Below, in pieces: positions 1-50,252 of a stretch of 50,252 nt of DNA (within the stretch, counting starts at the first letter, position 1; the number at the start of each line of letters is the position of its first letter). Made by a program: the position numbers and the translations under genes. The notes under the pieces were generated by a model. That model was not told the origin of the DNA and searched no databases. It saw only the letters and a list, made by a program, of their open reading frames with translations. This stretch comes from Luteibacter yeojuensis (GTDB lineage Bacteria > Pseudomonadota > Gammaproteobacteria > Xanthomonadales > Rhodanobacteraceae). Location: assembly GCF_000964085.1 (NCBI RefSeq), contig NZ_JZRB01000044.1:1-50252 (forward strand), read 5' to 3'.

Positions 1-18
1 GTCCTGAGTGAGCCGCCC

Positions 19-46
19 ATTCTAGATCAAATTTCGTTTCTGTCAA
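19..46 (-). promoter_or_regulatory. Strong sigma-70, rRNA-type promoter firing leftwards
   Basis: On the minus strand a perfect TTGACA (-35, complement of 41-46) and TAGAAT (-10, complement of 19-24) are separated by 16 bp. They are followed by a GC-rich discriminator (GGGCGGCTCA) and preceded by an A/T-rich UP-like stretch at about 53-70. A 16-bp spacer with a GC-rich discriminator and UP element is typical of stable-RNA promoters. Transcription would leave the window to the left, so an rRNA operon probably starts just outside. The RNA gene itself is not visible. Confidence 0.75.
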
Positions 47-155
47 CACCCTGCGAAGAAGAAATTTTCGAGGTTGCTGCCGGATCCGAAGACCTTGGAC
101 ACCGTTCGCGAAGCGCGTTCCGTGTCAGCGGGGAGGCGAATAATACGGATTTCAG

Positions 156-173
156 AAGGGGCCGCAACCCCTT
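156..173. terminator. Stem-loop 3' of tyrS, likely terminator
   Basis: AAGGGG and CCCCTT form a 6-bp stem around CCGCAA. It lies 25 bp past the tyrS stop. The T-rich tract (182-188) is on the plus-strand side, so as a classical intrinsic terminator it fits rightward transcription better. It may still insulate tyrS from the stable-RNA promoter. Confidence 0.4.
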
Positions 174-198
174 TTGTGAACTTTTTTTGAAAGCGCCG

Positions 199-1401
199 TT
201 AAATCAGGCGGATACGGGCGAAGTTCCTTTTGCCCACCTGGAGCACGCCCTCGAAACCGGCCGTGAAGACCCGCGCGGCGTCCTCCACCACCTCGCCATC
301 GATGCGCACGGCACGCTCCTTGAGCTTGCGGTTCGCCTCGGAATTGCTCGGCGTGACGCCTGCCGCCGTCAGCAGCGCGGCCAGGCGGAAGCCCTCGGCG
401 GGGGCCTGGATATCGGAAAGGGGCAACAGGCTGGTATCGCCCTGCCCCGTGACCACCGCGTGCCAGCCCGCGATGGCCTGCTCGGCCGTGGCGGCATCGT
501 GGAAGCGCGCGGCCAGCTCCCGGGCCAGGCGCAGCTTGGCGTCGCGGGGGTTGGCGCCGGCGGCCACCTCGGCCTTCATGCGCGCCAGCTCGTCGAGCGA
601 GACCTCAAAGCTAAGGAGCTCGAACCAGCGCCACATGAGGTCGTCGCCGATCTTCATGGTCTTCGTGACGATATCGATGGCCGGCTCGTTGATGCCGATG
701 TAGTTGCCCAGCGACTTGGACATCTTGTTGACGCCATCCAGGCCCTCGAGCAGCGGCATGGTGAGGACCACCTGCGGCGCCTGGCCATGGTGCTCCTGCA
801 GGCCGCGGCCCATGAGGAGGTTGAACTTCTGGTCGGTGCCGCCCAGCTCGACGTCGGCCTCGAGGGCCACGGAGTCGTAGCCCTGCACCAGGGGGTAGAG
901 GAACTCGTGGATGGCGATGGGCTGCTCGCCCTTGTAGCGCTTGGCGAAATCGTCGCGCTCGAGCATGCGGGCCACCGTGTGCTGGGCCGCGAGGCGGATC
1001 ATGTCAGCCGCGCCCATCTTGCCAAACCACTCGGAATTGAAGCGCAGCTCGGTCTTCTCCTTGTCGAGCACCTTGTAGACCTGCTCGGCATAGGTTTCCG
1101 CATTGGCGAGCACATCCTCGCGGGTGAGCGGCTTGCGGGTGGCGTTCTTGCCCGTCGGGTCGCCGATCATCCCGGTGAAATCGCCGATGAGGAAGATGAC
1201 CTGGTGCCCCAGGTCCTGGAACTGGCGCATCTTGTTGAGCAGCACGGTGTGGCCGATGTGCAGGTCGGGCGCGGTGGGATCGAAGCCTGCCTTGATGCGC
1301 AGCGGGCGCCCCAGCTTGAGGCGCGCCTCGAGGTCTTCCTTCTTGATGATCTCGTCGGCGCCGCGCGCGATCAGCGCCAGCGACTGCTGCAGGTCGTTCA
1401 T
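199..1401 (-). CDS. tyrS: Tyrosyl-tRNA synthetase
   Basis: Cytoplasmic class I aminoacyl-tRNA synthetase that charges tRNA-Tyr with tyrosine. The 400-aa product has the HIGH signature ([10 protein letters not shown], near residue 45), the KMSKS loop ([10 protein letters not shown], near residue 230) and a C-terminal S4-type RNA-binding domain. Length fits the family. The start MNDLQQ was chosen over an upstream in-frame extension because a GAGAG/GAGTGAG ribosome site sits just before it and the extension has no family-like sequence. It is divergent from the M23 peptidase gene and lies upstream of the presumed rRNA promoter, an order I recall from Xanthomonadales. Confidence 0.97.
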
Positions 1402-1471
1402 GCTCACTCTCTTGTTTACGTACGTATGTATGGGTTTGCCCTGCTTCACAAATGTTAGTGAAGAAGGCGTG

Positions 1472-1494
1472 GCGGTTAATTGTGCGTTAACCGC
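1472..1494. promoter_or_regulatory. Perfect inverted repeat in tyrS/M23 intergenic region
   Basis: GCGGTTAA (1472-1479) and TTAACCGC (1487-1494) are perfect 8-bp arms separated by 7 bp, between the divergent tyrS and M23 peptidase genes. A second, weaker dyad TTCAC/GTGAA spans 1445-1461. Geometry suggests a dimeric regulator site. No regulator is identified. Confidence 0.4.
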
Positions 1495-1527
1495 ATGTTG
1501 CGATGCAAAGCCTTGATGTGAAAGGCG

Positions 1528-1557
1528 TTGACGTCTTTTGCACGAGGCCGTTATGGT
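1528..1557 (+). promoter_or_regulatory. Predicted sigma-70 promoter of the M23 peptidase gene
   Basis: TTGACG (-35, 1528-1533) and TATGGT (-10, 1552-1557) are 18 bp apart. The predicted transcript would begin near 1564. This supports the ATG at 1595 rather than the upstream in-frame TTG (1538) or ATG (1553), which overlap the promoter. Confidence 0.5.
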
Positions 1558-1594
1558 ACGCGACAACACGGGGCGAGCGGATACAAGAAAGACA

Positions 1595-3118
1595 ATGGGT
1601 GATCAGATTCGAGGCGCGCAGCATAGTGCGCGCAAGCAGGCGATTCGCCGCAAGGCGCAGCGTCGCCATTCGCACTTCTATGACAATCGCGCCGCGCACT
1701 GGTCGTTCAGCCGCAACGCATCGTCCGAGCCGCTGAGCTGGTCGCGCGAGCGCTGGATCCTTGCCGGCACCGCGTTCCTGCTCGTCATCCTTTCCGCGCT
1801 GGTGATCCCCGCGTGGGCCGGCGCCATGAAGTCGTCGCGCATCACCGCCACGCCGGCGGGCACCGCGCGCAAGCTCACCGGCGCGCCCATCGCCGTCGCC
1901 GCCATCGCAAGCGATATCCCGCACAACACCGTTTCCATCGCCGTGCCGAAGATGGACCCGGCCACCATCAAGCCGCTCGTGCCGACCGAGGAATGGCAGA
2001 CGGTGCAGGTCGAGGCAGGCCAGACCCTCGCCGACATCTTCCTGGCGCAGGGCCTCAACATGACCGACCTGCAGCACGTCATCGACGGCGCGGGCGGCAC
2101 CAAGGTGTTTCACCAGATCAAGCCGGGCCAGGAATTCCAGTTCCTCATCGGCGGCGACCACGCACTGAAGGGCGTGCGCTTCGACAAGGATGAAGCCACC
2201 ATCGCCACGCTGCGCCTCGATGGCGATGCGGCGAAGCTCACCACGCAGGTGCGCGACGTGCAGCGCCGCGAGCACATCGCGCACGGCAGCATCGATGGTT
2301 CGCTGTTCGCCGCCGCGTCGAAGGCCGGCATGAGCAACGCCATGGTGTTGAAGCTGGCGGAAGCCTTCAAGTACGACATCGACTTCGTGCAGGACCTGCG
2401 CGTGGGCGATAGCTTCACCGTCATCTACGACGACGTGTACAGCGATGGCGCGTACCTGCGCGAAGGCGACATCGTCGCCGCCGAGTTCGTGAACCAGGGC
2501 AAGCGCTACACCGCCTATCGCTTCAAGAACGCCGACGGCAAGGTCGGTTACTTCAGCGAAGAGGGCCGCCCGCTCGCCGGTTCGTTCCTGCGCATCCCCG
2601 TCGACTTCACCCGCATCTCGTCGCAGTTCAGCGCGGGCCGCATGCACCCCATCCTCGGCAAGATGCGCGCGCACAAGGGCGTCGACTACGCCGCGCCCTC
2701 CGGCACGCCCATCCATGCCGCCGGCGATGGCGTCGTCAAGTTCCGCGGCTGGATGAATGGCTACGGCAACTTCGTGGTCATCCAGCACAACGGCACCATC
2801 AGCACCGCATACGGCCACATGTCGCGCTTCGCCAACCTGCGCGTCGGCCAGCACGTGAGCCAGGGCGCCACCATCGGCTACGTCGGCATGACCGGCCTCG
2901 CCACCGGCCCGCACCTGCATTACGAATTCCGCGTCAACAACGTGCAGCGCGATCCGCAGTCGGTAACCCTGCCGAAGCCCGAGCCGCTGCCGGCCGCGCA
3001 GCTGGCGAAGTTCAAGAAGGAAGTGGTGGGCCCGCAGCTCGCGCGCCTCAACCAGCTCGACAGCAACTACAAGCTGGCCGCCGCCAAGTCGCCGAACGCC
3101 ACCACCAGCGACGATTAA
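1595..3118 (+). CDS. Membrane-anchored M23 family murein endopeptidase
   Basis: Predicted zinc endopeptidase that cuts peptidoglycan cross-links in the periplasm. The 507-aa product has a basic cytoplasmic N-terminus, one membrane anchor (about residues 54-75), a LysM/OapA-like segment (about 125-160) and a C-terminal lysostaphin-type domain. The domain carries HKGVDY (HxxxD, about residue 360) and HLHYEF (about residue 440), the metal-binding motifs of active M23 enzymes. The ATG at 1595 follows AAGAAAG and lies downstream of a predicted promoter; an ATG at 1553 is the alternative. It is followed 4 bp later by anmK, so both probably form one transcript devoted to wall turnover. It resembles the MepM/YebA group, but orthology was not tested. 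Confidence 0.9.
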
Positions 3119-3122
3119 AACC

Positions 3123-4241
3123 ATGCCCCACGCCTCGGACGGCCTGTACCTCGGCCTCATCTCGGGCACCAGCGCGGACGGCATCGACGCCGCGCTGGTC
3201 CGCTTCACCGACACCCGCCCCGCGCTCGTCGCGGGGCTCGTGCATCCATGGGAAGAAAACCTGCGCCGGCGCATCCTCGCCGTGGCGCAGGACGAGGAAC
3301 GCCTCGACCTCGACGGCTATGGCCGCCTCGATGTCGCCGTGGGCCAGGCCTTCGCCGGTGCCGCGCAGGCCGTGCTCGCGAAGGCCGGCGTGAACGCGGG
3401 CGACGTGCGCGCCATCGGTTCGCATGGCCAGACGATCCGCCACCGCCCCGACGGCGAACACCCCTTCACCCTGCAGATCGGCGACCCCTCGGTCATCGCC
3501 GAGCAAGCGCGCATCGACACCATCGCCGATTTCCGCCGCCCCGATGTCGCCGCCGGCGGCCAGGGCGCGCCGCTGGTGCCGGCGTTCCATGCCACGGTGC
3601 TGCGGCCCGACGCCGGCGCCCGCGTGGTGCTGAACCTGGGCGGCATCGCCAACGTCACGCGGCTGACGCCCGAGGGCGGCGTCACCGGCTTCGACACCGG
3701 CCCCGCCAACGGGCTGATGGATGCCTGGTGCCTGCGCCACAAGGGCGAAGCCTTCGACCGCGACGGCCGCTTCGCCGCCAGCGGCAGCGTGGACCCCGAT
3801 CTGCTCGCCGAGCTGCTCGACGATGCGTACTTCCTGCTGCCGCCGCCCAAGAGCACCGGCCGCGAACACTTCCACCTGGCCTGGCTCGATGCGCATCCGC
3901 GCGTGGCCGAGCTCGCGCCCGAGGACGTGCAGGCGACGCTGATGGCGCTGAGCGCGGTGTCGATCACCGACGCCATCCGCCTCCACGCGGCGGATGCCAC
4001 CGACGTCGTCGCGTGTGGCGGCGGGGTGCATAACGCGGCGCTGATGCACGCGATCGCGGCACGGCTCGAAGGCCGTGCGCTGCGCGCGAGCGGCGATTTC
4101 GGCATCGACCCGGATTACATGGAAGCCATGGGCTTCGCGTGGCTGGCGTTCCGCCGGCTGCGTGGCGAGCCAGGGAACCTGCCCGCGGTGACGGGGGCGC
4201 GGGGGCCCCGGCTGCTGGGCGCGCTGTACGCCGCGCCCTAG
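3123..4241 (+). CDS. anmK: Anhydro-N-acetylmuramic acid kinase
   Basis: Cytosolic kinase of murein recycling. It opens the 1,6-anhydro ring of anhMurNAc and phosphorylates it to MurNAc-6-P. The 372-aa protein begins with the family's ATP/sugar motif (GLISGTSADGIDAALV) and carries NLGGIANVT and FDTGPANGLMD, all typical of AnmK; length is normal. It starts 4 bp after the M23 peptidase gene, suggesting co-transcription and functional coupling of wall cutting and salvage. The muropeptide permease gene ampG lies close by on the other strand. The stop codon overlaps, within a CTAG, the stop of the convergent ribbon-helix-helix gene. Confidence 0.96.
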   Translation: MPHASDGLYLGLISGTSADGIDAALVRFTDTRPALVAGLVHPWEENLRRRILAVAQDEERLDLDGYGRLDVAVGQAFAGAAQAVLAKAGVNAGDVRAIGSHGQTIRHRPDGEHPFTLQIGDPSVIAEQARIDTIADFRRPDVAAGGQGAPLVPAFHATVLRPDAGARVVLNLGGIANVTRLTPEGGVTGFDTGPANGLMDAWCLRHKGEAFDRDGRFAASGSVDPDLLAELLDDAYFLLPPPKSTGREHFHLAWLDAHPRVAELAPEDVQATLMALSAVSITDAIRLHAADATDVVACGGGVHNAALMHAIAARLEGRALRASGDFGIDPDYMEAMGFAWLAFRRLRGEPGNLPAVTGARGPRLLGALYAAP

Positions 4242-4579
4242 GCCTTCTCTTCCTCGAAAGGGGTACTGCCGTGCAACTTCGCGGCCTCGGACAGCGAGGC
4301 CGGCGATGCCTGCGCCAGTGCCGCGAGGGCTTCCTGGAACGCGGCGGTCTCGTCGGCATCCCATGCACCGGTAAGGTGGGCGATGTCGCCGGGCTGCAGC
4401 AACAGTTCACCGAACACGTCGCCGGGGCTCAAGCCAAGCCCGTGCCGCAACGCGTGCAGGATCACCTCGTTGATCGACCAGCGGCGTTCCCGGGCAAGAT
4501 GCTTGATCCGCTCGGCCATCTGCTCGTCGATGTGTCGCACCACGATATCTGGCACGTGCGTAGTCTCCGTAGCGCCCAT
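4238..4579 (-). CDS. Ribbon-helix-helix (Arc-type) DNA-binding protein
   Basis: A 113-aa protein whose N-terminal ~50 residues look like an Arc/FitA-type ribbon-helix-helix: a short strand (VPDIVVRHID) then two helices (MAERIKHLARER and SINEVILHALRHGL). The C-terminal half is acidic and alanine-rich with no motif I recognise. The start is set by a strong CAGGGGG ribosome site just before the ATG. Such proteins are often antitoxins, but no toxin ORF follows: downstream is the convergent anmK, whose stop overlaps this one. It lies 59 bp downstream of ampG on the same strand, so it may be read from that operon or from a -10-like TAAGAT just upstream. A regulator role is inference. Confidence 0.8.
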   Translation of the reverse strand: MGATETTHVPDIVVRHIDEQMAERIKHLARERRWSINEVILHALRHGLGLSPGDVFGELLLQPGDIAHLTGAWDADETAAFQEALAALAQASPASLSEAAKLHGSTPFEEEKA

Positions 4580-4638
4580 GCCCCCTGTGAGCCTGATCTT
4601 ACACAGAAGTTCCGCAGGGGTGCATGTAGCCGGCCGGG

Positions 4639-5919
4639 CTAGGCCTTCACGTCGGCGGGCACCCGGCCGGCGTGGCGGGGCCACAGGCAGGCGAACAGCA
4701 GCATGGCGGGGAGCAGGGAGACCACGGTAATGATGAAGAACATCTGGTAGCCCAGCGCGGTGGCGATGCCACCGGCGAAGAAGCCCAGCACCTTGCCCGG
4801 CAGGTTCACCATGGAACTGAGCAGGGCGTACTGCGTGGCGGTGTGTTGCTTGTTCACCAGCGATGACAGGAAGGCCACGGTGGGCGGCCCCAGCATGCCC
4901 AGGGTGAAGTTCTCGGCCGAGATGACCGCCGTGAGCACCGCGACGTTGCCCTGGTGCTGGATAAGGAACAAGTAAAGCAGGTTGCTGGCACCGGCCACGA
5001 CGATGGCCGCACCCAGCGGCCGCCACGCGCCCCAGCGTGCCACCAGGGCCCCGCCGACAAACGTACCGGCGATGCCGACCCAGATGCCCCAGATCTTGGT
5101 GACCGTGGCGATCTGCGTCTTGTCGAAGCCCATGTCGCGGTAGAACGGGCTCATGACGCCGCCAATGGTCGCCTGCTCGGGGATCTTGAACAGCAGGATG
5201 AAGGCCAGCGTGGTGAGGGCGAGCACCCAGCCGTAACGATGGAAGAAATCGGTGAAGGGGTGGACGAGGCTCTCGCGCATGGCCTCGGCCCAGCCGCGCG
5301 GGCGCTCGCGCTGCACCCGGGGTTCGCGCGCCAGCAGCGTCGTGGCGATGGGGATGAGCATGGTCGCGGCCATGGCGACGTACACCACGGGCCACGCCAC
5401 GTGGTCGGCCATGATCAGCGCCAGCGCGCCCGTGACGATGAGCGCGATGCGGTAGCCGAGCGAGTAGGTGGCCACCAGGGCACCCTGTGCCTCGACGGGG
5501 GCGATCTCGATGCGGTACGCGTCCACGGCGATATCCTGCGTGGCGCCAAAGAACGCCACCACCAGCGTCGCGGCAACGAACAGCGGCAGCTGCGCGGGCG
5601 TGAGCGCCGCCATGGCCAATAGGCCAGCCGTGACGCACAACTGCGCGAACAGCAGCCAGCCCCGGCGCAGGCCCAGGCGGCGGAACAGCGGCAGCTGCCA
5701 GTGATCGAGCAGCGGCGCCCAGACGAACTTGAACGCGTAGGTCATGCCCGCGCTCGCGATCATCGTGATGTCTTTCAGCTGGATGCCGTTCTCTTTCAGC
5801 CAGTAGGCCAGCGTACCCGCCACCAGCAGGAAGGGCAGGCCCGAGGAGAAGCCGAGCAACGCCATGGTCCACGCGGAGGGCTGGGTGAACGCCCGCCACA
5901 GCGAGGGCTTAGTCGGCAT
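4639..5919 (-). CDS. ampG: AmpG-type muropeptide permease (MFS)
   Basis: Inner-membrane proton-driven importer of GlcNAc-anhMurNAc muropeptides for cell-wall recycling. The 426-aa protein is almost entirely hydrophobic helices in major-facilitator style. Its N-terminal region (GFSSGLPFLLVAGTLAYWL) and the segment GATQDIAVDAYRIE are hallmarks of AmpG. The ATG overlaps the end of xth by 11 bp, so the two genes are translationally coupled. Placement near anmK and the M23 peptidase fits a recycling role. Some single-unit AmpG-like MFS proteins have other substrates, so substrate is family-based inference. Confidence 0.88.
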   Translation of the reverse strand: MPTKPSLWRAFTQPSAWTMALLGFSSGLPFLLVAGTLAYWLKENGIQLKDITMIASAGMTYAFKFVWAPLLDHWQLPLFRRLGLRRGWLLFAQLCVTAGLLAMAALTPAQLPLFVAATLVVAFFGATQDIAVDAYRIEIAPVEAQGALVATYSLGYRIALIVTGALALIMADHVAWPVVYVAMAATMLIPIATTLLAREPRVQRERPRGWAEAMRESLVHPFTDFFHRYGWVLALTTLAFILLFKIPEQATIGGVMSPFYRDMGFDKTQIATVTKIWGIWVGIAGTFVGGALVARWGAWRPLGAAIVVAGASNLLYLFLIQHQGNVAVLTAVISAENFTLGMLGPPTVAFLSSLVNKQHTATQYALLSSMVNLPGKVLGFFAGGIATALGYQMFFIITVVSLLPAMLLFACLWPRHAGRVPADVKA

Positions 5920-6679
5920 AGTCGACCGTGAACGGCGCATGGTCGGAGAAGCGCTCGTCGCGGTAGATGGAGCAGCCACGCAGGCGCTCGCGCAGCCCCG
6001 CGCTGACGATCTGGTAATCGATGCGCCACCCCACGTTGTTGGCGCGAGCCTGGCCACGGTTGCTCCACCACGTGTACTCGACGGCATCGGGCTTCAGCGC
6101 GCGGAAGCTGTCGACCCAGCCGATGTCCTTGAACAGCAGGTCGAGCCAGGCGCGTTCTTCGGGCAGGCAGCCGCTGTTCTTCTGGTTCGAACTCCAGTTC
6201 TTGATGTCGTCCTTCGTGTGGACGATGTTCCAGTCGCCGCACAGCACGTAATCGCGCCCGCTGGCGGCCCACTCGCGGAAGATGGGGGTAAGCCATTCCA
6301 TAATGCGGAACTTGTACTGCTGGCGCTCGTCGCCCGACGAGCCCGACGGGATGTAGAACGACACCACGCTGAGGTTGCCGTAGCGGGCTTCGATATAGCG
6401 GCCCTCGCAGTCGAAATCCTCGCGGCCCAGCGAGGTGCGGATTTCATCCGGCTCGCGCTTTGAATAAATGGCCACGCCGCTGTAGCCCTTTTTGCTGCGG
6501 GCATCGTGGTAGAAGCAGTGGTGCCCATCGGGCCGGAACATCGGGTCGGTGAGCTGCGCCTCCTGCGCCTTGGTTTCCTGCAGGCACACCACGTCGGCGT
6601 CCTGCTGGCGGAGCCATTCGAACACGCCCTTGGTGGCGGCGGAACGGATGCCGTTGGCGTTCAGGGAAATAATGCGCAT
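5909..6679 (-). CDS. xth: Exodeoxyribonuclease III / AP endonuclease
   Basis: DNA-repair nuclease of the EEP superfamily that incises at abasic sites and removes 3'-blocking groups. The 256-aa product starts [14 protein letters not shown], has the metal-binding LQETK near residue 34, the catalytic GDWNI near 150 and the C-terminal SDHAPF. All active-site motifs look intact. It is the first gene of a two-gene unit with ampG (11-bp overlap) and diverges from pyrE; the xth/pyrE arrangement is common in Xanthomonadales. Whether it is XthA- or ExoA-type cannot be settled by eye. Confidence 0.95.
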
Positions 6680-6755
6680 GGGGTCTCGTGCCAGTCAGCG
6701 AGGGACCATGATAGCGCGGTACCATGGTGCCCTTTGCTTCCACCGAGACCACGCC

Positions 6756-7403
6756 GTGCACGATTACCAGCGCGAATTCATCGAACTGACCCTGGCCCGC
6801 GACGTGCTCCGCTTCGGCGAGTTCACGCTGAAATCGGGGCGCGTGAGCCCGTATTTCTTCAACATGGGCCGCATCGATTCCGGCGCCGCGCTGGCCCGGC
6901 TTGGCCGCGCGTACGCGGCGGCGGCCGTGCGCTCGGGCGTGGCGTTCGACATGTTGTTCGGGCCCGCCTACAAGGGCATCGCGCTGGCCGCGGCCACCGC
7001 CATCGCCCTGGCCGACGGGCAGGGCCGCGACGTGCCCTGGGCCTACAACCGCAAGGAAGCCAAGGCCCATGGCGAGGGCGGCACCCTGGTGGGCGCACCG
7101 CTGAAAGGGCGCGTGCTCATCGTCGACGACGTGATGACCGCCGGCACCGCCGTGCGTGAATCGCTCGACCTCATCCGTGCCCAGGGCGCCGAGCCGGCGG
7201 GCGTGCTCATCGCGCTCGACCGCCAGGAGCGTGGCCAGGGCGAGCTCTCGGCCGCCCAGGAAGTGGCCGCGCAGTTCGGCATCCCGGTCATCGCCATCGC
7301 CAGCCTGGCCGATGTGCTCACCTACGCGGGCGAGCGCCCCGAGCTGGCGGCCGAACATGAACGCCTGCTCGCCTACCGTGCCGAATACGGCGTCAAGGGC
7401 TGA
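6756..7403 (+). CDS. pyrE: Orotate phosphoribosyltransferase
   Basis: Converts orotate and PRPP to OMP in de novo pyrimidine synthesis, cytoplasmic. The product is 215 aa, the usual size. Visible motifs are [15 protein letters not shown] near the N-terminus, [24 protein letters not shown] and the PRPP-binding [14 protein letters not shown]. The GTG start was chosen because the sequence from [11 protein letters not shown] matches known PyrE N-termini. The open frame extends further upstream but overlaps xth on the other strand and lacks family-like sequence. The ribosome site is weak (GAGA). Confidence 0.95.
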
Positions 7404-7465
7404 CCGAAACCCACGACCCGGTCACGCGCCCGGCCGCCGGGCGCCGTTAAGGTATCGCCGCTGGC

Positions 7466-7471
7466 TATACT
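7466..7471 (+). promoter_or_regulatory. -10 element upstream of the DUF4124-like gene
   Basis: TATACT matches the sigma-70 -10 box at 5 of 6 positions. It lies 22 bp before the ATG, with a strong AGGAGGGG ribosome site between. No good -35 is visible. Confidence 0.4.
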
Positions 7472-7492
7472 CCGCCCACAGGAGGGGAAACC

Positions 7493-8143
7493 ATGCGAGC
7501 AGTGCGTTACATCATGGCGGGTGCGGCCTTGTTGCTGGCCACGTCGGCCATTGCCTACCAGGCGTCGTCGAACCAGGGCTACAGGTACCGCTGGAAGGAT
7601 GCGTCCGGCCAGTCGTACTTCAGCGACAGCCTCAACACCGATGCCCTCAAGGCCGGCTACGACATCGTCAATGCGCAGGGCATGGTCGTGCGGCACGTCG
7701 ACCGCCAGCTGACAGCGGACGAGCGCGCCGCGGCGAAGAAGCTGGCCGACCAGCAGGCGGCCGCCAAGGCCATCGCCGACCAGCGGGCCCGCGACGATGC
7801 CCAGATGCTCAACGCCTACCCCACCGAGCAGGCGTTCGCCGCGGCCCGGCAGTCGCAGCTCGATAATTATCACCAGGCCGTCGGCACCACGCAGATCAAC
7901 CTGCGCGGCCAGGAAAAGACCCTGGCCGACCTGCTCAACCGCGCAGGCGACCTCGAGCGCGCCAAGCAGCCGGTGCCGCCGTACCTCACCGACCGTATCA
8001 ACGAGCAGCGCGCCACGGTGAGCGGCTTGCGCACCACGCTGCAGCGCCAGCAGGCGTCCGAGGCATCGGCCAAGGCCACCATGGAAGCGGATATCGTGCG
8101 CTACCGCCAGCTCAAGGCACGCGCGGACGCGAACGGCGGCTAG
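7493..8143 (+). CDS. Secreted DUF4124-like coiled-coil protein
   Basis: A 216-aa protein of unknown function. A signal peptide (MRAVRYIMAGAALLLATSAI..AYQ) is followed by YRYRWKDASGQSYFSDS, the W-x-D-x-x-G-x-x-x-F-S/T-D pattern of DUF4124 domains common in Xanthomonadales. The rest is charged, alanine-rich helix (about residues 70-215) likely to form a coiled coil. The ATG has a near-perfect AGGAGG ribosome site. It is monocistronic and converges with the phosphomannomutase gene 12 bp away. Periplasmic location is predicted; no activity can be assigned. Confidence 0.85.
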   Translation: MRAVRYIMAGAALLLATSAIAYQASSNQGYRYRWKDASGQSYFSDSLNTDALKAGYDIVNAQGMVVRHVDRQLTADERAAAKKLADQQAAAKAIADQRARDDAQMLNAYPTEQAFAAARQSQLDNYHQAVGTTQINLRGQEKTLADLLNRAGDLERAKQPVPPYLTDRINEQRATVSGLRTTLQRQQASEASAKATMEADIVRYRQLKARADANGG

Positions 8144-8155
8144 GCCGCCCGCGCC

Positions 8156-10507
8156 TCAGAACGGCAGCTGCAGCTTCGCGTCCACGGCGCGGAGTTGCGC
8201 GCGGAACGCCTCTTTCACCCGCTCGAGCGCCTTCGCGGTATCCGCGTCGAAGCGGAACATGAGCGCCGGCGCCGTGTTCGACGCACGCACCAGGCCCCAG
8301 CCATCGGGCCAGTCGGCGCGCAGGCCGTCGAGGGTGCTCACGCGTGCGTCGTCAAACGCCGCCCCGGCCCGGAAGGCCTCCATGAAGCGGGCCGCCGCGC
8401 CTTCCGCCATGGGCAGGCGGATCTCGGGTGTGGCGACGCTCTTCGGCAGGGCGTCGAAGATGGCCGCGGGGCTGCGGTCCTCCAGGTCGGCCGCCAGGAT
8501 TTCCATCAGCCGCGCCGCGGCATATACGCCATCGTCGAAGCCATACCAGCGGTTGTTGTCGGCGAAGAAGAAATGCCCGCTCATCTCGCCGGCCAGCGCG
8601 GCGCCCGTCTCGCGCATCTTCGCCTTGATCAGCGAATGGCCCGTGCGCCACATGAGCGGCACGCCGGCGGCCTCCTGGATCACGGGGCGCAGGTGGCCCG
8701 TGCATTTCACGTCGTAGATGACGGTCGCGCCCGGGTTGCGCGCAAGTACGTCCTGCGCGAACAGCATCAACAGCTTGTCGGGGTAGATGATCTCGCCCGC
8801 GGGCGTCACCACGCCGATGCGGTCGCCATCGCCATCGAAGGCGATGCCGAGGTCGGCGCCGATGGTGTGCACGGCCGCGATGAGGTCGCCCAGGTTGCGC
8901 GGGTCGGCCGGGTCGGGGTGGTGGTTCGGGAAGCGGCCGTCCACATCGCAGTAAAGCGGCACCACGTCGCAGCCGATTTCCTCCAGCACCCGCGGGGCCA
9001 CCACGCCCGCCGCGCCGTTGCCGGCATCGAGCACGACCTTCAACCGGCGCTGGGTGGAGACATCGTCGGCCACGCGGTTGGCATAGGCATCGATGACCGA
9101 TTGCTCGCGCCAGGCGCCATGCCCGCCGGTCGGCAGGCCACCCGCCTGGATGCGCCGGTAGAGATCCGCGATGGCGTCTTCGGCGAGTGTCTCGCCGCCG
9201 ATGACGATCTTGAAACCGTTATGGTCGGGTGGGTTGTGGCTGCCGGTGACGGCGATGCCGCACCCCGTGCCGTACTGGAACCCCGCGAAGTACACGAGCG
9301 GCGTGGGCACCAGGCCCAGGTCGATGACATCGACGCCGGCATCGCGCAGGCCATCCATCAGCGCGCCAGCCAGTTCCGGACCCGAGAGCCGGCCATCGCG
9401 CCCCACCACGGTTTCGTGCAGGTCGCGTTCCTTCATGGCCGCGCCAATGGCCTGGCCTACCTGCCGTGCCACCGCCGCGGTCAGCGTGGTGCCCACCACG
9501 CCACGGATGTCGTAGGCACGGAAAATGGCCGGGTCGACCGTGTCGCTGGCGGGCGCGGCGACCGCCACGGGCGGCGCGGCCGGCGCCTCCGCCAGGCCAG
9601 CATCGCCCGTGGGGATGGCGGGCAGCCGCGGTTTGCGCGGCACATCCGCCACCAGGATCTCTTCGGCGACGGGCGCCGCCGCCACGACGGGGGCGGGCCG
9701 GCTGCGCGACCAGAGCAGGAAGGCGCCGCCACCGAGCCCGATCAGCGCGAGCAGCGCGGCGAGCACCTCCGAATGCGGAATGATGATGAAGGCGTGCGGC
9801 ATGGCCGCGTACACGTAGAGCGCCGTGCCCGCGACATGCTGGCCGGCGGACTCGAGTTCACCGCTGGCGCTGCCTGAGGCGAGAAGGCCGAGGCTGTCGG
9901 GGCCATCGCCCTGGCGCAGCTCAAGGCGGCCGCCATGGGGCGAGGCGGCGTTGAAACGCTGCGCGAGCGTATCGAACGGGTATTCGATCCATGCCCACGC
10001 GCGCATGGCGCCCGCGGCCTGCACGGGCTCCACCACGCTGAGGCGCCGCGCGGCGCCCTGCGATTGCGTGCTGGCGACCGGCGGCTCGGTGGCGCCCAGC
10101 GCCGCCATGAGCTGGGCGGCCTTGGCATAACCAAACTCGCGATAGTTGGCCTTCACCACTTCGTCGAGGCCCGGCGAATACACCTCGATGGCCACGGCAG
10201 CGGGCAGCAGCGCCTTCAGGCGCGCCGCGGCGGCGGCATGGTCGTCGATGCCCGCGACCACGGCCGGATCGGCCAGGGCGCCCTGGAACTGGCGGTGCAG
10301 GCCAGCGTAATCGGCTGTCAGCGCGCGCGTGAGCTCGGCCTGCGCCGAACGCACGTCGGCCGCCGCGCTTTCTTCATCGGCGATAAGCCACGCCTGCCAG
10401 GCGCAGAACGCGCCCAGGACAAGGAGCACGGTAGCCACCACCAGCGTGATGAGCTTCCTGGCATCCATGCGAGGCCCCCGCCCCGCGCCGCCTGCTTTCC
10501 GAGCCAT
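8156..10507 (-). CDS. Membrane-anchored phosphomannomutase/phosphoglucomutase
   Basis: Interconverts hexose 6- and 1-phosphates to feed LPS and exopolysaccharide sugar nucleotides. The 783-aa protein is much longer than the ~460-aa catalytic core. It has a membrane segment (about 17-39), a ~200-aa extracytoplasmic region, a second membrane segment (about 245-265) and a Pro/Ala-rich linker. The core follows from about residue 325 with catalytic serine loop TGSHNPP (about 422), metal loop DGDGDR (about 558) and sugar loop GEMSGH (about 640). A similar long form exists for AlgC homologues. It is last in coaBC-dut-pmm, 27 bp after dut, an order known from pseudomonads and xanthomonads. XanA/AlgC-like role is inference. 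Confidence 0.92.
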   Translation of the reverse strand: MARKAGGAGRGPRMDARKLITLVVATVLLVLGAFCAWQAWLIADEESAAADVRSAQAELTRALTADYAGLHRQFQGALADPAVVAGIDDHAAAAARLKALLPAAVAIEVYSPGLDEVVKANYREFGYAKAAQLMAALGATEPPVASTQSQGAARRLSVVEPVQAAGAMRAWAWIEYPFDTLAQRFNAASPHGGRLELRQGDGPDSLGLLASGSASGELESAGQHVAGTALYVYAAMPHAFIIIPHSEVLAALLALIGLGGGAFLLWSRSRPAPVVAAAPVAEEILVADVPRKPRLPAIPTGDAGLAEAPAAPPVAVAAPASDTVDPAIFRAYDIRGVVGTTLTAAVARQVGQAIGAAMKERDLHETVVGRDGRLSGPELAGALMDGLRDAGVDVIDLGLVPTPLVYFAGFQYGTGCGIAVTGSHNPPDHNGFKIVIGGETLAEDAIADLYRRIQAGGLPTGGHGAWREQSVIDAYANRVADDVSTQRRLKVVLDAGNGAAGVVAPRVLEEIGCDVVPLYCDVDGRFPNHHPDPADPRNLGDLIAAVHTIGADLGIAFDGDGDRIGVVTPAGEIIYPDKLLMLFAQDVLARNPGATVIYDVKCTGHLRPVIQEAAGVPLMWRTGHSLIKAKMRETGAALAGEMSGHFFFADNNRWYGFDDGVYAAARLMEILAADLEDRSPAAIFDALPKSVATPEIRLPMAEGAAARFMEAFRAGAAFDDARVSTLDGLRADWPDGWGLVRASNTAPALMFRFDADTAKALERVKEAFRAQLRAVDAKLQLPF

Positions 10508-10534
10508 GTTTCCCCTTACCCTCTCGGATTGAAC

Positions 10535-10990
10535 CTAGTTGACGCCGGTGGAACCGAAACCGCCTTCGCCACGATGCGACGGCGCGAACGCCTCCACCAC
10601 CCGCAACCGTGCCCGCCCCACGGGCACGAGCAATAATTGCGCAATACGGTCCCCGGGCGCGATGGTCAATTCGGCAGTTCCGCGGTTCCAGGCCGAAATC
10701 ATCAGCGGGCCCTGGTAATCCGCGTCGATGACGCCCACCAGGTTGCCCATCACCAGCCCTTGCTTATGGCCCAGCCCCGAGCGCGGCACGATCAGCGCGC
10801 ACCAGGCCGGGTCGCCGATGTGGATGGCCATGCCCGTGGGCACCAGCAGGCTCTGCCCCGGCGCCAGCACCACCGGCGCCTCCACGGCGGCGCGCAGGTC
10901 CATGCCGGCGCTGCCATCGGTGGCCGGCTCGGGCAGCGGGATGCTGTCGCCGAGGCGCGGGTCGAGGATTTTCAGTTCGATATCGATCAA
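10535..10990 (-). CDS. dut: Deoxyuridine 5'-triphosphate nucleotidohydrolase
   Basis: Cytosolic trimeric dUTPase that hydrolyses dUTP to dUMP, keeping uracil out of DNA and feeding dTMP synthesis. At 151 aa it is standard length. Motifs are visible in order: [29 protein letters not shown] (catalytic Asp) and the C-terminal [10 protein letters not shown]. The start is a TTG overlapping the coaBC stop (TTGA), which implies translational coupling; the downstream sequence [14 protein letters not shown] matches dUTPase N-termini. Confidence 0.95.
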
Positions 10991-12198
10991 GGACGGGGCC
11001 CGTGGGTGGCAAGGTAACGATCGGCCACGTGGGCCATGAGCTGGTGCGCCAGCGCGGTCTTCGGCGCGCTGGGCAACGCTACGTCGCCGTCGGCCCAGAA
11101 GAGGTGAAGGGCGTTATCGGCCACTTCGAAGCCGCGCCCGCCGCCCACGTCGTTGGCCGCGATCATGTCCAGGCCCTTGCGCGCGAGCTTCTCGCGGGCA
11201 TAGGCCTCGACATCGCGCGTCTCGGCCGCGAAACCGACGAGGAACGGATGCGTGGGGCTGGCGGCGAGGGCGGCGATGATGTCGGGGTTCTCGGTGAGCT
11301 CGAGGCGCAACGGCTCGCCATCGGTTTTCTTCAGCTTGTGCGCGGCCGCGCCCGCGGGGCGGTAATCACCCACGGCGGCGGCGCCCACGTAGATATCGGC
11401 CCCGTTCGCGGCGGCGAGCACCGCATCGTGCATCTCGCGCGCACTGCGCACATCGACGCGGCGCACGCCCTGCGGGGTGGGCAGCGCGACGGGCCCCGCC
11501 ACGAGCGTCACGTCGGCGCCGGCGTCGCGCGCCGCCGCGGCCACGGCGAAGCCCATCCGGCCCGAGCTGCGGTTGCCGATGAAACGCACCGGGTCGATGT
11601 CTTCGTACGTGGGGCCCGCGCTGACCACCACGCGGCGGCCGCGCAGGCGCTGCCCGCCGAACGACGCCACCAGGATGTCGCGCAGCTCGTGCGGTTCGAG
11701 CATGCGGCCCGAGCCGATGTCGCCGCAGGCCTGGTCGCCATCGGCCGGCCCCAGCACCTGCACGCCGCGCGTGCGCAGCGTGCCCACGTTGGCCTGCACG
11801 GCCAGGTTCGCCCACATCTGTTGGTTCATGGCAGGCGCGACATAGACCGGCGCCGCCGTGGCCAGCACGACGGTCGACAGCAGGTCGTTCGCGAACCCGT
11901 GCGCCAGGCGGGCGATGGTATCGGCGCTGGCGGGCGCCACGAGGATGCGCTCGGCCCACTTCGCCAGCTCGATGTGGCCCATGGCCGCTTCGCCCGCCTC
12001 GTCCCACAGGCTCACGCGCACCGGCTGCCCGGAAAGCGCCTGGAACGTGGTGGGGGTGACGAAATGCGTGGCGCCCTCGGTCATCACGACGCGGACCTCG
12101 GCATCGAGGTCGCGAAGGCGACGCACGAGCTCGCAGATCTTGTAGGCGGCGATGCCGCCGGTAACGCCAATGAGGATGCGACGCTGGCGGAGGGTCAT
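10987..12198 (-). CDS. coaBC: Bifunctional phosphopantothenoylcysteine decarboxylase/synthetase
   Basis: Two consecutive steps of coenzyme A synthesis: CTP-dependent ligation of cysteine to phosphopantothenate (CoaB) and FMN-dependent decarboxylation (CoaC). The 403-aa product has the CoaC half first, with [10 protein letters not shown], the PAMNQQMW clamp and the catalytic Cys in [10 protein letters not shown]. The CoaB half follows, with [23 protein letters not shown] and the KLKK lysine patch. All key residues appear present. It heads the operon with dut and pmm and diverges from radC. Confidence 0.96.
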
Positions 12199-12367
12199 GG
12201 CGGAACGGGCGTAGCGGCGGGACGGGCTAGCTTAACGGATTTCCCCGACGCAACCGCGTGGGCGAACGGAAGCCATTTTTCAGAATTCTTCTATCGTCAG
12301 CGGGTGGACCGCGACCGTAACGTGGGTGCTCCCCCGCGCGCCGCGCCCCAGTCGAAGGAATCGCACC

Positions 12368-13144
12368 ATGCCCCCTGCCCACACCGACCCCGCCGCCGCG
12401 GCCCGCAAGCCCGCCAGGCGCCGCAAGCCCGCCACGGTGGCCGATGCCGGCGAACCCGCCACGGCCACGCTCCGCCCCATCAGCGCGTGGCCCGTCCGCG
12501 AGCGCCCGCGGGAGCGCCTGCAGCAGAAGGGCGCCGGCGCCCTCACCGATGCCGAGCTGCTCGCCATCCTCATCGGCCATGGCACGCGCGGGGTCGATGC
12601 GGTCAGTGTCAGCCGCACGCTGCTCAGCACCGCCGGCAGCCTGGGCAACCTGCTCTCGGGCGAGGTGGAGCTGCCCCACGTCAACGGCGTGGGCCCGGTG
12701 AAGCGGGCCCGGCTGGTCGCGGCGCTGGAGCTGGCCCGCCGCACCATCGGCGAGGGCCTGGAGGCCCGGCCGGCCATCTACTGCGTGGAGGATTGCTTCG
12801 ATTTCCTCAAGGCGCGGCTGCGCCACCTCAAAACGGAGGCCATCGGCTGCATCTTCCTCGACGCCCGCAGCCGGGTCATCGCGTTCGATATCCTGGCCCA
12901 GGGCACCATCGACGCCGCCACGCTGTTCCCGCGCCAGCTGGTCATGGCGTGCATCCGCCACCACGCCAGCGCCGTCATCCTCGCTCACAACCACCCCTCC
13001 GGCGATGCCACGCCCAGCGAGGAGGACGCTCTCATGACCGGGACGATGCGCGAATCGCTGGCGATGCTGGATGTCGAGCTCATCGACCACGTGGTGGTCG
13101 GCGCCAAGGAGCCTGTCTCGATGGCCGAGCGCGGCCTCATCTAG
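12368..13144 (+). CDS. radC: RadC family JAMM/DPN domain protein
   Basis: A 258-aa protein of the RadC/YeeS family. It has an N-terminal helix-hairpin-helix region (about residues 75-125) and a C-terminal JAMM metalloprotein domain with HNHPSGDATPSEED. Despite its name, its biochemical role is unsettled and a DNA-repair function is doubtful. The first ~40 residues are Ala/Pro/Lys-rich and unlike the family. The ATG at 12368 has a GAAGGA ribosome site, so I keep it. It diverges from coaBC, the arrangement seen in many gammaproteobacteria. Confidence 0.92.
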   Translation: MPPAHTDPAAAARKPARRRKPATVADAGEPATATLRPISAWPVRERPRERLQQKGAGALTDAELLAILIGHGTRGVDAVSVSRTLLSTAGSLGNLLSGEVELPHVNGVGPVKRARLVAALELARRTIGEGLEARPAIYCVEDCFDFLKARLRHLKTEAIGCIFLDARSRVIAFDILAQGTIDAATLFPRQLVMACIRHHASAVILAHNHPSGDATPSEEDALMTGTMRESLAMLDVELIDHVVVGAKEPVSMAERGLI

Positions 13145-13165
13145 GCGCAGGGCGCCAGAAAGAAA

Positions 13166-13192
13166 GACGGCGCGAGTGCCGCTCGCGCCGTC
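13166..13192. terminator. Strong hairpin 3' of radC
   Basis: A perfect 11-bp GC-rich stem (GACGGCGCGAG / CTCGCGCCGTC) with a 5-nt loop starts 22 bp after the radC stop. It has no U-tract, so it may act as an RNA 3'-end stabiliser or a non-canonical terminator. Confidence 0.5.
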
Positions 13193-13603
13193 ATGGGCCA
13201 TCTATCGAGGGAGGGGCGTCGATAACCCGGGCGTGCCATGGGCCGGGGAGACACCGGGCACGTCGGGGAGTATGCCGGCGGCCGATGACAGCGCCGTGAC
13301 TTGCCGCTTTCGGCCGGCATCGGCACTTGCAAGTTCTGACTTATGCACATTGCCCTTTTTTGCCATTTGCCCGTCACAGCTGCTGTCCCGGCACAGGTCA
13401 GCGCCCCAACTTATTGATTGACGGGGGTTTCACCTGTTACACGACGATGTCACCGCACGCCCGCACACGGCCGTCGCCGCTGCGGCCCGTCTTGCCCACA
13501 GAGTTATCCACAGGCCTGTGCAGAACCCGGGCGGCCCCGGCGCGGCAGGCCCGCAGCCCCTTTCTGCTAGGATTGCCGGTTCCATCTCCGCGTCGCGAAG
13601 CCC
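13193..13603. promoter_or_regulatory. radC-argS intergenic region with DnaA-box-like sites
   Basis: This 411-bp stretch contains no convincing gene. It has two sites matching the DnaA-box consensus TTATNCACA, TTATGCACA (13341-13349) and TTATCCACA (13504-13512), in the same orientation. A one-mismatch reverse site TGTGCAGAA lies at 13518-13526, and A/T-richer tracts lie around 13350-13362 and 13410-13440. Near its end an extended -10 (TGCTAGGAT, 13565-13573) may drive argS. Confidence 0.45.
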
Positions 13604-15292
13604 GTGAAACAAGAGCTCAAACACCTCGTCCTCCAGGCCATCGGCGCGCTGCGCGAGGCCGGCACCCTGCCGTCCGATTTCGTGGCCCCCGAGTTCGTCA
13701 TCGAGCGCACGCGCAGCCGCGAGCACGGCGATTTCGCCACCAACGCCGCCATGATGATGGCCAAGGCCGCTGGCCGTAAGCCGCGCGACATCGCCAGCGA
13801 GCTCGTCGGCGCCCTGCCCGCCTCGCCCCTGGTGGGCAAGGTGGAGATCGCCGGCCCGGGCTTCATCAACTTCTTCCTGGCCCCGGCGGCGTTCCACGCC
13901 GAGATCCAGCGCGCCCTGGCCGAGACCGACCGCTACGGCCACAACCGCGATGGCGGCGGCCGCACGGCGGGCGTCGAGTACGTCTCGGCGAACCCCACCG
14001 GCCCGCTGCACGTGGGCCACGGCCGCGCGGCCGCCATCGGCGACAGCATCGGCCGCCTGCTGGCCGCCAGCGGCTACAAGGTGTTCCGCGAGTTCTACTA
14101 CAACGACGCGGGCGTCCAGATCGCCAACCTCGCCCTCTCCACGCAGTGCCGCGCCCGGGGCATCGGCCCCGACGACGCCGGCTGGCCGGAATCCGGCTAC
14201 CGCGGCGATTACATCGCCGACGTGGCCCGCGCGTTCCTGGCGAAGGAATCGGTCGAGGCCGATGGCGAGGTGGTCACCGCCACGGGCGATGCCGACAACC
14301 TCGACGACGTGCGCCGTTTCGCCGTGGCCTACCTGCGCCACGAGCAGGATCTCGACCTGAAGGCGTTCGGGGTCGGCTTCGATGTCTACTACCTCGAATC
14401 CTCGCTATATGCCGAAGGCAAGGTGGAAGAAACCGTGCGCGAGCTCGAGGCCCACGGCCACACCTACGAGGAAGGCGGCGCGCTGTGGCTACGCTCCACC
14501 GATTTCGGTGACGACAAGGATCGCGTCATGCGCAAATCCGACGGCACCTACACCTACTTCCTGCCCGACGTGGCCTACCACCGCACCAAGTGGCAGCGCG
14601 GCTACGAGCGCGCCATCACCGAGCTGGGCAGCGACCACCACGGCTCGCTGGCCCGCGTGAAGGCCGGCCTGCAGGCGCTTGACGCCGGCATCCCGAAGAA
14701 CTGGCCGGAATACGTGCTGCACCAGATGGTCACGGTGATGAAGGGCGGCGAGGAGGTGAAGATCTCCAAGCGTGCCGGCTCGTACGTCACCCTGCGCGAT
14801 TTGATCGACGAAGCCGGCCGCGACGCCACGCGCTACTTCCTCATCGCCCGCAAGGCCGATTCGCAGCTGGTGTTCGATATCGACCTGGCGCGCTCGCAGA
14901 GCAACGACAACCCGGTGTACTACATCCAGTACGCGCATGCGCGCGCCTGCCGCGTGTTCCGCGAGCTGGCCGATCGTGGCCTGGCCACGTCGCGGGCCAA
15001 CGGCATCGCCAGGCTCGCCACGCTCGATACCGTGCACGAGCAGGCGCTCATGGTCGAGCTCTCGCGCTACCCCGAGGTGGTGGAAGCCGCCGCCGCCAAT
15101 CTGGAACCGCACCTGATCGCCCAATACCTGCGCGAACTCGCGGGCGCGCTCCACAGTTACTATCACGAGCACAAGTGGATCGTTGACGACGCAGACCTGC
15201 GCGACGCCCGCCTCACGCTGGTGGCCGCGACGCAGCAGGTCCTTCGCAACGGCCTCGACCTGCTGGGCATCAGCGCCCCGGAGAGCATGTAA
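13604..15292 (+). CDS. argS: Arginyl-tRNA synthetase
   Basis: Cytoplasmic class I synthetase that charges tRNA-Arg. The 562-aa product has the N-terminal Add-1 domain, the HIGH-equivalent [14 protein letters not shown] (about residue 130), the KMSK-equivalent KISKRAG (about residue 385) and the C-terminal DALR anticodon-binding domain (about 440-562). Start is GTG at 13604 with a weak GAAG upstream; the next residues ([12 protein letters not shown]) fit family N-termini. Its TAA overlaps the ATG of the SPOR gene by one base, so the two are coupled. Confidence 0.97.
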
Positions 15293-16041
15293 TGGCGACA
15301 CGCAAGAAGGGCAAAGGCCGCCAGGCCGTCCGCAACAGCTCCGGCGGCATGCCGGGCTGGGGCTGGGCGCTCATCGGCATCCTTGCCGGCGCCCTGCTCA
15401 TGGCTTTCGCCATGAAGGGCAGCTTCATGCCCATGAAGAAGGAAGGGCCCGAGCCCAACCCGCAGGCCACCGCGCAGAAGGGCAGCGAGCCGGGCGTGGC
15501 CGACCAGGCCGAGCCCGAGAAAAGCGATAAGCCTCGCAAGCCCTCCTACGATTTCTATTCGGTGCTTTCCGAGAAGGAAGTGCGCATCCCCGACGCCGAG
15601 ATCCACGCCCAGGCCAAGGCCGAGGCGCAGGGCCAGCAGCCGTCGGCGGCGCAGCAGCAGGCCCAGGCGGCGCAGCAGGCGCAGGCCGCGGCCGCCCAGC
15701 AGCAACAGGCGCAGCAGCAGGCCGCCGCCAATGCCAACAACCTGCCCAAGGCCAGCACGCAGACGGTCACGGCGGCACCGGCACAGGCACCCGCGGCGGC
15801 TGGTGGCGGTGGCTACCTGCTCCAGGTGGGCGCGTTCCCCAGCGCCGCCGATGCCGAGGCACTCAAGGCCAAGCTGGCGCTGCAGGGCTTCATCGCCAAC
15901 GTGCAGTCGGTGAAGGTGGGTGCGCAGACGTATAACCGCGTGCGCCTGGGGCCGTTCAAGTCGGCCACCGAGCTCGAGGGCACCAAGCAACGCCTGCAGT
16001 CGGCGGGCATCAACGCCATCGCGCTGAAGGAAGGCTCCTGA
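15292..16041 (+). CDS. SPOR-domain cell-division/peptidoglycan-binding protein
   Basis: A 249-aa bitopic membrane protein. A basic cytoplasmic N-terminus ([13 protein letters not shown]), a single membrane helix (about 22-41) and a long periplasmic Gln/Ala-rich linker (about 105-165) are followed by a C-terminal SPOR domain (about 175-247, beginning YLLQVGAFPSAADAEALKAK). SPOR domains bind denuded glycan strands at division sites, as in FtsN and DedD. It overlaps the argS stop (TAATG), as seen in related genomes. It is FtsN-like in layout, but the symbol is left open. A REP palindrome and an intrinsic terminator follow at once. Confidence 0.9.
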   Translation: MATRKKGKGRQAVRNSSGGMPGWGWALIGILAGALLMAFAMKGSFMPMKKEGPEPNPQATAQKGSEPGVADQAEPEKSDKPRKPSYDFYSVLSEKEVRIPDAEIHAQAKAEAQGQQPSAAQQQAQAAQQAQAAAAQQQQAQQQAAANANNLPKASTQTVTAAPAQAPAAAGGGGYLLQVGAFPSAADAEALKAKLALQGFIANVQSVKVGAQTYNRVRLGPFKSATELEGTKQRLQSAGINAIALKEGS

Positions 16042-16043
16042 CA

Positions 16044-16108
16044 TGTAGGAGCGCGCTTGCGCGCGATGCTCTTTCGCAAGGGCCATCGCGCGCAAGCGCG
16101 CTCCCACA
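16044..16108. repeat. REP-type palindrome (GTAGGAGC family), inverted pair
   Basis: TGTAGGAGCGCGCTTGCGCG.. (16044-16068) is mirrored at 16084-16108 with one mismatch over 25 bp and a 15-nt spacer. Each arm itself holds a small hairpin (CGCGC-TTG-GCGCG). The GTAGGAGC head followed by an inner palindrome is the pattern of REP elements mobilised by RAYT transposases. It begins 3 bp after the SPOR gene stop. Confidence 0.8.
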
Positions 16109-16117
16109 GGGAGCAAG

Positions 16118-16149
16118 AAAAAAAACCCGCCGGTTGGCGGGTTTTTTTT
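16118..16149. terminator. Bidirectional intrinsic terminator
   Basis: Eight A, stem CCCGCC-GGTT-GGCGGG, eight T: symmetric, so it works for both convergent units (argS-SPOR and speA-dehydrogenase). The T-run overlaps the stop codon of the minus-strand gene. Confidence 0.95.
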
Positions 16150-17008
16150 AGCTCTTGCGCTTAAGGCGTATCAGGCCGGAGATGTCGTCGTCGCCGTAGC
16201 CCTCGGACATCAGCTGCGCGAAATCCGCCAGCGATTGCTCGATGATGGTGCGGTCGGTGCCGGCGTCGGCCGCGATGCCGCGGACGATGCCCAGATCCTT
16301 GTGCAGCAGCGCCAGCTTGAAGCCCACCGAGAACTCATTGCGCAGCATGGTGGCGCCACGTTTCTCGAGGAACCAGTTGCCCGCCGCGCCCGCGCCCAGC
16401 GTGGGGATGAGGCGGTCGGCATCCAGGCCCAGGGCCTCGCCCAGCGCCAGGCCCTCGGTCACCGCCTGCGCGATGCCGGCCACCAGCACCTGGTTCACCG
16501 CCTTGGTGGCCTGGCCGCTGCCGACCGGGCCCATGTGGGTGACGCGCGCCGCGTAGGCTTCGAGCACGGGGCGCGCGGTTTCCAGCACGCTGGCTTCGCC
16601 GCCCACCATGACCGAAAGCTTGCCGTTCTTCGCGCCTTCGACGCCGCCGGAGACCGGTGCGTCGAGGAACGCGCCGCCGGCATCGCCGATGATGCGTGCC
16701 GCCTTCTTCGCCGTATCAGGCGAAACGGTGGAGTGGTCGACCACCACCGCGCCCTTCTTCAGGGTGGGTGCCAGTGCCTCGACGACGCCGATGACATCGG
16801 CATCGGCACTGACGCACAGCGCGATGATGTCGCACGCCGAGGCGATGCCGGCGAGATGGGGCGCCTGCACGCCCAGTTCATCCGCCAGTGCATCGGCGCG
16901 GGCCTGCGTGCGGTTGCCCACGGCGGCCAGCAGGCCCTTCGCGTGGAGGTGGCCGGCCATGGGCGCGCCCATGGCGCCAAGGCCGATGAAGGCTGCCTTC
17001 AAGGTCAT
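16148..17008 (-). CDS. NAD(P)-dependent beta-hydroxyacid dehydrogenase
   Basis: A 286-aa oxidoreductase of the 3-hydroxyisobutyrate / tartronate-semialdehyde reductase family, cytoplasmic. It has the Rossmann motif GLGAMGAPMAG at the N-terminus, the substrate loop DAPVSGGVEGA (about 118-128) and the catalytic lysine in TKAVNQ (about 170). All signature regions are intact. Substrate (3-hydroxyisobutyrate, glyoxylate or succinic semialdehyde) cannot be told. Its ATG overlaps the speA stop (ATGA), so it is coupled to arginine decarboxylase, an unexplained pairing. Confidence 0.9.
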   Translation of the reverse strand: MTLKAAFIGLGAMGAPMAGHLHAKGLLAAVGNRTQARADALADELGVQAPHLAGIASACDIIALCVSADADVIGVVEALAPTLKKGAVVVDHSTVSPDTAKKAARIIGDAGGAFLDAPVSGGVEGAKNGKLSVMVGGEASVLETARPVLEAYAARVTHMGPVGSGQATKAVNQVLVAGIAQAVTEGLALGEALGLDADRLIPTLGAGAAGNWFLEKRGATMLRNEFSVGFKLALLHKDLGIVRGIAADAGTDRTIIEQSLADFAQLMSEGYGDDDISGLIRLKRKS

Positions 17009-18891
17009 CGCGTGGTCTCCGCCAGGTAGGTGTAGCCGGTGAGGCCCTTGTCGAGCGTGGCGGCGAGTTCGTCGGCCACCGCGCCCTGGATGCCCGCCGC
17101 CGCGATGCGGTCGGCGTACGTCTGGCGCAGGGCCTTCACGTCGTAGCCCACGTAATCGAGCATGAGGTCGGTGGTGTCGCCGCGGCGGATGTGCGCGAAC
17201 TCGTAGCCGCCCGGCGTGGCGCGGACGTTCACGGCATCGGTATCGCCGAACAGGTTGTGGATATCGCCCAGGGTCTCCTGGTACGCGCCCACCATGAAGA
17301 TGCCGAGGCGGTACGACTCGCCTTCTTTCAGCGAGTGCAGCGGCAGGCTGACATCGACGCCTTCGGCATCCACGTAGTGGTCGATGCGGCCGTCGGAATC
17401 GCAGGTGAGGTCGGCGATGACGCCACGGCGCGTGGGTTCTTCATCGAGCCGCGAGACGGGCACGATGGGGAAGATCTGGTCGATGGCCCAGATATCCGGC
17501 ACCGATTCGAACACCGAGAAGTTGACGAAGTACTTGTCGACCAGCTTCTCGTCGAGGTCGTCGAGCGCCTGGCGGTGCGCGCGCTCCGCCGGCAGCAGGC
17601 GCGGGCGCACGGCGTTGGCGATGGCGTAGAACAGGTCGTCGAGCGTGGCGCGGTCGCGCAGGCCGAGCTGGCCCAGCGCGTACAGTGCCTGGCCCTCGGC
17701 GAAGTGGTGCTGCGCCTCGTGGAAGAGTTCAAGCGGCGGGCGCTCGTCCAGTTCCGCGTGCGTCTCGCGCAGGTGGCGCAGCACGGCCGGCTCGTCGGCG
17801 CGCGGGGCGTTGATGGCGCCCGTGGGCACCTCTTCCACTTCGCTGACGTTCACCACCATCACGGCGTGGTGCGCGGTCATGGCACGGCCCGATTCGGTGA
17901 AGATGGTGGGCGCGGGCATGCCGTACTCGGCCACGGCCTCGGCCAGCGGCTGCACGATGCTGGCCGCGTACTGGCCCATGCTGTAGTTGATGGAATTGAA
18001 GCTGCGCGAGCGGGTGCCTTCGTAATCCACGCCCAGGCCGCCGCCGACATCGACGACATCGATGGGCACGCCCAGCTGGTGCAGCTCGACGAAGTAGCGC
18101 ACCGCCTCGCGCATGCCCGCGGCGATGTCGCGCACGTTGGAGATCTGCGAGCCCATGTGGAAGTGCTGCAGGCGCAGGGTGTGCTTCAGGCCCGCGGCGT
18201 CGAGGCGCTCGATGAGCTCGAGCACCTGGCCCGGGCTGAGCCCGAACTTGCCCTTGTCGCCGCCGGTGTTCTGCCACTTGCCGGCGCCGATGGAGGCCAG
18301 GCGCACGCGGACGCCCAGCAGCGGCTCGACGTCGAGCGCCCTGGCCTCGGCCAGCACGTGGTCGAGTTCGGAGAGTTTCTCGACCACGATGTGCACGCGC
18401 AGGCCCAGCTTCAGGCCGATGAGGGCCAGGCGGACGTATTCGCGATCCTTGTAGCCGTTGCACACCACCATGCTGCCGGGGCGGGCGTAGGCGAGCACCG
18501 CCATGAGCTCGGGCTTGGAGCCGGCCTCGAGGCCGAAGCCCTCGTCACCCGCCGCCACCAGCTCGCTGACGACGCCGCGCTGCTGGTTCACCTTGATGGG
18601 GTAGATGGCCGTGTAGCTGCCGCCGTACGCGGCATCGCCGATGGCCTTGGCGAAGGCCTCGCGCAGGCGGCGCAGGCGGTCGGCCAGGATATCGGGGAAG
18701 CGGACGAGCAGCGGCAGGCGTAGGCCCTCCGCCGTGGCCTTGTTCACGATATCGGCCAGGTCGAGGGCCGGGCCCTCGTCGCCGCGCGGGCGCATCAGCA
18801 GGTGGCCATTGCCGGCCACGTCGACGTAGCCGTTGCTCCAGTGGGGGATCGCATAGGTGAGCTTGGCGCGATCGATGGTCCAGTTCGCCAT
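17005..18891 (-). CDS. speA: Biosynthetic arginine decarboxylase
   Basis: PLP enzyme that converts arginine to agmatine, the first step of the arginine route to putrescine and spermidine. The 628-aa product matches SpeA length and has the PLP-lysine segment YPIKVNQQRGVVSELV (about residue 100), LHFHMGSQ-type motif (LQHFHMGSQISN), DVGGGLGVDY and a C-terminal barrel. The ATG is preceded by GGAGAAAG, better than the upstream in-frame extension. It diverges from speE, completing a polyamine locus, and overlaps the following dehydrogenase gene by 4 bp. Confidence 0.96.
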   Translation of the reverse strand: MANWTIDRAKLTYAIPHWSNGYVDVAGNGHLLMRPRGDEGPALDLADIVNKATAEGLRLPLLVRFPDILADRLRRLREAFAKAIGDAAYGGSYTAIYPIKVNQQRGVVSELVAAGDEGFGLEAGSKPELMAVLAYARPGSMVVCNGYKDREYVRLALIGLKLGLRVHIVVEKLSELDHVLAEARALDVEPLLGVRVRLASIGAGKWQNTGGDKGKFGLSPGQVLELIERLDAAGLKHTLRLQHFHMGSQISNVRDIAAGMREAVRYFVELHQLGVPIDVVDVGGGLGVDYEGTRSRSFNSINYSMGQYAASIVQPLAEAVAEYGMPAPTIFTESGRAMTAHHAVMVVNVSEVEEVPTGAINAPRADEPAVLRHLRETHAELDERPPLELFHEAQHHFAEGQALYALGQLGLRDRATLDDLFYAIANAVRPRLLPAERAHRQALDDLDEKLVDKYFVNFSVFESVPDIWAIDQIFPIVPVSRLDEEPTRRGVIADLTCDSDGRIDHYVDAEGVDVSLPLHSLKEGESYRLGIFMVGAYQETLGDIHNLFGDTDAVNVRATPGGYEFAHIRRGDTTDLMLDYVGYDVKALRQTYADRIAAAGIQGAVADELAATLDKGLTGYTYLAETTR

Positions 18892-19029
18892 GGGTGGGCT
18901 TTCTCCAGGTGATGGAACAGTCGCAGCGGCGAACTTTGACGTGGAACGGGCCTGGGCGGCCGGGAGCCTCGCACGCCGCGGGGCCGACCAGGCGGGCCAG
19001 CCATCCAAGACGGACGGCGGCTGACCTTC

Positions 19030-19100
19030 TATTGTAGCGGGCGGCCATGACATCCGTGTATCGCCCCGTTTGGCCGATTTTTGCCCGGAGCCGGTACAAT
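19030..19100. promoter_or_regulatory. Divergent -10 boxes for speA and speE
   Basis: Minus-strand TACAAT (complement of ATTGTA at 19030-19035) faces speA. Plus-strand TACAAT (19095-19100) faces speE, 40 bp before its ATG. Each matches the -10 consensus at 5 of 6 positions; -35 boxes are poor (TTGGCC at 19070 for speE). Confidence 0.45.
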
Positions 19101-19139
19101 CCCCCTTTTTCGCCCCTACCCGTTTCCAGGATCAAGCGC

Positions 19140-19997
19140 ATGTCGCAGCAGCAGCTCAGCTGGTTTACCGAGGCCCACCAGGCTTCGGGCTCCTCCATCG
19201 GTTACCGCGTCGAGCGCCTCCTGCACGCGGAGAAGACCCCGTTCCAGACCATCGAGGTCTACCAGACCACCGATTGGGGCAACCTCATGGTGATCGACGG
19301 CTGCGTCATGCTCACCAGCCGCGACAACTTCCTCTACCACGAGATGATGACCCACCCGGCGCTGTTCACCCACGCCCGCGCCAAGCGCGTCGTCATCATC
19401 GGCGGCGGCGATTGCGGCACGCTGCGCGAGGTGCTCAAGCACGAGGAAGTGGAGAAGGCCACCCAGGTGGAGATCGACGAGCGCGTCACCCGCCTCGCCG
19501 AGGAATACTTCCCGGAACTGTGCGATTCGAACAACGACCCGCGCGCCGAGCTGCTGTTCATCGACGGCATCAAGTACATGGCCGAAGCCGAGCCGGAATC
19601 GATCGACCTCATCATCGTCGACTCGACCGACCCGGTGGGCCCGGCCGAAGGCCTGTTCAACGCCGCGTTCTACGCCAGCTGCTTCAAGGCCCTGCGCCAC
19701 GGCGGCATCCTGGTGCAGCAGTCGGAATCGCCCATCGCCCACATCGAGCTGATCAAGTCGATGCGCTCGGCCATGCGCACCGCCGGCTTCAAGGCCGTCC
19801 GCACCCTGCCGTTCCCGCAGCCGTGCTACCCCACCGGCTGGTGGAGCTGCACCATGGCGCGCAAGGACGGCGACCTGTCGGGCTTCCGCGAGCGCGGCGC
19901 CATCAGCAAGGGCTTCCCCACGAAGTACTACAACGCCGATATCCACAAGGGCGCGCTGGCCCAGCCGGAGTTCATGCGCGAGGCGCTGGGCGAATAA
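19140..19997 (+). CDS. speE: Spermidine (polyamine aminopropyl) synthase
   Basis: Transfers an aminopropyl group from decarboxylated SAM to putrescine. The 285-aa protein has the GGGDCGTLREVLKH nucleotide loop (typically GGGDGG), the catalytic DSTDP(V)GPAEGLF motif and the QSESP segment, all at expected spacing. The Cys in place of the usual second Gly of GGGDGG is a mild oddity. The ATG has an AGGA ribosome site. It diverges from speA and is followed by a REP pair and a terminator. Confidence 0.95.
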   Translation: MSQQQLSWFTEAHQASGSSIGYRVERLLHAEKTPFQTIEVYQTTDWGNLMVIDGCVMLTSRDNFLYHEMMTHPALFTHARAKRVVIIGGGDCGTLREVLKHEEVEKATQVEIDERVTRLAEEYFPELCDSNNDPRAELLFIDGIKYMAEAEPESIDLIIVDSTDPVGPAEGLFNAAFYASCFKALRHGGILVQQSESPIAHIELIKSMRSAMRTAGFKAVRTLPFPQPCYPTGWWSCTMARKDGDLSGFRERGAISKGFPTKYYNADIHKGALAQPEFMREALGE

Positions 19998-20005
19998 GAG
20001 AGGCT

Positions 20006-20078
20006 GTTGTAGGAGCCCACACCCGTGGGCGACAGCTCTTCGCGAGGAGCTGTCGCCCACAGGGTGGGCTCCTACAAC
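20006..20078. repeat. REP-type palindrome pair 3' of speE
   Basis: Left arm 20006-20038 begins GTTGTAGGAGCCCAC and contains the inner hairpin CCCAC-ACCC-GTGGG. Right arm 20047-20078 is its near-perfect reverse complement. The variable stem (CCCAC..GTGGG) differs from the element at 16044 but equals that at 31064, so this is the same subfamily as the latter. Confidence 0.8.
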
Positions 20079-20085
20079 GAGCAAG

Positions 20086-20116
20086 AAAAAAAGGGCGCCC
20101 TGGGGCGCCCTTTTTT
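20086..20116. terminator. Bidirectional intrinsic terminator
   Basis: Seven A, stem GGGCGCC-CTGG-GGCGCCC, then six T. It serves speE and the convergent hypothetical gene, whose stop codon begins inside the T-run. Confidence 0.93.
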
Positions 20117-21161
20117 ATTTGCTGCTTTCGACGTGGGCGGGTTCCCACCCGGCCGGCGCCTCAGCCGGCATGCCGTAGGCGCGCAGCGCCGCCAGCACCA
20201 CGCTCATCTCCGTGCCGCCGCTGCGGGCCAGCGCCAGCAGCTTCTGCGCCGTGGCCTTGTCGCCCTGCGCCTGCACGTTGAGCTGCGCGAAGCGCTGCAT
20301 CTGCCAGATGAGGTTGAGGCGGGCCGTCTTGGCCGATTGCTGGTCGGCCGTCTCCGGCGAGAGGGTTTCGCGCAGGTGCAGGCCCAGCGAGCGGCCCAGT
20401 GGGCTGCTGCCCCACTCGAGCACCTTGGCCAGCTTCAGGCAATCGCCCACGATGGCCTTGTTTTCCTTGTTGGCGTCGCAGAAGCGGGCCGTGGCCTGGA
20501 AGCCCGGCATGGGCTGCGCGCTGGCCAGGCCGAACACGATCACCATCTGCACGCCGGCGGCGCCGGCACCCTGCAGGGCGTTGAAGGTGTTGGGCGGCGG
20601 CGGCAACTGGCTCACTGAGTTGGCCAGCGCCTTCATGCTGGCGCCGAGGTAGTCGTCGTAGGTCTTGGCGTTGGCCGCCTTGGCCAGGTCGGCGCGGGCG
20701 GCGTTGGCATCGTTGGCGTGGTCGTCGATGCCGAGCTTGAGCAGCCACACCGCGGCGTTATCCGGGGCCTGCTGCTGGAGCTGGGCCACGGCATCGGCAT
20801 TGGGGCAGCTGCCCGCCTTGGCATCGCAATCGGCCAGGCGCACCCAGGTGACGCGGGGGCCGGCGTCGGCATTGCGCGAGGCGCGCTCGAGCAACGCGTG
20901 GTAGCTGAGCACCTCGGGCGGGTTATCCAGCGGGCGCGCCAGCAGGGCGGCGCCGAGCAGCGGTTCGGCCTCGGTGCGCAGCGCCAGCACACTGGCCAGG
21001 TCTTTCTGGAACTGCAGCAAGGCCTTGGTCTGGTCCTTCTGCGCCTTCTGCTCGGCCTTGGTGGGGGCGGCGGCCGGGGCGCCGGGCCATGTATTGGCGG
21101 CAAGCGCGGGCAGGGAAAGCAGGCTGGCGAGCGCCAGGGTCACGACGCGGCATCCCCGCAT
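20115..21161 (-). CDS. Secreted hypothetical protein (348 aa)
   Basis: Not recognised. A signal peptide (MRGCRVVTLALASLLSLPALA) precedes a soluble, alanine/leucine-rich helical protein. It has a Lys/Gln-rich stretch just after the signal (about 28-50) and four cysteines in pairs (DCDAKAGSC about 130; FCDANKENKAIVGDC about 235) that may form disulfides. The layout suggests a helical-repeat periplasmic protein. The ATG at 21161 has a good GGAGAT site; an in-frame upstream extension ruins the signal peptide. It is monocistronic and ends in the speE terminator. Confidence 0.78.
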   Translation of the reverse strand: MRGCRVVTLALASLLSLPALAANTWPGAPAAAPTKAEQKAQKDQTKALLQFQKDLASVLALRTEAEPLLGAALLARPLDNPPEVLSYHALLERASRNADAGPRVTWVRLADCDAKAGSCPNADAVAQLQQQAPDNAAVWLLKLGIDDHANDANAARADLAKAANAKTYDDYLGASMKALANSVSQLPPPPNTFNALQGAGAAGVQMVIVFGLASAQPMPGFQATARFCDANKENKAIVGDCLKLAKVLEWGSSPLGRSLGLHLRETLSPETADQQSAKTARLNLIWQMQRFAQLNVQAQGDKATAQKLLALARSGGTEMSVVLAALRAYGMPAEAPAGWEPAHVESSK

Positions 21162-21337
21162 GCGACATCTCCGTGAAATAAAACGACAAGGATACGGCCA
21201 AAGCATGAACGGAAGCTGCGGGCCGCCGGTTTCACACGCGGGCTACATTGTTACCATCACCGGCAGCGCGGGGGGAACATGCCCACCAAGGGCCGCATGA
21301 CCGACGCACCAATCCTGCGAAAGAACAGGAGCTTACA

Positions 21338-21535
21338 ATGGATCAATTCGCCATTTTCGCCAGCGAGCGTGCTGGCTTCTTCGTCGGCTGGGGCACCCTC
21401 ACGCTGATCAACGCCGGCCTGGCCCAGGGCAAGAACCGCAGTGGCCTGGTGTGGTTCCTCCTCTCGCTCATCCTCGGCCCCATCGCCACCCTCATCCTGG
21501 TGCTGTTACCGAAGGTTCGTACGAAGCTGTTTTGA
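21338..21535 (+). CDS. Small membrane protein (65 aa)
   Basis: Begins MDQFAIFASERAGFF with a clear AGGAG ribosome site. It has two hydrophobic stretches: about 12-30 and, more strongly, about 36-57 (WFLLSLILGPIATLILVLL). The 'G-x-GLVWFLLSLxLGPIATLILVLLP' ending is a style seen in small PLD-N-like or superinfection-type membrane peptides, but I cannot assign a family. It precedes the ParA-like gene by 52 bp on the same strand and may share its transcript. Confidence 0.75.
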   Translation: MDQFAIFASERAGFFVGWGTLTLINAGLAQGKNRSGLVWFLLSLILGPIATLILVLLPKVRTKLF

Positions 21536-21587
21536 TCCTCACGCGGCCTGTGTAGGCTAGGTGCCTCCCAACGGCAGGTGCGCGCGG

Positions 21588-22220
21588 ATGCTGACGACGC
21601 TGGTGGCAAGCAGCAAGGGTGGGTGCGGCAAGACGACGCTGGTGACCCAGCTCGCCACGCACTGGGCGCAGGCCGGCAAGCACACGGCCATCATCGATGC
21701 CGACCGGCAGCACTCCAGCCTGCGCTGGGCCGGCCGCCGCCCCGAGAACGTGCCCGCCGTGACCGCCATCGAGGGCAGCCGCAAGGCCTTCGACCGGCTC
21801 CCGGGCGATACCCAGCGCGCCATCGTCGACACGCCCGCCGGCGTGGACGAGAAGGACATGGAGCCCTACCTCGACAAGGCCGATGTCATCCTCGTCCCGG
21901 TGCTGCCCTCCACGTTCGACCTGGACGCGACGCTGGATTTCCTCAAGGTTCTACAAGGCATCAGCCGGGTGAAGCGTGGCAAGCTGCCCGTGGGCCTGGT
22001 GGGCAACCGCCTCAAGCCGTGGACGAACGCCAGCCAGCAGGCCATGGCCGAGCTGGCCGAACGGGCGCCCTTCCCCGTGGTGGCGGAACTTCGCGATTCA
22101 CAAGCGTACGTCTTGCTCACGGCGCTCGGTAAAGGCATCTTCGACTATCACTCGGAAAACGTGCGCGGCCACCAGGACGACTGGGCGAAACTGCTCCGCT
22201 GGATAAAGCGAAGCACCTGA
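21588..22220 (+). CDS. Orphan ParA/MinD-family ATPase
   Basis: A 210-aa deviant Walker ATPase. SSKGGCGKTTLVTQLA at the N-terminus is the KGGxGKT motif; IIDADRQ (switch I region) and VDTPAG (Walker B) follow. There is no N-terminal DNA-binding domain, so it resembles small ParA proteins that position non-chromosomal cargo. No parB or centromere-like repeats are seen nearby. The ATG at 21588 directly precedes LTTLVASSKGG; an in-frame upstream extension is non-homologous. It lies between a small membrane protein and sixA; cargo is unknown. Confidence 0.88.
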   Translation: MLTTLVASSKGGCGKTTLVTQLATHWAQAGKHTAIIDADRQHSSLRWAGRRPENVPAVTAIEGSRKAFDRLPGDTQRAIVDTPAGVDEKDMEPYLDKADVILVPVLPSTFDLDATLDFLKVLQGISRVKRGKLPVGLVGNRLKPWTNASQQAMAELAERAPFPVVAELRDSQAYVLLTALGKGIFDYHSENVRGHQDDWAKLLRWIKRST

Positions 22221-22286
22221 GGCGTAAGGGCAACCGCGACAGCAGTATCCGCCACCTACCGGTGGCCTTAGCGGAGGACGGTACCC

Positions 22287-22757
22287 ATGCGTGAACTCAT
22301 TCTGCTGCGCCATGCCGAGGCGGATGCCAGCGGCAAGGAAGGCAAGGACGACCGCGAGCGAAAACTCACCGAGCACGGCCGCAGCGAAGCCCGCGCCGCC
22401 GGCCAGTGGCTGGCCGAGCACAAGGTCGGCTACGACCGCGTGCTCTGTTCCCCATCCGAGCGCACCCGCGAAACCGCCGCGCTGGCCCTGGGCCAGGTCG
22501 AACCGGTGTACGAGGACGCCATCTACGACGCCACGGTAGGCGACCTGTACGACCTGCTCGACAAGCAAGGCGATGCCGAGCGCGTCGTCCTCGTCGGCCA
22601 CAACCCCGGCATCGAGCAGTTGGTGGCCTTCCTCGTCGAGGGCCGCTCCGAGGATTACCGCGGCATGCCGCCCGCCGGCATGGCACGCCTGTCGTTCGCC
22701 GGCAGCCTGCAGCCCGGCTCGGCCAAGCTGGAAACCTTCTGGTCGCCGCCCAACTAG
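22287..22757 (+). CDS. sixA: SixA phosphohistidine phosphatase
   Basis: Histidine-phosphatase superfamily enzyme (156 aa). In E. coli SixA acts on the HPt domain of ArcB and on nitrogen-PTS phosphohistidines. The catalytic LLRHAEAD lies at residues 6-13, the proximal arginine in SERTRETA, and the second histidine in LVGHNPGIEQL (about 106). Ribosome site GGAGG is strong. A short hairpin (22251-22266) sits between parA and this gene. Target in this organism is unknown; the ntrBC genes in this window do not prove a link. Confidence 0.92.
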   Translation: MRELILLRHAEADASGKEGKDDRERKLTEHGRSEARAAGQWLAEHKVGYDRVLCSPSERTRETAALALGQVEPVYEDAIYDATVGDLYDLLDKQGDAERVVLVGHNPGIEQLVAFLVEGRSEDYRGMPPAGMARLSFAGSLQPGSAKLETFWSPPN

Positions 22758-22779
22758 CCGTCCTCGTCGAGCCCACTTG

Positions 22780-23334
22780 ATGCGCCTCCTGTTACTGGCC
22801 ATCGCATTGCTCCTGTCGGCGGCGCCCCTGCGCGCTGCCGACCTGCGCATCGATGCCGTCCGCTCCAAGGCCGAGTTCAGCGTCCGCCTGCTGTGGGTCA
22901 CCACGGTGACGGGCAGCTTCAAGGCCATCCGCGGCGACCTGGCCACCGACACGGCCGCCGGCACCGCCGTGGTCACGGCCGATATCGACACCGAGAGCAT
23001 CGAGATGGAATCCGCGCGCCTGCGCCGCTGGGTGCTGGCGCCGGAGTTCTTCGATGCGGAAAACCACCCGCGCATCCACTTCGTCTCCAAACCCACCCCG
23101 CTACCGGTGCTCACCCGGGGCGGCGACGTGGCCGGCGACCTCACCATCCGGGGCATCACCCAGCCCGTGACTTTCAAGCTGCAGGGCAACCGCTGCCGTG
23201 CCGAGGCCATGGCCGGCTGCGTCCTGCAGCTGCAGGGCATGATCGACCGCACCGACTTCGGCATGCTCGGCCGCCGCGGCGCGCTGTCCGATCGCGTGAA
23301 CCTGGGCCTGGCCATCGTCATCGAGGCGATCTGA
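22780..23334 (+). CDS. YceI family periplasmic protein
   Basis: A 184-aa lipocalin-like protein with a signal peptide (MRLLLLAIALLLSAAPLRA) and the YceI pattern DAVRSKAEFSVR...GSFKAIRGDL...FFDAENHPRIHF...DLTIRGITQPVTF...RTDFGM. YceI proteins bind isoprenoid or amphiphilic ligands in the periplasm; physiological roles vary. It begins 22 bp after sixA, with a weak ribosome site, and is followed by the phospholipase D lipoprotein gene. Confidence 0.92.
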   Translation: MRLLLLAIALLLSAAPLRAADLRIDAVRSKAEFSVRLLWVTTVTGSFKAIRGDLATDTAAGTAVVTADIDTESIEMESARLRRWVLAPEFFDAENHPRIHFVSKPTPLPVLTRGGDVAGDLTIRGITQPVTFKLQGNRCRAEAMAGCVLQLQGMIDRTDFGMLGRRGALSDRVNLGLAIVIEAI

Positions 23335-23364
23335 CTCACGTGGCGTTGCACCGCGTCACCTAGA

Positions 23365-25308
23365 ATGCGCGGCATGCGCCGCCTCCTCTTGCTCCTTACC
23401 CTTGCCGCCTCGCTGGCTACCGGCGGCTGTTCGCTTTCGGCGGCCCGCATCCAGAAAGCCGACGCGGTGGTGGCCCTCACCGTCGACCGGCAAAGCACCT
23501 GCGACCAGGCCGACCACTGCGCCACGCCCTCGGCGCTGATCGACGCGGCCATGGAAGCCAACGCCGCCTCCACCGACAGCACGCCGGTGCACGTGGCCAC
23601 GCTGCTCGAGGATGGCGAATCGGCCCTGGCCGCCCGCATCAACCTTATCCGCGCCGCGCGCCAGAGCATCGACGTGCAGACCTACATCTGGGAACAGGAC
23701 GACGCTGGCAAGCTGGTGCTGGACGAGCTGGTGGCCGCCGCCCGCCGCGGCGTGCGCGTGCGCATCCTGGCCGACCAGCTGTTCTCGTTCCGCGACCCGG
23801 GCCTGCTCGCCGGCCTGGCCCGCGCCAGCGACCACATGGAGATCCGCCTCTACAACCCCACGTTCGCCAGCGCGAAAACACCGCCGCTGGAGTTCGCCGC
23901 GGGCATCGTGTGCTGTTTCTTCCGCTTCAACCAGCGCATGCACAACAAGCTGATCGTGGTGGATAACCTCGTCGGCATCACCGGCGGCCGCAACTACGAG
24001 GACCGCTATTTCGACTGGGACCCGGCGTTCGACTACGTCGACCGCGACGTGATGATCGGCGGGCCGGCCGCCAGGGCCATGGGCGCCAGCTTCGCGCAGT
24101 TCTGGGCGCACAAGCGCGCGGTGCCGCTCACCCACCTGCGTGACGTGAACCGCGAGCTGGTGGCCGATACCGACGACCTGAAGCAGTGGAAGCCGCCCAC
24201 CTACGACAACCCGGCGCGCGTGGCCGAGCTGCTCACCCATGCGGCCGACCCGGCCTGGATCGACGAGCGCTTGCTGCAGGCGTCGCTGCGCCTCAACCGC
24301 GTGGAATACCTCAGCGACCTGCCCGGCAAGACCGACGAACCCAAGCGCCGCGAATCCCGCGCGCTTACCCGCCACATCATGGGCCTGGTGCGCAACGCGA
24401 AAAGCGAGGTGGTGCTGCAAACGCCCTACCTCGTCATGAGCCGCCCCGCGAAGAAGATCTTCAGCACACTGCACAAGCAGCCCGACCCGCCGCGCGTCGT
24501 CGTCTCCACCAACTCGCTGGCCTCCACCGACGCGTTCGCGGTGTACGCCATGTCGTACAAGCACCGCAAGCGCTACCTCACCGATTACGGCTTCGAGATC
24601 TACGAGCTGAAGCCGCGCCCCTCGAACGCCGACCGCGACGCGCTCGAGGGCCAGCCGCACGACGTGGCCACGCCACCCGTCAACCGCGTGGTGGGCTCGG
24701 GCGGTGGCAGCCGGCGTGGCACGCGCAGCAGCGCTGTATCCGGGGTGGATACCGGGCCATCAGAAACCTCGGGCTTCCTCTCGGCCGGGCGCCGTTACGG
24801 GCCCAGCGCGCGGCACCGCCCCGCGCCCCTGCTCACCGCGGGCGTGCGTTTCGGCCTGCATGCCAAGTCGATCGTGGTCGACGATACGTTCGCCATGGTG
24901 GGCACGCACAACTTCGACCCGCGCTCGGACCACTACAACACCGAATCGGGCGTCATCATCTACGACAAGCGCTTCGCCGACCGGCTGCGTGGGTCGATCA
25001 TGCAGGACACCGAGCCCGGCAACGCGTGGGTGATCGGGCCGCGGCAGAAGACGATCCCCGTGCTGTCGGAAGTGAACGAGTTCATCGGCGATGTCTCCGA
25101 GCGCCTGCCGTTCTTCGACCTGTGGCCGTTCCGCTACGCCACCAGCTACGAGCTCAAGCCGGGCTGCGTCCCCATGCGCTGGACCGACCCGAAATTCTTC
25201 GAGTGCTACAAGCCCGTGGGCGATTTCCCGGAAGTGGATGTGTCGCTGAAGCTGATCTACACCCGGATGATCACGGCCTTCGGCTCGGCGTCATCGGGCA
25301 TCCTCTAG
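23365..25308 (+). CDS. Phospholipase D / cardiolipin synthase-like lipoprotein
   Basis: A 647-aa PLD-superfamily enzyme with two HKD motifs, HNKLIVVDNLVGITGGRN (about residue 193) and HAKSIVVDDTFAMVGTHN (about 499), both complete. It likely makes or cuts phosphodiesters such as cardiolipin, as in the ClsC (YmdC) group. The N-terminus has a lipobox (LATGGC), so it is predicted to be a membrane-anchored lipoprotein. A ~60-aa Gly/Ser/Arg-rich insert (about 435-490) before the second HKD is unusual. The ATG at 23374 (MRRLLLL) is an equally good start. It ends 3 bp from the convergent TonB-like gene. Confidence 0.9.
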   Translation: MRGMRRLLLLLTLAASLATGGCSLSAARIQKADAVVALTVDRQSTCDQADHCATPSALIDAAMEANAASTDSTPVHVATLLEDGESALAARINLIRAARQSIDVQTYIWEQDDAGKLVLDELVAAARRGVRVRILADQLFSFRDPGLLAGLARASDHMEIRLYNPTFASAKTPPLEFAAGIVCCFFRFNQRMHNKLIVVDNLVGITGGRNYEDRYFDWDPAFDYVDRDVMIGGPAARAMGASFAQFWAHKRAVPLTHLRDVNRELVADTDDLKQWKPPTYDNPARVAELLTHAADPAWIDERLLQASLRLNRVEYLSDLPGKTDEPKRRESRALTRHIMGLVRNAKSEVVLQTPYLVMSRPAKKIFSTLHKQPDPPRVVVSTNSLASTDAFAVYAMSYKHRKRYLTDYGFEIYELKPRPSNADRDALEGQPHDVATPPVNRVVGSGGGSRRGTRSSAVSGVDTGPSETSGFLSAGRRYGPSARHRPAPLLTAGVRFGLHAKSIVVDDTFAMVGTHNFDPRSDHYNTESGVIIYDKRFADRLRGSIMQDTEPGNAWVIGPRQKTIPVLSEVNEFIGDVSERLPFFDLWPFRYATSYELKPGCVPMRWTDPKFFECYKPVGDFPEVDVSLKLIYTRMITAFGSASSGIL

Positions 25309-25311
25309 GGC

Positions 25312-25911
25312 TTACAGCGGATCGGTGAGTTCGAACCGCACGGGCAGGTCGGCGGTGTATTGCGCCGGCCGCTCGGCCGCGGCGAAGCGCCAGCTGCGCA
25401 CGGCCTCTTCGGCCGCCTGGTCGAGCAGCGCGTCGCCACTGGTGTGGCCCACGGCCACGTTCGTGACATCGCCCTCGGGCGTGACGGTGACGCTAAGGAT
25501 GACCTGGCCCTCGCGATGCGCGCGCAGGGCTTCCATCGGGTAACGCGGCGAAGGCATGTACACCGGCACCAACGGCTGCGTGTTCGGCGCGGGCGCCGCC
25601 TGCTGCTGCGCCACGGCCGGGCGGCGCACGACGGGCCGCGCGGCGAGGTCGACTACGGCGCGCGTGCGCAGCCGCTCGACGGGCGTGGCCTCCGGCGCCG
25701 GCCGCGGCACGGGCGCGGCGTGGCCACCCAGCGGGTGGTCGGCGATGGTCTTGGCCAACAGCGCGGGTGCGGTGCCGGGCAACGACACTTCCGCCAGGCG
25801 GCGCGTGGCTGGCGCGCGCTCGTAGGTGAGCGCGGTGAGCCACGTGGTGCCGGCGATGCCGATCAGCAGCCCGAAGGCGCTAAGCGAGGTGCTGGTGCGT
25901 AGTGCAAGCAT
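25312..25911 (-). CDS. TonB family energy-transducer-like protein
   Basis: A 199-aa protein with an N-terminal membrane anchor (about 8-30), a Pro/Ala/Arg-rich periplasmic linker (about 65-115) and a C-terminal TonB domain. The domain holds the YP box (SPRYPMEALR) and ends SWRFAAAERP...VRFELTDP. No exbB/exbD partner is adjacent, and the canonical S-x3-H anchor motif is not obvious. Some such proteins act with remote ExbBD. It lies 12 bp downstream of the thiolase gene, so the two are probably co-transcribed. Confidence 0.85.
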   Translation of the reverse strand: MLALRTSTSLSAFGLLIGIAGTTWLTALTYERAPATRRLAEVSLPGTAPALLAKTIADHPLGGHAAPVPRPAPEATPVERLRTRAVVDLAARPVVRRPAVAQQQAAPAPNTQPLVPVYMPSPRYPMEALRAHREGQVILSVTVTPEGDVTNVAVGHTSGDALLDQAAEEAVRSWRFAAAERPAQYTADLPVRFELTDPL

Positions 25912-25923
25912 GCTGCGAAAAGC

Positions 25924-27210
25924 TCAGGGGCGTTCGAGGATCGCCGTGACACCCATGCCGCCCGCGGTGCAGATGGAAATAAGGCCGCGGCCCGAGCCCT
26001 TCTGCTCCAGCATCTTCGCCAGCGCGGCGACGATGCGTGCCCCGGTCGCGGCGAAGGGGTGCCCCGCCGCCAGACTGGAACCGTTGACGTTGAGTTTCGC
26101 CGGGTCGATGGCGCCCAGCGGGGCGTCGAGGCCCAGCCGGTCGCGGCAATAGTCCGCGCTTTCCCATGCACGCAACGTGCACAGCACCTGCGCGGCGAAC
26201 GCCTCGTGGATCTCGTAGAAGTCGAAATCCTGCAGCGTGAGGCCGTGGCGCTTGAGCATGCGCGGCACGGCGACGGTGGGCGCCATGAGCAGGCCCTCGC
26301 CGTGGACGAAATCGACGGCCGAGACCTCGGCATCGAGGAAATACGCCTGGATGGGCAGGCCGCGCTCGGCCGCCCAGGCCTCGCTGGCCAGCAGCACGGC
26401 GGCCGCGCCGTCGGAGAGGCCCGTGGAATTACCCGCGGTGAGCGTGCCCTGGCCCGAGGTCTTGTCGAACGCCGGCTTCAGCGAGCCGAGTTTCTCGAGG
26501 GTGGAATCGGGGCGCAGGAAGCCATCGCGCTTGAGGCCGCGGAACGGCACCACCAGGTCGTCCATGAAGCCGGCATCGTACGCGGCGCCCAGCTTGCGGT
26601 GGCTGGCCAGGGCCAGTTCATCCTGCTCGGCGCGGCCGATGTGCCATTCCTTCGCCATGAGCTCGCAGTGATCGCCCATGGACTTGCCGGTGCGTGGCTC
26701 GGCCACGCCGGGGAACGAGGGCTTCAGCTCCTTGAACGAGAAACCGCGCGTGGCGACCTGCAGCTTCTCCTTCAGGGTCTTGGCGCGGTTCACCGCCAGC
26801 AGGCGCTTGCGGAACTTCTGCCCATAGACGATGGGCACGTCGCTGGTGGTGTCGGAACCCCCGGCGATGCCGGCGTCGATCTGCCCCGCCGCGATCTTGT
26901 TGGCGATGATGATGGCGTTATCGAGCGAGGTGCCGCAGGCGCGGGCGGTGGTGATGCCCGGCGTGGTGGCGGCCAGGCCGGAGGAAAGCACGGCCTCGCG
27001 GGCCACGTTCCAGTCCGAGGAGTGGCGGATGACCGCCCCCATGGCCACTTCGCCCAGCTCGACCCCGTGCAGGCCGTACTTCTCGACCAGGGCGCCCAGC
27101 ACCTTCACGGACATGCCGAAGTTGCCGACGTCAGCGTAGGCCGTGTTATTGCGGCAGAAGGGAATGCGGACGCCACCGACCACACCCACGCGCTTTTGCG
27201 ACTTTTCCAT
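25924..27210 (-). CDS. fadI: Acetyl-CoA C-acyltransferase, FadI-type thiolase
   Basis: Thiolase that cleaves 3-ketoacyl-CoA in beta-oxidation (or condenses acetyl-CoA). The 428-aa length and sequence (IAGGSDTTSDVPI, GDHCELMAKEW, YEIHEAFAAQ) fit the longer FadI group rather than FadA. The active-site Cys is in ARACGTSLDNA (Cys92); the NxNGSSLAAGHPFAATGAR glycine/histidine loop and CTAGGMG near the end complete the catalytic set. No fadJ neighbour is present. The ATG at 27210 lacks a clear ribosome site; an upstream in-frame TTG (27243) is less likely. Confidence 0.88.
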   Translation of the reverse strand: MEKSQKRVGVVGGVRIPFCRNNTAYADVGNFGMSVKVLGALVEKYGLHGVELGEVAMGAVIRHSSDWNVAREAVLSSGLAATTPGITTARACGTSLDNAIIIANKIAAGQIDAGIAGGSDTTSDVPIVYGQKFRKRLLAVNRAKTLKEKLQVATRGFSFKELKPSFPGVAEPRTGKSMGDHCELMAKEWHIGRAEQDELALASHRKLGAAYDAGFMDDLVVPFRGLKRDGFLRPDSTLEKLGSLKPAFDKTSGQGTLTAGNSTGLSDGAAAVLLASEAWAAERGLPIQAYFLDAEVSAVDFVHGEGLLMAPTVAVPRMLKRHGLTLQDFDFYEIHEAFAAQVLCTLRAWESADYCRDRLGLDAPLGAIDPAKLNVNGSSLAAGHPFAATGARIVAALAKMLEQKGSGRGLISICTAGGMGVTAILERP

Positions 27211-27371
27211 GCTGTTTGGGGACTGTCCGAAAATCGAAGCCAAAGGGATCGCGGACGCCGACGTTCGCCGACGAACCGGGTATCGGCAAGGCTAACCCGC
27301 ATCCCGGCCCAACGAAAGGGGAAAGGCGCCCAATGATAGAATCGTGTTCCTTTGCCGTTGTGGAAACCCCC

Positions 27372-28499
27372 GTGTCCGAGCCGCTGATCGCCTGCCCCGC
27401 CGTCCTGGCGCTGGAACTGGCCCCGGGCGAAGCGCCCGCGCGCCTCGAGCTCACCCGCGACGAGGCCCAGGCGCTGGCCGGCCTGATGGCCGACGACCTG
27501 CGCGACCTGCTGCCCGGCGTCGAGGCCTCGCGCTTCGCCGTGGCCGGCGCGCTGTTCGATGGCGTGGAGCTGCTGCGCCCCGGTTTCCCCGTGTTCGCCA
27601 CGCTGGACGAGCTGGCCCGGCGCATCCCGCGCGTCACCACGCAGGGTGGCGTGGTGGCCTTCGGCACCCACGAGGGCCACATGCCGGCCCAGCCGCTGGT
27701 GCCCGATCCACGCTACGCGGGCGGCCCCATGCGCCTGGTGCCGTGGATGCTGCTGGCCCCGGCCGAGGGCGCCGACGACCTGGCCCAGGCCATGGAGCGC
27801 GAGCTGGCCGCCAAGGGCGAGGCCGGCCCGCGCACCGCCGATTTCCTCATGCGCACGCTGGGCATCCGCCTGGAGCACGCCCGCTATCTTACCCGCGACG
27901 ACCTGCTGGCCCTCACCTGCGTGCAGTACGAGCACGTGAACCTGGCGCCGCTGTGGACCATGCTCGAGGCCGCGCTGCTCACCCCTTATAAGGAAGAGAC
28001 GGCCCTGGGCTCGCGCGGCCTGCCGCTGCACTACGCCGGGGGGCGCGTCAGCGTGCCGGGCGTGGCCGGGTGGTTCGCCCGCGAAGGCACCCAGCGCGGC
28101 AACGCCGCCCACGAGCTGGCCGGCACCCTGTTCGAGCTGCGCCAGTACGCCGCCCTGCTCGCCGCCCACCACGTGCCGCTGCACCTCGAGGGCGATGCGG
28201 CCTCGTCGGCCGGCTACCTGGTCGAAGCGGTGGCCGAGGCCGACCCGGCGCTGCCCGCGCCGCAACTTTATGCGCACGAGGCCGCGGGCCTGGGCATGGC
28301 CGCGGTGACCGTGGCGCAGCCCGCGCCCGGCAAGGCCCGCGTGCTGGCCCATGGGTTCCCGCTCGAGCCCAACGCGCTGGCGCCGATGCTCGAGGCGCTG
28401 GCCAGCCGCTACCGCACCGAACCGGCGGTGCACACGCTGGGCCGCATGCTGCTCGACGAGCACGGCGGGCTGACCGCGCCGGCGCCGTCGGTGCACTAA
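27372..28499 (+). CDS. Hypothetical protein (375 aa)
   Basis: Not recognised. Soluble protein beginning MSEPLIACPAVLALEL, rich in Ala/Leu/Glu with alternating helical and strand segments. It has no signal peptide, membrane helix or catalytic motif I can name. The frame is fully open upstream to 27216, with an ATG at 27333 preceded by AAAGG; but the intervening codons (ATA, TGT) are rare here and a TAGAAT -10-like box lies at 27337-27342, so I favour GTG 27372. It diverges from fadI and is followed by the c-di-GMP gene after 48 bp of operator-like repeats. Base composition is typical of the genome. Confidence 0.75.
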   Translation: MSEPLIACPAVLALELAPGEAPARLELTRDEAQALAGLMADDLRDLLPGVEASRFAVAGALFDGVELLRPGFPVFATLDELARRIPRVTTQGGVVAFGTHEGHMPAQPLVPDPRYAGGPMRLVPWMLLAPAEGADDLAQAMERELAAKGEAGPRTADFLMRTLGIRLEHARYLTRDDLLALTCVQYEHVNLAPLWTMLEAALLTPYKEETALGSRGLPLHYAGGRVSVPGVAGWFAREGTQRGNAAHELAGTLFELRQYAALLAAHHVPLHLEGDAASSAGYLVEAVAEADPALPAPQLYAHEAAGLGMAAVTVAQPAPGKARVLAHGFPLEPNALAPMLEALASRYRTEPAVHTLGRMLLDEHGGLTAPAPSVH

Positions 28500-28504
28500 A
28501 CGCC

Positions 28505-28540
28505 GGTTCACCAACCCACATATACGGCGGTTGGCCAACG
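28505..28540. promoter_or_regulatory. Tandem GGTT-N4-AACC/AACG dyads upstream of GGDEF-EAL gene
   Basis: GGTTCACCAACC (28505-28516) and GGTTGGCCAACG (28529-28540) are two short dyads 24 bp apart, centre to centre. They lie just upstream of a -10-like TAGAGT (28544-28549). Spacing close to two helical turns suggests cooperative binding of a dimeric regulator to the same face. Confidence 0.4.
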
Positions 28541-28574
28541 CATTAGAGTGGCTTATCGCCCTTCCGGTCGCACC

Positions 28575-31055
<2,481 letters not shown>

Positions 31056-31063
31056 TGGTGGGG

Positions 31064-31135
31064 AGAGCATCGCCCACGGGTGTGGGCTCCTACAGGGCGC
31101 TCGTGGTAGGAGCCCACACCCGTGGGCGATGCTCT
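31064..31135. repeat. Perfect 30-bp REP inverted repeat
   Basis: AGAGCATCGCCCACGGGTGT.. (31064-31093) and its exact reverse complement (31106-31135) flank a 12-nt loop. The arms contain GTAGGAGCCCAC and GTGGGCGA, the same subfamily as the element at 20006. It fills the space between two convergent genes and its last base belongs to the GNAT stop codon. No U-tract, but the RNA hairpin is long enough to block 3'-exonucleases. Confidence 0.85.
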
Positions 31136-31579
31136 TAACCCTTCAACGGTGCCTCAAACATAAAATAATGGCACTTCTCCATCCCCAGCCCCCCATACGT
31201 CGCCTGCGCCCGCTCATTCTCCGTCTCGACATATAACCGAAGCCCCACCGCCCCGGCCCCCTCGGCCATGCGCTTCACATGCGCATACATCCCCCGGAAC
31301 ACCCCGTGCCGGCGCGCCTCCGCGGCGACGTAAACACTCTGCACCCACCAGAAATCCCCGCAGCGCCAGTCGCTCCACTCATACGTGACGAGCAGGCAAC
31401 CCACCGGCACGCCATCGAGCTCGGCCACGAGGTAGAAACCACGCCGCGGTTCGTCGAACACCGCGCGCACGCCCCGCCCAATGGTGGCCGGGTCCAGCCG
31501 CTTCGCTTCCGTCTCCCACGCCATGGCGATGTTCCACCGGGCGATATGGTCCGCGTCCTCGACGGCGGCGCGGCGTACT

Positions 31580-31590
<11 letters not shown>
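31135..31590 (-). CDS. GNAT family N-acetyltransferase
   Basis: A 151-aa acetyl-CoA-dependent acyltransferase fold. The N-terminal EVRRAAVEDADHIARWN is the classic first strand-helix; VQSVYVAAEARRHGVFRGMYAHV is the acetyl-CoA loop (family R/Q-x-x-G-x-G/A, here R-R-H-G-V-F); LYVETENERAQATYGGLGM is the C-terminal motif. Substrate is unknown. Its ATG lies inside the ntrC 3' end (11-bp overlap), so it is translated from the ntrBC message. Confidence 0.88.
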
Positions 31591-32972
<1,382 letters not shown>

Positions 32973-32980
<8 letters not shown>

Positions 32981-33986
32981 GCGGGCGGTCCATGGGGAGG
33001 TAAAGGGAAAACACGGTGTCACCCGGGCGGCTCACGTAACGCAGGTCGCCACCGTGGTCGTGGGCGATCTCGCGCGACAGCGCCAGGCCCAGGCCCGTGC
33101 CATCGGGGCGGCCGCTCACCAGCGGGTGGAACAGCACATCGCGGAGCTCGTCCGCCACGCCAGGGCCATCGTCCAGCACGTCGACACGCAGCGCCGCGCG
33201 CACCGTGCGATCGCCCAGCCGCGCGCCGTGCTCGATGCGCGTGCGCAGCGTGATCGTCTGGGCACCCGCCTCGATCGCGTTACGCGCGAGGTTGAGCAGC
33301 ACCTGCAGCAGGCGGTCGTTATCGCCCGTGACATCCGGCAGGCTCGGGTCGTAGTCGTGGCGCACGCGCGGCGCGTTCGCCTCCGCCGACACCAGCGCCT
33401 CCAGGCGTTCGAGCAGCTCATGGATGCTCACCGGCCCGATCCGCGCCGCGCCGCCATGGCGCAGCAGGCCATCGGCCAGCGAGGCAAGGCGATCCGCCTC
33501 CGAGATCACCATGGCGGCCAGCTGGCGCAGGTCGCTATCGGCCAGGCGGCGTTCAAGCAGCTGCGCGGCGCCGCGGAGGCCCGCCAGCGGGTTCTTTACC
33601 TCGTGGGCAAAGCCACGGAGCGTGGCCGACAGCGGGGTATCGCCGGCGTTGAGGTCGCTGGCGAGGGGGTGCACCTCGACCAGGACGCGGCCGGCATCGA
33701 TGGGCTGCATCGACAGATCGGCCGTGACCTCACGGCCCCGCGCCACGCCGAAGGTGATGCCGCGGAGGTTGAAGCCGCGGCCTTCCGCCAGGGTGCGGAC
33801 AAGCTGGTCGGCCAGGGGGGCGTAGCGCATGAGGCTGGCCAGGGGCTGGCCCACCGCCGTGCGGGGGCCTACGTCGAGGACCTCGCCCAGGGCGGGGTTG
33901 AGCCAGGCGACCCGGCCGTCGGCACCGACTACCGCGAGGCCGGTGGCGAGGAGGGTCAGGAGTTCTGACTGATCGGGTGCATGCAT
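32973..33986 (-). CDS. ntrB: Nitrogen regulation sensor kinase NtrB
   Basis: Soluble 337-aa histidine kinase/phosphatase that, in the canonical system, responds to PII and controls NtrC. It has an N-terminal PAS domain (about 8-100), the phospho-accepting His in GFAHEVKNPLAGLRGAAQLL (about 128), and ATPase motifs N (LLNLARNAIEA), G1 (VLDDGPGV) and G2 (DGTGLGLALSREI). No membrane segments. The predicted promoter places the transcript start at or next to the ATG, with no ribosome site, so this may be a leaderless message. glnA is not visible upstream; instead a ~580-bp gap of odd composition follows. Confidence 0.9.
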
Positions 33987-34021
33987 TGCACCAATTTAGG
34001 GAGGGTTTTGTTGTGGTGCAA
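33986..34021 (-). promoter_or_regulatory. ntrB promoter framed by TTGCACCA / TGGTGCAA dyad
   Basis: On the minus strand TTGCAC (-35, 34016-34021) and TAAATT (-10, 33993-33998) are exactly 17 bp apart, upstream of the ntrB ATG (33986). Plus-strand arms TTGCACCA (33986-33993) and TGGTGCAA (34014-34021) are perfect and 20 bp apart, one over the -35 and one over the start site. TGCACCA/TGGTGCA are NtrC-like half-sites, although the spacing is not canonical. Confidence 0.5.
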
Positions 34022-34566
34022 CAGGACGGATTCCTAGACACCTGGAGGGATTCCGGATGCCTGCGCGAGCCGGCTCCGGCAACTCAACGTCAAAGGTAGA
34101 GACGTCGTCTCAATCAGCGAAGCTATATCTCGCAAAATGCCGATGCCAACCTATGACGTTTGTGCCATGTCATCCCGTCAAACTATCGATCACTGCATAT
34201 CGTTTTAGTGCATAGCACTGTCTTCGGACTCAACCAGCGCGTCTTCCGCTGCGTGCTGGATGACGTTGCAGAGTCCGCCGTCCTTCTTCCCGTCATGACA
34301 ATTGGACGCGTTGCGCACGATCGCACTTAAGTCTGAGTACGATGCGGTGGCATCAATATGCCTTATTGCCCGAAACAATTAGATGACATTTCATCGCGAC
34401 ATTTCACTGGTGCTCCCCTGCCGTGGAGCCGCCTGGGCGTCATTCATTACACGAACTCCATTCACTGGGTCCGTCCTATCAAGGTGGCATCCAAAAGCGC
34501 CTTCGCACCAGCTCCGATCGGTATTCCGAGGTTTCCCGCGACCCGGTCGACGGTTGCCCCGGTCAA
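34022..34566. other. Lower-GC gap between ntrB and redoxin gene
   Basis: About 545 bp with clearly more A/T than its neighbours. Apart from a possible 57-codon minus-strand ORF (34205-34378) I see no firm gene. A 13-bp palindrome GAGACGTCGTCTC lies at 34099-34111. Minus-strand frames beyond the redoxin stop stay open for ~32 codons (34473-34566) before a TGA, so decayed coding sequence is possible. Confidence 0.4.
34205..34378 (-). CDS. Possible small ORF or gene remnant (57 codons)
   Basis: Open frame read on the minus strand from a TTG right after an in-frame TAA to a TAA at 34205-34207. The peptide contains SYSDLSAIVRNASNCHDG and ends ALVESEDSAMH, with composition like a real C-terminus (two Cys, an amphipathic helix). 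There is no ribosome site. A short peptide frame starting ATG at 34397 (MKCHLIVSGNKAY) runs into it one frame off, so a frameshifted gene is conceivable. No family recognised. Confidence 0.25.
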   Translation of the reverse strand: MFRAIRHIDATASYSDLSAIVRNASNCHDGKKDGGLCNVIQHAAEDALVESEDSAMH

Positions 34567-35322
34567 TCACCGAGTCTCGCTCGACCGAGGCGCAGGCGTT
34601 GCGTGCCTTACATCCGTGACCCAACGCTCGATGTCTTCGCCGTTAAGGGTCCTGCCTGGCGGATGCAGGGTCCACCCACCCTTGAGATCGAGTAGCTTGC
34701 CGTGGCGATCGACGATTCCCAGGGTGGGAAACATCTGGATATTCGCCTTCTGATAGAACGTGACCGCGTCAGGCACGATTTCCCAGGTTAGCCCGAACTT
34801 ATTCTTGAACGCCGGTAACTCGGCGGCCGCGTCGTAAGTGATGCTCATGGCGCCGATGTCGGGATGCGCGGCATGGAAGGCGTTGAGGGCGGGGATCTCT
34901 TTGATGCAGCCACCGCAGTCGACGAAGAAAAAATCGATGACAGTGAAATCGTGGTCGAACCTGGTGGAAGTGACCTGCCTGCCTGTGCTCGACGTAAGAC
35001 TGAACGCGGGGATGGGTTCGCCGATGATCAGGTCGCCAAGCGGAGTGCGTGGCGTCCGGGGTGGGCTGTCGAGCGTGAGCACTGCGAAGCCGTCTGCATT
35101 GGCAGGCTTGAAGGCAAACCCCGTTCCGGTGTTCACACGATCCAGGAAGGTCTTCGCGCCGATCGACGCCCCGTTGGTATCGCGGTAAAGCAGCTTCGTG
35201 TCCGGCGGCATGGAGAGCCCCCTGCGCAGGGCAGCTTCATCGGGATAAGCAACCTGAGAAGCCGCAGACGCGGCTTCGAGGAAGGTCATCGCGACTACAA
35301 CAAACGCGCAAAGCCACTTCAT
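34567..35322 (-). CDS. Secreted TlpA-like redoxin
   Basis: A 251-aa protein with a signal peptide (MKWLCAFVVVAMTFLEAASA) and a C-terminal thioredoxin-fold domain (about 110-235). The domain starts IGEPIPAFSLTSSTGRQVTS and carries the redox motif DCGGCIKEIP (CxxC, about 147). The cis-Pro loop is QMFPTLGIVD. The N-terminal ~100 residues are an unassigned domain. It is likely a periplasmic thiol-disulfide protein of the TlpA/AhpC-TSA type. CGGC is less common than CxPC. The ATG has an AGGAAG site. GC content is below the window average. Confidence 0.85.
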   Translation of the reverse strand: MKWLCAFVVVAMTFLEAASAASQVAYPDEAALRRGLSMPPDTKLLYRDTNGASIGAKTFLDRVNTGTGFAFKPANADGFAVLTLDSPPRTPRTPLGDLIIGEPIPAFSLTSSTGRQVTSTRFDHDFTVIDFFFVDCGGCIKEIPALNAFHAAHPDIGAMSITYDAAAELPAFKNKFGLTWEIVPDAVTFYQKANIQMFPTLGIVDRHGKLLDLKGGWTLHPPGRTLNGEDIERWVTDVRHATPAPRSSETR

Positions 35323-35430
35323 GACGTGCTTCCTGCAGTGCCGGTGTGCCCACAGGATACGCTTATAGCGGCGCGGCGCGGTAAAGCCCGCTGGTTCGAG
35401 CACTTGCCTTCGGCAAGCCCGCTTGGGAGG

Positions 35431-35574
35431 TCAAACGCCGCCTCGACGACGTTGGCCGGCCCCACGTGGCGAACCCCGTTTCCTGGAACGGGAACGCAGG
35501 GCCAAGACCAACGCCGTGGCAATGCAGATCAGAAACCCGATGACGCCTGCGATGGTCGCTACCTGTTGGGTCAT
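35431..35574 (-). CDS. Small single-pass membrane peptide (47 aa)
   Basis: MTQQVATIAGVIGFLICIAT leads into one membrane helix (about 5-27) and a very basic tail (RSRSRKRGSPRG). A GGGAG ribosome site lies 6 bp before the ATG. No family recognised. It sits alone between the redoxin gene and the divergent DUF6496 gene. A short hairpin (CTTGCC-TTC-GGCAAG, 35403-35417) follows its stop and could be a weak terminator. Confidence 0.6.
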   Translation of the reverse strand: MTQQVATIAGVIGFLICIATALVLALRSRSRKRGSPRGAGQRRRGGV

Positions 35575-35680
35575 GACACTCTCCCGTGGCAAACGCACTT
35601 TACCGCACCACACCGCGACCAACACACCCGCATCACGGCGGTTGCCGTTACCTTGACGGTGGACCGAGGAGGGAACGCGC

Positions 35681-36187
35681 ATGCCCGAGAAGAAAACCGC
35701 AGCCAAAGCCGCCACCGCCAGGCGCCAAGGCAAGTCAGCCTCCACGCAAGCCGGCGAATACGTGCATGAGGAGATCAAGCACATCCGCGCGGGTAAGCAT
35801 GGTGCCCGGTCGGCCAAGCAGGCCATCGCCATCGGCCTGTCGAAAGCACGGCGTGACGGGGTGAAGGCCACGCCATCGAAGACTGCCAGCAAGGCCACAA
35901 AGAAGAAGGCGGCCCAGGATACGAAGGCGGCGAAGAACCGTTCTGCTGGGACGGCCACCAAGAAATCGGCGACGCGGAAACGCGCCAGCACGAAGGCACT
36001 TAAGCGCGAGGGTACAGCTGCGGCTTCGAAGCGCGCACTTTCGACCCAAGCCAGGAAGAGTGCTGCCAAGCGAACGTCAGCAAGCAAGTCGGCGGCGGCG
36101 AAGAAGGCGGCCAGGACGAAGGGCGCCACGGTTCGCAAGACGGCTGCCAAGAAGGCCGCGCGCACCCGCGCGAAAAAAGCTTCCTAG
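35681..36187 (+). CDS. DUF6496 / histone H1-like Lys-Ala-rich protein
   Basis: A 168-aa, extremely basic protein. Residues about 25-62 hold the DUF6496-like core GKHGARSAKQAIAIGLSKAR. The rest is a disordered Lys/Ala/Thr-rich tail resembling eukaryotic histone H1 and bacterial H1-like proteins, so non-specific nucleic-acid compaction is plausible. A strong GAGGAGG ribosome site sets the ATG. It faces away from the 47-aa peptide gene and converges with the PA14-like gene. The repetitive K/A tail could vary in length between strains. Confidence 0.85.
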   Translation: MPEKKTAAKAATARRQGKSASTQAGEYVHEEIKHIRAGKHGARSAKQAIAIGLSKARRDGVKATPSKTASKATKKKAAQDTKAAKNRSAGTATKKSATRKRASTKALKREGTAAASKRALSTQARKSAAKRTSASKSAAAKKAARTKGATVRKTAAKKAARTRAKKAS

Positions 36188-36207
36188 GTCGCAAGCACCA
36201 GGCGTAC

Positions 36208-37356
36208 TCAATGGTGCACCATCGCCATGCCGCCGACGCGCGGCGCGCCGGTGCTGGCTGCCTGCGCATCACTCAGCACCAACGAGAAAAACATCACCTG
36301 CGCCCCGTTATACAACTTGAACAACACCCGATGCCGCCCCGCGGCAAGCCGAAGCCGCACCTTGCCTTCGCTCAAATTGTAATCAGCAATCTCGCGCCGC
36401 ATCGAACGGGCATCCACCATGAACCACGGCTTCACCGGCGCGCCGCCCTTCCACACCAGCTCATCATCCACCCACAGCTTCGCGTCGTCGTCCGCGCCGA
36501 TCCAGGCCCACAGTTCCATGTCGCGGTCGAGCCTTAGTTCGGTATACCCGTAGTAGATAGCACTTTCTGCCGGGTCGGGCAGGAACAGCGGGTATTCGCT
36601 TGCCTGGACGTAGCGCCATGTCAGCGTGCCGAACTTGCCTGCGTAGGTTCCATCCAGATCGACGGCTACTTCGGGCAGTTCCGGATGATCTAGGGGATGG
36701 TCGCCGACGGCCTCGAACGGCCCCACCACGTACCACGTGTCGACATACAGGCGGTTGGTATACGCACCACCGGCGCCTGCGCTGCGGCCTGCTGCAGCGT
36801 GGACTGGTGCGTCGAGGGGCGGGATCTTGGAGAAGCGACCGTGTGGAACGATGTCTGCGCCATGGTTGCCGGCGGTGGCCACCTCAAAGGGAGTCAGGCT
36901 CGTGTCCCCCGCCATGCCGAGTAACCGGGGGCCTCCGGGGCCGCTCTTGCCTGCCGCCCCGGCCGTCGACGCGCCAGCGGGTGAAGCCGCCTGTACATCA
37001 CGTGCCAGCGTCGCGGCGACCTGGGTTTTGAGTTGGGCCAGTTGCGCGAGGGCCTCGGTCTCCGTGTGCGGCATCTTCGGTAGCGCGGGCAGGTCGGCGT
37101 GTTTCTTTTTCAGCGCGTCGTAGCGCGCCCGTGCCTGCGCCAGTGCCGCTTGTGCCGATGAAGCGGGCTGAGGCGGTGGTGGCGCAACCTCATGCGAGTG
37201 CTGCGCGAGCGCGGCTTCGGCCGAAGCCAGGTCGTTCAGGCGTTGGGTCGCCGCGGACTGAAAGGCGGCGTTGCGGGTCGCCTCCACCCGCTTGCGTGCG
37301 GCTTCCGGCGAGGGCGGCAGTTGCGCGAGGTAAAACAACACACCCAGCACGAGCAC
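36208..37356 (-). CDS. TonB-like anchor with PA14-type C-terminal domain; 5' end interrupted
   Basis: Third gene of an exbB-exbD unit. From the GTG at 37356 it encodes 382 aa: a membrane-helix remainder (VLGVLFYLAQL), an Ala/Gln-rich helical linker (about 15-110), and a PA14-like beta-sandwich (about 200-370) with WIGADDDAKLWVDDELVW. Reading upstream in frame gives the rest of a membrane helix preceded by S-I-L-A-H, the S-x3-H motif by which TonB contacts ExbB. Further up is an ATG (37443) one base after the exbD stop. An amber TAG (37426-37428) interrupts that frame, and no standard start lies between TAG and 37356. Either the gene is broken, the amber is misread or suppressed, or a truncated form is made. 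Ligand unknown; PA14 domains often bind carbohydrate. Confidence 0.75.
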   Translation of the reverse strand: MLVLGVLFYLAQLPPSPEAARKRVEATRNAAFQSAATQRLNDLASAEAALAQHSHEVAPPPPQPASSAQAALAQARARYDALKKKHADLPALPKMPHTETEALAQLAQLKTQVAATLARDVQAASPAGASTAGAAGKSGPGGPRLLGMAGDTSLTPFEVATAGNHGADIVPHGRFSKIPPLDAPVHAAAGRSAGAGGAYTNRLYVDTWYVVGPFEAVGDHPLDHPELPEVAVDLDGTYAGKFGTLTWRYVQASEYPLFLPDPAESAIYYGYTELRLDRDMELWAWIGADDDAKLWVDDELVWKGGAPVKPWFMVDARSMRREIADYNLSEGKVRLRLAAGRHRVLFKLYNGAQVMFFSLVLSDAQAASTGAPRVGGMAMVHH

Positions 37357-37444
37357 ATGCGCCAGGATGGACCAAAGCGCATCACGCCCCGGGTTGTCAT
37401 TCCGGGCGGGGCGGTACGGATCCCACTACGATCGCGTGGCCATG

Positions 37445-37867
37445 TCAGTTCCGGACGTGGACCGCGAGGTTGGTGAGCCCTTCGAACGCGCACATGTCCA
37501 TGACGCTCACCACGTCCTGAAACTGGGCGCGGCGGTCGCCGTCGATGCGGATGACCGTGTGCGTGTCGTGGGCAGCCAGGTCGTGGAGGCGGTCTTTGAG
37601 CTGTCCCTTCGTTATCGCGGCACCGTCGACGTAGATGGTGCCATCGCGCGCCACGGTGATGAGTACGCCTGTCGAAGAGGCCTCTTCGGGGCGAAAGGTC
37701 GCCGCCGCCTTGGGAAGGTCGACCGGGATGGATCGATTGTGCTGCTTGTCTTCGCTCTGCTTGAAGGTGGTCGCCACCATGAAGAACATCAGCAGGAAGA
37801 AAATGCAGTCGATCAACGCTACCAGCCCGATCTCCGGCTCCTGGTCTTCGCCCAGGTCGATCTTCAC
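37445..37867 (-). CDS. exbD: ExbD/TolR family biopolymer transporter
   Basis: A 140-aa inner-membrane proton-channel partner. It has a short cytoplasmic N-terminus, one membrane helix with the essential aspartate (ALIDCIFFLLMFFMV, Asp about 20) and a periplasmic TolR/ExbD domain (about 60-138). The start is GTG overlapping the exbB stop (GTGA), so the two are coupled. ExbD with ExbB turns proton flow into motion of a TonB-type protein. Here the third gene is not a normal tonB, so the usual assignment to iron uptake is not assured. Confidence 0.88.
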   Translation of the reverse strand: MKIDLGEDQEPEIGLVALIDCIFFLLMFFMVATTFKQSEDKQHNRSIPVDLPKAAATFRPEEASSTGVLITVARDGTIYVDGAAITKGQLKDRLHDLAAHDTHTVIRIDGDRRAQFQDVVSVMDMCAFEGLTNLAVHVRN

Positions 37868-38583
37868 GGCGTTACGCCAGCCGGTGCGGGGACGAAGTGG
37901 GCGCGCAAGAGGGCGCCCGCTTGCCGTTCCAGCTCAAGGCCGAACGCGGTGATGCGGTATTTGAAGCCGTGGTAGAAGGCCAACGCCGGAAGGGCCACGG
38001 AGAGGCCGGCGGCCGTGTTGACCAGCGCCTTGGAGATGCCACTCGCGAGCAACGCCGGATCGATCGGGCCATTCAACGCAAGCGCATGGAAGGCTTCGAT
38101 CATGCCTGCCACGGTGCCCAGCAGGCCAACGATCGGCGCAACGGTCGCGATGATCGCCAGGGGATAGATGCGGCGCAGGTGTTCGCGAAGCTCGATGGAG
38201 GCGATGTCTTCGACGCCCTTGGTCACGGTCACCAGGTCGAGCGCGCGGTAGGCCAGCATGTAATGCAGCATGCGTGAGAGCGTGCTCGGCTGGCTATCGA
38301 CCAGCGCCTGGGCCTGGTCCGTCCTGCCTTCCTGCCACAAGACATCGGCCCTGCGCGCCAGCCCCTCGGGGACCACGAACGCCTTGCGGACGTTGCGTAG
38401 CCGCTCGATCGCCACCCAAAGCGCGATCACCGACATCGCAAGCAGCACCACGAGGGCTACGCCGCCTTCCCTCAACTGGCCTACGCCATCGAAGCCCTGC
38501 GCATGGACGGGTGAAATCGGGGACAACGCCATCGCAACAGTAACAATCAAATCAACAAGCCTGGCCCGGGGACTACGTTTCAT
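37864..38583 (-). CDS. exbB: ExbB/TolQ/MotA family proton channel
   Basis: A 239-aa inner-membrane protein. It has a cleavable or anchoring N-terminal hydrophobic segment (about 10-29), a first channel helix (GGVALVVLLAMSVIALWVAI, about 40-60) and a cytoplasmic loop. The conserved pair follows: PLAIIATVAPIVGLLGTVAGM (about 133) and LVNTAAGLSVALPALAFYHG (about 180). These carry the family's A-P-x-x-G-L-x-G-T-V and T-A-x-G-L-x-x-A-x-P motifs. The ATG at 38583 has GAAGG upstream; ATG at 38607, behind GTAGGAGC, is a good alternative. It heads the exbB-exbD-PA14 unit, with a palindrome at its promoter. Confidence 0.9.
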   Translation of the reverse strand: MKRSPRARLVDLIVTVAMALSPISPVHAQGFDGVGQLREGGVALVVLLAMSVIALWVAIERLRNVRKAFVVPEGLARRADVLWQEGRTDQAQALVDSQPSTLSRMLHYMLAYRALDLVTVTKGVEDIASIELREHLRRIYPLAIIATVAPIVGLLGTVAGMIEAFHALALNGPIDPALLASGISKALVNTAAGLSVALPALAFYHGFKYRITAFGLELERQAGALLRAHFVPAPAGVTP

Positions 38584-38616
38584 GGGGATGCCTTCGTCCG
38601 GATGCATGAGCGCTCC

Positions 38617-38632
38617 TACTATATTCATAGTA
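38617..38632. promoter_or_regulatory. TACTAT-N4-ATAGTA palindrome at exbB promoter
   Basis: Perfect 6-bp arms around ATTC. On the minus strand it contains the likely -10 (TATAGT) of exbB, with TTGCGC 18 bp upstream. A repressor site is suggested. It is too short for a Fur box. Confidence 0.4.
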
Positions 38633-38729
38633 CTAAGAAGGGCGCAATAACATGATGCGGTAGTGAGGCACGTCGCGGGGCGGCCTTCGACGCAGCGCAC
38701 CATGAGCCTCAAGGATCAACTCGGTGGGC

Positions 38730-38792
38730 CGATAACGGATGGTTCTTTGCGAGCTCCGGCCGGTGAAACGCATGCCACCCTTCATCCGCGCA
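38730..38792 (+). repeat. Decayed duplicate of the lipoprotein 5' region
   Basis: About 60 bp here align with 39519-39581 at roughly 75% identity by eye. Shared blocks include CCGATAAC, TCCGGCC and TGAAACGCATG-CACCCTTC. In the downstream copy this is the ribosome site and first codons of the lipoprotein gene; here the start ATG is changed to GTG and the following frame shows no lipobox. The rest of 38584-38876 holds the exbB promoter and no convincing gene. Confidence 0.6.
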
Positions 38793-38876
38793 CTCTTGCA
38801 CCACAATGCGATTGGAAAAAGGATGGTCCCATGCGCCTGATAGAGGTGGCGGAAGCTCGTCGTTCTGGACGGCCTT

Positions 38877-39431
38877 ATGAAAGATGATCTTTATCGCCAT
38901 GCCAGGACGGCACGTACCGTCGAGCGATGGACACGCATCGCCATGCTCGCCGTTGTCGTCGTTGCCGCGCTCGCAGCCACGCTGTGCCACGAAGCGGAAC
39001 TTGGACGCTCCTTCGCGAGAAGCATTCTCCAGGCGGCTTCTTTCATTCCGGCGCGAAGGTGGGCCTTGTATGCGAGCTACGGGGACGAGGCCGCCATCTA
39101 TTACTTCTTCGTCTTCCCTATCTTGCCCCTTGCTGCGACATGGATGCTCGCGCGCCATGGCTTTCCGCTTCCCGCGAAATTGCAGCAGGTGCGTGGCATC
39201 TTTTTAGCCATTCAAACCGTCATTGCGGTGCCGTTACTGGCGTTCGTTGGCCTCATCATCCTCATTGGCGAGCATGGCTCTGATATGCGCGGGTTGAAGG
39301 TCGGGACGCAATTTGGCCACCTCATATTCTTTGGATGGGTGAGTTTCGCGGCGGCCGGCGCGGCTTTTGGGCTTTGCGGCTTATATCTCCTCGCCGCCCT
39401 TGGAGCGATGAAGCGAGCCTCCCGAGAATAA
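38877..39431 (+). CDS. Hypothetical membrane protein (184 aa)
   Basis: Not recognised. Four hydrophobic segments (about 20-36, 73-92, 107-132, 150-176) predict a polytopic inner-membrane protein with a basic cytoplasmic N-terminus (MKDDLYRHARTARTVERW). It has a 35-residue extracytoplasmic loop after the first helix. The ribosome site is weak (GGACGG). It lies between the decayed duplicate and the lipoprotein gene, both on the same strand, suggesting the duplicated segment once flanked it. Confidence 0.7.
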   Translation: MKDDLYRHARTARTVERWTRIAMLAVVVVAALAATLCHEAELGRSFARSILQAASFIPARRWALYASYGDEAAIYYFFVFPILPLAATWMLARHGFPLPAKLQQVRGIFLAIQTVIAVPLLAFVGLIILIGEHGSDMRGLKVGTQFGHLIFFGWVSFAAAGAAFGLCGLYLLAALGAMKRASRE

Positions 39432-39550
39432 GCGCTCCTCAGGAAGACGCCGTGCGGGTAGATCGCACGGAAACCCGGTCAACCGCGGGTCCCGGCTCAA
39501 GCCCGCGTTCGCCCGGCCGATAACCCATGACTCTTCCCGAGGTCCGGCCA

Positions 39551-39904
39551 ATGAAACGCATGGCACCCTTCGTCGGCGCATTGGCCTGCCTCGCCGCCGC
39601 CTGTTCGCACGATACCGGCCTGCACCTGGTCTCGGAGGCCACCGCCTCCCCTGCCGACATCCGCATCACCGACGGGCGTGGAGTGGCCACGTGGTCGTGG
39701 GGGTCGAAGTCGTTCACCGAGCACGTCGAGCTACTCGACGCAGGTGCAGCAAAGAAGCAGAAAGGTAACCCCCGATCGCTGCGCCTGCGCCTGGCGAATG
39801 GTGCGGTCATCCAGCTGGTGGCGCAGCACACCTTCTACATCTGCGAGCAGGGCTGCGAGAAGGTACATATGCCGGTCAACTGGACGACGGCTGCTTACGA
39901 CTAA
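39551..39904 (+). CDS. Small putative lipoprotein (117 aa)
   Basis: MKRMAPFVGALACLAAAC is a lipoprotein signal with Cys18 as the likely lipidated residue. The mature part is a compact beta-rich domain with a cysteine pair (YICEQGCEKV, about 100). No family recognised. The ATG at 39551 has GAGGT 8 bp before it; an in-frame ATG at 39527 would spoil the signal. Its 5' region is duplicated, in decayed form, 790 bp upstream. Confidence 0.72.
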   Translation: MKRMAPFVGALACLAAACSHDTGLHLVSEATASPADIRITDGRGVATWSWGSKSFTEHVELLDAGAAKKQKGNPRSLRLRLANGAVIQLVAQHTFYICEQGCEKVHMPVNWTTAAYD

Positions 39905-40037
39905 CCGCCCGTGCAGGTGGATAGACGTTCGACCGCATCGAACGTCTACCTCGCCGGATACGTACGTCAGCCGCCCCGCCGCGGCGCATGCTCCACTCAC
40001 CGGCGCCACCCTGGCGCCCCCTGACTGGAGATGCCCC

Positions 40038-41000
40038 GTGTCACGCTCCCTTCCTGCCCGTTCCAAGGCCTGGCTGCTCGCGGCGGCCGTCCTGTTTGGC
40101 GGCGCCAGCGCCCCGGCCTTCGCCGACGTGACCCCGCTGCCCGCCAGCTTCCATAGCGAAGACATCGCCACCGATGGCGCGACCATCCATGTCCGCGTAG
40201 GCGGCCACGGCCCGGGCGTGGTGCTGCTTCATGGCTTTGGCGATACCGGCGACATGTGGGCGCCGCTGGCCATCGACCTCGCCCGCGACCACACGGTTGT
40301 TATCCCCGACCTCCGTGGCATGGGCTTGTCCTCCCACCCGGAAGGCGGCTACGACAAGAAAACCCAGGCCGCCGATGTCCGCGCCGTGCTGACGAAGCTG
40401 GGTGTCGACACGAGTGTGGTTGTCGGCCACGACATCGGCACGATGGTCGCCTACGCCTACGCGGCGCGTTACCCCGACAAGACGACCCAGCTGGTGGTGA
40501 TGGATGCGCCGGTGCCGGGCATCCCGCCATGGAACGATATCGTCCGCTCGCCGTTGCTGTGGCATTTCGACTTCGGCGGCCCGGACATGGAACGCCTCGT
40601 GGCCGGCCGTGAGCGCATTTATCTCGATCGCTTCTGGAACGAGTTCGCGGGCACGCCGGCGAAGGTGGACGAAGGCACGCGCCAGCATTACGCCGCGTTG
40701 TATGCGCGCCCAGGCGCCATGCATTCGGCCTTCGCGCAGTTCCGTGCCATCCGCACCGACGCGGTCGACAACAAGGACGCCACTACGCACAAGCTCACCA
40801 TGCCGGTACTGGCAATCGGTGGCGAGAAATCGTTCGGTGACAACGAAGCCATCGTGATGCGCAATGCCGCGGAACATGTCACGGGGCTTGTCGTGCCGGG
40901 CTCGGGCCATTGGCTGATGGAAGAAGCGCCGGCCGTCACCATCAAGGCGGTGCGGGAGTTCGTGGACGGGAAGCCGGTGACTGGCGCGTTGCCGGACTGA
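40038..41000 (+). CDS. Secreted alpha/beta hydrolase, epoxide-hydrolase-like
   Basis: A 320-aa protein with a signal peptide (SRSLPARSKAWLLAAAVLF..AFA). The alpha/beta-hydrolase fold shows the oxyanion-hole LLHGFGDTGDMW, the nucleophile elbow VVGHDIGT with Asp132, and the catalytic histidine in GSGHWLMEEAP. An Asp nucleophile in G-H-D-x-G is typical of epoxide hydrolases and haloalkane/fluoroacetate dehalogenases rather than serine esterases. The GTG start has GGAG 8 bp before it. Export to the periplasm makes a detoxifying or signal-degrading role possible. Substrate unknown. Confidence 0.88.
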   Translation: MSRSLPARSKAWLLAAAVLFGGASAPAFADVTPLPASFHSEDIATDGATIHVRVGGHGPGVVLLHGFGDTGDMWAPLAIDLARDHTVVIPDLRGMGLSSHPEGGYDKKTQAADVRAVLTKLGVDTSVVVGHDIGTMVAYAYAARYPDKTTQLVVMDAPVPGIPPWNDIVRSPLLWHFDFGGPDMERLVAGRERIYLDRFWNEFAGTPAKVDEGTRQHYAALYARPGAMHSAFAQFRAIRTDAVDNKDATTHKLTMPVLAIGGEKSFGDNEAIVMRNAAEHVTGLVVPGSGHWLMEEAPAVTIKAVREFVDGKPVTGALPD

Positions 41001-41016
41001 TCGCCTGCCTCCCCTG

Positions 41017-41415
41017 TCATCGCGTGCCGAAGCGTTCCTTCGCGGCGTCGGTCACCGGCGTGAAGAGAGACACCAACGTTCCTTCCGGATCACGGAACTG
41101 GTTGGACCGATTGCCCCACGGCAGGAGCTTCGGTTCACTCACCATGTCGACGTGGTCTTTTAGCCTCGCGAACTCCGCATCCACGTCGTCGACGAGCAAC
41201 TCGATGATCGCCGTGCGGTTGGCGCCCGCCTCGGCACTGCCTTCCTTGAACAGCGGCACGGACTCGGTGCTGCCGATGGCCAGCACCGCGCCAGGCAGCA
41301 CGATCTCGGCGAACACCGGCGCGAGCCATTGGGCGGCGGTACCGGTGACCTGCTCATAGAACGCGACCATGCGCTTGATGTCGGCGGCGATCAGGCGGGT
41401 CGAGGCGAATTTCAT
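41017..41415 (-). CDS. VOC (glyoxalase/bleomycin-resistance) family protein
   Basis: A 132-aa single-domain vicinal-oxygen-chelate protein. The first beta-alpha-beta unit is MKFASTRLIAADIKRMVAFYEQV; the second unit ends WGNRSNQFRDPEGTLVSLFTPV, with the metal/ligand Asp-Pro-Glu-Gly loop. A good GGAGAT site precedes the ATG. It diverges from the YafY-type regulator across 84 bp that contain a perfect palindrome. That regulator probably controls it. Ligand is unknown. Confidence 0.88.
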   Translation of the reverse strand: MKFASTRLIAADIKRMVAFYEQVTGTAAQWLAPVFAEIVLPGAVLAIGSTESVPLFKEGSAEAGANRTAIIELLVDDVDAEFARLKDHVDMVSEPKLLPWGNRSNQFRDPEGTLVSLFTPVTDAAKERFGTR

Positions 41416-41462
41416 GGGGTTATCTCCGGTCGGGTGGATGCGCCGGGGATTGTCGTCCCCTG

Positions 41463-41486
41463 CTGTGGCCACCATCATGGCCACAG
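41463..41486. promoter_or_regulatory. Perfect dyad upstream of the YafY-type regulator
   Basis: CTGTGGCCA (41463-41471) and TGGCCACAG (41478-41486) are exact reverse complements with a 6-bp spacer. They end at the ribosome site of the regulator gene. Position fits an autoregulatory operator shared with the divergent VOC gene. Confidence 0.5.
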
Positions 41487-41499
41487 GAGACCACGACCC

Positions 41500-42204
41500 A
41501 TGCGACGCGCCGACCGGCTCTTCCAGATCATCCAGGTGCTGCGGCGTTCGTCGCGGCCGATGACGGCGGCTGCGCTGGCGGAAGAGATTGAAACCTCGCG
41601 GCGGACGATCTACCGCGATATCACCGACCTGATCGGCCAGCGCGTGCCGATCACGGGCGAGGCGGGCGTGGGCTACGTGCTGGATCGCAGCTACGACATG
41701 CCGCCGCTGATGCTGACGCCCGACGAGATCGAGGCGATCGTGCTCGGCTCGCAGTGGGTGGCGGGGCTGGGCGACAAGACGCTGGCGAGCGCGGCGAAGG
41801 ATGTGCTTGGCAAGATCGCGGCGGTCATCCCCGAAAACCTGCGGCCACACATCGCCCGGCCCAGCGTCGGCCTGCGACCTTTCACGCCGCCGCCGCGCGA
41901 TGACATCGACACGAACGCCCTTCGCCAAGCCATTCGCGATGATCGCAAGGTGCGCATGCACTACTGCGCGGAATCCGGTGAGGAATCCACGCGCATCATC
42001 TGGCCCGTGGTGCTGGGCTACGACGCCACGCTGCGCATGCTCATCGCCTGGTGCGAACTGCGCGAGGGGTTCCGGCATTTCCGTACCGACCGCATCGTTT
42101 CCATCGAGGTGCTGGCCGAGGGCAATGGCCTGCGCAAGGGCGAGCTGCTCCGCCGCTGGACGCGCTGGCGGGAAGCGCAGCCCCCGTACGCCATGCCTAA
42201 GTAA
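41500..42204 (+). CDS. YafY family HTH-WYL transcriptional regulator
   Basis: A 234-aa regulator. The N-terminal HTH_11 domain is MRRADRLFQIIQVLR with recognition region TAAALAEEIETSRRTIYRDI. A WYL-type ligand-sensing domain covers about 135-220 (VRMHYCAESGEESTRIIWPVVLGY..FRTDRIVSIEVL), in which the usual W-Y-L appears degenerate (HYC). The ATG has AGGAGA 9 bp before it. It is divergent from the VOC gene, a common pairing for YafY proteins, with a perfect dyad between them. Confidence 0.9.
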   Translation: MRRADRLFQIIQVLRRSSRPMTAAALAEEIETSRRTIYRDITDLIGQRVPITGEAGVGYVLDRSYDMPPLMLTPDEIEAIVLGSQWVAGLGDKTLASAAKDVLGKIAAVIPENLRPHIARPSVGLRPFTPPPRDDIDTNALRQAIRDDRKVRMHYCAESGEESTRIIWPVVLGYDATLRMLIAWCELREGFRHFRTDRIVSIEVLAEGNGLRKGELLRRWTRWREAQPPYAMPK

Positions 42205-42343
42205 TTGATTTGGCTGATACGGCGAATCGTTTTTGACCGTCGGTTCAGGGAAACCTCAACGGATTCATCTAGCCGCAAGGAACCCAGAGGCATGCTCCGG
42301 CTGGCAGTCCACCCGGCCTCGTGCCTTGTACGGAGAGACACCC

Positions 42344-42634
42344 ATGCGCCATTCCGCCCTGCTCCTGGCCGCCTCGCTCGGCCTCGCCCTGACCACCCAG
42401 GCCTTCGCTTCCGATCGCCCCGATCCCGGCAAGCTGACAACCAAGTGCCTGGATGCCGCCGCGAAGAAGTTCGACGTCAAGAACGACTACATCCAGCTGC
42501 AGCCGATCGCCGCGGCCGATTCCGGTTACTCGATCGCGGGCGTCGCCGATGCCGGCATGGACGGCAAGAAGGAATTCACCTGCGAGTTCGACAAGAAGGG
42601 CAAGCTCGCCAACCTGGTTCCCGCGGGTAAGTAA
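42344..42634 (+). CDS. Small secreted protein (96 aa)
   Basis: A signal peptide (MRHSALLLAASLGLALTTQAFA) precedes a ~74-aa domain with two cysteines (KCLDAAAKKFDV, FTCEFDKKGKLANL), probably one disulfide. The pattern resembles small periplasmic 'YpsA/PepSY-like' folds, but I cannot place it. GGAGAG ribosome site; monocistronic; a GC-rich hairpin follows. Confidence 0.75.
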   Translation: MRHSALLLAASLGLALTTQAFASDRPDPGKLTTKCLDAAAKKFDVKNDYIQLQPIAAADSGYSIAGVADAGMDGKKEFTCEFDKKGKLANLVPAGK

Positions 42635-42647
42635 GTCGATTCATCGG

Positions 42648-42670
42648 GGGCCGCGCGCAGGGCGCGGCCC
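42648..42670 (+). terminator. GC-rich hairpin 3' of the small secreted protein
   Basis: GGGCCGCGC / GCGCGGCCC, 9-bp perfect stem with a 5-nt loop, 14 bp after the stop. Only two T follow, so termination would be weak. Confidence 0.5.
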
Positions 42671-42762
42671 TTGGCCACCTGAGGGCACGCCCGGGACTTC
42701 CGGGCCATGGGCTTCACGGTCCCAGCGCGTACGCTGTCGGCTTCCACTTCGCGGATGACCCC

Positions 42763-43635
42763 GTGACCGACGCCCGATCTTCGAAGCGACCGCTGTCCTG
42801 GTTCCTGTTCTGGCTCGTCGCGCTGAGCGCGCCGGTGTCCGCGCTGTCGGTCGCCATCGGCAGCGAGCCGCCCATGATCTCGCGCATGCTGATGTGGTGC
42901 CCCGGTACGGCGGCGCTGCTTACATGCTTTATCTGTCGGCTGGATTTTCGATCACTCGGATGGGCCTGGCCGCGCGGCCGTTACGTTGGCTGGAGTTACG
43001 CCCTGCCGTGGCTCTACGCCATCCCGGTCTACGTGGCGGCTTGGCTGCTGATTCCCGGCGCGTTCCAGTGGGAGCATTTCAGCGCGCCGCTGGCGGCAAC
43101 GTTCAAGATCACGTCGCACCCCGATGCCTTCGCCGCATGGTTCGGCGTGCCAACCACCATGGTGTTCATCGTCATCGGCACCCTCGCGTGGACGTTGGGC
43201 GAGGAGCTCGGCTGGCGTGGCTTCCTGGTACCGCGGCTCTACGCGCGCTGGGGCTTCAGGGGCACGAGCCTGGCCGTTGGCCTGCTCTGGGCGGTATGGC
43301 ATTACCCCGTGTTGCTGGGCGCCGACTACAACGCCGGCACGCCGGCCCCGTACGCCATCGCCTGCTTCACCGCCATGGTGGTGGGCCTGAGCTTCGTGAT
43401 GACGTGGCTGCGCATGGCATCGGGCAGCGTGTGGCCATGCGTGATACTGCACGCCGTGCATAACACGCTGGTGCAAGGTGTACTCGATGCATCGACCGCC
43501 ACGAATGGCAGGGCGCCGTACATCACCACGGAGTTCGGCTTAGGCATGGCGGTGACACTGGGCGTCTGCGCCATTGTTCTGGCCTCGACGTGGCGACGTC
43601 CGCCCGCCGGCACCTCGCTGGATTCCCAGGCCTGA
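42763..43635 (+). CDS. CPBP family intramembrane metalloprotease
   Basis: A 290-aa polytopic membrane protein of the Abi/CAAX-protease-like (CPBP) family. It has the three active-site motifs: GEELGWRGFL (EExxxR, about 146), WAVWHYPVLLG (FxxxH-like, about 186) and LHAVHN (HxxxN/B, about 230). Seven or eight hydrophobic segments are visible. These proteases are linked to bacteriocin immunity, prenyl-protein processing or regulation, but the substrate here is unknown. Start is GTG at 42763 without a clear ribosome site. No bacteriocin genes are nearby. Confidence 0.9.
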   Translation: MTDARSSKRPLSWFLFWLVALSAPVSALSVAIGSEPPMISRMLMWCPGTAALLTCFICRLDFRSLGWAWPRGRYVGWSYALPWLYAIPVYVAAWLLIPGAFQWEHFSAPLAATFKITSHPDAFAAWFGVPTTMVFIVIGTLAWTLGEELGWRGFLVPRLYARWGFRGTSLAVGLLWAVWHYPVLLGADYNAGTPAPYAIACFTAMVVGLSFVMTWLRMASGSVWPCVILHAVHNTLVQGVLDASTATNGRAPYITTEFGLGMAVTLGVCAIVLASTWRRPPAGTSLDSQA

Positions 43636-43861
43636 AATGACTGAGCCCAGGGCCGAAGCACCTGGGCTCCACGCGGGAAGTTGCGGAAGGGATGTCATCT
43701 CCTTCTTCCTGGCCTGGTTGCCGCCATCAAGGCCTGACCTAGGTCTTCGAGGTCCGTGTGTACTGGACGAAACGGAGTTTTCCTGCGATCGCGAAGTGGT
43801 GCAAGCACCCTGACCTATCGAAGATGTGAATCAACAACTTATATAGCGCCTGCGATACGTC
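43636..43861. other. Intergenic, no gene seen
   Basis: About 226 bp between the CPBP gene and the PemK-like gene, with lower GC towards the right end. I find no ORF, terminator or repeat with confidence. Confidence 0.5.
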
Positions 43862-44359
43862 CTATGAAGTGACTTTGCCAAGATGATTCGCAAACGGCGA
43901 CTGGGGCAAGGCAATCTTCGATAGCGCATCCCAGAGATTGCGTTCGATTCCGAATACTGATGCGACCGCCCGCTTCAAGCGCAGCATCGTTACCTGATCA
44001 ACATAGGTGTCGTGGTAAGAAGCCCGGCCCGCCCGTCGCGGCCCCTCGTAGCGGCTCAACCTGCTCCACCCTACCGTAACAACCATGTCGCATTTCGCCC
44101 ATCGTGTTCCAACCGCTCTCTGCAGCGGCGCGGGAAAGCAAGCGAGTGCAATTTCGACATGCCACGGTTCGATGATACGGGGCGGCGTCATGCTGATCGG
44201 CACGACGTGCAGAAGGCGCCCGCGTCGATTCCGCTGGGGCGAAAGCACGATCACAGGCCTGGTCTTGACCATGTTCCCGTCGCTTGCAAGCTCAAGCTCG
44301 TGCTTGTCGAACTCGCACATCAGGATCGCACCGTTTCGCGGACTGCCCAGGATGGCCAT
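43862..44359 (-). CDS. PemK/MazF-like protein, apparently orphan
   Basis: A 165-aa protein whose first ~90 residues match the PemK/MazF beta-barrel: GAILMCEFDKHELELASDGN, then KTRPVIVLSP (the K-x-RPVIVLS strand) and LLHVVPISMTPP. In active toxins this fold is an mRNA endonuclease. The C-terminal ~70 residues, with a DQVTMLRLKRAVASVFG segment, extend beyond the usual ~110-aa toxin. The ATG has a strong AGGAGG site. No antitoxin with a start codon precedes it: the 114 bp to the oxidoreductase stop hold only a startless frame. Base composition is less GC-rich than the window, suggesting acquisition. Confidence 0.8.
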   Translation of the reverse strand: MAILGSPRNGAILMCEFDKHELELASDGNMVKTRPVIVLSPQRNRRGRLLHVVPISMTPPRIIEPWHVEIALACFPAPLQRAVGTRWAKCDMVVTVGWSRLSRYEGPRRAGRASYHDTYVDQVTMLRLKRAVASVFGIERNLWDALSKIALPQSPFANHLGKVTS

Positions 44360-44473
44360 CCTTGGCCTCCTCTGTCTCGAACGCCGAAGCGAACCTTATC
44401 TGGCCCCTTGCGATATCGAAGTCCGTGCGATCCGCTAGATTGCGTAGGCGCAGGATGAAGTTTGAGTCAGACG

Positions 44474-45394
44474 TTATCGGCCTACCCGAACGACGACCTT
44501 CCCCCGCGCATGCCCCGTCGCCAGCTTCTCCAGCGCGGCGCGCACATCCGCGAGGTCAAAGATCGCATCGGTGATGATTTGCAGCTTGCCCTGCTGGAAC
44601 TGCGCGATGGCATCGGCGAGATACGGCGTGGCGGTGGCGAAGAACACCGCCTTGCCTTCGTTGCTGCCGCGCGCCTTGATGGAGAAATCCGCGAGTGTCG
44701 CGATACGCCCCTTCGGGCTGAGCACGCGCCACGACTTCTCCAGCGTCTCGCCGCCGAACGTGTCGAGCACCACGTCGATGTCGCTCAAGCGCGTGACGTC
44801 GTCGTGGCGGTAGTCGAGCACGTCGTGCGCGCCGAGTTCCTTCACCAGGGCATGGTTGCGCCCGGAAGCGGTGGCGATGACGTGCGCGCCTGCCAACGCC
44901 GCCAGTTGCACGGCCATGGTGCCGACACCGCCCGCGCCGCCGTGGATCAGCACGCGCTCGCCTGGCTGCAGCTTCGCGACATCGGCGAGCGCCTGCTTCG
45001 CCGTGCCGTAGGTAGTCGGCAATGACGCTGCCTGTTCGAAGCTCATCTCGGCGGGGATGCGGCGGACATCAGCCGCCGGGATGCGCAGCTGCTCGGCCAG
45101 CGCGCCGCCGGCGGTTGGCGCGGTGCGGCCGAACACGCGGTCACCGACGTCGAGCCCGGTGACGCCTTCGCCAACGGCGTCGATGACGCCACTGAAGTCG
45201 CTGCCTGGGGTGTATGGCAGGTCGGTGGGGAACACCTGCTGCATGTAGCCGGCGATGATCTTCAGGTCGAGCGGGTTGAGGCCCGCCGCGCGCACGCCGA
45301 CGACGACGTCATCCGGGCCCGCAGCCGGTGCGGCGACGTCGGCGACCACCACGGTTTCCGGGCCACCGAACGAAACGATCTGTGCGGCTTTCAT
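44474..45394 (-). CDS. Zinc-free MDR / quinone oxidoreductase-like enzyme
   Basis: A 306-aa NADPH-dependent medium-chain oxidoreductase. The N-terminal GroES-like part has AGLNPLDLKII and TPGSDFSGVIDAVGEGV. The Rossmann part has LIHGGAGGVGTMAVQLA, the AxxGxxG nucleotide motif of the quinone reductase group. Structural zinc cysteines are absent. GGAGG lies 9 bp before the ATG. It begins one base after the stop of the SnoaL-like gene, so both form an operon under the divergent LysR regulator. Confidence 0.9.
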   Translation of the reverse strand: MKAAQIVSFGGPETVVVADVAAPAAGPDDVVVGVRAAGLNPLDLKIIAGYMQQVFPTDLPYTPGSDFSGVIDAVGEGVTGLDVGDRVFGRTAPTAGGALAEQLRIPAADVRRIPAEMSFEQAASLPTTYGTAKQALADVAKLQPGERVLIHGGAGGVGTMAVQLAALAGAHVIATASGRNHALVKELGAHDVLDYRHDDVTRLSDIDVVLDTFGGETLEKSWRVLSPKGRIATLADFSIKARGSNEGKAVFFATATPYLADAIAQFQQGKLQIITDAIFDLADVRAALEKLATGHARGKVVVRVGR

Positions 45395-45395
45395 C

Positions 45396-45842
45396 TCAGG
45401 CCACCTCCGGGAACTGGCCAAGCTGCATGAAGAAGCCGAACCAGTCCTCCATGTGCCAGGTGGTGGTGAGTTTCATGTCCTTCAGTTCGTGGAACTCATG
45501 CAGGCGGAACGCGACCGCCTTGCCCGTGGCGGGGATGCCGAACATTTCCCCGAGGTGCGTGCCGGTGATCTCGGCACGGACGCCGACCTTGCCGGGTTCC
45601 TGCACCATGTCGTGCACGGTGATGGCCACGTCGGGGAAGGCCTGGATGAAGCCGCGGATGATGTCCTTGATGCCCGCCGGGCCTGGTGCCTGGCCGGGGG
45701 CAAGCGGGATGTCGTCCCATGTCGGGGCCAGCACGCCGTCGACCAGGTCGGGGTTCTTTTCGCTGAAGGCGCGATAGAGGGTTTCCACGGCATGGCGTTC
45801 GGCCTGGAGGCGCTGCTGCATGTCGGGCGAAAGGTGGTTCAT
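45396..45842 (-). CDS. SnoaL-like / ester cyclase family protein
   Basis: A 148-aa NTF2-fold protein of the SnoaL-like polyketide/ester cyclase family: helix ETLYRAFSEKNPDLVDGVLA, then IKDIIRGFIQAFPDVAITVHDMV, GTHLGEMFGIPATGK and FRLHEFHELKDMKLTTTWHM. These are common in oxidative detoxification clusters, usually without a known substrate. The ATG at 45842 is favoured; an ATG at 45854 in frame is possible. First gene of the operon with the MDR enzyme; divergent from LysR. Confidence 0.85.
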   Translation of the reverse strand: MNHLSPDMQQRLQAERHAVETLYRAFSEKNPDLVDGVLAPTWDDIPLAPGQAPGPAGIKDIIRGFIQAFPDVAITVHDMVQEPGKVGVRAEITGTHLGEMFGIPATGKAVAFRLHEFHELKDMKLTTTWHMEDWFGFFMQLGQFPEVA

Positions 45843-45914
45843 GGCGGTTTCCATCGTGGGGTGGGCGATGGAACGCATTTTGGTTAGGGATAATGCATCA
45901 GTCCAACAGATACA

Positions 45915-45932
45915 GGATATAACGTAATATCC
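45915..45932. promoter_or_regulatory. GGATAT-N6-ATATCC dyad, likely LysR operator
   Basis: Perfect 6-bp arms separated by AACGTA in the 95-bp divergent region between lysR and the SnoaL-MDR operon, ending 5 bp before the lysR ATG. LysR-type regulators bind interrupted dyads of this sort (T-N11-A) for autorepression and target activation. Confidence 0.5.
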
Positions 45933-45937
45933 ATGTC

Positions 45938-46849
45938 ATGGATTTTCATGGCATCGACCTCAACCTGCTCGCCGCGTTCGACGCCCTGATGCGCGAGCGC
46001 AACGTCACCCGTGCGGCGGCGGAAGTAGGCGTGAGCCAGCCCGCCATGAGCGCCGCCCTGTCGCGGCTGCGCAAGCTCGCGGGCGATCCCCTGTTCCACC
46101 GGAGTGCCGCCGGCCTCCTGCCCACGGCACGGGCCCGCGACCTCGCCGGGCCCATCGCCGAGGCCTTGCAGCAGATCCGCGCCGTATTGGTGGAGGACAC
46201 CGCCTTCGTCCCCGCGCAGGCCACGCAGACCTTCAAGATCGGCCTGCCCGACTACCCGGCCTTCGTGTTGCTGCCAGGGATCACAGTGGCGCTGCGCGAA
46301 CAGGCGCCCGGCGCCACGCTAGCCCTGCACGCCTTCACCGGGCGCGACGAGGCCGTGGACCTGCTCGACGCGGGCGCCATCGACATGGCCATCGGCGTGC
46401 CACCCCTGCATGGCGATGGCCGCATCCTGTCGCGGCCGGTGTTGCGCGACAGCTTCGTCACCATCGTCGCGAACGGCCACCCGGTGGCCCGGCGCGGCAT
46501 GGACATCAAGGCCTTCCTGTCGCTGTCGCACGTGCTGGCCTCGCCGGAAGGCGAAGGGTATGGCCTCGTGGACCATGCGCTCGCGCAGCAGGGGAAGAAG
46601 CGCCGCCTGGCGATGACGCTGCCGCAGATGTTCGTGGTGCCCTCGGTCATCGCGCAAACGGACCTGACGGCGACGCTGATGCAGCGCGTGGTGCGCGCCT
46701 CGCCGGCCGCACGCACCATCGCAACCTTCCCGCCCCCGGTGCCGCTGCCCGACATCACCTTCCACGCGCTGTGGCACCGCCGCACCGATGCGAACCCGGC
46801 ACAGGCGTGGTTCCGTGACCTGGTGGCGGCGTGCGCGGCGGCGCTTTGA
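45938..46849 (+). CDS. LysR family transcriptional regulator
   Basis: A 303-aa regulator. The winged HTH is at residues 6-65 (DLNLLAAFDALMRERNVTRA, VSQPAMSAALSRLRKLAGD). The C-terminal PBP2-like effector domain starts near residue 95 (FKIGLPDYPAFVLLPG). The layout with FDALMRERNVTRAA resembles the NodD/LeuO-type subgroup. It diverges from the SnoaL-MDR pair and shares a perfect dyad with it, so it most likely controls that pair. Inducer unknown. Confidence 0.92.
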   Translation: MDFHGIDLNLLAAFDALMRERNVTRAAAEVGVSQPAMSAALSRLRKLAGDPLFHRSAAGLLPTARARDLAGPIAEALQQIRAVLVEDTAFVPAQATQTFKIGLPDYPAFVLLPGITVALREQAPGATLALHAFTGRDEAVDLLDAGAIDMAIGVPPLHGDGRILSRPVLRDSFVTIVANGHPVARRGMDIKAFLSLSHVLASPEGEGYGLVDHALAQQGKKRRLAMTLPQMFVVPSVIAQTDLTATLMQRVVRASPAARTIATFPPPVPLPDITFHALWHRRTDANPAQAWFRDLVAACAAAL

Positions 46850-46870
46850 CTGCGCGCTACACTGCCCGCC

Positions 46871-47524
46871 ATGCCGCTCACCCTCCTCATCGCCGACGAC
46901 CACCCCATGTTCCGCGGGGCGCTGCTGCACGCGCTGGCCACGCTGCTGGTGGATGGCAAGGCGCTGGAGGCCGGCAGCCATAGCGCGATGGAAGCCGTGC
47001 TGGCGAAGGGCGAACACATCGACATGGTGCTGCTCGACCTGACGATGCCCGGGGCCATGGGCTTCTCGTCGCTGCTGTGGCTGCGTGGCGAACACCCGGA
47101 TATCCCGGTGCTGGTGGTGTCGTCGAACGACCACCCGCGCAACGTGCGCCGCGCGCAGCAGTTCGGCGCGGCGGGCTTCGTGTCGAAATCGGCGCCGGCC
47201 GAGGTGCTGCGCGATGCGGTGCAGACGGTGATGGGCGGCGGCACGGCGTTCATTGGCGCACGCTCCGAACGCAGCGAGGACGATGCGAAGCTGGCCGCGC
47301 GGCTGGCCAGCCTCACGCCGCAGCAGTTCCGCGTGCTGATGCTGCTGGCCGAGGGTCTGCTCAACAAGCAGATCGCCGCGGAGCTTGGCCTGGCGGAGAA
47401 CACGGTAAAGATCCACGTCACCGCCGTGCTGTCGAAGCTGGAATGCCGCTCGCGCACGCAGGCTGCGGTGCTGGTGAAGTCGCTGGACCTCGACGAGGGC
47501 GTCGAGGGTTCGCACCCGGGCTAG
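46871..47524 (+). CDS. NarL/FixJ family response regulator
   Basis: A 217-aa two-component regulator. The receiver domain has the acidic pair IADDHPMF (Asp9-Asp10), phospho-acceptor in VLLDLTMPG (about Asp57) and the conserved Lys in GFVSKSA. The C-terminal LuxR-type HTH reads LTPQQFRVLMLLAEGLLNKQ then ENTVKIHVTAVLSKL. It starts 21 bp after lysR without a clear ribosome site. It converges with the large hybrid kinase, whose stop shares a CTAG with its own. That kinase is the obvious candidate partner, by position only. Confidence 0.92.
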   Translation: MPLTLLIADDHPMFRGALLHALATLLVDGKALEAGSHSAMEAVLAKGEHIDMVLLDLTMPGAMGFSSLLWLRGEHPDIPVLVVSSNDHPRNVRRAQQFGAAGFVSKSAPAEVLRDAVQTVMGGGTAFIGARSERSEDDAKLAARLASLTPQQFRVLMLLAEGLLNKQIAAELGLAENTVKIHVTAVLSKLECRSRTQAAVLVKSLDLDEGVEGSHPG

Positions 47525-50151
47525 CCGGCCACCATCAGCAGGCGCGTCATCACCGCGCGCAGCCGCGCCGGCGCGAGGGGCTTCACGAGGTAGCGCAGGC
47601 CGTGCGCCGATGCGCGCTCGATATCGGCCTGGCGGGGCGCCGCGGCCATCAACACCGTGGGCGGCAAGGCGCCCCAGCGCGATGCCATGGCGGCGCGCAA
47701 GGCATCGCCTTCGTGGCCATCGAGCGGGTCGTCCATGAGGATCAGCGCCGGCGCATCGTCGGTCTCGGCGTAACGCAGCGCGCCGCGCTCGCTGCCGATG
47801 CCCTGCACGTCGCAGCCCCAGCCCGCGAGCAAGTCCATGGCCTGGCGCCGCGTGACGGGGTCGTTGTCGATGACGAGGACGCGCTTGCCGACGAACGGGG
47901 ACTCGTCGTCGGCGGGCTCGGCGTGTGCCGGCGCCACGGTGCCCACCTCGGCCAGCGGCAGCGTGATCGAGAAGACGCTGCCCTTGCCCTCCCACGAGCG
48001 TACGGCCACCGTCGCACCCAACAGCCGTGCGATGCGGTCGACGATGGACAAGCCCAGCCCGGCGCTTCGCCTGTCGCGATCCACGCCGTTATCCAGGCGC
48101 AGGAACTCATCGAAGATAGCCCGCGTGTTCGCCTCGGGGATGCCCACGCCGGTATCCCACACCTCGATGCGCGCGTGGCCTTCGGCGCGGCGCACGCCGA
48201 GCAGCACGCTGCCACGCGGCGTGTAGTGGATGGCGTTGCTGAGGAAGTTTTGCAGCACGCGACGCAACAGCAGCGCGTCACTGCGCACGGTGAGCGTGGT
48301 GCCCACGTAACCGAGGACAAGCCCGCGCGTGGACGCTAGCACGGCGGATTGCCGCGCCAGCTCGCGCAGCATCGGGTCCAGCGCCACGCTGGCGAAGCGC
48401 GGCGCCACGGCACCGCCCTCCAGGCGCGAGATATCGAGCAGGCTGGCCAGCAGTTCATCCTGCGTATCGAGCGCGCTGCGCACGCGCTCGACCAGTTCGT
48501 GGCCTTCGGCGTCCAGCCGCCGGCCCGCGAGGCTGCCGATGAACATGCGCGCCGCGTTCAGGGGCTGCAGCAGGTCGTGCACGGCCGCCGCGACGAAGCG
48601 CGTCTTCGAGCGGTTGGCCTTGTCCGCTTCCGCCTTGGCTTCGATCAGGTCGCGCGTGCGTTCTTCCACGCGGTGTTCCAGCGACGACGCCAGGCTGCGC
48701 AGCTCGCGGGCGGCGGCCTTGTAGGCGGTGATGTCGGCATAGCTGGTGACGAAGCCGCCGCCGGGCAGCGGGTTGCCGCGGATCTCCAGCGTCGTGCCGT
48801 CGGGCCGCTCGCGCTCGTACATGTGCGGGCTGCCCGCGCGCAGGTATTGCAGGCGGCGCTCGATGGCTTCGTCGGTATCGCCCGGCCCCAGCAGGCCGCG
48901 CCGGGCGTTGAAGCGGAACATGTCCTCGATGGGGCGCCCCACCTGCATGTACTCGTCGGGGAACCCGAAGATCTTCTGGTAGCGCGAGTTCCACGCCACC
49001 AGGCGCAGCCCCGCATCGACGACGCTCACGCCCTGGGGAAGGTGCTCGAGGCTGCCGTGCCCACCCTGCGCGGCTTCGTTGGCCGCGGCGACGATGCTGT
49101 CCTGCGCGGAGCGCAGCGCCGAGGCGTGGTGCGCCACCATGCGCTCCAGTTCCTCGCGGCTGCGCTGGCGCAGGCGGGCCAGGCGCACGCGCTGCTGCAG
49201 GAACATGCCCAGCAGCAGCACGGGCAGCCACGCCGCCAGCACGGCGAACACGGCGTTGCGCGCGGCGGCGACCGCAGGGCGCGTATCGGCCAGCAGGTGC
49301 AGCGTCCATGCCTGCTTCGGCATGGCCAGCGAGCGCCACATGGTGTCGTGCGCCAGCGCGGGCGAGGCCATGCGCACGCGCAGCGTATCGGCCCCCTGCG
49401 GCGCAAGCACCTTCCAGGCCATGGGCTGCAGCGGCCGCGTGCCGTACTGGCGCGTGCTGGCGATGGCGCCGGCATCCGCGGGCGAAAGCGGGTACAGCAC
49501 GCGGTATACCCAGTCGGCGTGGTTCGCGAGGAACACGACGTTGTGCGCATCGGAGAGGAACACCACGTCGCCACCCGGGGCCCAGTCTTCCTGCAGCGCA
49601 TCGAGCGAGATCTTCAGCACCACCACGCCGATGTGCCGGCCCGCGTCGTCATCCACGGCCTGGGCGATGAAGTAGCCCGGCACGTTGGTGGAGACGCCCA
49701 GCGCATAGAAGGTGGCGTGGCCATCGCGCATGGCGTCGCGGAAGTAGGGCCGGAACGCGTAGTCGAGGCCGACGTTGCTCTCGGGGGTGTTCCAGTTGTT
49801 GGCGGCCAGGGCGCGGCCGTGGCGGTCGAGCAGGGTGAGCGTCGAGGCACGCACGGCGTCGTTGGCACGGTCGAGCTTGGCGTTGAGGGCGGCGGTGCCC
49901 ACCGCGGCGGGTGCGCCTTCGAGCGCGGCTTTCAGCTCGGGATCGAGCGCCAGCACCCGCGGCAGCACGCGGTAGCGGTCGATGAGGCGCTGCACGGCCA
50001 GGGCGTGCAAGTGCAGGCGGTCGCCGGCCTGCTCGCCGATCGAACCCAGCGCCCGCCGCCATGCGTACCACCCGCCCAGCGCCGCGCTGCCCGCCACCAG
50101 TAGCAGGAGCACGAGGAGCCACAGGGCGCGGTAGGGGCGGGTTTGGGCCAT
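47521..50151 (-). CDS. Hybrid sensor histidine kinase with extracytoplasmic sensor, PAS and receiver
   Basis: About 876 aa. Membrane helices near residues 8-30 and 280-303 bracket a ~250-aa extracytoplasmic region of dCache type (RPYFRDAM.., YFIAQAVDDDAGRHIGVVVLKISLD). A PAS domain (about 365-470, GVSVVDAGLRLVAWNSRYQK), a coiled coil and the DHp helix follow, with His525 in AAVHDLLQPLNAARMF. The ATPase motifs are NFLSNAIHYTP, VWDTGVGIPE and SAGLGLSIVDRIA. A C-terminal receiver (about 755-870) has LVIDNDP and MDDPLDG. The layout resembles C4-dicarboxylate-sensing hybrid kinases. The start is uncertain (50151, 50166 or GTG 50187), none with a good ribosome site. Confidence 0.9.
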   Translation of the reverse strand: MAQTRPYRALWLLVLLLLVAGSAALGGWYAWRRALGSIGEQAGDRLHLHALAVQRLIDRYRVLPRVLALDPELKAALEGAPAAVGTAALNAKLDRANDAVRASTLTLLDRHGRALAANNWNTPESNVGLDYAFRPYFRDAMRDGHATFYALGVSTNVPGYFIAQAVDDDAGRHIGVVVLKISLDALQEDWAPGGDVVFLSDAHNVVFLANHADWVYRVLYPLSPADAGAIASTRQYGTRPLQPMAWKVLAPQGADTLRVRMASPALAHDTMWRSLAMPKQAWTLHLLADTRPAVAAARNAVFAVLAAWLPVLLLGMFLQQRVRLARLRQRSREELERMVAHHASALRSAQDSIVAAANEAAQGGHGSLEHLPQGVSVVDAGLRLVAWNSRYQKIFGFPDEYMQVGRPIEDMFRFNARRGLLGPGDTDEAIERRLQYLRAGSPHMYERERPDGTTLEIRGNPLPGGGFVTSYADITAYKAAARELRSLASSLEHRVEERTRDLIEAKAEADKANRSKTRFVAAAVHDLLQPLNAARMFIGSLAGRRLDAEGHELVERVRSALDTQDELLASLLDISRLEGGAVAPRFASVALDPMLRELARQSAVLASTRGLVLGYVGTTLTVRSDALLLRRVLQNFLSNAIHYTPRGSVLLGVRRAEGHARIEVWDTGVGIPEANTRAIFDEFLRLDNGVDRDRRSAGLGLSIVDRIARLLGATVAVRSWEGKGSVFSITLPLAEVGTVAPAHAEPADDESPFVGKRVLVIDNDPVTRRQAMDLLAGWGCDVQGIGSERGALRYAETDDAPALILMDDPLDGHEGDALRAAMASRWGALPPTVLMAAAPRQADIERASAHGLRYLVKPLAPARLRAVMTRLLMVAG

Positions 50152-50187
50152 GGTGTGAGCGGGCATCGTCGCATAGCCGGCGGGCAC

Positions 50188-50252
50188 CTAGCCGGAATGT
50201 GCTATGGGGCTGGCGGCCGGGGCGGGCTACAAAGCATACCCCCGCCCCCCCC
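50188..50252. other. Window end upstream of the hybrid kinase gene
   Basis: About 65 bp. It contains a minus-strand TATGCT (-10-like, 50232-50237) behind a C/G homopolymer run at the window edge (50238-50252). No gene seen; the run may mark an assembly edge. Confidence 0.4.

Follow-up and report, generated by a model that had tools for sequence, protein, structure and literature searches.

An exbB-exbD operon of Luteibacter and its predicted TonB/TolA-like transducer with a PA14-like C-terminal domain

Introduction

In the Ton system (TonB-ExbB-ExbD), it is the C-terminal fold of TonB that makes contact with receptors. The E. coli Ton structure, in the part of PMC12215075 cited here, places TonB Ser16 and His20 in contact with ExbB Ser34 and Trp38, and sections of PMC10907165 and PMC12204202 describe a beta-strand after the helix, the motor box or D-box, in transducers of the TonB/TolA type. 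Transducers with an SHLS helix and a vWA tip, lying beside motor genes, were reported by Williams-Jones et al. 2025 (PMC12204202, main text), so that the joining of a foreign tip to a TonB-like anchor is already in print. The current study concerns a window of 50,252 nucleotides (the whole stretch of DNA analysed) from Luteibacter yeojuensis, in which a first-pass annotation, made from the sequence alone, had proposed an ExbB-ExbD motor served by a TonB-style anchor with a PA14-like domain in place of the TonB C-terminus.

Results

The exbB and exbD genes and the third gene of the window all lie on the minus strand (Table 1), and the three-gene unit is genuine. The tight spacing noted in the first-pass annotation was correct, as the exbB stop and the exbD start share GTGA, and exbD ends in TGA-C-ATG, followed by the third frame. 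The interval given there for the whole trio, 36208-37867, was too short, as exbB lies outside it and reaches 38583 from its ATG (an inferred start). The product of exbB matches Pfam MotA_ExbB (E about 4.9e-25 to 7e-25) and that of exbD matches Pfam ExbD (E 2.6e-25). The motor residues expected of such proteins are present in the operon ExbDs and ExbBs. Asp20 of ExbD lies within IDCIFFLLM, and both the Asp and this motif were found in 28/28 operon ExbDs, while the Thr residues of ExbB TM2 and TM3 (GLLGTV and Asn/Cys-Thr-Ala) were present in the five operon ExbBs inspected.

Table 1. Positions of the operon genes and of features of the third gene in the window.
Feature	Position	Strand	Remarks
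exbB	37864..38583	minus	239 aa from ATG (start inferred); signal-peptide-like N-terminus, then ExbB core
exbD	37445..37867	minus	140 aa; GTG start overlapping exbB stop
Third gene (transducer frame)	36208..37443	minus	Broken by TAG at codon 6; open in three relatives
In-frame TAG, codon 6 of third gene	37426..37428	minus
Transmembrane helix with Ser-x3-His	37321..37377 (limits approximate)	minus	Ser codon 37369-37371, His codon 37357-37359
Periplasmic Ala/Gln/Gly-rich linker	36769..37320	minus	About 188 residues, partly helical
Predicted C-terminal PA14/GH2-like jelly roll with Asp-Asp motif	36262..36768	minus	Structure model and Foldseek

Far from occurring mostly without exbBD, homologues of the third gene adjoin it in 28 of 30 loci when the window is included, these loci coming from the window's genus and from a remote group within its class. 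Of the 29 fetched stretches (27 genomes), 27 have exbB and exbD immediately ahead of the third gene. In one of the other two, from genome G929, the third gene stands alone; in the other, from G1056, it is an additional copy in a genome that also has a full operon. Both genomes carry an operon-type exbD elsewhere. In G929 an open third gene (L051, C1:1838430-1839935) lies far from the operon-type exbBD of that genome, which is found at C1:675642-676206 (L112, L126) and has behind it just 38 residues that match the end of the third domain. Tandem third genes were seen in six of the 29 stretches (L087, L096, L097, L098, L099 and L103, the first copy being broken in L103), and in these loci two different transducers may share one motor.

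An operon-type ExbD (236-301 bits) was detected in 4 of 61 genomes, the next best among the matches listed having 56.8 bits, and these four genomes are the same four that hold the third gene among 149 relatives. In phylogenetic trees, which contain long branches and for which paralogues were taken from the window's relatives and its own genome, not from the group of G929, a branch with support 100/98 divided the 28 operon ExbDs from 29 paralogues. The 28 operon ExbBs were likewise set apart from 28 paralogues, with a weaker split (support 90/97). ExbB paralogues L043 and L005 and ExbD paralogues L047 and L032 were left out by length, as was L006, the window's own duplicate; L003 and L007 of the same genome are absent (no ExbB match). 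As both operon proteins separate from the paralogues compared, the ExbBD motor looks, on this sequence evidence, dedicated to the third protein.

The first-pass annotation had read an S-x3-H sequence in the third protein as a TonB-style anchor motif, and this reading was supported. Ser and His are invariant in 34/34 aligned third proteins, and no other helix residue is. The alignment holds 34 of 37 rows, those left out for broken frames being two pieces of L101 and the first copy of L103; in both of these loci the third-gene frames are in pieces, with frame changes inside the gene. Leu occupies Ser+11 in 29/34 and Gly or Ala occupies Ser+15 in 30/34, and the fourth residue of the SHLS motif is Ser in 0/34. 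The longer motif S-x3-H-x6-[LVM]-x3-[SGA] was found in a hydrophobic N-terminal segment of 28/34 third proteins and in none of 423 controls, which were the other predicted genes of the same 30 loci (153 of them with a membrane-like N-terminal segment). S-x3-H alone in such a segment was found in 32/34 third proteins and 7/423 controls, all seven of the latter being the operon's own exbB. By sequence, the anchor helix appears to carry the TonB/TolA SHLS motif with another residue in place of the final Ser.

On the motor side, Ser at the place of ExbB Ser34 is present in 28/28 operon ExbBs, but also in 25/28 paralogues. Trp at Ser+4, the place of Trp38, was found in 0/28 operon ExbBs and 2/28 paralogues, and its absence is not special to the operon, since 26/28 paralogues also lack it. 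No strand follows the helix in the full-length model of the third protein, a poor model with pLDDT 50.5.

The linker is 187-287 residues long across the 34 aligned proteins, is rich in Ala, Gly, Arg, Glu and Gln, and is at least partly helical in the low-confidence full-length model. That model, the first to be built, was made from four close sequences and was too poor to rely on.

A separate model of the C-terminal domain (about 167 residues), made from 34 sequences, had a mean pLDDT of 77.5 and a pTM of 0.78; values for its first 29 residues fall below 50, and each later block of ten has an average of at least 71. Foldseek comparison with the PDB gave 75 matches at E <=0.001, and the best 50 of the 75 are mostly beta-glucuronidases and beta-galactosidases. 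The GH3-type enzymes 3ac0 and 7pjj, which we take to carry PA14 domains, stand at ranks 27 and 43 of the PDB matches listed. The TM-scores by query of these PDB matches are 0.37-0.48, which is similarity at the fold level only, the matched part of the chains not being given. Among the 50 matches listed from predicted viral proteins, 12 were named PA14 and three GLEYA adhesin.

Sequence comparison gave much less. No Pfam PA14 (PF07691) or other convincing Pfam match was found in the C-terminal domain of any of the 34 members (E up to 0.1), and searches of Pfam, NCBIfam and PDB sequences yielded nothing usable for the third protein. The best PDB sequence match, a lipocalin at E 0.01, was dropped, because the lipocalin fold is a barrel, which does not fit the predicted fold. 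A profile search against ten PA14 domains from related genomes reached at best E 0.077 (1.6 bits). In hhalign against four PA14 domains the match was weak (16 columns, probability 3.6), and it aligned the strand-loop GADDDAKLWVDDELVW with a true PA14 domain at the Asp-Asp. In that weak alignment the consecutive Asp pair is Asp in 30/34 and 34/34 members at its two places. In lectin-type PA14 domains, according to part of PMC8092209, such a pair (DcisD) binds calcium and sugar.

The PA14-like beta-sandwich of the first-pass annotation thus stands as a fold, on structure prediction and Foldseek, and the predicted structure is a PA14/GH2-like jelly roll; it does not stand in Pfam, and its support in sequence is weak and confined to a local motif. 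The PA14 claim is made at the fold level and sugar binding is something that we infer from it; glycan binding by the PA14-like tip is plausible. The proposed combination of ExbB-ExbD with a TonB-style anchor bearing a non-TonB, PA14-like domain was supported; the TonB_C model, like the TolA C-terminal Pfam model, had no match in 34/34 third proteins (E 0.1).

A search of 149 relatives found the third gene in 4, and a search of 233 genomes found it in 4 of the 23 listed genomes of the window's genus, counts from which weak linker matches in G209 (21.2 bits) and G055 (19.1 bits) were left out. In a class-wide sample of 369 genomes the single carrier was the window's own genome. Narrow sequence searches found the family in the window's genus only, and it was widened by profile searches with the C-terminal domain, which spanned the window's phylum and were followed by a search among relatives of G929. 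A phylum sample gave 2/398 matches, the second being G929, from another family of the same class. Relatives of G929 carried the gene in 25/199 cases (24 strong, and G1124 doubtful at 20.3 bits), and the order of G929 in 2/270. In a second phylum sample (3/309 matches) the third was a LamG/PA14 protein of G718, whose 21.4-bit match overlaps a Pfam PA14 domain; G1124 and G718 were left out of the counts. A search for plasmid-borne homologues using the window's C-terminal domain gave no match. The family is patchy and occurs in two distant lineages of the same class.

For the window itself, the third product had been read from the ATG at 37443 with S-I-L-A-H in its helix. SILAH is indeed in frame; the TAG at codon 6, which was overlooked, ends that product. 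The next ordinary in-frame start after the TAG is a GTG at 37356, immediately past the His codon, so that its product would lack Ser-x3-His, and by ordinary rules the window copy cannot yield the anchor, contradicting the claim that it makes one. In three genomes of the window's genus the frame is open from the equivalent ATG.

The sequence after the stop is 85, 84 and 75% identical to that of three relatives, with dN/dS values of 0.10, 0.12 and 0.17 for the window copy. Within the C-terminal domain the window copy has dN/dS of 0.040 and 0.049 to two relatives, and across three pairs (0.034-0.049) this domain is under strong purifying selection; rows comparing it with L054 were discarded because they had been read in a wrong frame. 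Such conservation and selection indicate that the break is recent, is bypassed, or is an error of the 144-contig draft. Barring read-through of the TAG or an assembly error, an intact transducer is probably not made in this genome. That the window copy is a dying gene or an assembly error, with no role here, is an evenly balanced proposition. It is favored by the TAG and by the lack of any other ordinary in-frame start ahead of the anchor motif, and opposed by the undecayed sequence beyond the stop, from which a break, if real, would be recent or bypassed. This explanation is compatible with the one preferred below for the family.

Discussion

The operon is likely to encode a dedicated proton-driven ExbBD motor together with its own TonB/TolA-like force transducer carrying a PA14-like tip. 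The basis, from sequence and prediction, is the gene linkage, the anchor motif, the motor residues, the jelly-roll fold and the lack of a TonB or TolA C-terminal match. Like TonB and TolA, the third protein would be seated at the ExbB edge by its Ser-x3-His-x6-Leu helix, and its long Ala/Gln/Gly-rich linker would span the periplasm and end in the PA14-like jelly roll. As protons pass through ExbBD the linker would be pulled or twisted, tugging a partner held by the jelly roll. This partner would most likely belong to the envelope, either as a glycan or as a protein that carries or mimics a glycan, and would not be the TonB box of a receptor. Points against a force transducer are the missing Trp at the ExbB Trp38 place, the missing fourth Ser of SHLS, the lack of a motor-box strand in the poor full-length model, the stop codon of the window copy, the weaker ExbB split in trees with long branches and the lack of a conserved partner gene.

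Thirty neighbour proteins from 13 of the 30 loci were scanned and had no shared function. The flanking genes vary between loci, except in one syntenic group in the genus of G929, and neither the compared flanks nor these neighbours included a conserved partner gene or a fixed functional neighbour. The operon looks like a self-contained cassette.

Several frames near the operon were recorded in passing. In the window, a Lys/Ala-rich histone-H1-like frame (35681-36187, plus) closely follows the end of the third gene and runs in the opposite direction, and a 184-residue frame without a Pfam match at E 0.01 is divergent from exbB (38877-39428, plus). Two predicted proteins upstream of the operon, L087:2008-4002 (plus, 665 aa) and L105:4469-6004 (plus, 512 aa), also had no Pfam match at E 0.01. 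A search of four proteins with PADLOC for Zorya or another defence system gave no match at E 0.01.

It is rather unlikely that the operon is instead a TolA/Pal-like machine working through protein-protein contacts in envelope integrity or division, with a jelly roll that does not bind sugar. The long Ala-rich linker (187-287 residues, with helices in the poor model) would suit such a machine, the window protein is weakly TolA-like (E 0.014; NCBIfam tolA 14.7 bits, below the cut-off of 59.45), and sequence comparison with PA14 domains of related genomes found nothing significant. The 34 members nevertheless have no TolA C-terminal Pfam match, no TolB or Pal was named among the 30 neighbours from 13/30 loci, and the patchy presence of the gene, in 4/23 listed genomes of the window's genus, speaks against housekeeping.

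It is improbable that the operon forms a Ton system with an unusual tip, whose jelly roll would dock on TonB-dependent receptors and power the uptake of a glycan or another substrate. This reading is kept alive by a TonB-dependent receptor gene directly behind the third gene in L106 (4955-7273, minus; about 30 bp downstream, same strand), and receptors lie near the third gene in L105 and L102 as well. Receptors nevertheless account for only 3/30 neighbours in 3/13 loci, loci that group together in the ExbB and ExbD trees; none of the three window neighbours scanned is a receptor, and none of the 34 third proteins matches TonB_C.

Very improbable is a sensor, in which an envelope ligand would be detected by the jelly roll and a signal, in place of outward force, would pass inward through ExbBD and the helix: the pairing of a proton-channel motor with a ligand-type domain, a histidine kinase upstream in L106 and frames near the window operon that are presumably an NtrB/NtrC-like pair would fit it, but no conserved regulatory neighbour was seen (30 neighbours, 13/30 loci), and the Ser-x3-His anchor and the ExbD Asp are those of force-generating systems.

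Returning to the force transducer with a PA14-like tip, a bolder version is possible, if doubtful, in which a lectin tip on the transducer would let ExbBD pull glycans (exopolysaccharide, LPS or peptidoglycan strands), the whole being encoded by a self-contained three- or four-gene cassette that moves between distant proteobacterial genera. If true, a glycan-pulling ExbBD would be an undescribed class of proton-driven envelope machine. The PA14-like tip enlarges the set of C-terminal domains known from transducers of the TonB/TolA type. The Ser-x3-His helix is suggested to be an interchangeable foot, and ExbBD could drive jobs beyond receptor opening or Tol-Pal. Because intact members exist, the motif is clean and the domain is expected to be soluble alone, what such motors pull can be tested directly.

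Comparison with known systems

The operon shares with the Ton system the ExbB-ExbD motor, a single N-terminal S-x3-H-x6-L helix, a periplasmic linker and a globular C-terminal domain. It differs in that the third protein has no TonB_C match, the linker is rich in Ala, Gln and Gly, and the fourth motif residue is mostly Gly or Ala; the operon ExbBs, like most paralogues, also lack Trp at the Trp38 place, and no fixed receptor partner was found. With Tol-Pal (TolA-TolQ-TolR) it has in common the anchor principle, as given in parts of PMC10907165 and PMC12204202, and a partly helical Ala-rich linker, while the lack of a TolA C-terminal match, of TolB or Pal among the scanned neighbours, and of an even distribution sets it apart.

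Members of the PA14 family (PF07691), e.g. the lectin MpPA14 as described in part of PMC8092209, share the jelly roll and an Asp pair before a hairpin (LWV-D-D-x-LV). Unlike them, the 34 third proteins have no Pfam match, and their top-ranked PDB matches listed are beta-glucuronidases and beta-galactosidases.

In the open full-text literature, a scope outside which most subscription papers and preprints fall, no PA14-tipped transducer was found, as judged for the papers listed by title and opening of the abstract. ExbB, ExbD and a PA14 domain were mentioned together in full text in work that is, by its title, on Rhodothermus GH3 enzymes, and PA14 does not appear in the main text of a survey of MotAB relatives (PMC12505986). 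The words PA14, jelly, Luteibacter, Massilia and Xanthomonad are likewise absent from the main text of PMC12204202.

The closest likeness in plan is to the vWA-tipped SHLS transducers of that paper, which, by its main text, have the same TolA/TonB-like topology, SHLS-type helix and adjacent motor genes, and likewise end in a fold unrelated to that of TonB or TolA. The tip of the third protein differs in being a predicted PA14/GH2-like jelly roll and not a vWA fold. The concept itself is not new, and a PA14-like tip on an ExbBD-linked transducer adds to the published vWA type.
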